Assembly (NCBI GenBank): GCA_947034895.1
Contig: OX344762.1
Span: forward strand, 81,214,981 to 81,278,980
Direction of reading: 5' to 3'
Source: Rhytidiadelphus loreus
Taxonomy: Eukaryota; Streptophyta; Bryopsida; Hypnales; Hylocomiaceae
Length of the DNA: 64,000 nt
Shown: piece by piece, positions 1 through 64,000 of the stretch
How positions within the stretch are numbered: position 1 is the first letter of the stretch
Layout of the letters: the number at the start of each line of letters is the position of its first letter
Program-made: the position numbers and the translations under genes
Notes under the pieces: generated by a model
What the model saw: only the letters and a program-made list of their open reading frames with translations
What the model was told of the DNA's origin: nothing
The model's database searches: none

Positions 1-927
1 AAACTCATTCACTTGTGGAATGAAATCATTTATGAAATCATTTGGAATCCCCCTTCACATTTTTTTTTTTGAGAAGTTGTTTTGACTGCAATTGATATGG
101 AATATTGGTACAGTACACATATCCATATGTTGTCAATATTCCGTATTTGTATTCCAATATAGTACACAAATTCCAAAATCCATATCAATACCCATGTCCA
201 TACATTGTACCGTATTAATATTCCATTTATAATATCTGTATATATTCTATACATAGTATTTTTTATAGGTGTAGAAATCATGACTAAGCGAAGTTGGTAG
301 TAGGAAAATATCCGTCGAAGTTGAAAAGTATTTTGGATTGAAGTAAAAAATTTCATGTAAAGAGACAATAAGTTGATCTACTTTGTAGCAAAATTTCAAA
401 GTATTTGGAAAGAATTTCTATAAGATACACTAGGTCAAAGTTAATTGTGTTAATTTAAGTTAACTTGGGAAGGGTTAGAAAGTCAATAGTAGGAAAATTT
501 CAACCAAAGTTGGACAATATCTTGGATTGGATGAAAATTGGTATCTAAGTATTTGAATAGATAATCTACATTGTGGTAAAGTTTCAAGTCATTTGAAGCT
601 ACTTTTCATCATTTATGCTAGATCAAACATAAGTATGGTAGTTTCTAAGGTAATGTAGGAAAATATAGGACATGGATTTGGGAGAAAAGAGAACTTGGGA
701 ATATATTTAAAGATATTAGAGGTATTTGAGAGTATAAAGGATTATTTTTAAAACATTACTACTACAAAAGCCTTGTGGAACCTAATTGCAAAATATTGCG
801 ACAACGGTTATCTTTTGTTAACTAATTATTAGGATTTGAGAAGATGAATGGGGGCAATTAAAATGAGGCCCTCATTGCAAATTTGATTCCAGCAATGCTA
901 GCAAAGGTGCATTGGAGAATGAATAAT
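1..927. other. AT-rich spacer, no gene seen
   Basis: Low-complexity AT-rich DNA with many variants of ATATTCC/GGAATAT between 100 and 250. Open frames here are short and show no recognisable domain or convincing splice pattern. Confidence 0.6.
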
Positions 928-2283
928 CACTAGTAGGAGCCCTTGTTTTTTTAGATGTTAGCATGAAACAAGAATGTTTTTTAAAACATGAGCAAAGAAA
1001 TGGGACTTTGGCCATGGGAGGCTTAATTCACTTGGATGTTGCAAGAAACACGTCAATGTTAGGGTCATAACAAGCTTCTGTCCTATCTGATGTCCATGTT
1101 TCAGAGAACATCACAAAAAACATAGTCACATTTCTCTTGACGTCTTGAGAAACAAGTAACTACCATGTTGGCAAAGGATTTCGGTTTGACTACAGGTAAG
1201 TTACTGAAACTTTCTATAGACTGAGGTAAAACGTTGACCACATGTGAAAAATACAAAGAAGGGGCAGCTCTTTGGCATCTTTTCTCAAAAACCTTGCATG
1301 CATGGATGGGAAAGCTGCGGAATGACTTCATTTTCTATTGTACTTCCAATATAGCACAAATTGTATTAACAAGTCCTAAAAAATTAGTATAATGTGTTAT
1401 AGTATATATACTATATGTAAATATTTGTCTTTATGCTCCCAAATACTTCATAATAAAACATATTTTGTTGTCAATTTTTGAAGATTCATTTTTTGACTGC
1501 ATTGCAAATCAAATTCTTTTTTTGCTAAAGTTATTATTCATATCTTCTCCCAAACAACAAATAATATTGGAAACAAAACAATGACTTTGTACTCACTTCT
1601 ATTATGTGCTGCACTTTTTCCATTCTCCATTAAAGGCTTCAAAATAATTGGATTGCAAATATATTAGAAGACATTGCAATCTTCATATGTTCAATACTCA
1701 AATTCAATACTCCCAGTGCAAATTCTTGTTTACATGTTCAAAAACAATATTGCTATCAACTTGGAATTTTATGAGGCAACTCTTTTTTTATAAATTGAGA
1801 TTTTGTTCCATTTCATTATTTTGTTAATCAAAATTTATCTTGATGGTGTAGTAAAGTAATAGTATTGTAAAAGTAGGTATTAACCTTCTACTATTACTTT
1901 AACAACATTTAAACCAAAAATGCAAAAGGCACTACATTTTGGTATTGATAGAATTTTGAAGTGAATGAAATCTTTATTAAAACTATTCATTATTCTAATT
2001 AATTTTTTCTTAAGAATGATGTCTTCTTGAAGTGTAGTTTTAGCATCAAACATTTGATTTTTATAATGAATGATTATGATTTTTCAATTCAACATTTTGT
2101 ACAAGGGAGTCCACTGCAAATCTTCATTTTCTATTGTTGAGGGCTCTTCAAAATTAGCATCAAGAACAATACATCTTAGAGGAAAAATCACAATAGATAT
2201 TTGTTTTCATAAGATTTATACTTTATAGAGTAGAAATGACTTGCATGGCCGCATGGGCTTACGATTTGACTATGGATAAGTTT

Positions 2284-2880
2284 CTAAAAATTATTGGGGT
2301 TTGAGGTGAAATGTTGACTACATATGAAAAAGACATGGGAAGGGTAGCCACATGGCATGGTTTTAAAAAAATGGTATTTGACGTGGCATTTCAATAATAT
2401 GGCATCCAATGAAGCTAAAGTGGCATGCCACTTCAGTACACGTTGACGTTGTTTGAAAATTTTAACCCTTAAATGCCCAAACACTATTTTTGTGATTTTG
2501 GGCAGTTCACTATGAATTGAATTTTTATTTTTATTTTCTTTGAAATTTTCACACAACATGTGCCAAAGGGTACCTTTAAGGCACAATAATTTCCATAAAT
2601 TCTTAAAAGATTCTTAATTTCTAAAATTAAAATTTGAAATTGGTTTTCTGGATTTATATATGCGTAAAAAGCTTTTAGTCATTTCATTTTGATTGATGAG
2701 ATGAAAGTTATGAGGAGTTTTAGTTTACAGGCAATTATGGATTTGCTACTCTAAAATAAACTTTGAAGTCCTTTATTTAACTCAATTTTCAATTTTTTTG
2801 TAAAAAAATAAAAAATTTAGGATGTAGATTATTTATTGCAACATTGCAATCATTGGAATTGACATTTTTCAATTCTATAA
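2284..2880. repeat. Dispersed repeat, second copy at 27.6-28.1 kb
   Basis: The segment around CACAACATGTGCC and TTTATATATGCGTAAAAAGC matches 27640-28060 in order (CACAACATGTAGGC, TTTATATATACATAGAAAGC, then GAGATGAAA and AGGAGTTTTAGTTT in both). The copies have the same orientation and are clearly diverged. Confidence 0.55.
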
Positions 2881-2929
2881 CTAAATTCTTGACAGTTTAG
2901 TATTTTCAATCATTATTTTTTTTTCTATT

Positions 2930-3330
2930 TACTATTTTTTTCCTATATGTTGTACAATTCCAAAGGATCATAAATTTTTCAAGCATGTAGCCAACTTGCC
3001 TTGAAGAATGAATCCAAAGAAGTACCATCAATATGGGCATTTTTGTATATAAATGTGGCCTTGTGAAGTGTAGATGCCTATTTTTTTGGAAAGCCAATTA
3101 AAGAATTTTTGTCAATTCAAACACTAATATCTTGCAATCTACATAATGAGAATTTTTGAATTTTTTTCCACATCTTCTCAAATTAGTGTATTGCAAGATC
3201 CTAAGGTTACATGTGTACAAATGTTTTTTTTTCTCTAAACTTTAGTACTTGTCCTAGAAATGGCATTTTTGGAGCATTTTTGGTGAAAACATAGTCAAAA
3301 ACATTTAGATTAACACTATTTTTGAAGACA
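2930..3330. repeat. Dispersed repeat, inverted copy at 52.3-52.7 kb
   Basis: CAAGCATGTAGCCAACTTGC with CTTGAAGAATGAATCC here matches, on the other strand, GCCAAGTTGGCTACATGCTTG near 52620. The similarity runs through the CACATCTTCTCAAA block to the GACTATGTTTTCAC block near 52310, so a roughly 400-bp segment is shared in inverse orientation. Confidence 0.55.
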
Positions 3331-4277
3331 TCAACTAAAACGTCAACTGAGACATCTTCTGAAACATCTAGATGTTTTTTGCAATGTCAACTAGCACATC
3401 AATTGAGATGTCTTAGAGGATGTCTACATATTTTTTGCAATGTCAACTAACGCGTCAATTGAGATGTCCAAATGTTTTCTCATAAAATACAATCTCTAAG
3501 TTTCACATACCCCATATGCTTTGTCTTTGCTCCTATCACCACATTTGTATAAGTAGGTTGTCTTGTCATGTCAATATACTTATAATAATTTTTTAGGCCA
3601 TTTGACATAATTGCCAATACGGTATATTGTGTATGTTGTATAATATATTGTGTATTATATATGGTGTACAATGTATGACATATTGTGTGTGATGTATAGT
3701 ATATTGCGTATTATGTATGGTGTATGATGTAAAGTATTGTATATGGTGTATAATTTATTGTGTATGGCTTATTTTGTATTGTGTATGATGTACAATGTAT
3801 TCTATACGGTGTATTTTATATGTCTTTTTTTGTATGGTGTATTGTGTATAGTGTATGTCTAAGTTGACATTTAAAAAAATGTTTAGATGTCTAAGTAGAC
3901 ATTGCAAAAAACAACATTCAAATTCTTTTAGACATCTACATTGACATTGTTGAAAACAATATTAATTTTTTCAAACTATATGACGTCAGATGCCACATCA
4001 TTAGCAGGTTAGGTTTAAAAAATTCCATGGGGCACTGCCCGCCTGCATATGTGGCGCTTACGTGGCTGCCACATGGCACACTTCCGTCTCCTTTTTTGAC
4101 CATATTTGTTGTGATGTCGCTTTAAAAACATGGCATGTTTTTTCAAATTCTTCGTGTTTTTGTCCCGTCAATCTTGATGGATTTTCCTAGACATCCACAG
4201 TAGACATGCCTAACGTTAAACTAAACACGTAACCATGTTCATTGGCATGTCAGGAAAAATGCAGGTTTCTTCTAGTG

Positions 4278-4677
4278 AATGTCAACTACTCGGGGTCAAC
4301 CGTTATTTGTGTGGTCTAGTTGTGACTATGAGGTAATGAATTTGTAGTTAGGAAATGCTAGTGTGTGGAGGATGGCACTAGGTAGAGTTCTTGAAAAATG
4401 ACCTCAATGGAACTTGAAGAACACTGTTATTGTTGATTACAAGATAGATTATGTAAGCACAAATCCACAATCTAACATCATCATCTCCACTCCCTTTTAT
4501 GTATGTGCACGAGATTGAAAAATTATAAGATGATGAAGTATATTTCAGAACATCTTCATAGTCACTCTTGCAAGGCTTGTTCTACTCACAAGTCATCAAA
4601 TGGTTCCACATTTTTATTCCCAAATAATGAACAAGCACCTAGTGTGGCAATCTCAGTGGCAATTTACACAAAGGACC
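4278..4677. other. Flank between two mobile elements
   Basis: About 400 bases between the CACTA-like element and the large MULE. No gene is seen. It is probably the sequence into which the MULE inserted. Confidence 0.5.
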
Positions 4678-4687
4678 TATAATGAGC
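4678..4687. repeat. Left target-site duplication of the MULE (TATAATGAGC)
   Basis: An exact 10-bp match to 23851-23860. Both copies sit immediately outside inverted terminal sequences. MULEs characteristically make 8-11 bp duplications, so the length fits that superfamily. Confidence 0.75.
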
Positions 4688-5165
4688 GGGGAATGCTGGG
4701 AAGCGAGCGTGGAGCAGCGAGCAAGGAGCGGGGATTGGTGAGCGGGGAGCTGAAATATTGGAAGGAAAACCAAAAAAATGGGAAAAAATAGATGAAAAAG
4801 TAGATGAAAGGTCAATAATAAATGGACCAAATTGAAAAAATAAATAAATTTTGATGCAGAAATTGTAAAAAAGTGTTTGGAGAAAATGAAATTTGTTTTT
4901 GGGAGAAAATGAATGAAAGAAATTGGAAGAAATGAATGAAGTGGTTTGAAAAATTGGATGAAAAATATGGATGAAAGTTGATGAAAAATTATGGATGAAA
5001 GTGGATGAAAATTAATAGATGAAAGTGGATGAAAAATAATGGATGAAGGTGGATGAAAAATATAGATGACAGTGGATGAAATAATGGATGAAAGTGGATG
5101 AAGAAATATAGATGAAAGTATATGAAAAATATGGATGACAATAGATTGAAAAATGGGCGAAAAAA
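4688..5165 (+). repeat. Left terminal and subterminal repeats of the MULE
   Basis: A short GC-rich end (4688-4755) with overlapping GAGCG words is followed by an AT-rich tract in which (G)TGGATGAAA recurs more than ten times (about 4920-5110). The mirror arrangement occurs at 23460-23850. Such arrays often hold transposase binding sites; that role here is inference. Confidence 0.7.
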
Positions 5166-5564
5166 TTTAGTTTCAGTAGAAGGGGATATTGATTTGGGTT
5201 TAGGGTTCAGAAAATGGATGACACATGGTCGAAAAATAGTGGAATGAGAGGGAAGACATAGAAGATAGAGGGTTACAGAGTTGTTAAAAGAACCATTCAG
5301 TTGAGCATGATTTCAGTGGAAATAACTTATTTTAGGACCATGAAGGATTCCTACAACAATGGATTCAGGAGTACACATTTTGGATTTTGCAATTAACTTC
5401 TTGGTTGCGACCTATACGTAGAGATCACAAGATGAGTGCTGATTTGGCAATAGCAGAGGAGACTTTGGCCCTCTGAATTGTTGGACCTCTGATCTTGGGC
5501 TTAAAATTTTGCTTGAATCTGCATGGGGCTAATTTTACAAAATCATGCTCGCGTGGCGGTAATG

Positions 5565-5675
5565 GACTGGGACAAGTAAACGGAATTGAACTGCATGAAC
5601 ACAAGAGACTAGGACAAGTGAACAAAATTGAATTGCATCAACACAAGAGACTAAGACAAGCGGTTTAGGGTAAAG
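5565..5675. repeat. Short tandem repeat, about 45-bp unit
   Basis: Two and a half copies of a unit containing GGACAAGT, GAATTGAA, TGCAT and AACACAAGAGACTA. It lies inside the MULE between its left end and the transposase. Confidence 0.5.
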
Positions 5676-5699
5676 TGCACCAACACAATATGATTTAGG

Positions 5700-6790
5700 G
5701 CTTCCTGTAGGGAAGGTGCTAAACATTATTGCTTCACTCTCAAAATTTCAATCACTACAGTTATCCTACGGTACCTCTTATTTTTTCTGTGAACTCTTCA
5801 AAGATCGCCTCGTATGAATCTAGTAGACCTACTCGCTGTTGTTTGCTTATGCCTTCACGGTAGGATTAGCACTTCGAGCATCACTATACAATTGAGTGCT
5901 ACAACATCACCATTCTTGATTCTATGAGTCTTTAGGTCGTTGTTTCATGGTCGATGTTTAGTTCAGCATTAGAGCATCAACTTTCCTCTGATCATCATTA
6001 CATTCCAACTAGCTCACCATCTGCCAGACATTCATCATGCATCTCCTACAGCAGACAACGCACTCATCCGTGAATACCATTAGGCTCATGAGTTGCATGT
6101 CCACTCCGATACCATTTCAGAAGGAACTCTTCTTGTGGTTGGAAAGGCAAGCAAGTCATGAAGTCTAATGTGTTCAGGAAGGAGTATGTAATCTGGCTGA
6201 AGAAAATGCATGATGAATATTACAAAGATGACAAGCGTGTTGGATAATGATTCAAGTAAAGATCACTAGTAACAATCTTTCATAAACAAGAAGACTGAAC
6301 ACTTCAAATGAATAACGCACCCCAAATATGAAAACACAGAAATCTGCAATTTCTCTGTCGACTACATGCACTCTAACTACTAGACTGTAACATCACCTCG
6401 TACTACTTCAGTCGTTGCGACACTATCCTTGCTATCTAATGAGCACGACTTGAGCTCTACAACACAGACCTTATCACAACTAGAAGCTTTGTATTTTAGG
6501 GAAAGGGCGACAAAGAGAACTTCATCTTCTTCAAATGCCACACTATGGCGACATGTGGCCCACACCTATAAGTTTGCCAGAGATTGCCTTATCCGACTGT
6601 AATGGGCGTACTACACAACACGTGCCATTCAACAATAAAGTTGGCAAAATTAGGATTACCCTCCTGAAAGGGCACAATGCAATGACACCACGTAGTAGAA
6701 CCTTCGAAGTGAGGGCATCCGAAGGCCTTGAACTATAATAAGATATATACATGTGGCCGAGGATTCACTTCTATTGGAATTTCTATATTT
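5700..6790. other. Inner left part of the MULE, no gene seen
   Basis: Mixed-composition DNA with only short frames on both strands, such as those around 6380-6565 and 6535-6752. None shows a domain or a splice pattern. It may be the 3' flank of the leftward transposase or degraded cargo. Confidence 0.4.
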
Positions 6791-6799
6791 CGAAACGAA

Positions 6800-7190
6800 A
6801 AAAAAACGAGGGGGACATAGAGGGGGGATTGACCCGGTGAGCTGTGTAGGGGTTGCCCAACCTCTTGAATTGGGCAGGGGGGCAGGTAGGACACCCAATC
6901 GAACTGGGTAGCGACGGTGGGTAGCAGCGGTTGAAGGTGGAGGATTAAGTCCATCTAGACGGACAGGATTGGGGGCCCAGCCCACTAACTTGGACAGAGG
7001 GGCGGGTACGGTTTTAGAGAGGGTTGCATAGCTCGTCGAGTTGTCAAAGGGAAGGGGCTGTTCAGTCCGTTGAATTGGATATGGGGGGCTCTCCAGCTCA
7101 ACGAGGTGGGCAAAGGGAAGAGGGGCTGTCCACCCAATTGAACTGAGCAAGGAGGGCGGTTTAGGTGGTTTAGCTCGAGGTCGGTCATGT
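6800..7190. repeat. GC-rich degenerate repeat tract
   Basis: G-rich on the plus strand, with loosely repeated modules of roughly 60-80 bases pairing a GGGGNTG word with TTGAATTGGGCAG-like words (near 6865, 6895, 7065 and 7135). The minus strand stays open as a Pro/Leu/Ser-rich frame (6656-7546), which I take to be a by-product of base composition. Confidence 0.45.
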
Positions 7191-7765
7191 ATAGGGGGGT
7201 GTAATGATCGGAAAGGGAGTTTTTGGGTGTTGGGTGAGGGTATACAAGAAGGGTGGTAGTGTGAACATAAAAATAAGTATATAAACAACATTAGGTACTT
7301 CTCAGAAATAAAACCTTCTAGTAGGCTAATGACCATGCTAATAGAATTTCCTACCACTGTAGTGGATGGAAGGGTTATTTTAAACATCCTTTTTACATTA
7401 GAATTCATACACACATTACACTTGAAATTTTGATGTGCATAGAGGTCAGTCCATGTTGTTTGAAAATTCATTGATAGAATTTCCATTTGTTGTGTAGACA
7501 AACACTTATTTTGAGGGTTTAGGTTTCTCAACTTTGGTGGAAGCAAGCAAGGATAGAAATGAAATGGACAAGAGGGTCAAGTCACTTGATTACATACATA
7601 GAAACGAAATGCAATTAGGGTCTAAGAGGACGGCACATTCTTTTGGAAATATTGCGAGGCTAATGATATGCAAGTAGTGGCCCTTGTAGTCTCACTACAT
7701 ATTCATTCAAGAGCACGGTAAACATGAAGAGTACTCCTGTTCCAAAAAAAACAACTAAACCTTCA

Positions 7766-10700
7766 CTAAATATAACTTAGTATTCCACTGAGAAGAACTG
7801 CCTTCACTTCAATAAAACTGAAGCTCGCAGCATGAATAAAGGCATCAGAGTCTGCGTGTAGATTGCAGATGACTATAAAAACAAAGTACAGATGTTTGCA
7901 ATTTGCCCACGTTCCACGCTTCCCCAAGCACTTCAATTTCATCTCCTTGAAATTAGGGCAGGTACAATCGGGAAATGACGAAATCGTGAGCATATACTTC
8001 TCCGTCCGAGGCTGCACACCGGATATGAGGGAAATTATGCAACCAAATCCTGGATGAGGGACTATGGTCACCCTTTCTATGCGTGCATTTAAAGTCAACG
8101 ACGAAGCACAGTTGTTCTGATGCTTAACGGTTGGAGCCTTCGGATTTCGTCTAATAACCTTCCCAGCACGAGTTGTCGGATACACATCTGGATTAGGTGG
8201 AACAAGATAGGCATGTACCGATTCGATTCCTCCTTCTCCACCAAAAAGTCTACGCGGTGAAATAACTTGCTGTTGTGGAAGTTGGAAACCGGCCGCCTCA
8301 AGCGATAAAATCTCGGCTTTTGATAGTTTGGTACCCATTAGAACGGGCCAAATAGACGGAACAGGTGGTACAGATAACACCCATTTCCGTCGATATCCCT
8401 TCACGCAGCGTTCGATGTCGTCGTTACAAAAAAAGAATTGCATACGATCATTACAATTTTTTCTATAATTGACCATCATACCTGTATATGTTGGCGCTGC
8501 TGTAGGTTGATTGTTCTGGACAATTTGAGCAGTACACTTCTTCTTTGTAATTGCTTGGTCGGCAAAGCATGCCTTTGCGGACGTTTTGGGTAATCTAGCA
8601 ATATGCCATTGGGTTTCGTCGCACATGCTCTCTTGGATACATGACACGTGAGTAGATCGGTGAGTACATTCAAGTTCCAAATTTTGAACATTTCCCATGA
8701 CATACTGCATTTCCACATCCACACTTGGAGCGTCGTCTTCCCTAATGGGATTCAGAGGAACTGCACTTGTTGACGCTCTTGAGGCTCTTGTCTGAATGCG
8801 GGGATGCGAAAAATTTACTTTATCCGGCCTATGAGAATCCTGCTCGCATCTTAGTGGCATTTCTACCTTGCGCTTGTGAGACCCGAAGACTTCCTCACCC
8901 TCAAGTTGAGGCTCCCTATTCACAAACTCCTCAACTTCAGGAATGCTTGAAATAGCTTCCGCCAAGGCCTTTGGATTCCCAGTTCGTTCTGCTGACCTTT
9001 GTGCAACACGAAGCATTAGTTCTTCCTTCCCCGGACCGGTTCCCCCTTGATTACCCTTTAGATATTGATAATACCTCACCATCTGCATGAAAGCTCGAAC
9101 AAAATCATCTACTGTGGCAATGTACAAATCAGTTCCTCGATTGCCAGATTGCTGAAGCCATTTATTGTGTACTGTCTCTGCAAGAGGGCATCTCCACAAG
9201 CTCGATTTCATTTAGATCTTGAATAATCAATATCAAATAATGACATGAGATGGGGAACATAAATCATCCTCAAAGCATTAACAATGACAAACAATCAGTG
9301 ACGGACTGAAATAGAGATGCAGACGACTATCCACCGCGCCGAAGAAATTGTGAGAACATGAAGTTTCAGAAGTCCATACTGAGTTTCTAGTGTAAGGCCC
9401 ATTCGGTATCAGCTAGGCATTTCGGAAGCACCAATGCATGCATACATTGCTCGTTACTAAATAGTCAAAGCACATTGACAATAAATAAAACCACAGGAAT
9501 TCAATAAGTAGCAAAGAAATAATACATTGGGTTGGGCAAGATGAAGAAGCATAAAGCCGATCGAGATTGAAGAAATATTTCAAATAAAAGTGATAAGACT
9601 TGAGAACTTACGAGTTGCATAAAGCCGCCCCATTGGCGATAACGAAAATGCCAAAATGCCAGCCACAGGTCTAATCGGCGTTTTCCTTCTTCGCAAGTGG
9701 CACCTGAGGACAACCACCACGATCTAATGGCAAGGTACTTCGATTCAGATTCATCCGGAGAAGTGGCGTTCTTGTATTGCTTGCATAGCAGTCGATGCTG
9801 ATCTTGCAAGTCTCCCCGGATGTCAGCCTTTGTATGCTTTTCCATCGACTGTGTCCAATGGAAGAGGCATGTTCTTTCGCGGTTTTCCATTGCCTTGCTA
9901 CTATCTCCCGATCCATAGATGGTCCTCACAGCATTCCAATTTGCCTGTGCACTATCAGCCATAAATCCCTTGAATTGGGTATTGACAACACCGTGTCGCT
10001 CTAAAATCGAATTCAAATTCCTCCAGAACAGAATTTGGGCTGACGTGTCCTCCGATTGCATGTCACAAATTGCGATTGTCATCACGCGGCAGTACACAGA
10101 ATCATACACGTGGCATGCCATTGTGGTCCACCCTTTCACCCTTTTCACGTGATCGAACATCATCCATGAGTCATGAAGATCTCCATCATTTTGCATACGC
10201 TTCACTAAGTCAACTCCACTTCCAGGACCCACTTCAGACATTTTGAAAAGAAAAACTTTATCTGACTTTGTTCCTTGACCTGGAAATTTGCTCTCCTGAA
10301 TGAAAGCCTACGTGCTGGATCCCCTCAACTTTGTAATACTGTCAATGACACCAAATCTCCGAAGACATTTGAACGATGTGACCTCATTTCGAATACTTGG
10401 AGAGCTGAAGTACTTGCACTTGTCCAGAACAGGAACTAGGTCAACGAAATCAAGCTGCTTTGGATGTATCCCATCCTGACTGAGTAGAAGTTCGCCTAAC
10501 AGTTCTTTTGTAGCCTCAAGCACAATAGAAGAATTAGTTGCGGTCGGGGTTCTCTCCATCTGTTCACCAATTAGAACTCGAGTTCTATCCCTTAAGTCTC
10601 GGAGTTCACCATCCTTGACTGGGTGTTTGTGAACTCCAAGGTGTATGAACGCCCGAGTCATTCCTATAATTCCGAGGACATAGTATGCCTTCACAGCACA

Positions 10701-11696
10701 CATGGCAATACACGAAGGAGGTTGTTTGCATATTTTACAGACAAGAGATGACCCCGTTGGATGCAGGTCTCCAACATTGACCGCAGAGGGAGACATACCT
10801 TCCCATTCCATCTCATTCACAACATCATTTCGATTACCACGACTCAAGAAGTCACAACTCGCATTCAAGCATCTAAGATGCCCCACACAAATGGATGAGC
10901 GGAATGTCAAGCCCATACGATTACTAATATTTGTTGTCATTGTTTTGGTCTAGACGTGCCCGTCATATCGCTTATCCATGCCCACCATCTGATGAGCATG
11001 AGATGGAGGTCGGCTAGTCTGTACAGGAGGCAACTCAAAGATAATATTTCCGTTGAATCTCGGAGGCAGCGTATGAACTCTCTCTATGGAAATCGACTCA
11101 TAATCTATTTTAGACAATACATTCCGACATCCCTTCTGTAGCCGCAATTGACGTAAACAATGAATCACTGATGCACCATTTGCAGCAAAACTCTCCGCCA
11201 CAGATTTGGGAAGGCTACTTAAGCTAGGCAAAGTAGACACCGAGGAAGGCGTCTCTGAATTCAACCTACGCTCAGGCGAATTTTGGTTAGAGTCTGAACT
11301 AAGAATGGTTACATTGTCCTCCCGGCGTTCTACCTTCACAGGAATCAAGGGAGGTGTCTGATACGACGACATAGATGATTGACGCGGTGTACCAATCACG
11401 TCATCAGCTGGAATAAAGTGAGTACGAACTCCGTAAGCTCTATACTTTCCGGGTTTCAGTCGCCACGCAGTAGTCCCATCTTGCAAACTAGGAAGTTGAC
11501 CTATAGTATGAACAAGGATCCCTGATTCCGGTTCAAAAACTTCTTCGTCCACGTAGATCGAGTCCTCCCTCAATTGAAACCTGAGACCTAATCGAGTAGC
11601 TAGAACAACAGCAATGCCATCATCACGAATCGGAAATATAATTGGAACTCCAGCACCGTCAGCACTCACGACGACCGAATTTGATAAGTCCTCCAT
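7766..11696 (-). pseudogene. MULE transposase with SWIM zinc finger, apparently broken
   Basis: A leftward frame with ATG at 11696. An N-terminal segment of about 248 codons ends at TAG 10950-10952. The same frame continues into a zinc-binding segment (GHLRCLNASCDF, then CKICKQPPSC and HLGVHKHPV), ends at a second TAG (10308-10310), and continues again into the DDE-type core: FKGFMADSAQANWNAVRTIYG, then RTCLFHWTQSMEKH, the D...C-x2-H pattern typical of MULEs. A GTAAGT donor lies near 9612. The last exon (to 7766) starts near 9211 with LAETVHNKWLQQ and ends with a SWIM finger, CTC...CKH, at about 7895-7975. Transposase domains are well supported. Two in-frame TAGs, plus a TAA just before 9211, suggest decay. 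A 78-nt intron removing the second TAG is formally possible. Confidence 0.7.
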
Positions 11697-11762
11697 CCCA
11701 ACTGTGCAAGAAAGCTGGACGACCGTGACATCCAAGTAGAATATGAAAAACAAAGTGTACAA

Positions 11763-13095
11763 AATAATTATAAGAATAGTCTAAACAAAATTCACGGTGA
11801 TATATGATTAGGACCGTTCAAAGCGCAACAGAGATCTATACCAAATAACACTCATCTATGGAAAATGTAATCGATGCACCAGGAATAACTGAAGCGCAAC
11901 ACATGTACAAAACAGGAGATAACCGCCCTAAGCTATCATGACAGGAATCGGAAGAACTGAGCGCCACTAATTACTTCTAATGACTTCGGACGTCATAAAA
12001 TCCCGTCGAATTTAGGGAAAGTAAATTTTCTTTAAAAGTTGGTTGCGATGTACATCGACGATTTCTTCTGTGATTTTAAAATTGAATGGCACAGATCCCA
12101 AATTGGCACAACACTTGGAATGTAAACGGATTGTACATTGTTGATGGCAATGACAAAACTATTACAAATGCAAACTGAAAATGTCAATAACTACTGCCCT
12201 TTAGGACATGCGCCACATATGGACCGATTAGCATATATGGCGTCAGCTAATCAAAGGAGGACACGATTATAATATATCAGAGAACCCATATCAGAATTTC
12301 ATCACAGTAACATTATCATCTGTATTAACCATACTCTCTAATACATCGAAGCCTTCAAGGTGTGACATTTTAGTCCATCAACGTCAACTGTATTTAGTCC
12401 ATATTGGGGTCCGATGGACTGATTATTTAAACATTAAATCTGTAGGTCTGTATTGAATTGAAAAATGGATTTGATAAGTAGATTATATTCAAGTACCTGA
12501 ACAAGAATTGAAATAAAGAATTAGATTGGAAGTCTCTGACTCCTAGTAGAATGTGGATATTAGGAAACAAAATTCCGTATGATGATACATAAAAAGGAAG
12601 TGATCATATTAGAATTGAAAATTTTCAAGTGTCAAGTAGGATTATTAATCCACCATTCAAAACTAGTTACCTGCATTTCAAATTACATTCCATATCCACA
12701 AATGATTTGTGAAGAATAGAAACTAAAGAAGGCGCGAATCCATTCTGACGCGGAGACTCTGGCGACTGGAGTCCAAGATAGACTCTGACATTTACAGCAA
12801 TCATTTCATGGTCATTCATAAGTCAGGGAGGTGGATATTCATTGACTGTATCATAACATTTTTAATGTTGGTTAAAAGTACCAGCCACGTAAGCTAAAAT
12901 TTCATGGAGAGACTTGAAAAAGTCGTAGGGCGGCTAAAGAATGATTTGCCCACGACTCGTAAGAATGACTATACATTAAAGTATACGAACGTGATTTAAA
13001 CGCCGCAAAGTTGAAGGCCGAACCTGATCCCGACACGAGCGCCGCCACCGCCGACCTATACTAGCCCTGTCTCCCGAACCACGGTAACTCGTCAT
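11763..13095. promoter_or_regulatory. Divergent intergenic region between transposase and cargo gene
   Basis: About 1.3 kb separates the starts of two genes that run away from each other, so it presumably holds both promoters. It is AT-rich over most of its length and becomes GC-richer close to the cargo gene (13000-13095). I saw no unambiguous core promoter or repeat. Confidence 0.35.
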
Positions 13096-16000
13096 ATGGG
13101 TCTTCGCGCCACAAAACTAATCCTTTTCGAGTTCGGGCGTCCACTTCCTAGCCAAAGTGCCGTCTCCCTACCTAGCGTACTACACGAACTAACTTCACTG
13201 TTTCTGCACTTCAATGTATGGATTTGCATTCTCTACTCGTGTTTGATGCTAGGTTTTCCAATTCGGTTCATTGCTAAACTCCTACATCTGTACTGGCACA
13301 GGGAACTCGAGATGGACCGGCAAGGACCGAAACTGAGATCGCGGCGCCACATATCTGATGCGCCAGACCCAGGCTCTCAACCGCCTCCAAACGACAATGA
13401 CGAGCTAGAGGTATGTCCCCATTTTATTTCGTTTGAATCCATGCATTTTATTGGCCTATGCTGAGCAGTTCCTCACAGCCGAGGGAGGCCGTGTATTGGG
13501 CTGAAGCAACCTGCGGTAAGCTCACGATATCTGAGCGGCATAATTCCTTAATTTTGTTGTTGCGTAAGTTCAGCAATACCCGCCCTGCTTTGGACTGCCC
13601 TCTCGAGAATCCGAAGCACGGTTAAGCCTAGCACACGATTTCAGCTTTATGGTATCTCTCGAGATTATGCTGATTAGCGTCCTCATCTTATCACTTCGTA
13701 AGTTGCGCAAGAACCCCATTTCTAGGAACGCAGCCTCGAAATCTTGTGGAGGTCTGTGCATAGAAAAAGCGAGCTCAGGAGATCTCATCTCCCTCGATGC
13801 GCGGCTCACTTTAAGTGTCCTAGGCATGTGCCGTTTCTTTCCATTTCCTTGAGTTCCATTCCAGACATTAGCCACGCAATAGTTCTCCAAGTCCGACCTG
13901 TCGACGAACGCCCACACGACATTTTGAGAGAAGCCATGGTGAGCTCATTGTTCGCTGAGCATTGCCGTTCGGGCTTGTTCCATGGTTGTCCATTTTTTTT
14001 GGTGGGATCGTTAAGTCCCAGCTTCAAGATTTGGTGCTCGCCGTTGCCGCCGAGGATGGCCCTCTCGGGGCCGAGACGGGGTCGGAGGCCTCACTCCCCG
14101 AGCTCACCTTGTGGGCAGTGCCATGCCGGTCGGGCTCGTTCCGTGGTTGTCCATTTTTTTTGGTGGGATCGTTAAGTCCCAGCTTCAAGATTTGGTGCTC
14201 GCCGTTGCCGCCGAGGATGGCCCTCTCGGGGCCGAGACGGGGTCGGAGGCCTCACTCCCCGAGCTCACCTTGTGGGTAGTTCCTTGCCGTTCGGGCTCGT
14301 TCCATGGTTGTCCATTTTTTTTGGTGGGATCGTTAAGTCCCAGCTTCAAGATTTGGTGCTCGCCGTTGCCGCCGAGGATGGCCCTCTCGGGGCCGAGAGG
14401 GGGTCGGAGGCCTCACTCCCCGAGCTCACCTTGTGGGCAGTTCCTTGCCGGTCGGGCTCGTTCCATGGTTGTCCATTTTTTTTGGTGGGATCGTTAATTC
14501 CCAGCTTCAAGATCTGGTGCTCGCCGTTGCCGCCGAGGATGGCCCTCTCGGGGCCGAGAGGGGGTCGGAGGCCTCACTCCCCGAGCTCACCTTGTGGGCA
14601 GTGCCATGTCGGTCGGGCTCGTCCCATGGTTGTCCATTTCTTTTGGTGGGATCGCTGGGTCTCAGCTTGTAGATCTGGTGCTCGCCCTTGCCGCCGAGGA
14701 TGGCCCTCTCGGGGCCGAGAGGGGGTCGGAGGCCTCACTCCCCGAGCTCACCTTGTGGGCAGTGCCATGCCGGTCGGGCTCGTTCCGTGGTTGTCCATTT
14801 TTTTTGGTGGGATCGTTAAGTCCCAGCTTCAAGATTTGGTGCTCGCCGTTGCCGCCGAGGATGGCCCTCTCGGGGCCGAGACGGGGTCGGAGGCCTCACT
14901 CCCCGAGCTCACCTTGTGGGTAGTTCCTTGCCGGTCGGGCTCGTTCCATGGTTGTCCATTTTTTTTGGTGGGATCGTTAAGTCTCAGCTTCAAGATCTGG
15001 TGCTCGCCGTTGCCACCGAGGATGGCCCTCTCGGGGCCAAGAGGGGGTCGGAGGCCTCATTCCCCGAGCTCACCTTGTGGGCAGTGCCATGCCGGTCGGG
15101 CTCGTTCCATGGTTGTCCATTTTTTTTGGTGGGATCGCTGTGTCTGAGCTTGCAGATCTGGTGCTCGCCCATGCCGCCGAGGATGGCCCTCTCGGGGCCG
15201 AGAGGGGGTCGGAGGCCTCACTCCCCGAGCTCACCTTGTGGGCAGTGCCATGCCGGTCGGGCTTGTTCCATGGTTGTTCATTTTTTTTGGTGGGATCGTT
15301 AAGTCCCAGCTTCAAGATCTGATGCTCGCCGTTGCCGCCGAGGATGGCCCTCTCGGGGCCAAGAGGGGGTCGGAGGCCTCATTCCCCGAGCTCACCTTGT
15401 GGGCAGTGCCATGCCGGTCGGGCTCGTTCCATGGTTGTCCATTTTTTTTGGTGGGATCGTTAAGTCTCAGCTTCAAGATCTGGTGCTCGCCCATGCCGCC
15501 GAGGATGGCCCTCTCGGGGCCGAGAGGGGGTCGGAGGCCTCACTCCCCGAGCTCACCTTGTGGGCAGTTCCTTGCTGGTCGGGCTCATTCCATGGTTGTC
15601 CAATTTTTTTTGGTGGGATCGTTAATTCCTAGCTTCAAGATCTGGTGCTCGCCCTTGCCGCCGAGGATGGCCCTCTCGGGGCCAAGAGGGGGTCGGAGGC
15701 CTCACTCCCCGAGCTCACCTTGTGGGCAGTTCCTTGCCGGTCGGGCTCGTTCCATGGTTGTCCATTTTTTTTGGTGGGATCGCTGTGTCTGAGCTTGCAG
15801 ATTTGGTGCTCGCCGTTGCTGCCGAGGATGGCCCTCTCGGGGCCGAGAGGGGGTCGGAGGCACCCTCCCCCGAGCTCATTGTCCTATCTCAGCCTTGCCG
15901 AGCGGGCATTTTTGAGGTCCTCCATTTTCTACCGATTGATTTCGGTTCATCAGCTCGCAGATGCTGAGCTCCACCCCCCGCCGAAAAAGTCCCTCTCGGT

Positions 16001-19000
16001 ACCGAGAGGGGGTCGGGGGCTTCGCTTAGTGAGCTCACATAATGGTGTCTTGCCTGGATTGCCATGGAGGACCCTCTCGGTACCGAGAGGGGCTTTGAAC
16101 CTCGTGTTACTGTGCTGGGAAATTGGGGTTGGCTTTTTTTATTACTTCTTCAATGCTATTGGAAGTTGTTATAATATATCGTTGTGGATTTTATTGAGAG
16201 TGCCTGGCTTTGGGGGTCGACTATCTTTGGAAGTCTAGGTAGCCTAGGTAGGCCCTCTCGGTACCGAGAGGGGGTCTGAATTCTATGTGACTGAGCGCAT
16301 GGAGAGGGATTTCGCGGGTCCAGGATTTCTATTGGATGTTGTCGTGTTTAATTGTAATTTTTTATATTTGCATTTCTATTGTTTTGGCCTGTCATTGAGA
16401 TCTTGCTTGTGTTCCGTTCTATCTCTCTATGAGCTCAGTATTTTATGAAACAATAATTGAATTATTGATATTCTTGTGCAGATGAGTGATCGTGTTGCTG
16501 GTGAAGCGCACCGAGTAGAGGCTGCGCAAGCGGACCTACCTCGTCCAAAAGGGGTGGACATTGCCATGGCTGATGCTGCCTTAGCAGATGCCCCATTACC
16601 TGCGGCAGGCGATATTGAAGTTCCACCTACATCTCCAAGGCAGATGGTAGGCGACCTTGATGACCTCATTCGTGACCTGGATGATGGAGTTGGATTCCGG
16701 GATTGGGACAATACAGTATCACGACAATCATCCTGCTGCACATCGTTAGGGTCATGGGATTTAGAAATTACAGTGTCGCAGAATAGGGATGATTATTGCG
16801 ATGTTGACGATGCCGACTCCGGACCCATGTCAGATGATGACGTCCTCATATTCTGTTGCGGGATGTTTAGGTCCCCAACGGAGGCTTGTTTGTGTACCAC
16901 TTAGTAGATCATACTATAGTATGTCCACCTTAGGTGTCGTATATTGGACCTTCTCACTCTATTTTGATTTGATTAATTTACTCTTTGAAGTTTTATATTC
17001 TCATCGTCATTGCAGCTTTGGGACTTTACAATCTGTCATGTCAATTTGAATCTAACATCTCTACTTTAATTTCATCGTCAGGGACAGGGCCCAAGTTCTC
17101 AAAGTTCTTTAGACGTGGCTAATAAATCTATCCACCAAGATGTCATGGAGTTCCCCACGGAGGAAGATGATTCAGAGGAAGATCAAATACCAGGAGTTGG
17201 TCCAGGCTTCATGGAGGAGGACATTAGGCGTGTTCAAACATTCGATTCTGTCAATATCATCAACAGCTTGAAAATGACGTCTGACGGTAACTCGCGCATG
17301 AAGATTCCACTTTGCAGGTTGGTGCCAATGCCTATGGTGCGGCCCACCTTAACCTGCGATTTGACGCAGCTTGACAACCAATTCTCTAGAGGATACGACG
17401 AGGGTGCGCGAGTGTTTTATGTTTCCTTCTCTGACGAGAAGGGGAACACGGAGGTATTCAGTGAAAATAAGAAGGAGTGGGGTCCCATTTGGAACTCCGT
17501 GAATGACACATTCAACGCTCACTTAAAGTCGATTCCGTCATTGAAGCACCTTGTAGACTACAAGTTTTTTGTCTGCGACAGCAATCATAGGATAATTGCT
17601 TGGATGAATCATATCCAGAGGTTGCACAGCCTTGAACCCACATGGCATGTGAGTGTGGACTCTATAGTCTTGGACACAAGACAACGAATCGGTGTGGCTA
17701 TGCAAGCTATGCATGATATAAATATGTAAGTTGTTATACTCTTCATGTGTTCCATTCTTCGTTGAGTCGCTCCTAGGCAGACATTGGATGCATCACATTG
17801 TGCTTTTTTTACTTGCATTCGAGTCTAACATTCTTGTGCTACGACAGGCACACAGAGAACTCGCACGTGAAAACGAACCTTGTCCACACTCTATACCGTG
17901 TCCAGAAGTATGGCATCATGGAACTGGAGAAGTTCCAAGAGCTCTTAACAGAGGAAGAGGTGCAATCATGCAAGTCCTACACTCAGACGAGTTGGTATAC
18001 TATGCCACTGCATTTATTTAGTGGTTTTATATTCAAGGTAAGTCATATGTCATTCCTAATCATTTGTAATTTTGACTCTTTCACCGACTGAATATGACCT
18101 GACTCTAACCTTTGATGTGGTGGTTTAATTCATTCAGCAAGAAATTTCTGCTTCAGCGGATGCGGCGATACGCAAACTGAAAGAGGAAAACCCAGATGTT
18201 CAGGTGTCTAGAGAGGCAATCGCAGCCACGATGAGGTCGGCTATAAAGGACTCCACGGATAGGCATTACAAGAAACTCTCTAAGATAGTGGTCGTCGCCA
18301 ATCCTGCACTTACTCCAGAATGGCTTAAGGAGGTATGAGATCATCCATGTGTTAGTCATTGGTCTTGTCTATGATGTATTATATCTCGCTGTTTTGTTGA
18401 TGTTTGATCTCATGCAGATTGAGAGGCATTGGAGTCATAACGATGTACCTGAGTTGACGCTTGAGAAGCTGCAACTTATTGCAACTGTTGCAGTAGAGCC
18501 TCGACATAAGGTAAAGTGGCTCAAATGGATGAACGCCAGTACCCACACGAGGGAAGCTCGGCGATTTCCTCCTCGCCCGGTGAATGAGGAGAAATTGTCC
18601 ATGTTTCTGGCAAAGGCTTGTTATTATGTAGGGGTATGCTCTCTTACCTCGTCATGAGTATAGTGCTACACATTTAATTCTGCCTCATATAATATACAAT
18701 ATCTTACAATTCATCAAATTATGCAGCTGGAGGAGGCAGCTGTGGAGATGTTTGAGAACATCACCCACAATGATAGCCTCCCCATCAACATGACTGTTCC
18801 AGGGGAGCCCCAATCACTTCTGGAGTACATAGAAACATGGCGGATCAAGCTTTGGGATCAAGCTTACACGGGAGTCTTCAAGGGATCGGATGCTTTCAAG
18901 AAGTCGGACTCCTTCGCTTTGTATAGGGGAACCAACCTTACAGTGAAGAGGTTGATTTATAGGTACAGTTCTGCATTCCTTAATACTTAGTGTTTATACC

Positions 19001-21331
19001 ATTCATGGATCACGACCACAACCAGATGATTCTGGTGTGGTGACAGAATTGTGTGATCAATTTCAAACTACCATGTGAAATTTGAAAATATCTTATTTGA
19101 CTGACTTAAGGAAATTCTGTGGCCCCACCTCTGGCGTGCACAGGTACTTCAAGTTCGAGTTGTACGGGAAGAAGGCCATCAAGAAGGACGACTTACCCCC
19201 CTTTCTTACTACCTGGCTAGAGCGGTCGTCACCCGATTGTATGTTCTCCACCACACAGATGCTGAAGTGGACCAGTCCACATTTGCAGACTTATCCTTGG
19301 TATTTGGAGTGTAACTTTGGCGTTACACCTCCCGAGGAGGAGGCCCTATTTCAGACACTCAAGGATTCTGTGGTCACTGATGCGGAGTTCGACGAGTTCG
19401 CGGGACTGGATGCGGAGGCCAGGGCTAAGGCCATCAAGAAACGGAAGGTCTCAGATAAGAAGAAGGTGGAAAAACTGGAGGAGGCAAAGCGGAAAACAGA
19501 GGAGAACCAGAAGCGGGGTGAGGAGAAGAAAAAAAAGCAGCTACTTGAGAAGGAGCAAGAGAAAGAGAAGAAGAAGCAACGGCGGTCAAAGGATGACACG
19601 CCTTTGTCCGAACCAGCTACAAGTGCAGCGGATGCAAACCTTTCATCATCTGGCTTCTCACTCACTCAGGAACGCTTGGGGCAAGGCAAGACCCCGTCTG
19701 CTAAGATTGTGATACCTGCACCCGGCATCGACGAGTGCGTTCTCAACGTTGGCTTGAAGAATCTTGACATGGAATCATCAGCTTTCAAAGATGTTGAAGC
19801 CTTCTTAGCCATGGTAATTCTTTTACATCCTTATTCTTTTTTATTGCATTCCTAAATTAAATTATAGAATCTGAGTAAATCATAATGATCTCTACATTTA
19901 CTTGGAACCACTTCCACCGTCTATGTAACTCTGAAAACTAGTTATGCATTGACAATGTCTTACATTCTTTGCTTCATGCAGCATTCCAGTGACAAGACAC
20001 GCTCCATTGATGGAATCAGTGGATCCGATCCAGGTGTAGACTTCATGATAGTTGATATGCCTGAAGGACTCCCCGTTCCCACTATCTCGACAGCACCTGC
20101 TCTTGTTCCAAAGTGGAACGAGTTCAAGACCGACTTCTTGTTCCCTGTGTTTGATTTCGCCCAGGAATTCCTTCATGACGCTGGGGCACTTATCTTGATT
20201 TATCCAGTGTCCTCTCCATTGCACCGAAGTCACATTCTAGGATGCTGTCAATCTTACAAGTTCCGCATTCTAGAGACGTATCTCGGCTCCAATCATCTCC
20301 ACCTGACATCAGCGGCAGATCATAAGAAAACGGTAGATTTCCCTAACTTCAATTGCATTGTATTGTAAGAGATTTTTATTCCATTCTACGATATTAAAAT
20401 CGTTGGTTCTGCAGACTCAGCAGTTCTCGATCTTGTTACTCGTGCGAAATGGTGGGCCGAAGACACTTCAGGACTTCCCGTTCCAGCTTGTTCCGTCTCA
20501 GGCCAATTTGGGTGTTAACCTGGCTAAGGACGACATCCTTCGAAACCTTGTTTTCAATGAAGATGTGACGATGAATGGGGACGTGCCATGGCGTGGTCCT
20601 CGGGAAAAGGGGTGTGAGTTCATGCAGATGTTCATTGAAGCATGTACAGTACTAGGGGACATAGTTGTTGATTGCACAACGGCGACTGGTATGGTTCTTA
20701 CAATCACTCATATTCACTATGCTTCATTTTACAAATACCCTTCGATTGTGAACTCAATTTTAGGGTTTTCTGTATGTCAGGATCCACCATCCATGCTTGC
20801 CGTGCAACGCGTCGTCATATTCTTGCATTTGAGGAACATAAGGACATCTATGATGCCCTTATTGCTCTGGTACTTCGACCAACTGTGGTTCCTGAGGCGA
20901 TGTCAGCCGTCTCCGCGCTTGACCTTGGCGACGAAGAGGACGAGGACGTTGTAGTCCAGAAGGTCAAGACAACACTTCGATTCAGTAAGTAAGTCACCCC
21001 TAATACCTCATTTTAGGCATATTGCTTCACCTTGACCTCACAATATTCTAACATGTGGTTCACTAATTTGTGTAGGCAAAGCCAAGAAGTGACATCCTCC
21101 AAGCCAGTCCCTTTTTTTGCGAATCCACGTTTTTTCCCAAGCCCCCCAAAATCGTTTCAGCTACCTCCGTATGCGGAGGCTCTTTCTCGGAATTATGTTG
21201 CACAAAACCCTCGAGCTGCTTCTAGGGGCCGATTCGTGAGTCCTCGCGTTCTGGAGTTTGTAGATGAGGAGGCAGTACAATCAGATGTGGATACATCTGA
21301 TAGTGAGGGTAGTTCCATGTCTGCACTTTAG
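13096..21331 (+). CDS. ParB/Srx-like plus DNA amino-methyltransferase-like protein, MULE cargo gene
   Basis: Likely exons: 13096-13410 (start at 13096 or, more likely, ATG 13312), 16482-about 16841, 17082-17725, 17848-18037, 18138-18332, 18418-18633, 18727-18962, 19144-19813, 19982-20332, 20415-20688, 20781-20988 and 21076-21331 (TAG). Junctions from 17082 onward keep frame with GT-AG borders; the 16.84/17.08 junction is uncertain. Exon 3 resembles a ParB/Srx fold: KIPLCRLVPMPMVRP, then FFVCDSNHRIIAW (compare D-G-x-H-R). A charged KKR-rich coiled coil is encoded at 19380-19600. Exons at 19982-20988 resemble circularly permuted N4/N6 DNA methyltransferases: VDMPEG where DPPY is expected, FDFAQEFLHDAGALILIYP, then EKGCEFMQMFIEAC, GDIVVDCTTATGGSTI and RRHILAFEEHKDIYDALI. 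Both catalytic motifs are altered. The C-terminus is acidic. The family calls are mine from motif reading. Confidence 0.6.
13570..13940 (-). other. Uncharacterised antisense ORF
   Basis: A minus-strand frame open from about 13940 to a stop at 13570. Its residues look protein-like (FVDRSDLENYC, KRHMPRTLKVSRASREMRSP, FLEMGFLRNLRSDKMRTLI) and are not low-complexity. It lies antisense to the putative first intron of the cargo gene and has no clear start codon, so it could be an exon of another element gene or a remnant. I do not recognise a domain. Confidence 0.3.
13965..15885. repeat. 161-bp GC-rich tandem array, about 12 units
   Basis: The marker GGTTGTCCATTTTTTTTGG recurs every 161 bases (13984, 14145, 14306 and so on to about 15753). 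Units are more than 90% alike by eye and differ by substitutions such as GTTAAGTCCC versus GCTGTGTCTG. Each has a near-palindrome, CCCTCTCGG-GG-CCGAGAGGG. Because 161 is not a multiple of three and the unit lacks stops in several frames, long overlapping frames appear on both strands; they are artefacts. The array lies in the presumed first intron of the cargo gene. Confidence 0.85.
15991..16272. repeat. Three perfect 20-bp palindromes after the array
   Basis: CCCTCTCGGTACCGAGAGGG occurs exactly at 15991-16010, 16072-16091 and 16253-16272. It is the array's palindrome with the centre changed from GG to TA, so it is now perfectly self-complementary. Sequence between the copies is far more diverged than in the array, so the 20-mer itself has been kept. 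Confidence 0.8.
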
Positions 21332-23400
21332 CTATCAAACTCTTTCTGGATAGGCTATTGAACACCGAACTTTGTTGGATTTCATATATTACTCTTTCTT
21401 GGTGCTCTCAAGTGCTTAATTGTTTTTACTTTGTACATTGCGAATTCGCGGGTTAGTCCATATCTTGCCACTTTTTTTTTGGCTCTCCAATGGAATGATA
21501 GTTTTTAATGCGTCTAACTTTCCAGGGAGATGATTTGTTTTCAAACATAAGCTAGATTCTTTATTCTTTGTGTTTGATGTGAATTTCCAAAAGAACATTA
21601 AGCATGATAGTAGGTTGTCTCAATTCCCTTTAGGTACTGGTTTTTCTCTTTCAAATCGCTTCCTTTCAATGGACACCCAAAAAATGATAAAGAGATAATC
21701 ATTATTTCAGTTGTTGGTCGAAATTGTATAGCATAGACTTGTTAATAGGTATGGTCTTCTTGGAAAACATAAAGGATTATTTTATTACATATGAATGTGT
21801 GCTTTGGGATGAACTAGTTTTTTATAATTGTAATGGATTTGTAAATATCTTGTTCATAGTGTGTATATGTCTATTCAAGAAACTAACAATGTTGTTTTGC
21901 AATGTCATAGCAATTGTGCAGAAGCTTAGGCATGTCTACCCCATATTCTACCCTCTAGACATGGTGGCATTCATGCAAATACATGAATGTGCTAATATAA
22001 TTCAGGGCTTTTGTGGCTATCTGGTTTAGGTAATTTGTTTCAGGGCATCTTGGTCTACTTTTGAGTTCCAGAGTATTGCCACTTCAAGCCGTCTTATAGA
22101 TTATGCGGATGATATAGGCCATGTTGGGATTGAACCCAAATCATTTCAAGCACTACTTTAGCCATACATGAAGGTATAAAGTATTTGAAAGTAGTTTTTG
22201 TGTCTACGTTGTGGCTTATCAATTTCTTGTTTTGAAGCCCGTGTACCCAAAGGGGATGAAGGTACTGTCGTTGTTTTCAGCAATTGCAGAAACTGAAGTA
22301 CCTCTTCAGATGATCGGGACCAATCTGAACGGAGTGGTGAGCGTGGAAATAGAAGTACCATGGTGATAGTCACTTCCACTGAGATTTCGTCATGGCTAGA
22401 GAAAATTACCAATGCTACCTGATATGTCTATGGAAGCTTACATACTCCTTGTTTGTGACTCTCAATGTTCGTTTCATCGGGTTCATTACGCGCAAAGCTA
22501 TTATATTTAAGAGGCCTAGGTGTACATAGCATATTTCTCCTGAAAGCAGCTTACGTTCATGTAGAGTTGTGCTTGGCTTCAGTATTTGGTAACCAATAAA
22601 ATAATCGTTAAAAAAAACAATTTCTCTATATATACAATGGCTTCTCCCATTTCTATTTTGAAGACCAAATATGTAAAGGTAATCAAAGTACTGTCTTCGT
22701 TTTCAAGGATAGAAGGAGCTGAAGTACTTTGTCAAAAGGTTGGGAAGTAAAGCACGGAGGTCATAGAGGGAGCCTGGCATTATCTGCAGACATGGTGGGC
22801 ATTAACGAATCATAAAGGCTATCTTGAACTGGACTATCAAGATATGAGATAACTTAGAAGAGATGTCCTGAGCAATCTTGTATCAAAGTATTGTGACTTA
22901 GGTTTAATTGTTGGTGGGAGTCCATGTAACAACTTCACCAACTACAACCATCACACACGCATACGACTTGATGGTGAGCATTCTACTAATTTTTTTGAGT
23001 TCTTACCTACCGTTGCAACTGCCTATGACCACATTTGGACTGGTGACAATGCATGAACACACCATGCCAAGTAGATTGAAGTAATTGAATAATTGTATCC
23101 TTTCACTATTATCAGCAATAAAATTCGAATACATTTTTGATATTGAGTTCAAATATTTCTTTGCCAAATTTGAGATCCTGATGTCTCATAACTCCTCGGC
23201 ATAGTCAGTAGACAATGCACACCTCATTGTTAGTGTGCACAGTAGTCTGAAGATTGCTAAAATAGCTCATTAGCATGTACCGTGTATGAATAGATAGCAC
23301 CATTGAATGTTTAGCCTCAAAGTACTCCGCACTTTGAATATTGTTTATGACATGGCAGAAGCTGAAAGTGCTTTAAAGATCCAACGCAAGGGCCAAGGGT
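21332..23400. other. Inner right part of the MULE, no gene seen
   Basis: AT-rich DNA downstream of the cargo gene's TAG. There is no clear polyadenylation signal, only short frames, and no recognised domain. The frame at 21724-22029 is Phe/Ile/Val-rich and looks like a composition effect. Confidence 0.45.
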
Positions 23401-23459
23401 TTCTTCTCTTATAATGTTCAATGGTTTAAATGTGGTGCTGCGGCAATTAATACATCGTA

Positions 23460-23850
23460 AATTGATTTTCATCCAATATTTTCATCCAGTGATTTCATCG
23501 ACTCTTTTCATCCATTATTTTCATCCACTATCTCCATCCACTATTTTCATCCACTATTTTCATCCATTATTTTCGTCCAAACTTTTCATCCAAACTTTTT
23601 CATCCAAACTTTTCATCCAATTTACTCTCCCTATTTTTTCATCCAATTTTTTCATCCAATATACTCTCCCTATTTTTTCATCCAATTTTTTCATCCAATT
23701 ACTTCTTCCAATTTTTCATCCAATTTTTCCTAAATTGTCATCCAATATTTTTTACTTTTTTGGCTAGTTTATTTTTCTAAATCAGAAAATCCCCGCTCCT
23801 TGCTCACCAATCCACGCTCCACGCTCTACGCTCACATGCTAGCTCCCTTG
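23460..23850 (-). repeat. Right terminal and subterminal repeats of the MULE
   Basis: TTTCATCCA and close variants occur about twenty times between 23465 and 23740, followed by a GC-rich end of CGCTC-type words (23795-23850). On the minus strand this mirrors the left end in both order and content. Confidence 0.7.
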
Positions 23851-23860
23851 TATAATGAGC
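23851..23860. repeat. Right target-site duplication of the MULE
   Basis: TATAATGAGC, identical to 4678-4687. Confidence 0.75.
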
Positions 23861-24262
23861 TAGATACTAGAGAACTTGCAAGGTGAGGGGATGTAAGAAC
23901 CGCATGGTTCTATTTTGGAATTGTCTTGTTACTTTGATTCAAATACTTGTTGTGATATGGTGGTTGTTGAGTAGTACAAAAGGTTCAAGGGAAGCAATTC
24001 TCTAAGAGGAAAGAAAGTGCTACAACAAAAAAGACAAGCTTCCAACAAAATCACAAGGTAAGCTTTTCTGCCTTCTTCAATTGCCATTATGTGAGCATCC
24101 AACGGTGTCCTTGACCTTCAACTGCAAGCACTATTTGTCAACTAGCATCCAAGTCAAAGACATTAGTGATCATTGTACATTTGGTGAAGCTCATTTGACT
24201 TGTTATGTTCTAGGAATGTGGTTTGCAAAGCTTTAAAAAAAATGGGGACTCGATACTCTAAA

Positions 24263-24370
24263 CGAGTAGTGCTAATACAACAAATAAAAAATATTAGTTT
24301 TTTTTTTAAATTGGAGAATATTTTTATATTTATTAGATTTTTATATTTGTTGTATTTGCACTACTAGTTC
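24263..24370. repeat. Small foldback, MITE-like
   Basis: GAGTAGTGCTAATACAACAA on the left pairs with TTGTTGTATTTGCACTACTA on the right, giving imperfect arms of about 24 bases around an AT-rich loop. Confidence 0.5.
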
Positions 24371-26214
24371 AAAGTCCAATGACTCTCTTGAAGCTCCATT
24401 TTTTCTCTAATGGAGCAAAGGGTGTCCCTATTGATTTGAAGGAGGCAAAGCATTAGAAAAAGAATGTGGCCTCTATAGAACTTTTAGACTCTAGACCAAC
24501 AATTTGATGAAGCTGAATTAACAAAATAAAATTATTCAATATCAATGTTGGTTTGGTTTTGATAGCCCTATAGAAATCACATTCTTTTTCTAATGGTAGA
24601 AAGTAGCAAATGTGACCATTAGCAACCTTGTGGGACTTGTATGTATTATAACAAGGTTTTCTAAAGGATAGTACATGGTAGACATCTCACAAGCTATGTG
24701 TCATCAAATGTTGAATTTATGGTTCCTAATGAGAAAAACAATCTAAAGGATAATGAAGAATGTGGTGGGTGATAACTATATCTAAGATGAAAAGTTCATG
24801 AGACTATCATGGTAAGTACTTGTACAACAATGACATTCTTACAAATGAGAGGTTTAAATTTTGAGGACAAATGTAGTCTAGTCGTTTTTGTGTTGTGAAC
24901 CATGTTGTTAATGATTGCGTTCTAGGACAATAGTTGTATGGAAGTTATTCCTTAGTCAAACAGAAATGTGAACAACTTTTTGTATTCAAAATTTAGTTGC
25001 GAATGATCCAAAAAAAACATGAATGTCAATTATATTGCAACTCACAAGTTTATAACAAATTGTTGTTCTATCATTTACAAATTTGATTGTTTAAATTGTG
25101 TTTTTTGAAACTATACATGTATAATTAGTGAATGATTGATTGTAAACTATGAACCACCATAATGGTTCACATTTTAGAATGTGGAAAATTTAAACAAAGT
25201 GAATTAAATTACGTGTTAAGAAGTATTAGAACGACAAATTAAACCTAAACTACAAATTAGAGAGTTTTTCAATAGAATACAATAGGAACTTTGGAAAATT
25301 AGTACTAAAGTTTCAAAATGCAATTAGGTAAAGATGAAGGGAAAAGTCTAGGGAAGAAATGGGGATTTAAAACTAAAAAGAAGTTAAGTAAGATTTGGTA
25401 GAGTAACCAAATTAGGCTAAAAGAAAAATAATGATAAAATAAAAAAACCAAATACTACTAAGTAAGAAAATGAAAGTAGAATTAAATTGAAACCCAAAAA
25501 GATAACAACCACAAACAATATCAAATCCAAATGAAAACAAAACACTAGAAGTAGAAATTGAGATTAGAATTAAATTACAAACCAAGAAAATAAGAAGTAC
25601 AAAAAATACAAAAGTGAATTAGGAAAAAAAGTAGAAATAGGAAATGGAACTAGAAGTAAAGTAAAGTAAAACCACCAAAAAAATAATAAATAGAAGACAC
25701 AAAAGAAGTTAGTAAACTAAAACTACTATTAGAACACTAGAGTAGTGAGAAAAACACTAAAAAAGGGATTTTGCAATAATTTAAGGGGTTTAGCACTAAA
25801 TTAGCAAAGTCTACACTAAATTAGCACAATTAAAGTAATTTAGTGCGTTTTACACTAAAATAGCAATTTAACAGTAAATGAAGGTAGGATGAAAGTAGTT
25901 GGTAAAAAATCATCCGTTAAGAAGTGGATATACTCAAAATTAGGATTTGGTGCTCTCTCTCCTTTCGCTTGCTAGTTTTTGTGTGGATGTGTTTTAAGAG
26001 CATTGTTGAGATTATGGGCATTTTTGAGCTTGGATTGTGAAAAACTAAGAGAAGAAAGCATGTAGGACAATTTGTCGAGTAGGTTCACCATTTTTATGGA
26101 AAAAATTGCGTGAAAATGGAGGGGTTTTGAGGTCAGATGGGAAAGTGGTAAAGAATTAGGAAGAATTTGAAGTGTAATTTTGACTGCCAACTTTGATGAG
26201 TGATTGCGAGAGCA

Positions 26215-26475
26215 TGGAGAATCAGATAGAGCCGAATTTTGGAAGGATGATGCGCCTTCAAGCTAGCTTTCTAAAACTTTTAGGCTTGCCCAATTTAGAA
26301 CACGGACGAAGTGTTGGTGATCAATTTAGTGTGAGAAGGTATGTTGCCGCTGCAATTGAAGATCAACAAGGCAGATTGAGCTGAAATTTGGAGGGATGAT
26401 GCGCTTTGGAGTTAGCTTTCCATAAAGCTATGGCTCGCCCAATTTAGAGCACGGACGAGGACAAGGCAATCAAAT
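26215..26475 (+). repeat. Tandem duplication, about 155-bp unit
   Basis: The block around GGATGATGCGCCTTCAAGC, then GCTTGCCCAATTTAGAACAC and GGACGA, recurs about 155 bases later as GGATGATGCGCTTTGGAG, then GCTCGCCCAATTTAGAGCAC and GGACGA. Confidence 0.6.
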
Positions 26476-29400
26476 CAGTGAACAAAAGTTGGATGCCTTG
26501 CTGCGGTGATTGGTTGCTACTTTTGGGCTGTTTTTAATTTTTTATGACGCTTTTTTTGCTTACAAAATCATTATAAAAATTGTAATGAATAATTACAATT
26601 TTCTTTGCCCTTGTTTTGATTGAAGGGGTTATGCATGTGGATTTGGTAATGTTTGGTGAATGTGTGTGTTGTAATTAGTTTTTAGGACTTTAATTGGCCT
26701 ATTTTGAAGATTTTTGTTAATATTTTATTTTAGGAGGTTGCCCAAACTTCTTAGAACATGTAGTAGGTGGATGTGGTGATCTTAGGACACACATTGGGGT
26801 GATTTAGAATGTTGCCCTAATTGGCTTTAGAGTTTTTTAGGATAATTTGGAAGATTAGGTGATTAGGAGTCCATTGCTTGGAAGGCCAATGGATGTAGGG
26901 TTTCATACACTCCCCCTCGGCCAACTCTAGGGGTGATTTTTTCTTTACACATGAAAAATCACTCACATAAACCTAAGAGCAATACTATTGAACTTTACAA
27001 TTCATTTTTTACTAATAGTTGTATCGTAGTTAATGCTAGGGATCATGAATTAACTAGCAAACTATTACAACAAATTTTACCACATGGATTCATCAATTGT
27101 AAATAATCACACAGTCATAGGAAATCAAGACATGTAACTAGCAAACTCCTCCATGTGAAATCTTCTTAGTCATGGGAACTTTTCAAAAGTCGTGACCAAC
27201 ATCCATCAGTCTTTTTGGTGAGGCGCAAACAATAAAAAATCTATTCCAAATATTTTCAAGGACGAGAGAATAAGCTCACGAAGAAGCAAGCAAAGAATGA
27301 AAAGCCCAAAATTTTGGCTTTTTTGTTGAAGCCAAAGGTTTTTGAAAATTGCAGAAAATAAATAAAAAACATTTTTGATTTATTTGAAAAAAACAAAAAG
27401 GAAAAATTTTCTTTCTTTTTCTTTTATAAAAATCATATCCAAAGGAGCATATATGATGCCTCCACATCATTATGTCCACATGCCCTTAAGTCCTTTAAAC
27501 AACCAATAGATGCAATGTAGTTGTATAGTAAATGCATGAGAGTAGCAAACAAGGACTATGTTAGAATGAAAAGTACTTGCATGGCATATACAACTTCTAA
27601 TATATTTCCATCACCCACTTGCTACACATGATCTTTTGTCGAAAGAAGAAGTATGTGTGCCATATTGACTTGCCTTAAAGTGCCACTTCACCTTAACCCC
27701 TAAAGGACCAAATAACGTTTTTTGGCAACATAGAAATTTTAGGGAGCTCACCAGGACCGGAAGTTCCATTATTTTGTATTTGAAATTTTTGCACAACATG
27801 TAGGCAAGGAGTAGCTTTAAGTTGAAACAATTTTTATAAATTTTGACTACATGATTTAAAAGTTATTGTATGATATGTAGTTTCTTTTTCAACCTAAGCA
27901 ACCAAAGCAAATAAAAAAAGAACTTTTTTAAGAAACAAAAAATCAAAATTGGTTTTCTAGATTTATATATACATAGAAAGCTTTGAATTGTTCTATTTTG
28001 ATTAATGAGATGAAATCTATAAGGAGTTTTAGTTTGTGGCAGTTATGGAATCTCTACATGGAATTCTTAACAATTTAGTATTTTAAATCATTCTCTACTT
28101 CTTTCTACTTTCTATTTTTTTCAAGCATGAATATGAAATATTTTTTGTTTGAAGTTTTTTATATGTATTTCCAACTTATTTCTTCAACATATTATGTTGA
28201 GATATTATGGAGAGTTGCAAGTTGTAGGATCTACAAATTTTTAGGTAAAATGTTTGAAAGATGAAATCTAACCATTTGGAAAGAGTTGAAAATACTTCTT
28301 TTTGAAACCCAAGCATCATGATCTTGCCATTGGTAAGGTTTTTAATTCTAAAATTTTAAGAGTGTACTCTAATAAGTTAACCAAAGAATCCTATGGTTGG
28401 ATTTGCTAAGAAATGAACATAGATGATGATTTTTGTGTTGAAGATGGCTCTCTAACCGCATTCATTCATCAGACTGTAGTCTCATTTACTTAACGGGCAC
28501 TAGTACTACAGTTAGACTTGTAACCGACATTTAAACTTGTCCTGTAGAAATTAAATTAGAATTGGTATCCAATTGTAACACAATAGTAGAATGCTCCTTA
28601 CCAATTGTATATATCGACCCTATAGTTCCATTAATGCATTGAAATTGATTGGATTTGTAATGACAATGAGCCTTGAATGTTATGGATTTCTTCATTTTGC
28701 CTTGCTTTGGAGACTAGCTAGTATTTTGAAGTAGTTTGGGCCTTTAAACATGAAAAAACTTTAGGAGTTAAACACAAGCAATATTAGTGGATGAAGCTCC
28801 AAGTAAGAAAGCAAATGAGAAACTACCTTGTCATCCTATACAACTCAATTTCAGAATATGATTTGTTTTTAATGACTAGAACTCTCCAAATTAGCACCAA
28901 TCATGTATGTAAAAAGGTAGCCACTTTTATATTCATATAACCTTTCTTCTTCTTCTAGTCTACATATGAATAAATTGGAACTTGATTCACTAGGCCCGCA
29001 ACATAATAATTCTAACTAATTAGTCTTAAGGACTCCAAAGTAATTTCTAAGAGAAGTAAATTCATCAACTCATATTTGTATTATTCTTGTTTGTTTTAAT
29101 TTGAATCATTGCAATTTAATGGATTAGACAATTTATAGCATATGTAATCATATTATAACTCTTGCCAAGCACCATATATTTATATCAAAGAGATTTCTAT
29201 GTATATTGGACACAAAATTATTTTGTCATTTAAATATGACCAATTATTGAAGTCATAATATAAGAAGTTTTTTGCAAAGATGCATTGTCAAATTGTTTTG
29301 ACTACCTCACCAACTTTCTCAAATATATAATAGAAATCTCTCCATTTAAGATTCTCAATTCCCAAAAGATGAAAAACATATTTCTAGTGAGCCAAATAGC

Positions 29401-29642
29401 ATGAAAAGCTTAAGCATGAAAATAATGTCTAGAAATCAGAAAGGCAAACTTTCCTTGAACTATCCAAATTTGATAATTGTCTTGGTGACATTGCTACAAT
29501 TGGAGATGAAGAATTATGTACAAAACCACGTGAAAGACACTTCAATTGATATCATTGTAAAATGAAATTCATCAATACGCCATTGAATTATGTGTCCTAT
29601 GACTATATTGTCTATTTTGAGGTTGCACTTACAAAAGTGTGG

Positions 29643-32600
29643 TCAATAATTGGAAGAGCTTACCTCAACCATCCATGGGTGTTTCATAAGTTCTTCTGGT
29701 GTTAAACGTTGATTTTTGTCCCATTGTAAACAAGCCTCTATAAATGAAACAAACAAGCCATCTTTTGATCCAATAGCACACCCTAGATCCTTGGAACTTG
29801 GCAATCGTTTTTTACCTCTAGAATTTTGAAGAAACCTTGGATTATTTTCAACATCTGCACAAATATTATAATCCAATTAATAAAATTTAAAACTTTGGGT
29901 ACTTTGAAAAGAAGAAAAACTCTTGCAAATCATTACCAAAACCCTCCAAAAATATTGTATATATATTAATCAAAATATGATAAACAATGTTTAGAGTGAA
30001 GAATCAATAAAGTACCAAAAAACATCTTCTTGCGGGTAGAATTTTCGAGGACAATTTGAGGTGGAAGACCCAACACTTCCATTATGCAGCTCAGTTGCTC
30101 AATTTCATCCTCTCCAGGAAATAGTGGATGACCTAAGCAAGCATAACTATATTATTGTAAGCACTAAAAAAACTCCACTAAATGTAAGGGATTCATATTA
30201 ATTAGACTTTGAAAATTTATACCTGAGAAGAGTTCAGCAAGAATGCACCCAAAACTCCATATGTCAATTGTGGTATCATATGGCAATCCTACACCACACG
30301 TTTTCCAACTCCTTTTTTAAAAACAAACATTAAGATTCATCATTAAATTCATAACACATATTTATATATAATTTATTATATAAAGTCTAACAAGATGAAT
30401 AGTACCTAAAATTACTTCAGGTGATCGATAAAATCGACTTTGTATATAAGAGTAAACTGCACAATATATTCGATGAATTGTTTGAATGAAAATAAGTCTT
30501 GTATCCAAATAAAAAGAATTGTATGGTATTTGAAGAATGTGTGTCCATACAAACTATCTAAAGCAATTAACAAATAGAATCTTTATATTAATATGAGTCA
30601 AACCTTTTTCATAAGTAAAGCAACTAGATCCAAAGTCAATAACTACAATTTTTGCTGATTGAGGTTGTTGTAATAAGATGTTTTCAGGTTTTAAATCAGA
30701 GTGTATCACATGTAACTTGTGCAAGAATCGTAAAGATTCTAGTAGTTGGGTAGCAAAGTTCTTTATCAAAGGTAAATTCATACCCTGCAACTCATACCAA
30801 TGCATTTATGAGGTTCATTTCTACTCAATTTTTATTTATTGTAGGACTATAATTGTAGAATTCAAATTCATTATTACAAAGCTTAATTTTTTCAATTTAT
30901 GCATTCTCATTTAGAAATAAAGATAGAAAAGGTATTAAACCTGAAAGTTGTTGTGTTTGATTAATTCATAGAGAGAGATGTCATACAAGGGAAAGGTAAT
31001 ACAAAGATGACCACGGAATTGAAATGATTCATATATGTTGATAGTATTAGTATTGACGTGTTCTTCCGATGCCTACCCAACCACACCTTCCCTTTCCCAA
31101 TCATTCTTTTGCATTAGAAATCTCATACATTTTTTCTTCCTTTCTACTTCAAGCGTTAACCAATTATACATATGGTATTTAAAAGATGCAATTAATATCC
31201 AAATGCTAATATCAAATCTCCCACAAACTCATATTTTATGATTTTTATGATTAATAGTAGGCTAATAATACAAAGATGTTTTCCAAAACATGCAACTTTG
31301 TTAAATCTCTTAAATTTTGGTGACCAATACTAGTAGTAATTATATTATAAGGCTTTTTATTTTATATTTTTTAAATTCAATTTTTTTAAAAGCAAAATTA
31401 TACTAATATCAAAGTGGTTCCAAACAATACCTTGTCTCGCAAGTGTTCAAGGATCTTAACTTCAACCAGAGCTTGTTGGTGGAAGCGTCTCTTATTGCGT
31501 ATTATCTTCACTGCACGCAACACTTTATATTTATGATCATTGCATTTGAACACTTGTCCAAAGCTACCTCTTCCCAAGATCCCCAACACCTCATACCTAT
31601 ATGCCAATTGGTCACATTCTTTTGCCAAATAATCTCCTCTCTCATCATCATAGCCTGTAATTACCAATTGAACAAACATGATGATTTTGTTTAATTTTTG
31701 AGCACTTTGACATGCATAGTAGTGAAGCTTAGAAGAAAACACATCAAACTTACCATAGTTATTTTCACCAGGGGTACTAGAAGCTTGGATTTTTTTACTT
31801 TCAAGTCCAAGAAAATAGACATCAGTAAATTCAAGAATTTCTCGTTGCTCATACATGGTCAAATTTTGTTTGCATTGTCTAAGAAATAGTGCACCATTAT
31901 CTGTGCATACATCTTCATTAGTAGGACATAAATGACAATTTTGACAACAACCATCAAAAACATGCTCCAACAAAAAATGTAGAAATTACTAATAATTTTT
32001 CTATGATAAGTATATACAACAATCTTCAAATTAGTTGGTATCTCTTATGCAAAAAATTACAAGATATTTTCACCTTGAAATAGTTTGTGCTGGTTGCAAA
32101 TTCACAAGAATTATTGAAAAAAAGAAATCATGGAGAGGAAAGTACTCTCAAGTGTACCACATACTCCATTGTTTGTGGCAACCAATTTAGATGTATCAAT
32201 TTTCTGAACAAGTTATCAAAATTTAACATTATAATCTCTACAATGTTCTAAAGACACAAATTTAAAAGCTTCCATAGTTCATCAAAGTACAAAATAACAA
32301 ATCTTGCATCAAGAAACTAACACTTTTTAGCTAAAAGTTTACATTAAAAACAAATATTTTGTTCTCACTGCTTTACAATTGTCAAGAAGACGGGTTGCAA
32401 TAGGCTTTCTAGGAGACTTGCCACTTCTTTCTGTATGCACAATTTTAGAAGTTGTTTCAATTGGTGCCTGCCCAATTCAAACATTACAATTTTAAACATT
32501 CATAAATTTGTAGTAAAGATTGTAATGATTACATGTTGTCTATATAAGACATATTTAAAGTTTATTAGTAAAATGATAAAAAAAATTACATCTTTACAAG

Positions 32601-34662
32601 AACTATTAGATTAAAAAAAAAAGGTCAAAATTGATAGGTAGAACCGTAGAAATAACAACCAATTAAAAATACAAAACTTATGACAAAGAAAACAAATGAA
32701 AACATTTGGCAACTCTGTTACAAGTTTACGATTGGAATTTGGAAAATTATACTGAACAAGCTAATTGAATTATGCTACAATTAAAGGATTAGGGTGCAAA
32801 AGACTTCAATTTGCAAGTTACAATTACTTCAATTAGCTCTTAATCTAGTAGGTCAACAATAAGTTCTTGAATGTATTAAATGAAAATGGAGAAAGAGACA
32901 TTTTAGAATTACAAATAAAGACACTACATTTAATATGAAATTTAAAAATTGTTCAATCAAATAGAATTGTATATAATTATTATCAATTGTCATAAATAAT
33001 TTGAGTTAGAAAAAGTAGAATGAATATAGGTCAAAAGTTGAATGATACAAACATCCTATAGTAATGGGTGTAAGGAGAGATATACTCACTATACGAGGTG
33101 TTCTTGATGTTTTAATATAATCAATAAAATTTCCACGAAGTCCTGTTAGCTTCCACTATTTTTCAGCTCATACATAAAGTCTCACTTGTTGAAATCTTTA
33201 TAAATTTGGTATTAAATTACTAGTGCAATACAAATGCAAAATACTAATCATTATAAGAAATTTGAACCTTGCAAAGGGCTGCCAATTTTTTATTTTTGTA
33301 AGCCCCACAATGTAAGTACAGAAAAAATAAAATAAAATAAAATTTTATTTATTTATTTATTTATTTTAATATTATAAAATAAAATAAAAAATTTAAAAAG
33401 TTGCTAGTTTGATGTGGCGCTCACATGGAACCAATAGTGCCACATCAGATCTAGAAAAAAAATTCCCTAATTGCACCAAAATTGCACACATGGTGCAATA
33501 CTAGTACTTTAGCAACCCTTTGCAGGGTTCAAAATTTTTGTAATGAATCATTATAAAAAATATTAAAAAAGCCACAATACTAAATAATAGGTTGTGTTGA
33601 ACTAGTACCTTGAAATATGAGTTTTGAAATGCAATCTCTAATTTTCCAAATACTCTCGAGAAAACCTCGTACAAAAATGTCAATTTCATCACTATATATA
33701 CCCCAAAATATGTTGCTAATAAGGGCACTAGCCTTTGCTGCAGACTTCAACATACTAAACTCTTCAAAAAGTTCTAGAGGCACAAGTTTTGCAATTTTTT
33801 GGAACAATACTTCTCTAGCTGATCGGTACCCTATACACTTAATCAAAAAGTGAACTATGTCTTCAATAGAATGCCCACAAATGGGACAAGAAATAGTTGC
33901 ATTTTCATTAGTTTGGGAATTTAGGGATAAGGATCCATCAATCAACTTTTGTTTTAGTGTTATGCCAAGGGAAGCTTGCACTCCATTTCCCCTAATGAAG
34001 AGAGTTTGACCAAGGGGCTTTTCATTGGGGAATTTGAGAGGTTGTTGCTTGCATGTAAATGGATGTTCATCTTCCAATATTTTGTTTGATTTCTTCTTCA
34101 AGATCTCTACAATTACCAATCAACACTATATTTAAGTCCAAATCCAAAGACCTTATCATGTCAATCTTAATAAAACTTTAAGATCTCAAGCAATTGCACA
34201 AAACACCATACTAATTCCTACCAATCTTTGTTTGTCAGAATATTTTCTAACATAGTTTTGGAAATATCATTTGATTTATTATTTTACTATAGCTAAAAAT
34301 TGTAGTGAAGGTTAGCAAGACTATTTTATTAATTCAAATTTAAATTATGTCAAGAAAAAAAATCATAAATTAATTTGGTAGGGAATATTGATTTTTGAAA
34401 ACACTTGTGCTTTTAGAGGTAAGGATTATTGAGCACTAACTAGCCATTCTAGTGAATCTAAAATTTAGAGAAAGTATTGTTGTACTACACTTAACTAACT
34501 TGAGTCTATTCTGAAAAAATTACTAAATAATTAATTTTATATTTTGTAAAACTTGACAAATTATGCTTCTCACATCATGCATTTTCAAACATGGGAGACA
34601 ATGTTTTGGTGAAGCTTTTGGTTCATAACCATCTCTATGGAATTTTTACAAATTTTCTACTT

Positions 34663-34707
<45 letters not shown>

Positions 34708-37008
34708 AAAAATTAAAATGTCAAAAGTATTTTTTTCTTGAGATTTTGCACAATTTTTAGTTATCTTATTTGTTTAAAGAATTATTCTATGCTTGATCCT
34801 CCTAGGATACAATATCCTTGTAGGTCTACATATTTCTTTATTTTATTTTTCTTTATTTTATTTTAAAGTCATTCTAGAATAAATCAGAAATTCTAGTTAG
34901 ACCAAAATGCAACAAATAGTACAAAGTGTTTATTGCAATTGCTTTTTTTTATTTGGAATTTTTCTTGAGGTGCACCTTCTATTTTGTTAGGATTATTAAA
35001 AAAATTCTACAAATTAGAATAGAACATTCAGGTAGTTTAAGAACAAAATAAATCTACATTAGACAATATACCTGGTAAAATCAAAAGTTTGCATGTGTTA
35101 TGTTTTTGCTTCAATAAACTTGTTCTGTTGATTGTCTCTTGCGAATTTTCATTATTAACAAGTTCTTGTTGCCCATGGGTTTGATTCGAGTTCCCAATAA
35201 CATTAGTGTGTAGCTTTGACTTGCAACTTTGAAGTTGGATGTCTACACAATTTACTTGTTCTGGATGATCTTGAGGCCTATTTGAGCTATCAACATCAAC
35301 AACAAAAGTTTGCAATGCATCAACATATTCAACTTTGGAAGGCCTTATTCCACTCTCGTACTTGTGTACATCCGCATTACTTACACATACTTCTTGCTCA
35401 TAAGTTCTTCTTGAATCTACACTTGTAGATTCAAAGTTTTGGCATGCCTCAAGATTCAACTTTGGTGGCCTTATCTTTTGACCTTTTTGTTGCAATTCTT
35501 CAACTTTTGGTGTTATAAGACAATTGTGAAGCCCTGTCTTGATTTTAACTGGAGATTCATATATTTGGCATGCCCCAAGATTTGCTTTGAGTGGCTTTGA
35601 TTTACTATTCATGTGGTTTATATTTGCTTTACTTGTTGCTATACGATGTTTAGAGGCTCCAATCAAGCTTGCAATTTTTTCATGAGACTTCATTGTCATA
35701 CTGTTTAAGCAATACAAAATCCAATAGACCTTTTAGTACAAGAGCGTTTGTTTCCTAAATGAAATAATTGAATTCATTGGAAGAGGACTAAAGGTAAACT
35801 CATAAACGAATAAGAAAAATTAAATAAGATTAATGTTTCTTCATACTATATGCCATAAAATTGAGACATAGGAAAGATTGCCTGTGGCATGCCTGGGGCT
35901 TTGCTTCCAATATTTCTGGACGTAGCCTTGCCACAATATTTTTCAGCTTTAGCTTGAGGTTTGATTCAAATTCAAGTTTGACCGGTTCTGAGTCAAGAAG
36001 AGATTCTGTAGTAGTTTGATTGCTAGTAGCACCACTTTTGGCACTTTTATTAGCTTGTATATAAATATTGTTATCATAGAGCTTATCTTTGGAGCTTATT
36101 GCACGTGGAGAAGAAAATTTTGTAGATAGAAATATTGGTTGTTTCTTTCCTTCTATAGTATATGCTCTACTTTTTATCATTGAAACATCTTCAACAACAC
36201 CTATAGATGCATCTTTCTTACTTGTAGATGGCTTCCTCACCTCTTGGATAGCAAGATCCAAAGGACCAAATACTTTTGTTATTCTAGTTGTTTGAGGACA
36301 ATCATTGTTGTCCACCCTTCTATGAGAGAAAGGTAGATTCCTTGGCGAAATCTTCATATTTGCTTTGCGGCTTGTAGCTAGTGATTGAATTGGAAGCACA
36401 ATTTGTTGCAAAGAAGGAGAAAAATTCTTGTTTAAAAATGAATTTTTTTCATATCTATAATCACTTAGAATTATCTTCTTCTTGTATTCTACTAATGACT
36501 CAGAATGTGTTTTTTTCAAAAATGTCTGGGAGTCTTCAAGAAATCTATTTATTGGTGATTGTTTTGGACATTTGGAAAACCTTCCCCTATCAACACATAC
36601 TCTTGAACTACTTCCATCAAATGATGAGCCAAAAGCCTTTGTTGGCAAGCTCATTGGGATAGACTCATTTTTTGACAAGACATTGACTCCATTGTGTACA
36701 CATGTTGCAAGCACAGCTTGTTCTTCCAAACGATGTCGCACTTCAGCAAGGTTGAATACAGATATTGCTTCATACCTAGTTGTGTTGCTACTTTTTGCCC
36801 TATCTTCGGCTCGAGAAGTGGTAGCACCTCTAATTGGAGAAATTATTGAAGGTGTTTTGGAGTGCCAAATTTTCTTTGACCGAGTTGCCTTGCCATGAGA
36901 AACATTATGGTTCATTAAGGTGTGCTTGAGGCTGTCACCAACCAAAGCTACATTCTTTTGAATTATATAATTTTTTCCAAATGTAGAAATATTTGGAAGC
37001 ACTTTCAA
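29643..37008 (-). CDS. Class II DYRK (DYRK2-type) dual-specificity kinase
   Basis: Kinase exons (minus): 31900-31754, 31654-31431, 31072-30941, 30784-30604, 30456-30406, 30288-30223, 30132-30016 and 29854 to a stop at 29643. They join in frame with GT-AG borders. In order: a NAPA-like segment (NLTMYEQREILEFTDVYFLG), the DYRK-homology box YDDERGDY, the glycine loop LGRGSFGQVF, VK-II lysine, catalytic loop HSDLKPENILL (Ser where most DYRKs have Cys), DFGSS, the activation loop VYSYIQSRFYRSPEV with the autophosphorylated YxY tyrosine, and HPWM. The NAPA and DH boxes mark class II. Upstream Ser/Lys-rich frames (37008-35830, 35700-35072, 32467-32369) are probable N-terminal exons, with the first junction and start unresolved. 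A GAG-GTAAGC donor at 29664 could add another 3' exon. Confidence 0.8.
33264..33530. mobile_element. MITE in a DYRK intron
   Basis: GAACCTTGCAAAGGGCTGCC at the left end and, reversed, GAACCCTGCAAAGGGTTGC at the right end form terminal inverted repeats about 267 bases apart. The flanks are both AAATTT-like, so the target duplication cannot be delimited. The interior includes an AAAATAAAATAAA/TTTATTTATTT foldback. Confidence 0.55.
33580..34119 (-). mobile_element. LINE-type reverse transcriptase C-terminal fragment
   Basis: A 179-codon frame contains CPICGHSIEDIVHFLIKC, the C-x2-C...H-x4-C zinc-binding pattern found after the reverse transcriptase domain of many plant non-LTR retroelements (zf-RVT), followed by a helical tail FVRGFLESIWKIRDCI. 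No polymerase motifs are nearby. It sits on the kinase gene's strand between its exons, so it is either intronic debris or an exonised piece. Confidence 0.5.
34665..34703. repeat. (TA)n microsatellite
   Basis: About 18 uninterrupted TA units in a DYRK intron. Confidence 0.9.
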
Positions 37009-39590
37009 TGTTGAAAGAATTAGAATTCATCTTTTTTTCACCAACTATATAAAAGTGATGCATATACTAATACAATTGTCCAATTGCACCAATTAGATGC
37101 TACACAATACAATACAATACACGTTCTATCAGTTGAGCTTATAAAATGACAAGTAATGCCTTTTTATAATTCCAATTCAAATAGCTAATACAAATCAACC
37201 TATATTTCAATTTTTGAAGAGAATTTTCTGACTAAAATTTGTTTTCACTTTTTTTATGCAAATAATGCAACAATATAAGCAACAATTTGAAACAATCTAC
37301 TACAATTTGATGATCCAAAAATTATTATTCCTTCTAAATAAATTGATCAAAAGCAAGCTTGCAAGGATCATTAAAAACTCTATTGATGAACTCTCTACAC
37401 AAGATTTAAATTCTACAATAGTTTTGTGGTAGATCAAAATAAGAAAGTAGATAGAAGCTATAAGTCATAACATGAATAATTAGAGAAGACAAAGAGTTTA
37501 GAGGAAAAGGTGTGAGGCAAAAAGGGTTTTAAAAAGACAAGGTGAAGAAGAAAGAGAAACGGACCATTAAGGAATTAAGTAGTTAGTTAAGAAAAATGTT
37601 ACAAGTTTTCCAAATACATCCCCTACTTGTATTGCCATTGATAGCTTTTGCATCTCTTTACAAAATAATATTCCTTGCTAAAAAAACCCCATGAAACTAA
37701 CTTTCTTATTCTTCACTAAACACCATGATTGGTTAAAGACTTTTGGCTTATAAATTATACCATTTTCATAATTTATATAGAGAAGTTGTTGAAGAATCCT
37801 GGACTTAGTTGAAAATAAATAAAATTAAAAAAAAATCTTTTCAAAAATATAACCTAACAACTTCACCATCATTACATGTGTTTTGGCTATTGTGAAGGGC
37901 TACGAGTTCCCAACTTGAAACCCACCTGAAACTTGCCGAAACCTGCCGTTCCCCACCTACGTTGAACTGGCCAAGTGACTGCCAGGTTTGTTTGTTTGTT
38001 TGTTTTTAAAAAAAAATTAACTTTGTTTTTCATTTTAAGGATTTTATTTTTTATTTTATTTTATTTTATTTTGAAAAAAAAAATCTAACACTGGAGTTCG
38101 AGAAGACCAAGGAGAATGGAGCTGGGAACAGGCTCGAAACGGCCCTCTAGCCCCCCCTCCAATCTCATCTAATGATTTTTTGTTCTTCCATACAAGTCAT
38201 CATCACTTACAAACAAAAATCGTAATAATTGTGCTCTTCAATACATAACATGGTTGATAGAAGTCTCTCATTCTATTATACTCAATTGAATTCGGCCACT
38301 ATGCTAAGTGCCACAAACTATTATATTCCCTTTAATATTATATAATTTGTTTAAATATTTATGAAGTCTATAAGCAATAAAATAGGAAACACTACAAAAA
38401 TAATGGTAATATCAAGGTTTCTTAACACAAAACCTAACAAATTTGTCATAAAGTTTCTACAAAAACCACTACCTCTTGCTAAATAAATATCATGACAATG
38501 TGCTCTAACTTTTCAATAGGATTTAGGATTGATTGTCAAAGTCTTGTGCCTTTCATACCACTAATTGTTATATAGTTTTCTAAAATTAATTCCAAATGAA
38601 TACATTAGATTTGTGATACAATGGTGTTGATGAAGATGGCAATAGGTTAGGGTCAAGTATCAAAGCAATCACCAATGCCCATGGAACCTATTGGCGAAGA
38701 AAGGATGCAGTTACAAGACAAAGGATTCAAAGTCTTCTAATCTAGTCAACAATAAAAACTTATTTTCTTCACTTTAAATGCTTACATCTTTTGATCAATA
38801 TAGTCAAAATTTCTAAATTTTTTTTCAAACAATCATTCTCATGCTAGTCTATTGCAGGATCCTATAGTTGGATATGCAAAAGAAACAATGCTTGGAATTC
38901 CTGTTGTTTGCATTGAAAATGACAGTTTTGAGTGAGTTTTGACCCCCCAAAAATGGCCCTGTCACTCCAGGGATTACTTAAGAAATATTTAAAAAATAGA
39001 ATCATTACAAAAATGATCACTTGCACTCCAACAGGCAATTCAAGGGAGAATCTTGAAGGGGTATCAAGGTGCTCCAATTCTTTGACATCTCACTTTGGCA
39101 CAAGACCTCTCGCATCTTGAGTTCAAGAATGAAAAAGAATAAATACAGTATATATCATAACAACTGTAGGCACTACCTGTGCCGGAGCAGCTACAGTGAA
39201 AACACTGAAAGCACGGTATCAACACTGCTCAACAATGCTATGATTGAGCTTCCCTTCTGGCTTGCATTTAGCCATCTGAGTTATGGAACAGAAACCACTA
39301 TACATCGATAAGAAAAAACACTATGAAGAAAACATCGATAAGAAAAAAACTATGAAAAAAAAATCCACTCTGACTTGTACATAACATTCTTGAACTTCAA
39401 GGCAAGGGAGCCTTTGCTTTCCATGAATCAAGGCTCCTTTCACTGTAGAGCAGAGCATCTTGAATGCAAGCTTGCCCATGTCGTGTGGGCCATGTAACAT
39501 GAATATATGTTCTTGTTACAGTGATAGTGTAGAAAGCACCCCCTTGCCTTCCCGTTCAAGAATGTTATGTAATCTACCCAGCACACACGT
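37009..39590. other. Spacer between polygalacturonase and kinase genes
   Basis: AT-rich with one dispersed-repeat copy (37875-38180). Short frames at 38862-39120 and 39069-39311 lack domains. The kinase promoter should lie around 37.0-37.8 kb; I cannot delimit it. Confidence 0.45.
37875..38180 (-). mobile_element. Dispersed CATTAGA-end element, copy 1
   Basis: Ends CATTACATGTGTTTTGGCTA and, reversed, CATTAGATGAGATTGGAGG. Inside are the family words GTTCCCAACTTG, AACGGCCCTCTAG and an (ATTTT)n tract. Related copies lie at 45.95, 49.73 and 51.72 kb. Confidence 0.5.
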
Positions 39591-39592
39591 TG

Positions 39593-42500
39593 TTAAACAA
39601 TCAAATCCTCCCTTCTCAGCTCCAAGCATGGCGGAGGAGACACAAACAGATACGATCCATCCACCCAGGAACAGTCCCAAGCATCTGTTGCTGAGGACAC
39701 ATCAAGGAGTACGTTGGCAAGATGAATGCCATGGAAGGTGGACTCGGGGAGCCCTTGCAGAAGCCCTGCTTGAGAAATATTTGCCCCCATGACGTTCTTG
39801 TAATAAATGTTCTCTATGTCTGGAAATGCAGTTTGGTTCCAATTCTCATCAGGATGCTCGCCGTAGTTGCCCAAAACAGCAATTGCAGTCTTCACGGAGT
39901 CCAAGAATACGTTCGTCACAGTCACATCTTTCACATACGCTCCACGTCCTGCAGAAGTTTTGATGCGCACGCCCCATCTGCCGCCAGTGATGACCGTGTC
40001 ATCAATCTGCATTTCATTGTAAGAAGATTAGTGAAATGATTTGCAAACATACTTTAAAACCTTTGTGCATTTGGGGATGACAGACAGAGTCAACAATGTC
40101 TCTTGGCTTCCAAATAATGCGTGTTTTTTATCCGTCCAAAATTGGATAAACAATTGATCGTTATGGATCTTCAAAAATCAAAATTGCCAATCTGTTGGCT
40201 CTTGACCAAAGGGGAGCACACTTTGCACTGACAAATGCGACAATACAGCGAATGTGAGAAAGCTTGAGCAGGACTTTACTCAAAAAGCGAGTCATTGCTA
40301 CAGAGACAAAAGGTTCTCTTAGCATATATGCTAGTTAATAATTCATCTTTGCAAAACTGATGAGTCATTTTGGGACATTTTGGGACATCAAGCATGAAAT
40401 CAATCTGACCTTGATGTCGGAAATGCCACCAGACATTTCACTGCCCAATGAAATTCCATGCGTCGAGACGGCAACTACACGTCGAATCTGGATGTGCTTG
40501 CTTGGCATCCCAAACGATATTCCATATTCATCCCATCCACTTTTGATGGAAATTGCATCATCACCAACCCTGATGTAACAGTCCTCAATACAGACATGTT
40601 GGCTAGAATCTGCAAATCAAAACCACAAAGCATCAAATATCGTTATAAACAATGCTTTTTTAACTTGGCATATTATAAATTCGACTTGAAGAAACAGATT
40701 TCAAAAGAAGAAACTTATATCATAGGACTCCAGATGATGGATTAACAGAGCTAAATGGCTGAAAATCTTCAACATACGTACTCTTGAATCAACTTAGTAA
40801 CAAGTTTCAACGATTGAACCTCAAGGTTGAAACTTGTTCAGAGACTCACTGCCTATATTCTAACTGCCTCTTGTTTGTCAAAAGCTGACTTACCTGGGTC
40901 AATACCGTCTGTGTTTGGAGAATCTGATGGAGCCAATATGGTCATATCCTTCACCACCACATGCCTGAGAAGTCAGACAGGAAAATCGTTAAAAAACTCC
41001 TGTACTTGTGCAATTTTATTCATGGAACTTAGCACACAACGTGAAGCAAAGCTCGTTGGGTAAAAAAAATGCTAAATGAATTAACAGAATATTGCTAATA
41101 CATCTGAAAAACCGCAAATCCAATGAACGGTTCCAGACCCTGACATCCTGACTTCTTCCATGAGTACACTATCCTTCAAGAGTAGTACAGGTGATATAAT
41201 ATTCTCTTGTGAAGGAATAACGGTAAAGAAATAAGAGAAGATGTGAGTTGAGAATGGTACTTGCAATAGACCGGATGGATGGTCCAGAACGGCGAATTCT
41301 GAAAAGTAAGATTTGAAATCCAGATGTTGTTTGTCTTTATGAGCTCCACCAAGTGACCCCGAGTGTTATTCAATTTTTTGTTGCGAAATGCACTCCACCA
41401 TACAGCTCCTTGCCCATCAATTGTTCCATTGTTACCTTTAATCAAGTAAACATACCATCCTCAATCAGAACCAAAAATCTCCGTCATTCGAGGTATTCAG
41501 TAATATAAACATGACACAATTGTGGCTACATACTAGCTGAGTCAATAAGAATTGATCACACACTTTGTATGTAATGGTATAGTTGCACATTGTTCGTCAC
41601 TGAACCAGCCGAATGAAAGTAGTATTCAACTAGGTTGGTCGTAAAGATGCCGTACCTGTAATGGTAACATCTTCAAGGCCATAGCCACTGATAAGGCTAC
41701 TGAATCTTGGGCCTGGCAGCTCACGACCTCGACCATAGGAGGGCAACGCAGAAACAATTTGATAGTCGTTCAAGTCCTGAATACAAATTAATTGGAAGTC
41801 AGCACATGTCTTCTTCTCGTATCTTCAAACTGATTACCGATTTAACCCATAAGTGCCTGTATGGCTCAAAGTGATCGCTTCCATATCTTTAGGAATTGAA
41901 TTATATCGTTTTTATAGAAGCTTCAACGCTACAAAATGTTTCAATAGAAAGAGGGAATCACACTATACATTTTTTAATATTGGAAAAATGTTTTGAAAGT
42001 GGACTTTCTATACTTAGCTTGTGCATTTAGGGGTTAACACATGCACGGCAAATTTAATTTCTTACCTCAGATCCAAGAATTACAGCCCCACTCTCCAAGA
42101 ACAACGTGAGGTGGCTAATCAGCCGGATGCCTGCGGTAAGCCAGCGTCCTGCAGGAATGTACAGCTCCGCACCGTGTTTATCAGCGTAGCTCCCCAGATA
42201 GAGCATGGCCCTCTCAAATGCTTGGGTGTTGAGTGTTTTGCCATCCCCAACTGCTCCGAAATCGGCAATGGAGACACTGAATGGTCGCCGTTGTATTTCG
42301 TGAGCACAGCTATGGAGCGACTGCAGCATGACAGCAATGATCAATCTATTCAGTCACAATGCAATGAATCAAATCAATTAGGTCAAAAGCAGAAGAAAAC
42401 CCAATAGCGCCACTTAATCAGATGTTCACTTGTTGTGCACACCTTTATCAATCTGCAACTTTTGCATACTGTATTCCAATAATGCATTCTTCCGTGCAGT

Positions 42501-43075
42501 GGAACAAGGAACCCTCTTTTATTGGTCAGCAGGAACATATAAAACAGTAGGCCAGTTTAACAACACCTAATATGCTCGATCAACAGTAAGTGGAGATTTA
42601 GGGTGTTAATTACTACCATCCCAAGGATAGATCTGGTTGCTAGGGGGGGTAGATGTGAGATTGAACAATTTCAAGCAATACAAGAGTCCACATTCGAGTC
42701 TGTTTTTGCTGGTACACTCCCCCTAATCAATATGTGCCTTTTGTTGCAGAAGCAATTTTAGAACATCCACCGATTAATAAAACATTGTCACTTTTGCATA
42801 CGATAAGGAAATGAAGCATTCTTTGGTGCGCTCTTTCATTTGCCAACAAGAACATCAATAATAATCTGACCAGTCTAATAATGATCAAGAACTGTGCGCA
42901 ACAGCAAAAGTGGTGTCTCTACCTTGCCATGTTCGAGGCTGGTCTTGTGAAAATACATGTGCTTCGAGGTGTCCACGGCTTCATCTTCAGCATGACAAAG
43001 CTTCTCAGTGCCAATAAAGCTCAAGATGAGAAGCAGGACTCGAATTGAGCTCCGGTACCTCTGCCTGCTTGTCAT
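39593..43075 (-). CDS. Polygalacturonase (GH28), secreted
   Basis: Hydrolyses homogalacturonan in the cell wall. Seven exons on the minus strand: 43075-42923, 42320-42066, 41776-41656, 41435-41261, 40964-40894, 40609-40410 and 40006-39593 (TAA). All junctions are GT-AG and in frame, giving about 462 aa, normal for the family. The chosen ATG gives a hydrophobic signal sequence, IRVLLLILSFIGTEKLCHA. Then come the N-terminal motif SIADFGAVGDGKTLNTQAF, NNGTIDGQGAVWW, the catalytic SPNTDGI and VGDDAISIKSG, the third motif STHGISLGS (the histidine of G-H-G kept, its first glycine replaced by Thr) and RIKTS. Catalytic aspartates are present, so it is probably active. Expression and exo/endo mode cannot be read from sequence. 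Confidence 0.92.
40802..40837. repeat. Short inverted repeat in a polygalacturonase intron
   Basis: CAAGTTTCAA and TTGAAACTTG form 10-base arms about 15 bases apart. Confidence 0.6.
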
Positions 43076-46000
43076 TGGAACTCCCGATTCCAAACAGAAG
43101 AAGAAACCTTGCGGTACCTACGCAAGCAACTGATTATATCCAAAAATCAATAGAAGTCAAAATTCACGGACTCACACAGACCGCACTGACGTACAGAAGT
43201 TGAAAACTCCAACCATCGCGTTCACATGAGTAGGACCTCTCTCTTTCCAGCTAAAACCCATGAGCAAACCCTAATACCGCGAGAGACGTAACCACGCACG
43301 CTATCTCAGAATATTGGAAATTCGCAACATTGTAACAACTTCAGACGGTACAGAAATATGGAAACAAAACTGACCTTCTTAATCAGAGCCTCGCAACAAT
43401 ACCAACATCTTCATATGCAACCATTGCGATCGTAATCGTGCAGATTGAATACTACCACTTCTGATAACATACAGGATGCCAACCCAATGAGCTTTAATTT
43501 CGAAGTGGCTCTTCTCATTCACTGAAGGCAACACAACATATCTGCAATGAGAATGAATTCACGCACCACCCAACATGAGACCCATATTCAAAAGAAACCT
43601 AGAAGTCGAATCTTTCGACGAAATCGTGTCCGTTTTTGCTCAAAACAGAGCGGGATTGTATTTGCAGTGTCACTGTTCGAGTGCGAAATCAATTCATCTG
43701 GGTTCAGATCGAGGACTGGAAGAGTGTGAAGAGGCCATGAGGGATTGCAATAATGTGTGTTTGCTCTGAATGCCTGCATACCTGCAATTCATGGCAGACT
43801 GACGTTGTAATCTAACCCTTGGATCAGAACATGCTCAGAGCGTGGCTGCTGGGCGCTGTTGCTTGATGACCTTCAACTGACAGGGAGACAGGAGTTTCCG
43901 ACCTTCCTCACTAGTGATGGATGAAAATAGTCATTAAGTGAATTGAAGCCCTTGTGGATGGATGAAATTTTGGAAGCCCTTGGTGGATGAACTGTTTGGA
44001 CCCTAAGTAGGTTTGGACCCTGGGTTTGACTTGATGGATGAACTGACACATTTGGTGGCAAATACCTGCAAGACAAACTAAAGTTTGTAACCTTTTGATA
44101 AATAAACCAAAAGTTAAAGCTTTTTGGCGGTGATTCCAATGTCTAATGGAGAATTAAAATAAGTAACTTCAAAAAAATTGAGAAAAATTATCTTTTTAAC
44201 CCCTAAAAACCTAAGGGGTTCGGACAAAGCACAAATGTGTTTTAAAACAAAAGTTCTATAACTTTTTTGAAGTTTGCATCAAAGAAGATAATGTGAAGCA
44301 TGAAAAGTAGAAAGTATCTATACAATCAAAATTATAAAATTATTTTTAGATTTTCTTCAAATGAATTTTGAAGTTATAACTTCACAAATTCAACAAAAAT
44401 ACAATTTCTATCTTTAGCATTTGAATTTTTTTTATTGGTCAATATTGTGGTTTAAATTGATTTGTGAAAAAATGCATAAGATCTAGTAATGAGTATAGCA
44501 ACACTTTCCCAAAATAGTAACTTTTTCAACAATAGGCCAATTCTAAACACTTTGTGCTATTTTTCTTATATTTTTTGTTTGACCACAACAATCTTACTTT
44601 TGAATATAAATATTGAAAGACAAGACAATCTTTTTTCTTTAAATTGAAAAAAATGTTTCTTTTTGCCCAAATATGCTGCCTGAAGTTGAGCAGCCACACA
44701 AAAATGGTCGCTTCAGTGCTTAGGGCTTGAGATAAATCTATATCTACTAGGGAAATATTTATTAATTTTATTGTGAACATTAAGAATATGAAGTTTTATT
44801 TATTTATAACTAGGCAAGGCATCCTTCCAAAAAATAACATATCAAGTTTCTTTTTTAATTCAATTAAATACATTTTTGAAAGAAAAAAAGACATAAGATT
44901 AAGATAGGATGATCTAAAATTCTAATTGTTGAGATTGACATAATTCAATTCCATCTTGGAAATATTAATAATTCTAAATTCTCCTTTCATCGTATTTTGC
45001 AACACATTCATAAGAATTGTTTAGATGTTAAAATTTCATAATTTCTAGTTGTGGTTGGAATTTTAAAGAAAGGTAGGTTGCAACAACTATTAAAGAAATT
45101 TACACTATTCCAAGTTCAAGAATTCAAGAATAATGAGGTTTTTGGAGCTCAATGTGAAAATTTCAATACAAACTATAACAAAGCTCCTTCTATCAAGACA
45201 CAATAATGAAGGAGTCACTTGTGTGCATATTAGAAATCACGTGAGATCTAAGATAGGGTATTATATATTTATTGTACCTAATTTTTTTTTAAACATTATA
45301 TCTAATATAGGGTATATAGAATTACATGTAGGATATTATAACTAATAAAGGGTTAATATGTTTAATACCATGTATAAATTTTATGTAAAAAAGAATATAG
45401 GGGGGCAATAATATGTGGAAAAAATAATTTTGCAGAGTGGGTACTTAATGCCCTCAAAGAAAAGATGGACAAAAAATGACACATTATTTGTCCCAAATTA
45501 TTGATGAACCTTGAATGACTACCTTGAGAGTTATTTGTAAAGTCCTTTAAAGTCACTTAGAATTTGAAGAATCTATCATGAATTTTGCTTTAATATACTT
45601 TTATTGCACTCATTGTATTCATTAGAATATATTGTAGATGATTAGCAATAAGTTGTTTGACACAACTAGAGTGCATTATTTATAGTTTGTGAATGTATTT
45701 GTTTGGCCATTGTACATTGGTCCAAACAGGTTGTACTTTAGTTTTTAGTAACCATAAAAAAATGGTAACTATTAGTTCTAATTTTCAAATCTAATATAGG
45801 GTGCTATAGGGCCAAAAAATTGGACTCAAAAGTGTATTATAAATAATGTAGGATGCTATAATAAATGGAAATTTAGAATTATTTTTAACAATAGGGTATA
45901 TTAAATTACAAAATATTAGGTAAATAGCCTCCCCTAAAATATCTCATTAGATGAGATTTGGGGGGTTGGAAGGTCTGTTTCAGGCCTATTCTTGGCGTTG

Positions 46001-46690
46001 TTCCTTCGACAATCCGGAAATGGCCATTGCTAGATTTTTATTTTTATTTTTTTGAAAAGTTTAAAATGAAACAACGAGTTGAATTTTTTTTCTGAAAATA
46101 AAAATTGATGTGGCAATCGCCTTGCTACGTCAAGCAGCACCTATAAATTGTTGCAGACTGCTGCGGGGCTGTTCCCAACCCAAGGGAACTCATAGCCCTC
46201 TAGAGGGGCTGAATCCCCTCTAATGCCGGATCTCATGTATATACTAAACCTCTAAGCTAGTGACCCCTCCAAGGACACATTGCAAAAGAATGATTGATCA
46301 AAAAGAAGTCAATTACTTTCACTCAAAACAAAAAAAACAATTCTTAAACCATGGAGCTCAACCATCTAACTATTATGAGAAGAAAAATCCTAGAAATTAT
46401 CCCTCTTCATTCTGGAGTGAGTCTTATATCAAAGATGACTACCAGATAATTTTTTGAAAATAGACTACGACCTCACTTCCACTTTTGATCTTTCATCTTG
46501 GGTTTCTATTTCGAAGCATCTTAAAAATAAAAATTCTAGTCTCACTCATAACATAGCAATCCAAGATTCAATTCATGAACATCTTATTCATATAAGATAT
46601 CTCCATCTCAAAGGATGGTTACTTAGAGTTTAACTCCAAACATTTTTTACAATTGTCTTACATCTTGTAGTTCTCTAACTCAAGTGCATT
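43076..46690. other. Polygalacturonase 5' flank and repeat-rich spacer
   Basis: The promoter side of the polygalacturonase gene (about 43.1-43.9 kb) is of mixed composition. Further on are GGATGGATGAA repeats (43915-44045), then AT-rich DNA and one dispersed element (45945-46240). No gene seen. Confidence 0.45.
45945..46240 (+). mobile_element. Dispersed CATTAGA-end element, copy 2
   Basis: Starts with the small palindrome ATCTCATTAGATGAGAT and a G run, then GTCTGTTTCAGGCC and TGGCGTTGTTCC, and ends GGGAACTCATAGCCCTCTAG then CCCCTCTAATG. Order and words match the 49.7-kb copy. Confidence 0.5.
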
Positions 46691-46693
46691 ATT

Positions 46694-48030
46694 CACTATA
46701 AGAAATCCATGTTTTTTGTGGTGTTACGAAGAAATGGGTCATGTTTTCATTGACATCAATGCATCACAATTTTGAACCTATAGGAGGTAAATTTTTGTTG
46801 ATGTTTGGAAAGACATGGCAATGTCAGAGCAAAAACATGTGGATGACATAAGGTGATAAGGGAGATGTGAAAAAAATAGGGAAAAAGCAACCATGTGGCA
46901 TGCTTTGAAAACAAAGGAAAACAGATGGATGTATACTATACATGAAAAGATAAACTCTATATTCAAGTAGGGTGGTAGGAAGTAAGACAACCCATATGGG
47001 ATATGTAAAGCAAATTTTTTGTTTAAAATTGAATGTTTGGAAAAACATCTACATATTTAAAACAACCTCCAGATGTCAAAAATAATGTATAGATGCCAGA
47101 AAAAAACGTCTTCATGTCTGAAACAACATCCACATGCAATGTAGTCAAGTTCCCATCTTTGAATTATCCCATATCCTTTGTCATGGATGGATAGTGGATT
47201 CACTACAAGAGAAAGGGGTGTTTTAAGTATAGTCCTAGAGATAACATTTTAAGTACTGACCTTTTTAGAAGATTTTCAGTAAGAATTTACAAGATATTTG
47301 TGTCTTTCTAGTAAAATTTTATTAGAAAGACACAAATATCTTGTAAATTCTTACTGAAAATCTCCTAAAAAGGTCAGTACTTAAAATGTTATCTCTAGGA
47401 CTATACTTAAAGCACCCTTTTCTCTTGAAGTGATTTCAGTATAAAGGGAACCTCTCCATCCTTTATTCTCACTAAATGCCAATGAAGTAAGTCCTTGATT
47501 TTGCCATCAAAAATTCTTTTGATGGTAGATGATAAATTCTTGGTGAATTTGACAATTTGTCTTGTTTATTTTTTTGGAATTTTAAGAGAATAATCATTTC
47601 ATATATATTATTATTTTTTAAATAATTATTTCATGCAATTAATTTTACATGTGTTTTTCAGTGAGCCACATCATCTACCACATTGTCACAATGATTTTTT
47701 TATTAAAAAAAAGGGACATTGCCCAAACAAAAAAAGATGATGTGGCTGCCATGTGGCATCTACATGGCAAACTTTTGGAGAGTGAAAACACGAGGTATCA
47801 ACAACCATTTTCATAAAACATGTAGACATTGGAGCACGAGGTATCAACAACTGTTTTCATAAAACATGTAGACATTGGAGCACGTTATAGTAGATTTCAA
47901 CTGTTTGTGGAAACGCCGCATACGATGGATTTTAGAGTTGGCATGCCTTCAATTGAAAAAAGACGTACTTTCATGTCTTTAAAAACACCACAGAAAACAC
48001 GGGGGTCCTCTAATGATTCTCTTTCAAGTG
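46694..48030. mobile_element. CACTA-like element carrying a nested MITE
   Basis: The left end is CACTATAAGAAATCCATG, followed by TTTTTTGTGGTGTT. The right end, reversed, is CACTTGAAAGAGAATC, followed by TTTTCTGTGGTGTTTTT. Flanks ATT and TTT match only in part. A second element sits inside at 47201-47432. No coding frame is seen. Confidence 0.45.
47201..47432. mobile_element. CACTA-type foldback MITE, nearly perfect hairpin
   Basis: Two arms of about 110 bases pair almost perfectly through the element (left AAAGACACAAATATCTTGTA region, right its complement). Ends are CACTACAAGAGAAA and, reversed, CACTTCAAGAGAAAAGGGTG. ATT flanks both sides (47198-47200 and 47433-47435). The close arm identity suggests recent insertion. 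Confidence 0.8.
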
Positions 48031-48400
48031 TTTAACCGTAGTTCACATATTCATTAGAAGAGATTTCAGGATTTTAACACTAGTAGAAAAAAACAGTGAC
48101 CAAATTAACAAAACTCAACACAAAAGTGTTGATTTTTTTTGTTAATTTGGAAGTGTTGATTTGAACACAAAAGTGTTGATTTTTTAACAAAAAAGTGTTG
48201 AATCTTAATAAAAAAAGTGTTCAATTTCTAACAAAAAAGTGTTGATTTTTTTGTTAATTTGGACATTTTTTTGAAATATTTTTTTAAAAATTCATAAAAT
48301 ATATTTTTTGACGTTTAGGGTAGTGCCACATGGCCGGCAATCCAACTACCACGTGGCAACCTAGCCAATTGCCACATAGCAATGGCTACCATGGAAACGA

Positions 48401-48465
48401 AGCCACCGGGGTTCGAACCCAGGACCTCATGGTTAGAGGCCAAGGCTCTTGCCAAGGCACCAACC
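48401..48465 (-). other. tRNA-like sequence (pseudo-tRNA or SINE-type B box)
   Basis: Read on the minus strand, CTGGGTTCGAACCCCGG forms a good T arm and matches the Pol III B box. Upstream, TGCCTTGGCAAGAGCC resembles a D arm/A box and TGGCCTCTAACCA an anticodon arm with C rather than T at position 33. The acceptor stem does not pair, so I do not call a functional tRNA. Confidence 0.45.
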
Positions 48466-48539
48466 TTTCAAGTTGTTTGATTACTTAGGGAATAGAAATC
48501 CATTTAGATAGTTTTTTCGGATTTTTTTCAATTCTTTTT

Positions 48540-48905
48540 TAAAGTCAGCAGACTTTAGGAGCAATTCAGACCCAGTAAAAGACATTTTTTGGAAAAACTT
48601 CAGACTAGAAAACGTTGACAAATCTAGTTATCTTTCACCTCCAACAATTGTTTTGAGATTTGAACCTACCAATCAAAAGTTATGAACAAAAATCAGAGAG
48701 GGATGAAAATGAATATTTATTTTAAAAATGTTTAAACTCCCTCTCTGATTTTTGTCCATAACTTTTTATTGATAGGTCCGAATCTCAAAAAAATTGTTGG
48801 AGGCAAAAGATAACTTAATTTTTCAACTTTTTTTAGTTCAAAGTTTTTCCAAAAAAGTTCTTTTACTGGGTCTGAATCGCCTTTTAAGTCTGCTGACTTT
48901 TTAGA
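48540..48905. repeat. Foldback inside the CACTA-like element
   Basis: AAAGTCAGCAGACTTTAGG to AAAAATCAGAGAGGG on the left is matched in reverse by CCCTCTCTGATTTTTGTCC to AAGTCTGCTGACTTTT. A diverged relative of the same foldback lies at 49065-49425. Confidence 0.7.
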
Positions 48906-49064
48906 AAATCGATTTGTGATGACTTAATTTTTTTTAAAATCTACATTGTAAAATTAAGACTCCAAAGGCTTCTAAAGAAAAAAAAGATTTAAAATATACT
49001 TATATTTGAATTTGGAGTTGAGGTATATAATTTTATTTACTTTATTCTTTAATGTTTTTCCCAT

Positions 49065-49425
49065 TAAAAGTCAGTAGACTTTGGTGGCAATTTTGTCCTA
49101 GAAGATAAACTTTTCAAAACATCCTTTGAACTAATGAAAGTTTTAAGATGAAAACATCTTTCACCTCCAACAATCCGTTTAAGATTTAAATCTTTAAATT
49201 AAAAGTTATGGACAAAAATCAGAGAAGGTGTTTCAAAATATAAAAAAGAATGTCCATTTTTACCCCTCTCTGATTTTTGTTCATTACTTTTGATTAGAAG
49301 ATCTAAATCTCAAAAAAATTGTTGGAGGTGAAAGATATATCAATTTTACAACTTTAATTAGTCCAAAGTTTCTTGAAAAAAATAATTTTTCAAGGTGAAA
49401 ATTGCCCCTAAAGTCTGCTGACTTT
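49065..49425. repeat. Second, related foldback in the same element
   Basis: AAAAGTCAGTAGACTTTGG with CACCTCCAACAATC and AAAAATCAGAGAAGG on the left is mirrored by CCCTCTCTGATTTTTG, TTGTTGGAGGTG and AAAGTCTGCTGACTTT on the right. Confidence 0.65.
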
Positions 49426-49731
49426 AATAAACACCGAATTGTGTACATATTTTGTTCTTAAATCTACATTGTATATTGAAGATTCTTAAAGATTTTTGAA
49501 GATTTCTAAGATTTCTAAAAAAATTCTAAAGATTCTAAAAGATTCCAAAAGATTCCAAAAAAATTAACAAAATTTTGTTGATGTGGTAATTGCACTATCC
49601 AAATCAACAATTTTTTTTGTTAATTAGGGCACAGTTAACAAAAATTTGTGAAAGTGGACGTTGTAGTACCCAAATTAACAAAAAATTGTTAATGTTTTGT
49701 TAATTTGGGCACTGTTTTTCTAGTAGTGTAA

Positions 49732-49995
49732 GGGCCGTTTCAGGGCCGTTCCTGGCGCTGTTCCCCTAGCAGTAAAAGAATGCCGTTGTCAAAATTTATT
49801 TTTTTCAAAAAAAATAAAAATAAAAATTTTCAAGTCCTTAAAATGAGAAACAAAGTTAAATTATTTTATTTTATTTTATTTTTTCGAAAAATCTGACCTG
49901 GCCGTCTCTCGGCCAAGTCAGCACAGGCCGGGAACAACGGATATCGGCAGTTCTCGGGGGGGGGGGTCGAGTTGGGAACTTGCAGCCCTCCCCGA
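49732..49995 (+). mobile_element. Dispersed CATTAGA-family element, copy 3
   Basis: GGGCCGTTTCAGGGCCGTTCC, an A-rich/ATTTT tract, CTGACCTGGCCG, then a G run with GTTGGGAACTTGCAGCCCTCC. The right end TTTTGGCTC-like, CACATGTAATG, matches the 37.9-kb copy in reverse. It abuts the TAA duplication of the preceding CACTA-like element. Confidence 0.5.
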
Positions 49996-50029
49996 GAGCC
50001 AAAACACATGTAATGATTTATATGGAGAT

Positions 50030-50470
50030 AGAGTTGTCAACATCCACTAATCTTGTCATCTAGATGGAGTTTTCAAGTCTAAGATATACTTATTATCTAG
50101 ATAAAGATGTCTAACTCTAAATCTCTAATGCACTTATCATTCAAAAATACTTGCCTAACTTCAATTTACTTATCATGCACAAACAATCGCCTAACTCCAC
50201 TATACTTGTCATCTAGATGGAGTTTCCAACTCTAAGATATACGTATCATTTAAATAAAGATGTTTAACTTCAATTCACTTATCATTCATATACAATTGCC
50301 TAACTCCAATTCACTTATCATTCACATATAGTTGCCAAATTCCAATTCACTTATCATCCAGATGGAGTTATTATCTAGAAACATTATTGTTTCTAATGTT
50401 AGAAAACATGTTTTCTAATTTTAGTGTACAAATCATTCATTGGAGTTGTTTGACTCCAATCAACATACAC
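50030..50470. repeat. Degenerate tandem repeat, about 60-bp unit
   Basis: TGCCTAACTCCAATTCACTTATCATTCA and TCTAGATGGAGTTTTC modules alternate about seven times. Confidence 0.6.
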
Positions 50471-50884
50471 TTACCATAGCTAAATAAAATTATTGTAAAA
50501 CATTCATCAATATTTTCAACCATCAATCAATTCATCCGTAAAGACACCACACCATTACTTGTTCTAACAAAGGAGCAATATTAAAAAATATATTTGAATT
50601 GATTTTATTCATCATGATTTTGTGATTTGCATAGACTTGAAATTTGTAGACATATACAAGTTAGAAAATGAGGTCATTCAACTATATTTTGAGGTTTACT
50701 TTAATTTAGCTACAAAGCTTGATTTTTTTTAAATAACATCTCAATTTTGATTCATTTTACTTTACTAGCACTTACGATTTGGGAATTATTTTGAAATTTT
50801 GATGCTCATTAGAAGATATTTGGGACTCCCAGAAGTTTGTGAGTTCATGGCGCTGAAATTTGTCCCAACTGTGCTAGGAACGCT

Positions 50885-51709
50885 CACTATAAGAAAACAA
50901 TTTTTTTTTGATATTGTAGAAAACATGGGATGGCGTCTTTTTTGACACAGAAGTAATCAACATAGATGTCTCCTAAAATTCGTTATAACTTACTAGCAAA
51001 AAACGTGTAACAGACATTTTAAAACGTGTCCGATTTTGGCATGTTTTTTGTTGATGTCAAGAAGAACGTGTGTTTTTCAGCTTCAAAAAACATGCCACGT
51101 GGAGGACACATCAGCGACACGTCACCTATTTTTGGCGAGCAATGCCACGTGTGAAATTTTTTCATCCATCCGATCAGATCATTTTTGTATCATTTGAAAA
51201 TTTTATTGGTGTTTTTTGAGACGTCAAATTAGATGTTTTTTGAAACATCAATTGGTACATATAACATATCCTATCTATAAGGCAAGATAAATTAAAAAAT
51301 TACAAAAAATTGTCAAATTCAACAAAAATTGAAAAAAACTTATCATTTACCTTCAAATAAATTTTTGATGGTAAAATGAAGGAATTTCTTCATTAAAATT
51401 TAGTGAAAATGAAGGATTTTGAGGTTTTACTTATATTCTTTCTCTGCTTATAGAGAGACAAACGATATGGGATAAGTAAAAAAGGGGATGTACAATGAAT
51501 TACGTTTTTTGGGACGTTCCTGCAAACGTCTTCAAAGACATACACATCTCATTTGACATCTAGCGTTCTGATGTTTACAACGCTATGTCTGTATAGACGT
51601 CAAAAAAAATTTGCACGACTACGTACGTTAACTTGAAAACGTAGGACATCTCAAAAAATATGTGCCGTTCCATGGCTAACGTAACCAAAAACGTAGTTTT
51701 CTTATACTG
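50885..51709. mobile_element. CACTA-like element, 825 bp
   Basis: Ends CACTATAAGAAAAC and, reversed, CAGTATAAGAAAAC; flanks GCT (50882-50884) and GCT (51710-51712). The interior contains ACGT-rich words (AACGTG, ACGTAC) and no frame. Confidence 0.7.
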
Positions 51710-51712
51710 GCT

Positions 51713-51930
51713 ACCAGTTGCGCAGTCCAACGTGGTGGCGACAATGCCATGTCATTTTTTGAAAATTAAAAAAAAAAAAATTCAACTTTTTTTCGTATTT
51801 TAGATTTTTTTTTAAATTAGATTTTTTTTTTATCGCACTACTTTACTTTCTTTTACTGCTTTAGGAACATCATCAGGAACAGTCTTGAAACGGGTTGTTT
51901 TTGCCTTCAAATCCCCTCTAATGCATTGAC
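51713..51930 (+). mobile_element. Dispersed CATTAGA-family element, copy 4, partial
   Basis: Contains an A tract, then GGAACAGTCTTGAAACGGG and ends CCCCTCTAATG. It is interrupted on its left by the 825-bp CACTA-like element. Confidence 0.4.
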
Positions 51931-52269
51931 TTCAATTATACAAAGAGTCTTCAAATGAATTTTCAAAATGTGATGGTGGACATATGGATGTCTGTCATAT
52001 TGCATGGACAAACTTAAATGTAGTCTAATGGAGGTCAAAATTATTTAATATTAACCAAATCTAGGATAGACTTGTTGTTGTAAAATCAACTATGATCCAA
52101 AGCCATCAAACTTTATGATATTTGTCACTGTAGAATGTCAATCTAATATTGTTCAACATCTCTTATTCTAAAGCATTCTAAAAATGAGATATCTTGGATA
52201 TTCCTAGATAGACATTTTGTAATAAATGCATCTAAATAGTACATTTTGATGGATTTGTTGTCAAAATGT

Positions 52270-55200
52270 GCAAAAGACAATATCATATCTTAATCCCTAC
52301 ATGTTTTTGACTATGTTTTCACAAAAAACGCTCCAAAATTGCCATTTCTAGTGCAAGTAGCCAAGTACCAAATTTTAGGAAAAAAAACATTTTTGGACAC
52401 ATGTAACCGTTGGATCTTGTAGTATCTTGGTTTGAGAAGATGTAGAAAAAACTTCAAAAATTTCTACCATGTATATTGCAAGATATTAATGTTTAAAGTA
52501 ATAGAAATCATTTTGGAGGTTTTGTGAAAAACAATGCAGTTGCATTTCACAAGGTCACACTTTTATGAAAAAATGTCCAAAATTAAATAGTGGTTCTTTT
52601 TTGGATTCATTCTTCAAGCCAAGTTGGCTACATGCTTGAAAAAAATCAAATCATTTGGAATTGTTCAACATATAGGAAAAAATTGGTAATGAGAAAGAAG
52701 TACCTCCTATTTTCCGTATGATTGGTATTGAAGTTCCATCACAAACCAACCAAATAAACAATACAAACAAAACAAACATAATCCAAACCATTAACCCCTA
52801 AGATTTATGACTATGTTTCATCAATTTTTTTTTTCAAAATTAGCATTTCTATTGCAAAGAGTTATGATGAAAAAACTACTTTTGCATATTCAACCATAAG
52901 ATCTTGCACAAGACTTATATGAAAATGCTTAGAAGAAATTTCAAAACCTTGACCATATAGATTGTAAGCTATTAGTGCATAAAACAAAATGAAAGCATTT
53001 TTTTCCATCTTGCTTAACTATATTTTCAAACTTTGAATCATTTTAATCCCTAAATGCCCAAAGTACGATATTTTGGTGTCAACTAAACTTTGAAGTTAAT
53101 ATTTAAAATCTTACATAAGTATTTTTTTTGGTAGTTCTTTAAGTTGAATTATCTTTAGAATCTATTTTAAGCATTAAAAAATTTGCTTTTGAAAAAATTG
53201 CTCACAATTTTTCTACTAAAGATTTTGTCTGAGGATGTTTATACAAATCTTGCAAATCTTAATTTAGTGATCGAGATGAGTCTCAAATATAATCAATCTT
53301 GAAGGAAAATCACATTAAAAATTTATTTCAATAAATTATAGAATACTAAAATAGATTTTGAGAAGCCACAAACTAATTATGATAATACATGTTATGTCTT
53401 TTAGCCCTATATTTTTTTTCATAACCTCAATTTTAGATTTGACATGCAAAAAGAGGGTTGAAAGACTCCAAATCACTTTTATAGTTTTACTACCCTTTTG
53501 ATCAATAATTAAAATATTTCAATTCACAAGTGGTATTCTTGTCTTTTCTCTTTCTATTTCTTTTCAATATATCTAGCTTGAATTTTTACAATTATATATT
53601 TTCTTAAATTGATGAAATTTATCAAAACTTGGACTTTTTGTTAAATTTTGAGCAAACTTGAAGAATTCAGAAAAGGTCTTGGGCATTTAGAAATTAACAT
53701 AACTTTTTGCACTATATAATTTTGAGTTTAAATATTTGTGAAAGGTAATTGAGATCAAAATCTAAAAATAAGAACTAATTTAAAAAAGATTACTTTAAGA
53801 AAATTGTTAAGTAGAAGTAAGTATTAGATGGAATCAAGGCAAAACTAAATTGTTAATATGGTATTTCTAAAACGGAATTGAAATATTTCAATCCTAATGG
53901 TCAAATTGTTGTAGCAAGTGATCTACATCCTATAATTAAATTACTTAAAATTACAATTAGATTTTTCAAAACATCTTAGATGTTTTAGTTTTGAAAAATT
54001 GTGAAAATTGAGTTTAGAAACAAATCCTATAATTTATTTTTTCATAAAGAAACCCTAATTGCCCACAAAGCAAGACTCTTCATAACTTTCACCTTGATCA
54101 CTTATTTGAATGGAATTAATCAAAGGTTTTCAAAATTAAATGTCATAAATATATTCTATAATAAATAAATAAATGAAATTTTTAGTTTTGGTTTTTGAAA
54201 GTTTTTTTTAATGTATGGATTCAAGCATTTTGTGCTTTGGAAAGCATAACATTTTCTCCCATACACCAAATGAAATAAAAATTATATTTCCATAAAGCTA
54301 ATACATTCCTTGACCTCCAAAAAACTATAACAATCTATTTTTATTAAGGAACAAAAATAATTTTAAAATCTAATTAAAAATATTCACAAAAATGGGATTA
54401 GAAGATAACTAGTATGTTGAAATTAGAAAAAAATAATAAAATGTGTCAAAAAAAATTCAAAATTTTTGAACTGCATGGGCATTTGAAGTGAAGAAAACCA
54501 TTTTTTTTTATTACCTTGCCTAACTAGATTTGAAGGCTTTAAATCTTCTTAGCTTAAAATTTTTGCACTACCAATATTGGATTAAAATAATTTATGTTGA
54601 AAATCTAGAATTTAAAAAGAAAGTATGATTTTCATTCTTGAAAAATTTATTATATAGAAGTAGGTATGAGATTGAAAGAAAAACTAAATCATTAACATGT
54701 CTAAGATGGAATTGAAACACAATAATCTCAACATTGTGATTGTTCTAGCAAGCAAACTAAACCCTATCAAATTTTATTTTTTTAAATTGTGAAATTTGTG
54801 TTAAAAAATGAATCCTGTTGTATGTTATTTTTTCCATGAAGATGCTTAGATTTCTTGAAAAACAAGATTGTTCATAACTTTCTCATCACTAGTTCAATTA
54901 AAATGAATCAAATCTTTTATTGTATCTTTTTTTTTAATGTATTTTGAACTGCGGGTGGCATAACTTTTGCTCTCATGTATCAATTTAAATAAAAATTATA
55001 CTCTTAGAAAGATATTGTGTTATACTATCTTCTAAAAAAATTCAAAAAATCATGACAAAAATTGAAACCTTAAGAATCTATCCAAAATTCATTTTGTCCC
55101 TCGAGGGAACAATAGGACTTTAGGGATTATTATATATAATTTTTATGTAGTCACATGAATTATGCATTTTTGTGTTGTTTTATTGTTTTATAATGTTAAG

Positions 55201-57300
55201 TTTTATCTTAAGTGGAAAATTTTATCCCTCTAATGTATTATGTACTTAGTATTTTGCATATTCTATGATATTCTTTGTCTTACTTGCATTTACTATAGTA
55301 GTTAGGATCAATGGGTGACAAGGATCTTGTCATGTGTTACAAGATTTATAGCTTTGTGTGCCCAAGGTTCAATTCCTCATATGACATATTATTGTGGTAA
55401 ATTAAACTATTTTGACATAGAAATTCATAAATTGTCTTTGATGCCTTTTAAGACAAGAGGATTGAACATCTAGTATTTAAAATCCAAGATAAGTGTTTGA
55501 TGGATGCTTGATAGTTTATCATTTATAATGTAAAGATCCAAGACATGTGTTTCAAGATAAGTACTAGATGGTTTGTCATTTAATAAATTGAACCTTTATG
55601 ACATAGATATTCAAGATATGTGGTTGTAGATTGAATTCCAAAATATGTCTTTGACATGGTATTCAACAAATGAATTTGTCATTTAGTACATTGAAATCTA
55701 ATATATGTGCTTGAGAGGTACTTCAAAGTTTGTCATTTTGTTTAGTGGATTGACCATCTATTATATGTCATTTAATGGATTGAGATTCAAGATATATGTT
55801 TGACTATTATTTGATGGTTTGTTATTTAGTAGATTGAGCATCTATGGGTTGCCATTTAGTAGATTGAGATTCAAAAGTATGTATTTGATAGGCATTCAAT
55901 GGTTTGTCATTCATTCGGTCATTCAGTGCATTGAACATTTATAGTTTGCCATTTAGTATACTGAATCCAAGATATGTGTTTGACAAGTATGTAACAATTT
56001 GTCATTTAGTAGATTGCAATTGAGATTCAAAACATGTATTTGCCAGATATTCAATAATTATTCATTTAGTAGATTAAGATAATTGTTTGACAGTTTGTCA
56101 TTTAGAAATTGTGCATATTTTACTTTTTGGTAACTCATAAAGTTCTTCTTAATAATGTTATTCAAGAAGGCGAAAGATTCATTTGAATCAATAATTGAAG
56201 AGAAAAATATTTATACTTGTGAAAAGGTAAAACTTTAACAAGCAAGTCAATTGAGGCAACACATAACTAGCTATGGAGAAGGAGATTTTAGCACCAATTA
56301 CAAATGGTTATTTTCATTGATCATTTTTCCATGTTAACGAATAAATCATATTTTCATATAGAAATCCCAAGGATACATTAATCCCTCAAGAACTAATGTA
56401 GGAAACTAGTTTAAATTTCTAAAAATGTCAAAATGTATTATTAAATACAACTTAGTAGAACATTTTAATACAGCATATTAAATCATCTACAATCCAAACA
56501 AATGTACTATTTACAACCCTTACAAACTAATATGTTGTATTAAAAAGATTGTAGTCACTTGAAGTCATTCTAGAGGGGCATGTAAAAAAAAGAGTCATAT
56601 TTTAAACTTGATTAATTTATCTTCTACACCTCTCCTAGCTAATTTGGGACTTCTCGTTGCAATTATAAATTCAAAATTTGCAAATTTTATCATGCATGGC
56701 AAATAGAAAATTTCAGCATTTTTCCTTAGGGACAAGTGACAGGGTCAGTTCACCCCAACCCTTAAATCCTTAACCCCTAATTGCATCAACGTCTAGAAAG
56801 TGGACGATGAATAGAGGGCTTCAAAGTGCTGTTTTTTCCAACTAACTTTTCATCCATCCAATGTAACACTTGAATCTTGAAAAGACAACCTTCCTTAATG
56901 ATCAATTTCATGAAATTGCAATAAATGATATTTACGTAAAAAGATATAATAAAAAATGTGTCAAAATTAGAAAAATGATTGAGGCATTAAGGAATTAAAG
57001 GACGTTGAGGTTGAAAAGTGGTCAATGGATGATTTGACAAAAAAACAAAGAATGCACCTATTGGTCTAGTAATCCAAACATTTTGGTGACTGCCTTGGTC
57101 ATAGGGGTCCACATCCTTTTAAGAGTTAACCTTTTAACCCTTAAACGTCGAAGAGGACGTTTAGCGTCTGATGGATGACAGAGAATCCTTGTAGTAGGAT
57201 AGAAGTGCAACTATTCATCCTCAAAATTTTGTTGGGAAAATGGGAGGTCTTCTACATTAGTTTGACTTCCAATGAGTGCTTTTGCTATTTCTAAAGCCCA
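52270..57300. other. AT-rich repeat-derived spacer
   Basis: Contains the inverted copy of the 2.9-3.3 kb repeat (52270-52720), a second diverged block of similar order (52810-53000), long low-complexity AT DNA, and a degenerate tandem array (55440-56110). No gene seen in 5 kb. Confidence 0.5.
55440..56110. repeat. Degenerate tandem repeat around TTTGTCATTTAGTAGATTGA
   Basis: About ten loose copies of a unit of 60-75 bases with the words GTCATTTAGTAGATTGA, ATTCAAGATATGTGTTTGA and TATTCAATGGT. Confidence 0.6.
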
Positions 57301-57499
57301 TAATTCATATGGTAATGGAAAGAAATGATTTCCAAGGTCACCCCTTCGTCCTTTAAGGATTAAGGATTAAATCTCTCCCTATGAATCCATATAATATCCC
57401 ACCACCACCAATGGTCTCTTTTCAATTTCCACTCGACCCATCCAACAAAGTGGGGCACCCCAGAATTCAAAGAATTTCGGTCTCAATGGCCCCCCCTCC

Positions 57500-58350
57500 C
57501 CCATTATTAAGGTATTTGTCCTTTTCTTTCTTATTGAATTCTTATTGAAAAGATACAAGGGACAAAGGTCCCCCCCAAACGTGGCATGGGCACAGGCCCT
57601 AGGGTCATAGGCCCCTGCCATGCACGGAACTCGGCCCAGGGATGAGTCCCAGTCAGACCTCCGTCGGAGCCACTGTAACTGCATGCAAGGATTGCCAACC
57701 ACAAGAAGAATCCTACGTGGAGCCCAGTCAGTTCTCCCGCCGCCACCTGTCACCCCTTATCACCGCGCCTCCCGTCTCTCCCCCACGCCCATAGGCCTCT
57801 TTTCCCTTTCGCCCATCGCTCTTTTGGGTCAGTTTTGGCCTCACTCGCCGGGAAACTGTTCCCCGGGCATCGATGTTGCGTTCCGAAGGCGACACCTCGC
57901 CGCCGGAATTGCGTCCGCATGGACCTGCACGCGAGAGAGCTGCTCATTCAGATTTTCTTGACAATTGCTTGCGACCGCCCACAAACTTAACGGATTTGCT
58001 CGCGAACCCACACCGACGCAAACCCACATCGGAGTTGCCGTGGTTTCACAGATTTTGCTTTCATGACGAGACGCGCCTTCATTGCAACGCAGCTTTCAGG
58101 TCAGGGGGTCCTTCATTTTGCAGTTTTTTCGCACCCATGTGGTGCCTGTTTTTGAAGGTTTGTAGCTTTCGGTTTGAAAAGGTGCTTGTGCAAAAAGCTT
58201 CTGCAAATCGGCTCTTGGGGAGCGTGGGATGGTGTGGTCGCGGACTAACCCCTAGCTTGGCGGTGGGTTTTCGGGTGATAGCGCGATTTAGGTTAATTTG
58301 GGGGAGTTTAGTAGGTTGGTTGGGGTGGAGACCACTGTTTGGGGTTTGAG
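57500..58350 (+). promoter_or_regulatory. GC-rich island, probable promoter/5' leader of the ABI3-like gene
   Basis: Sharply GC- and CpG-richer than the DNA before it, ending about 0.9 kb upstream of the coding ATG. CATGCA (RY) words lie at 57619-57624 and 57682-57687, the latter within TGCATGCA, and another at 58823-58828. An open frame starts at 57873 and meets a possible donor (TTTCAG-GTCAGG, near 58099), so a 5' exon or leader is likely, but I cannot connect it in frame to the B3 gene. Confidence 0.45.
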
Positions 58351-58574
58351 CGCAGTGAGAAATCGGACGTTGGAGCCATTCTTGGAATCATCAAGACGTG
58401 AAGGAGTGGTTTTACTAGAGACATGGTTTGTAAATGAGTTTGCGTTGCAATGTTGAGCTTCGGGGAGGAGTACTGATCTCAAATTCCTCGAATCGTGCAT
58501 TATTCTTTGGTCTTTCTGTTGCGGTTCTTTGACCGAGATTAGAGTGTTGTTACGAATAATCTTCCCGCAATCCT

Positions 58575-59340
58575 CCTCTTGCGTGCTGTAAAGTTCTTTA
58601 CGGAAAACGTTGGGAAGCGCTTCGTTGCGGGGGACGAGTTTTTTTAGGTTAGATCGTTTCTTCCGAGCGCATCATTTTCTGTTGCCATTTGTTGATAAAT
58701 GTACACTTGTGTAGGTTTTACCGATCAGAACCCCTAGATGATCAGAGTTGATAACTCCTGGTCTCCCCTTCACAACAACAACCCCTCCTACAGTTCGAAT
58801 GTCCCCGTGGGCAATCTGAACACATGCATTGAACACATCAACCTCTTGCGTGCTGTAAAATTCTCTACGGGAATCGTTGTGAAGCGCTTAGTTGTGGGGA
58901 AGAGTTTCTTTTAGGTTAGGAATGAAATGTTTTCTGTTGCCCCTTGTTCGATAAACGTGTTTTTGTGTAGGTAACCCTGATCAGAACCCCTAGATGATCA
59001 AAGTCGCTAACTACTGGGCTCCCTTTCGCGAGGATCCCCCGCCCCCGACTACAATTCAAAAGTCCACGGGGCAACCCCAATATATGCAATGAACACATCA
59101 ACAACTTATGTGCTGTGAATCTCTTTACGGAAATTGTTGTGAAGCGCTTCGTTGTGGGGGAGAGCTTTTTTAGGTTAGGAATTATCTATTTTCTGTTGCC
59201 ACTTGTTGACAAAACGTGCTCTTGTGTAGGTCTCACCGATCAGAACCCTTAGATGATCAAAGTTGACAACTACTGGTCTCTCCTTAGTAACGACACTCCC
59301 TCCTACAGCCCAAATGTCAAGGCAAGCACATACATTGACA
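58575..59340 (+). repeat. Threefold tandem repeat, about 260-bp unit, at the ABI3-like 5' end
   Basis: Each unit has GTGCTGTAAA/GAATCTC, GAAGCGCTT, TTTAGGTTAG, TTTCTGTTGCC, TTGTGTAGGT, then GATCAGAACCC, TAGATGATCA and AACTACTGG. Units begin near 58580, 58845 and 59105. The third runs into the coding exon. Confidence 0.8.
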
Positions 59341-61994
59341 GCTTCAACACCCTGTGTACCGTTGGCCCCCCCTCTCGCATCCAAGGCGGGATGAGGGACA
59401 TCGGCTTGCACCTCGGCGGCTGGGGCCTCGGCGTGCCCGATGACCCATCCGACGAACTTGTGCAGGAGGATTCCAGTGCCGAGAGCGAAAGCACCGACCT
59501 TCCCATCCCCTTCACCGACCGCTTCCCTTCCTCCGAAGACAACGCTGTCACCATCGCCGAAGACGGCGTCGTCTCCGTTTCAGTAGGGTTACCCAGACGA
59601 TTCGGAAACCCTGTTTGTGATGAAGATACAGAACCCGAACCAGTCGCAGCTCCTGATCCTGGCCAAAGCTCCTTACGCGAGATTCTACGCAAGGTGACTG
59701 TGAACGAGACCACGCTTCGTTCGGCCATTGAGATTCTCGGTGGAGGGGTCCAGGGATTGAAAGCGGTGGTGGACTATGCTAAGCATTTTCAAGAGACGAG
59801 GGAGGGGGATGCAAGGGACGTGCATCCCGATGATTTCGCAAGAGGGTTGGAGGAGTTTTGTGTGCAGAATGGACCAGGAAAACCAGAAATGGAAGGGCTG
59901 GCTAATCCAGAGGTGAGTGAGGCGGAAACGAGGGTAGCAGAGGTGGAGCAGAGGTTTCCGAATGTGCACATGGGAGGACATGCTGCCAACAATGATCCGT
60001 ATGCGGTGATGGGGGGGTACATGGAGAGTATGAGTGGGTTTTTTCCAAACTTTTGTTACCCGTATCCTCCGCCCTTTCATGCAGGGTATAACCCGTTTAA
60101 TATGGGGGTGAGACCGATGTATGTGCCCATGATGGGGGTGCCTTACTTCCCTCAGCCCTCGCAGCATGAGTTTGTGCCCAGGACAACGGATGCCATTACA
60201 CGAGCGTCACGGAAAAGCCGAATTGCGAGGCGGAGAGGGCAAGGAACTGAGGCACATCCCATACGACCGGCGACGAAACCTGTTCATGTTGGTGGTGGGT
60301 CTGTGCCAGCTGGACAGCAGGAGAACGTGTCTTATCAGAGTCATGCTGTGAGTTCCTGTGGACAGGTTTGCATGTGCTCTTTTTAGATCTGTTGGTCTCT
60401 ATTAGAAACTCGGTTTTCTCGTTGTATTAGCTTCAGTTACTTGAGCTTGAGCAATTATTGACAGTTTAGAAGAGGTTGTGGGATTTTGCTGTTGTGGCTA
60501 CTGGCAGCTGATTTCATTTGAAGTGTGTTAATAGGAGCTTTCAGCAAGCCTAGCTTATTGCACTTGGGAGGATTTTTAAATCTACTTTGCAAGTCCAGAA
60601 TTTTAAACATACAAACGCGGTTGTGAGGGTTTCAATTTCTGGTGTTATTCCCACCACCACCACCACCACCACCACCATTTTTCACTACCTAATGCCATTG
60701 TGTGTTATCGTTGTGCAGGTGGCGCAGGGGCTTAACTCACGTGATTTAATGCTGGTCCTGCGAAAACAGCTTAGCCCTAGTGGTGTGAGCAGTCTAGGGC
60801 GCATTGTGCTTCCCAAGGTAGTAGGAAACCACTGTTCTCCACTGACTTTGCAGTTCAATGCCTCGTCAAATAAGCATGTCTTTTGCGATTTTAATAACAT
60901 TTTTACATTCAAAATGCAGAAAGAAGCCGAAACTCACTTGCCGCAGTTAGATGCCAGTGAAGGAGTATTGTTGACAATGACGGACTATGATACTTCCCAG
61001 AGCTGGACATTTCGCTACAGGTAGTGTACAAAGCCACCAGAGACGCATTACCCAGAGGTTGCAAGCGGCTAAATTGTAGCAGTACCATGAGGGTAATGCT
61101 AGAATTTAGCTGCTTGCTACCGTGGCATATCGTGTCTCCCGGGTGCCCTCTTACCAGAGTTTTGCAAATATGGATTGTTGATTGGGCAGCATGTTCATTG
61201 CTTATACGCATCGAGGAATTATGGAACTACTCTTCTTACTCGGATACGTGCTCTAGAGTTATTAGTTGTGGGCTGAGGATTGACACTTTTGGTGCCAGGT
61301 TCTGGTCAAATAACAAGAGCCGGATGTACCTGCTCGAAAACACCCGTATGGTTTCTCTTAATTTGTTTTTTCTTTGACTTCTCCTTGATTTTTATGCAGA
61401 TCAGTTAGGCCAATACCACAATACAACAGTTTGTTTTGTCATGGTTTCTTATCGAGTTTTTTTGGCCATTTGTAGAAGTCACTTCGTATTTTAACATGTC
61501 TAGTCTTCAAGAATCGTTTAAACGTTAAGCTTCTCAATGTTTGCATTCTTGGCATATGTTGTCTGTGCTGATAAGAGGAATAATTTTATGATATTGCAGG
61601 TGATTTCGTGAAGGCACATAATCTGCAAGAACGGGATATGCTCACGTTGTACAGAAATGCTCATGGAAGCTATGTAAGGGACATCGGAAAGCTTGTTAAA
61701 CAGTTGTTGATCTCATATCCTTCATATGTTTTCACGTATTAAGCAGTTGCAGAAACACCCCATTTATAGTTTTGGTTTGCTTAGTTTAGTTCTTTTGAGT
61801 AAGATTGCATGTAGCCTGCAGTTTTGAATCTGTGATTGGATTGTTTTAATTTATCAAAGATGTGATGTGTGACTCTACAGGTAGTTCGAGGTGAGAAAAA
61901 CAACTCCAACCAAACAGGCGACGCTGTAAATGTTACTGCAGCAGAGGACATACAAACCGAGGAGGATCTGCCACATAAGAAACAGAAGTTTTAA
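59253..61994 (+). CDS. ABI3: ABI3/VP1-type B3 transcription factor
   Basis: Six coding exons: 59253-60365, 60719-60817, 60920-61020, 61299-61345, 61600-61673 and 61881-61994 (TAA), in frame with GT-AG borders, about 515 aa. ATG 59253 is preceded by an in-frame TAG. The protein has an acidic N-terminal part, an Asn/Pro/Tyr/Met-rich middle, a basic B2 motif ITRASRKSRIARRRG (about residues 325-340) and a C-terminal B3 domain (about 375-485): LRKQLSPSGVSSLGRIVLPKKEAETHLP, then SWTFRYRFWSNNKSRMYLLEN and VVRGEKN. B3 of this family binds RY (CATGCA) elements; B2 supports ABA-responsive activation with bZIP partners. Exon boundaries through B3 follow family practice. The ENTGDF motif reads ENTRDF, the Arg codon being split by an intron. 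A basic tail HKKQKF ends the protein. Confidence 0.92.
60653..60676 (+). repeat. (CAC)8 microsatellite in ABI3-like intron 1
   Basis: About eight CAC units, 43 bases upstream of the B3-coding exon. Confidence 0.85.
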
Positions 61995-64000
61995 TCTCAA
62001 CATGAGCGAGAGGAGATCCTATACGCACGGAGAAGGAGTTGTTACCTACTTTGCAATCCTGCACGCGCAGGTTTGAATGAGAATCTACATCTGCATTCTA
62101 TGGCTGTGTAGTTTTAGAGAGATCACTGCCAACGTTGTATTGGCAAACCTTTTTTCCATCTAGCATCAGTGTAGTGTTAGAGCTTTTTTGTCGATTGCTC
62201 ATGCGACTTCTAACATCCGTGCAGTAGAGTATGTAATATTTGTAAATAATATTTCCTACTGTCTAGGACTAGGATGCCAAAATCGAAGAAGTCGAAGTCA
62301 CTAGTGTGCTTTTGGAACTCGCACGCTGTTTCAATTGATAGGCACGAGTGACTTGGGTATTCCTCTCTGTAACAATTGTGAATCCTGAGGAGTATATGTC
62401 TTTCTTCTTAATGCGAACTTTTGCTTTACACCGGAATATGGTGGCCAAGGGAAGTCTCTTCCTGCTTGCATCATACAAGTAATGTTGGTTTTGCCGTAGA
62501 TATGTGTTTAGTCTGCTTTTCAGATATATTTTTTTGTGAAACTTAGCTGTACAATTAACCTTTCAGTTCAAAACTTGAATGTGTGTTGCCCGAATGGCCT
62601 CTATTCTGGAGCACGGACTCCCGAACACTGACACCCTTTGTTCTTCTTGTTTTCTTCCTTTCAAAGAAGTAGCCTTCAATTAAATGTGCAGGAGGGAAAA
62701 GACACAAATGATTCAATCAGGGTCCCTGAAAAGCGTGGTCGTATTGGAGGTCAAAGTGGGGGCAAGCTTCCACTTGCGTGACTGACACCTTTTGTGTGGA
62801 CCACTTGCCCTTCTTGTATGAAGATTTGCTGATAAGTACTACGTAGCATGTGAAACAACAAATGTTGAATTGAAGGAAAATGGGTTGTTGAGCTATAAAA
62901 GAGTCCGTCTTGATTCAGTTGTCAGTTGTGCGAGTGCTGTGCTCAACTGTTGATAAAAGACATCCTCCTTGACAAGTTGGGTCTCTGATCAATGATTGAA
63001 GAGAAACTGTTTTTCAATTCTTGTCGTGTGGATAATTTGTGAAGATAGACCCGACAAGTTGAAAGCGGTGCTGAAACCCATTTGCGGTGCATTGATGATG
63101 TTACTGCCTCGTAGATTTTGTGGTATCACTGTCAGTGGATTCTGTACTTCAACAAGATATTCATCTGAAAACAGTCAAGAAAAATAACCAAACTTGATCT
63201 TCACCGATTTCTCTTTAAGGTAGCCGAGTAAGCCGACCCATTTTCAATCACCTAAGCAATTGAGCATGTGTGTAGCACGGGTGTGTTTGAGGGAAATTTT
63301 TTTCCAGTGTACAGAAAGAGAGTTAAGAAGGATTCCATAAATTTTCACAATTTTATTTCCCAAAATAAATGTCATGAGTTTTCTAGGTGAAAATTATGTT
63401 CATCCCATATTGGTCATATAGGTCAACTTGTTTCCGACCAAGGTTTGGGTGCAAAATCAAGAGTGCTTCATTTTTGTGATAGAAAATTGTAGCACCAATC
63501 ACATTAGATGAAATTTAGTTGGTCTATAAGATTGTGAGTTTTCTTGAGTTCCTAGTAGTTCCCATATTGTGGAAACTTGATCATAGCAATAGTAGGTTGA
63601 TGTAGCCAAGTGATTCCCATGTAAGTTAATAATATATATATATTTAAATAAATTTGAAATGATTTTTTATTTTGACCAATAGTGGTTGGTTCCCATCATA
63701 GGGAGCCAATGTGAAACAACCCTTCATGATGGTTGAAAAACATCTAATAAGAGTGCTTCATTGCCAACTACCAAATGGGGGGTGATCATAAATGGGTAGG
63801 CTCCTATACTAGGAAAAAAAAATGGGCTTGAGGTAGGAGGTCCATAAAGTGAACCATTTATCAATTGATTTGCAATTTGGGAGTTTGATTTGGAAAGTTT
63901 GATTCTTGAAAGGTAAATGAAATTGGCATATGTAGAAAGGAGAGTTCTTTAGAGTAGAGTGTATTGTCCATGTCTTCATAAACATGCTTGATGGATTTTG
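61995..64000. other. ABI3-like 3' UTR and downstream flank
   Basis: About 300-500 bases after the TAA look like 3' UTR. At 62691-62779 a TGTGCAG acceptor precedes an open stretch EGKDTNDSIRVPEKRG ending at TGA, a possible alternative 3' exon. The last 0.7 kb is AT-rich repeat-like DNA. No further gene seen. Confidence 0.4.

Follow-up and report, generated by a model that had tools for sequence, protein, structure and literature searches.

The molecular detail of how a transposon escapes silencing by its host is, to our knowledge, available for few systems, of which VANC is a clear plant case. This protein, encoded beside the transposase of the Arabidopsis VANDAL MULEs, removes methylation and binds short motifs that recur in tandem repeats within introns and upstream regions, the repeats changing fast between copies (PMC5735166, PMC10398659). 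A methyltransferase domain of unknown function is encoded within the pol region of another eukaryotic element, the DIRS1 retrotransposon (PMC3266345). Phage DpnIIB-like enzymes, DpnA and CcrM (PF01555) have a permuted order, with motif IV preceding motif I. The motif IV consensus of N4/N6 methyltransferases is (D/N/S)xP(Y/F/W). In the ParB-parS partition system, parS consists of clustered palindromes.

We analysed a stretch of 64,000 nt of Rhytidiadelphus loreus (GCA_947034895.1, contig OX344762.1, positions 81,214,981-81,278,980, forward strand), hereafter the window. A preliminary description had proposed that a MULE in this window carries, divergently from its transposase, a gene fusing ParB/Srx-like and DNA methyltransferase-like domains.

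The element and its companion gene

The cargo gene sits inside a transposon flanked by a perfect 9-bp target-site duplication, TATAATGAG, which has no further occurrence beyond both element ends in the 64-kb window (Table 1). The left limit of homology to other copies lies at 4676-4688 in 5 of them, and the right limit at 23850-23862 in 9, of which 7 end exactly at 23850. All five copies with both ends, the window included, show 9-bp duplications, with one mismatch in one non-window copy; this length falls within the ~8-11 bp given for MULEs (PMC6446971). The terminal inverted repeats of MULEs are also found, as 32-bp arms near both ends. However, the Pfam MULE domain matched neither the window transposase nor 5 relatives, and the SWIM profile reached only 10.3 bits (E 0.55) against the window transposase. 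The name MULE given to the element fits its ends and duplication, and we call the family MULE-like. A PDB search with the transposase returned no match at E up to 10; its relatives are at most 78% identical over most of the transposase part among the best-covered matches.

Table 1. Positions of features in the window
Feature	Position	Strand	Remarks
Whole transposon, 19,164 bp	4687..23850	.	flanking 9-bp TATAATGAG direct repeat; ends of homology to other copies
Left target-site duplication TATAATGAG	4678..4686	+	perfect direct repeat
Right target-site duplication TATAATGAG	23851..23859	+	perfect direct repeat
Left terminal inverted repeat core	4705..4736	+	88% complementary to 23788-23819
Left subterminal array, GGATGAAA-type repeats	4951..5154	+	
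Transposase gene	7766..11780	-	window copy has a frame change and two in-frame TAG stops
Cargo exon 1 (probable; ATG start)	13312..13410	+	frame continues into exon 2
Tandem array in intron 1, 11.9 copies of 161 bp	13963..15878	+	
15 palindromes CCCTCTCGG(GG/TA)CCGAGAGGG (<=3 mismatches)	14060..16272	.	
Cargo exon 2, acidic N-terminal part	16482..16715	+	donor inferred from phase
Cargo exon 3, ParB/Srx-like region	17082..17725	+	window reads CDSNHR
Cargo exon 4	17848..18037	+	
Cargo exon 5	18138..18332	+	
Cargo exon 6	18418..18633	+	
Cargo exon 7	18727..18962	+	
Cargo exon 8, conserved region and K/E-rich linker	19144..19813	+	
Cargo exon 9, methyltransferase motif IV (DMPEGLPVP)	19982..20332	+	
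Cargo exon 10, PWRGPREK and motif I start	20415..20688	+	
Cargo exon 11, motif I end and acidic residue after it (LAFEE)	20781..20988	+	
Cargo exon 12 and stop	21076..21331	+	
Right subterminal array, TTTCATCC-type repeats	23465..23751	+	inverted relative to left array
Right terminal inverted repeat core	23788..23819	+	32-bp arm, 88% complementary to left arm

The cargo gene is divergent from the transposase and its 12 exons encode a 1,190-aa protein, the spliced frame being open through to the TAG at 21329-21331. The intron-rich gene that the preliminary description had placed at 16482-21331 is confirmed and is open throughout; the upstream exon at 13312-13410 probably belongs to it as well, being alignable in 8 of ten copies, with the GT donor retained in 7 of these 8. 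When these 12 exons were aligned with ten further copies from the genome (4 of the 120 alignments being too weak to score), length changes other than multiples of three occurred in 3 of the 116 scored exon alignments, AG acceptors were found at 101 of 108 sites and GT donors at 104 of 106. Between subfamilies, dN/dS was 0.16-0.24 (14 pairs with dS >0.2; seven pairs involving c3_47.4, with values of 0.21-0.53, were left out because this copy is frame-shifted), and by region it was 0.06-0.22 over exons 3-12 when compared with the most diverged alignable copy. The cargo protein is therefore clearly under purifying selection. A chance-frame artefact is ruled out by the kept exon lengths and splice sites and by dN/dS, and a pseudogene was rejected, the frame being open in two of the 8 complete copies (window and c4_12.86; 3 of 11 copies without an exon alignment were left out of this count).

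The genome of 407 Mb from which the window comes contains at least 150 scored related cargo matches, with copies on all five large contigs. A listed transposase lies within 30 kb of 57 of the 150 cargo matches listed, in 54 cases upstream and divergent, against a mean of 3.4 and a maximum of 9 in 200 trials of random placement. These data show that the companion is mobilised together with the transposase; they bear out the proposal of a conserved companion divergent from it and rule out the single-copy host gene that the preliminary description had named as the contrary outcome.

A palindrome repeated in the first intron

A tandem array with a period of 160-192 bp occupies the position equivalent to that of the window array in 8 of ten copies. 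The palindrome CCCTCTCGG(GG/TA)CCGAGAGGG, three instances of which are perfect (at 15991, 16072 and 16253), does not occur elsewhere in the 64-kb window, and its confinement to elements is established within the window and the fetched copies. The window intron contains 12 exact cores, TCTCGGNNCCGAGA, versus a mean of 0.005 in 200 intron shuffles. Nine of the 10 near copies contain the palindrome with up to 3 mismatches, and 3 of the 4 diverged copies contain the core (one in L038, none in L040). The array units before exon 2 vary between subfamilies, and the palindrome with its core is common to most: palindrome-derived are all three 12-mers that L035 has in common with the window intron and 3 of the 7 of L034, while two of the 3 of L040 come from a half-site and L038 has none in common. 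In c3_47.4 and c3_52.0 the right half-site of the units is damaged (CCAAGAGGG, CCAACAGGG), so that exact cores number only 2 in c3_47.4, against 36 sites when up to 3 mismatches are allowed. Taken together, these results show that the palindromic site, in repeated form, persists in the intron preceding exon 2 as the surrounding sequence turns over.

As in VANC systems, a short motif thus stands in tandem repeats of noncoding parts of the element, with repeats that change fast between copies (PMC5735166, PMC10398659). Unlike the directional 9-mer of VANC, the site is a palindrome, and the protein is unrelated, with a methyltransferase-derived domain: the VANC-type Pfam domains (DUF1985/DUF287) had no match in the cargo at E up to 10. 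Neither a companion protein of this kind nor the palindrome in a transposon was described in the titles and abstract openings searched, subscription journals and preprints lying outside the scope. What is new here is the occurrence of intron arrays with subfamily-specific units that share one palindrome core.

The two domains of the companion protein

The C-terminal domain is firmly homologous, by profile comparison, to N4/N6 DNA methyltransferases, as had been proposed. The hhalign comparison (97.5%, E 6.6e-12) is supported by hits to PF01555 in all three members searched (25.5-26.5 bits against a Pfam cut-off of 26.7), by PHROG 3008 (E 6.3e-7) and by a PDB match to DpnA (E 0.0026). The order of motifs is permuted as in the PF01555 enzymes, from which the cargo differs by DxPE in place of DxPY, a first motif I Gly that varies, PWRGxREK in place of HPTQKP, and ~800 extra N-terminal residues. 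Motif IV thus departs from the consensus: its aromatic position is Glu in all 18 sequences read (9 of the 11 near copies, among them the window, two being unmatched by the pattern; 7 of 8 diverged copies, one being cut from view; P0001 and P0105; 3 further sequences were unread). Ordinary methyltransferase activity is therefore doubtful, and ordinary catalysis has probably been lost. The likeness to DIRS1, another eukaryotic transposon encoding a methyltransferase domain, is one of description.

The N-terminal domain may be ParB/Srx-like. This part of the preliminary description stands at the level of a motif and fails in profile comparison. A DGNHR box was present in 11 of the 14 sequences recovered with a pattern that required NHR (5 of 19 were unrecovered), and GNHR is also found in an Arthrobacter phage ParB-like protein. 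However, Pfam ParB_N (PF02195) matched 0 of 7 members, and hhalign against 5 and 13 ParBs gave probabilities of 0.1-0.6%, aligning on the DGNHR box, with a higher value (1.1%) for the transposase control. The sole Pfam family listed for the region was Imm63 (2 of 7 members, best E 0.048), PHROG ParB matches in 4 of 7 members were insignificant (E 0.08-0.47), and a significant ParB relative was absent from Pfam, NCBIfam, PDB and phage and plasmid tblastn searches. Searching the genome with PF02195 yielded 5 places, every one on small contigs. Mean pLDDT was too low for use both in a single-sequence structure model of the ParB-like exon alone (39.1) and in a model of P0001 with P0105 as alignment (29.5).

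The first protein search for relatives was limited to scoring the 7,990 candidates with the most words in common; the second, with the methyltransferase part only, had no match, not even P0001, and the third likewise lacked P0001, so that protein relatives are under-counted. Scans of viral contigs with the cargo domain, P0105 and the transposase gave no matches.

A proposed self-encoded control system and its alternatives

The row of palindromes before the companion gene looks like a self-made DNA-binding control system. Our preferred reading, held tentatively, is that a companion encoded by the MULE-like element and derived from a permuted N4/N6 methyltransferase binds the palindrome array and counters silencing as VANC does. 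The protein would bind the palindrome TCTCGGTACCGAGA as a dimer; once bound, it would cover or open the DNA that separates the two divergent genes, and this could keep the element from silencing in the manner of VANC on VANDAL. The conserved palindrome lends support to the earlier guess that the protein binds repeat arrays, although the binding itself is predicted from sequence.

An unlikely variant is that the ParB/methyltransferase-derived protein recognises the intron palindromes as a parS-like site, spreads over the element and blocks silencing, and no longer modifies DNA. The ParB-like box and the clustered palindromes recall ParB-parS; the palindrome is a different one, the ParB fold is putative, and the partition role belongs to ParB-parS. 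A ParB-like box also precedes the methyltransferase domain in phage ParB-methyltransferase fusions, from which the cargo, with its putative fold, differs by a long middle region, 12 exons and residence in a eukaryotic transposon.

We give equally low credence to the transposase or a host transcription factor binding the array and driving both divergent genes, with the cargo acting elsewhere, for instance in integration, in which maize mudrB reportedly acts. The array does lie between the divergent genes, one core was found outside the intron, within the transposase region of c4_12.51, and MULE accessory ORFs with other roles are known (PMC6446971); however, the different repeat GGATGAAA at both termini appears to be a better candidate for transposase binding.

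It is improbable that an active DNA methyltransferase marks the palindromes or the element ends, thereby shielding the element or setting a chromatin state. Such an enzyme would fit the homology over the whole domain, from motif IV to motif I, and the retention, in the three sequences compared, of the motif IV Asp, of the second motif I Gly and of the acidic residue following it. The phage relatives, whose motif IV is DxPY, include DIPY and DLPY, so that the second Pro of motif IV is dispensable, and motif I has not simply lost its first Gly, which varies and is still found in 3 of the 11 near copies and in 2 of the 8 diverged ones. However, most copies have Ala, Ser or Asp at this place, the motif IV Glu is invariant among the sequences read, and constraint on the domain is weaker than on exons 3-8: in four subfamily pairs dN/dS was 0.22-0.35 in the methyltransferase exons versus 0.06-0.19 in exons 3-8, and it reached 1.12 in the former in one recent pair.

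That the gene is a captured host or bacterial gene and a passive passenger is hardly credible: MULEs often acquire host gene fragments (PMC6446971) and N6_N4 methyltransferase-ParB fold fusions are enriched in phages (PMC12704722), but selection between subfamilies is purifying, with dS reaching 0.95 in exon 3, the transposase is linked in many copies, and homologues from other sources (P0001, P0105) carry the same altered motif IV.

The layout shared with VANC comprises a companion gene, a noncoding motif array, fast turnover of the units and a persistent core. If a second, unrelated protein has adopted this layout, sequence-specific anti-silencing would seem to arise repeatedly, and the shortness of the palindrome makes the anti-silencing reading directly testable. 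Such a protein, derived from a methyltransferase and possibly fused to ParB, would also have found a use in a eukaryote, outside bacteria and phages; should the protein spread from parS-like sites, anti-silencing would have been invented independently from a bacterial-type DNA-modification enzyme.

The mobile unit and its cargo gene

The transposon in the window is a mobile unit: both its flanks carry a perfect 9-bp repeat, TATAATGAG, found nowhere else in the 64 kb, and all four other copies in which both ends were covered have 9-bp duplications of their own (one with a mismatch). Ten further copies, picked among the closest, were fetched from the surrounding assembly (407 Mb in 489 contigs, five of them large, 51–94 Mb) and aligned to the window. 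The left homology boundary lay at 4676–4688 in the five copies reaching that end, and the right one at 23850–23862 in nine, exactly at 23850 in seven of these. Eight diverged copies were also picked by hand, with upstream sequence retrieved for four.

Features of the window (positions within the 64,000 nucleotides)
Feature	Position	Strand	Remarks
Transposon	4687-23850		
Inverted repeats	Both ends of the transposon		
Subterminal arrays		 	GGATGAAA / TTTCATCC, both transposon ends, inverted to each other
Transposase gene	7766-11780		Divergent from the cargo gene
Upstream exon	13312-13410		Very probably part of the cargo gene
Tandem array	Cargo intron 1		161-bp unit
20-bp palindromes	14060-16272		All 15 sites of the window
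Cargo gene	16482-21331	Plus	Intron-rich
Tandem repeat	58674-59285		259 bp, 2.4 copies, adjoins a 377-aa open frame

The cargo gene is the cargo of a transposon family, and not a single-copy host gene outside transposons. Genomic matches to its motif-I exon lie on all five large contigs and number at least 150 (of 1,022 candidates, 150 were scored); the transposase likewise has at least 150 (150 scored of 1,326). A listed transposase lies within 30 kb of 57 of the 150 cargo matches, 54 times upstream and in the opposite direction, compared with a mean of 3.4 and a maximum of 9 in 200 random placements; this supports the divergent arrangement proposed in the preliminary description. Among the transposase matches listed, 39 of the 53 closest to that of the window were linked in this way, as were 15 of the next 97. 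Because both counts cover only the matches listed, the real linkage may be higher. The window transposase is damaged (two in-frame stops and one frame change); in other copies the frame is open over 700–800 aa. The transposase family is large (119 of 121 retrieved proteins are without a cargo match) and perhaps represents an undescribed MULE-like clade: five relatives gave no significant Pfam match, and a PDB search of the transposase returned no match.

The cargo coding sequence is under constraint, and the intron-rich gene described from the sequence held up: exon boundaries, splice signals and frame are maintained across the aligned copies. The exon 2 donor (16716), picked by phase, is GT in all nine copies with an alignable exon 2. 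Two of the eight complete copies, the window and one other, have a fully open frame; the remainder carry one to four stops each or, in one copy, a frameshift. dN/dS was 0.16–0.24 in the 14 pairs with dS above 0.2, whereas seven recent pairs gave 0.31–0.55, a contrast that fits the pattern expected if selection acts during mobility and is relaxed once the element has inserted. Between the window and the most diverged alignable copy, dN/dS was 0.09 for exon 3, 0.06 for exons 4–7, 0.08 for exon 8, 0.22 for the methyltransferase exons and 0.11 for the tail; exons 1–2, not alignable in that copy, gave 0.37–0.50 in the other three subfamily pairs. Between the window and the near copy c4_12.51 (L015, L016), dS declines from ~0.95 in exon 3 to 0.20–0.25 in exons 9–12, which suggests mosaic copies or gene conversion.

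Domains of the cargo protein

The methyltransferase-like domain proposed earlier was borne out by profile comparison. Comparison with four phage methyltransferases gave a probability of 97.5% (E 6.6e-12) from motif IV to motif I, compared with 0.0–1.1% in three controls, and PHROG DNA methyltransferase 3008 matched at E 6.3e-7. Pfam N6_N4_Mtase scored 25.5–26.5 bits against the window protein, slightly below the 26.7 cut-off, and was listed for all three members of a cargo family alignment. The nearest named protein, P0001 from the moss Ceratodon purpureus, and a second relative, P0105, both from other sources, carry D[AL]PE[GS]LPVP, PWRG.REK and STGA. At motif IV, where DIPY or DLPY is found in the phage relatives, a glutamate replaces the aromatic residue in all 18 readable sequences of the cargo family (nine of 11 near copies including the window, seven of eight diverged copies, P0001 and P0105); 15 of these have Pro at the third position and three have Leu. 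In DNA methyltransferases this aromatic residue holds the target base. In motif I, the second Gly is kept in 3/3 sequences of the P0001 and P0105 comparison set; the first is Gly in three of 11 near and two of eight diverged copies; elsewhere it is Ala, Ser or Asp. It is unlikely that the cargo protein is an active methyltransferase marking the palindromes or the element ends. We class the C-terminal domain as methyltransferase-derived, and not as an active enzyme.

The proposed ParB/Srx-like domain falls in exon 3, where most of the recovered copies have IPLCRxxPMPMVRP...CDGNHRRIAW (CDSNHRIIAW in the window); its boxes resemble ParB N-terminal boxes, and an Arthrobacter phage ParB-like protein also contains GNHR. 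PHROG 1033 ('ParB-like partition protein') matched four of seven cargo members over the exon 3 box (E 0.08–0.47), and DndB matched one (0.057). But Pfam ParB_N matched none of the seven (Imm63 was listed for two, best E 0.048), and ParB profile comparison aligned the box at 0.1–0.6%, a transposase control scoring higher (1.1%). A ParB-like exon 3 region is a plausible but tentative reading. According to a survey of ParB folds, N6_N4 methyltransferase fusions occur more often in phages than in bacteria, and the most common eukaryotic form is sulfiredoxin; "plant" and "transpos" are absent from its main text (PMC12704722). A PF02195 search of the assembly gave five matches (L041–L045) on small contigs (C234, C293, C199, C308; 39–67% GC). 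Two of these loci adjoin what we take to be ParA-like genes, and all five are probably bacterial contamination.

The palindrome array and its proposed reader

The site array in intron 1 is conserved. An array occupies the same place in eight of the ten other copies (unit 160–192 bp, ~3 to 34 repeats), and the half-site 8-mers CCCTCTCG, CCTCTCGG (either strand), AGGGGGTC and GTGAGCTC are common to all nine unit consensuses, that of the window included; in c3_47.4 and c3_52.0 the other half-site is damaged. The window and the ten copies were scanned for the 20-bp palindrome CCCTCTCGG(NN)CCGAGAGGG with up to three mismatches. Nine of the ten copies had 5–36 sites each, and none was found at this threshold in c1_42.3, the upstream part of which is non-homologous. 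Six palindromes occur in c1_1.49 without a qualifying array, and one site of c4_12.51 lies in the transposase region, not the intron. The palindrome is retained in the window and in further loci (L013–L032, L054, L055) while array units differ between subfamilies.

Among the diverged copies, the core TCTCGGNNCCGAGA occurs eight times in L034, five in L035, once in L038 and not in L040, whose 150-bp array (22.8 units) contains the half-site ACCGAGAGGG; 200 shuffles per intron yielded no core for the copies and a mean of 0.005 for the window. With low-complexity 12-mers left out, the palindrome or half-site accounted for 3/3 of the 12-mers shared with the window intron in L035, 3/7 in L034 and 2/3 in L040; L038 shares none. 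The other four of seven between L054/L034 and window 13411–16481 are overlapping parts of a second motif, TCTATGCACAGA. Since the palindrome persists amid replaced surroundings, it is most simply predicted to be a protein-binding site.

We propose that an element-encoded dimeric protein would bind the array. The strongest candidate would be the cargo protein, given that another repeat, one suited to the transposase, is already present at the ends. Pfam searches found no VANC domain in the cargo protein. The motifs of VANDAL MULEs are described as short and as building up in introns and upstream regions through tandem repetition, and binding of VANC to them as removing methylation (PMC5735166, PMC10398659). 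VANC, the companion protein of these Arabidopsis elements, is the closest precedent for the proposed cargo–array system.
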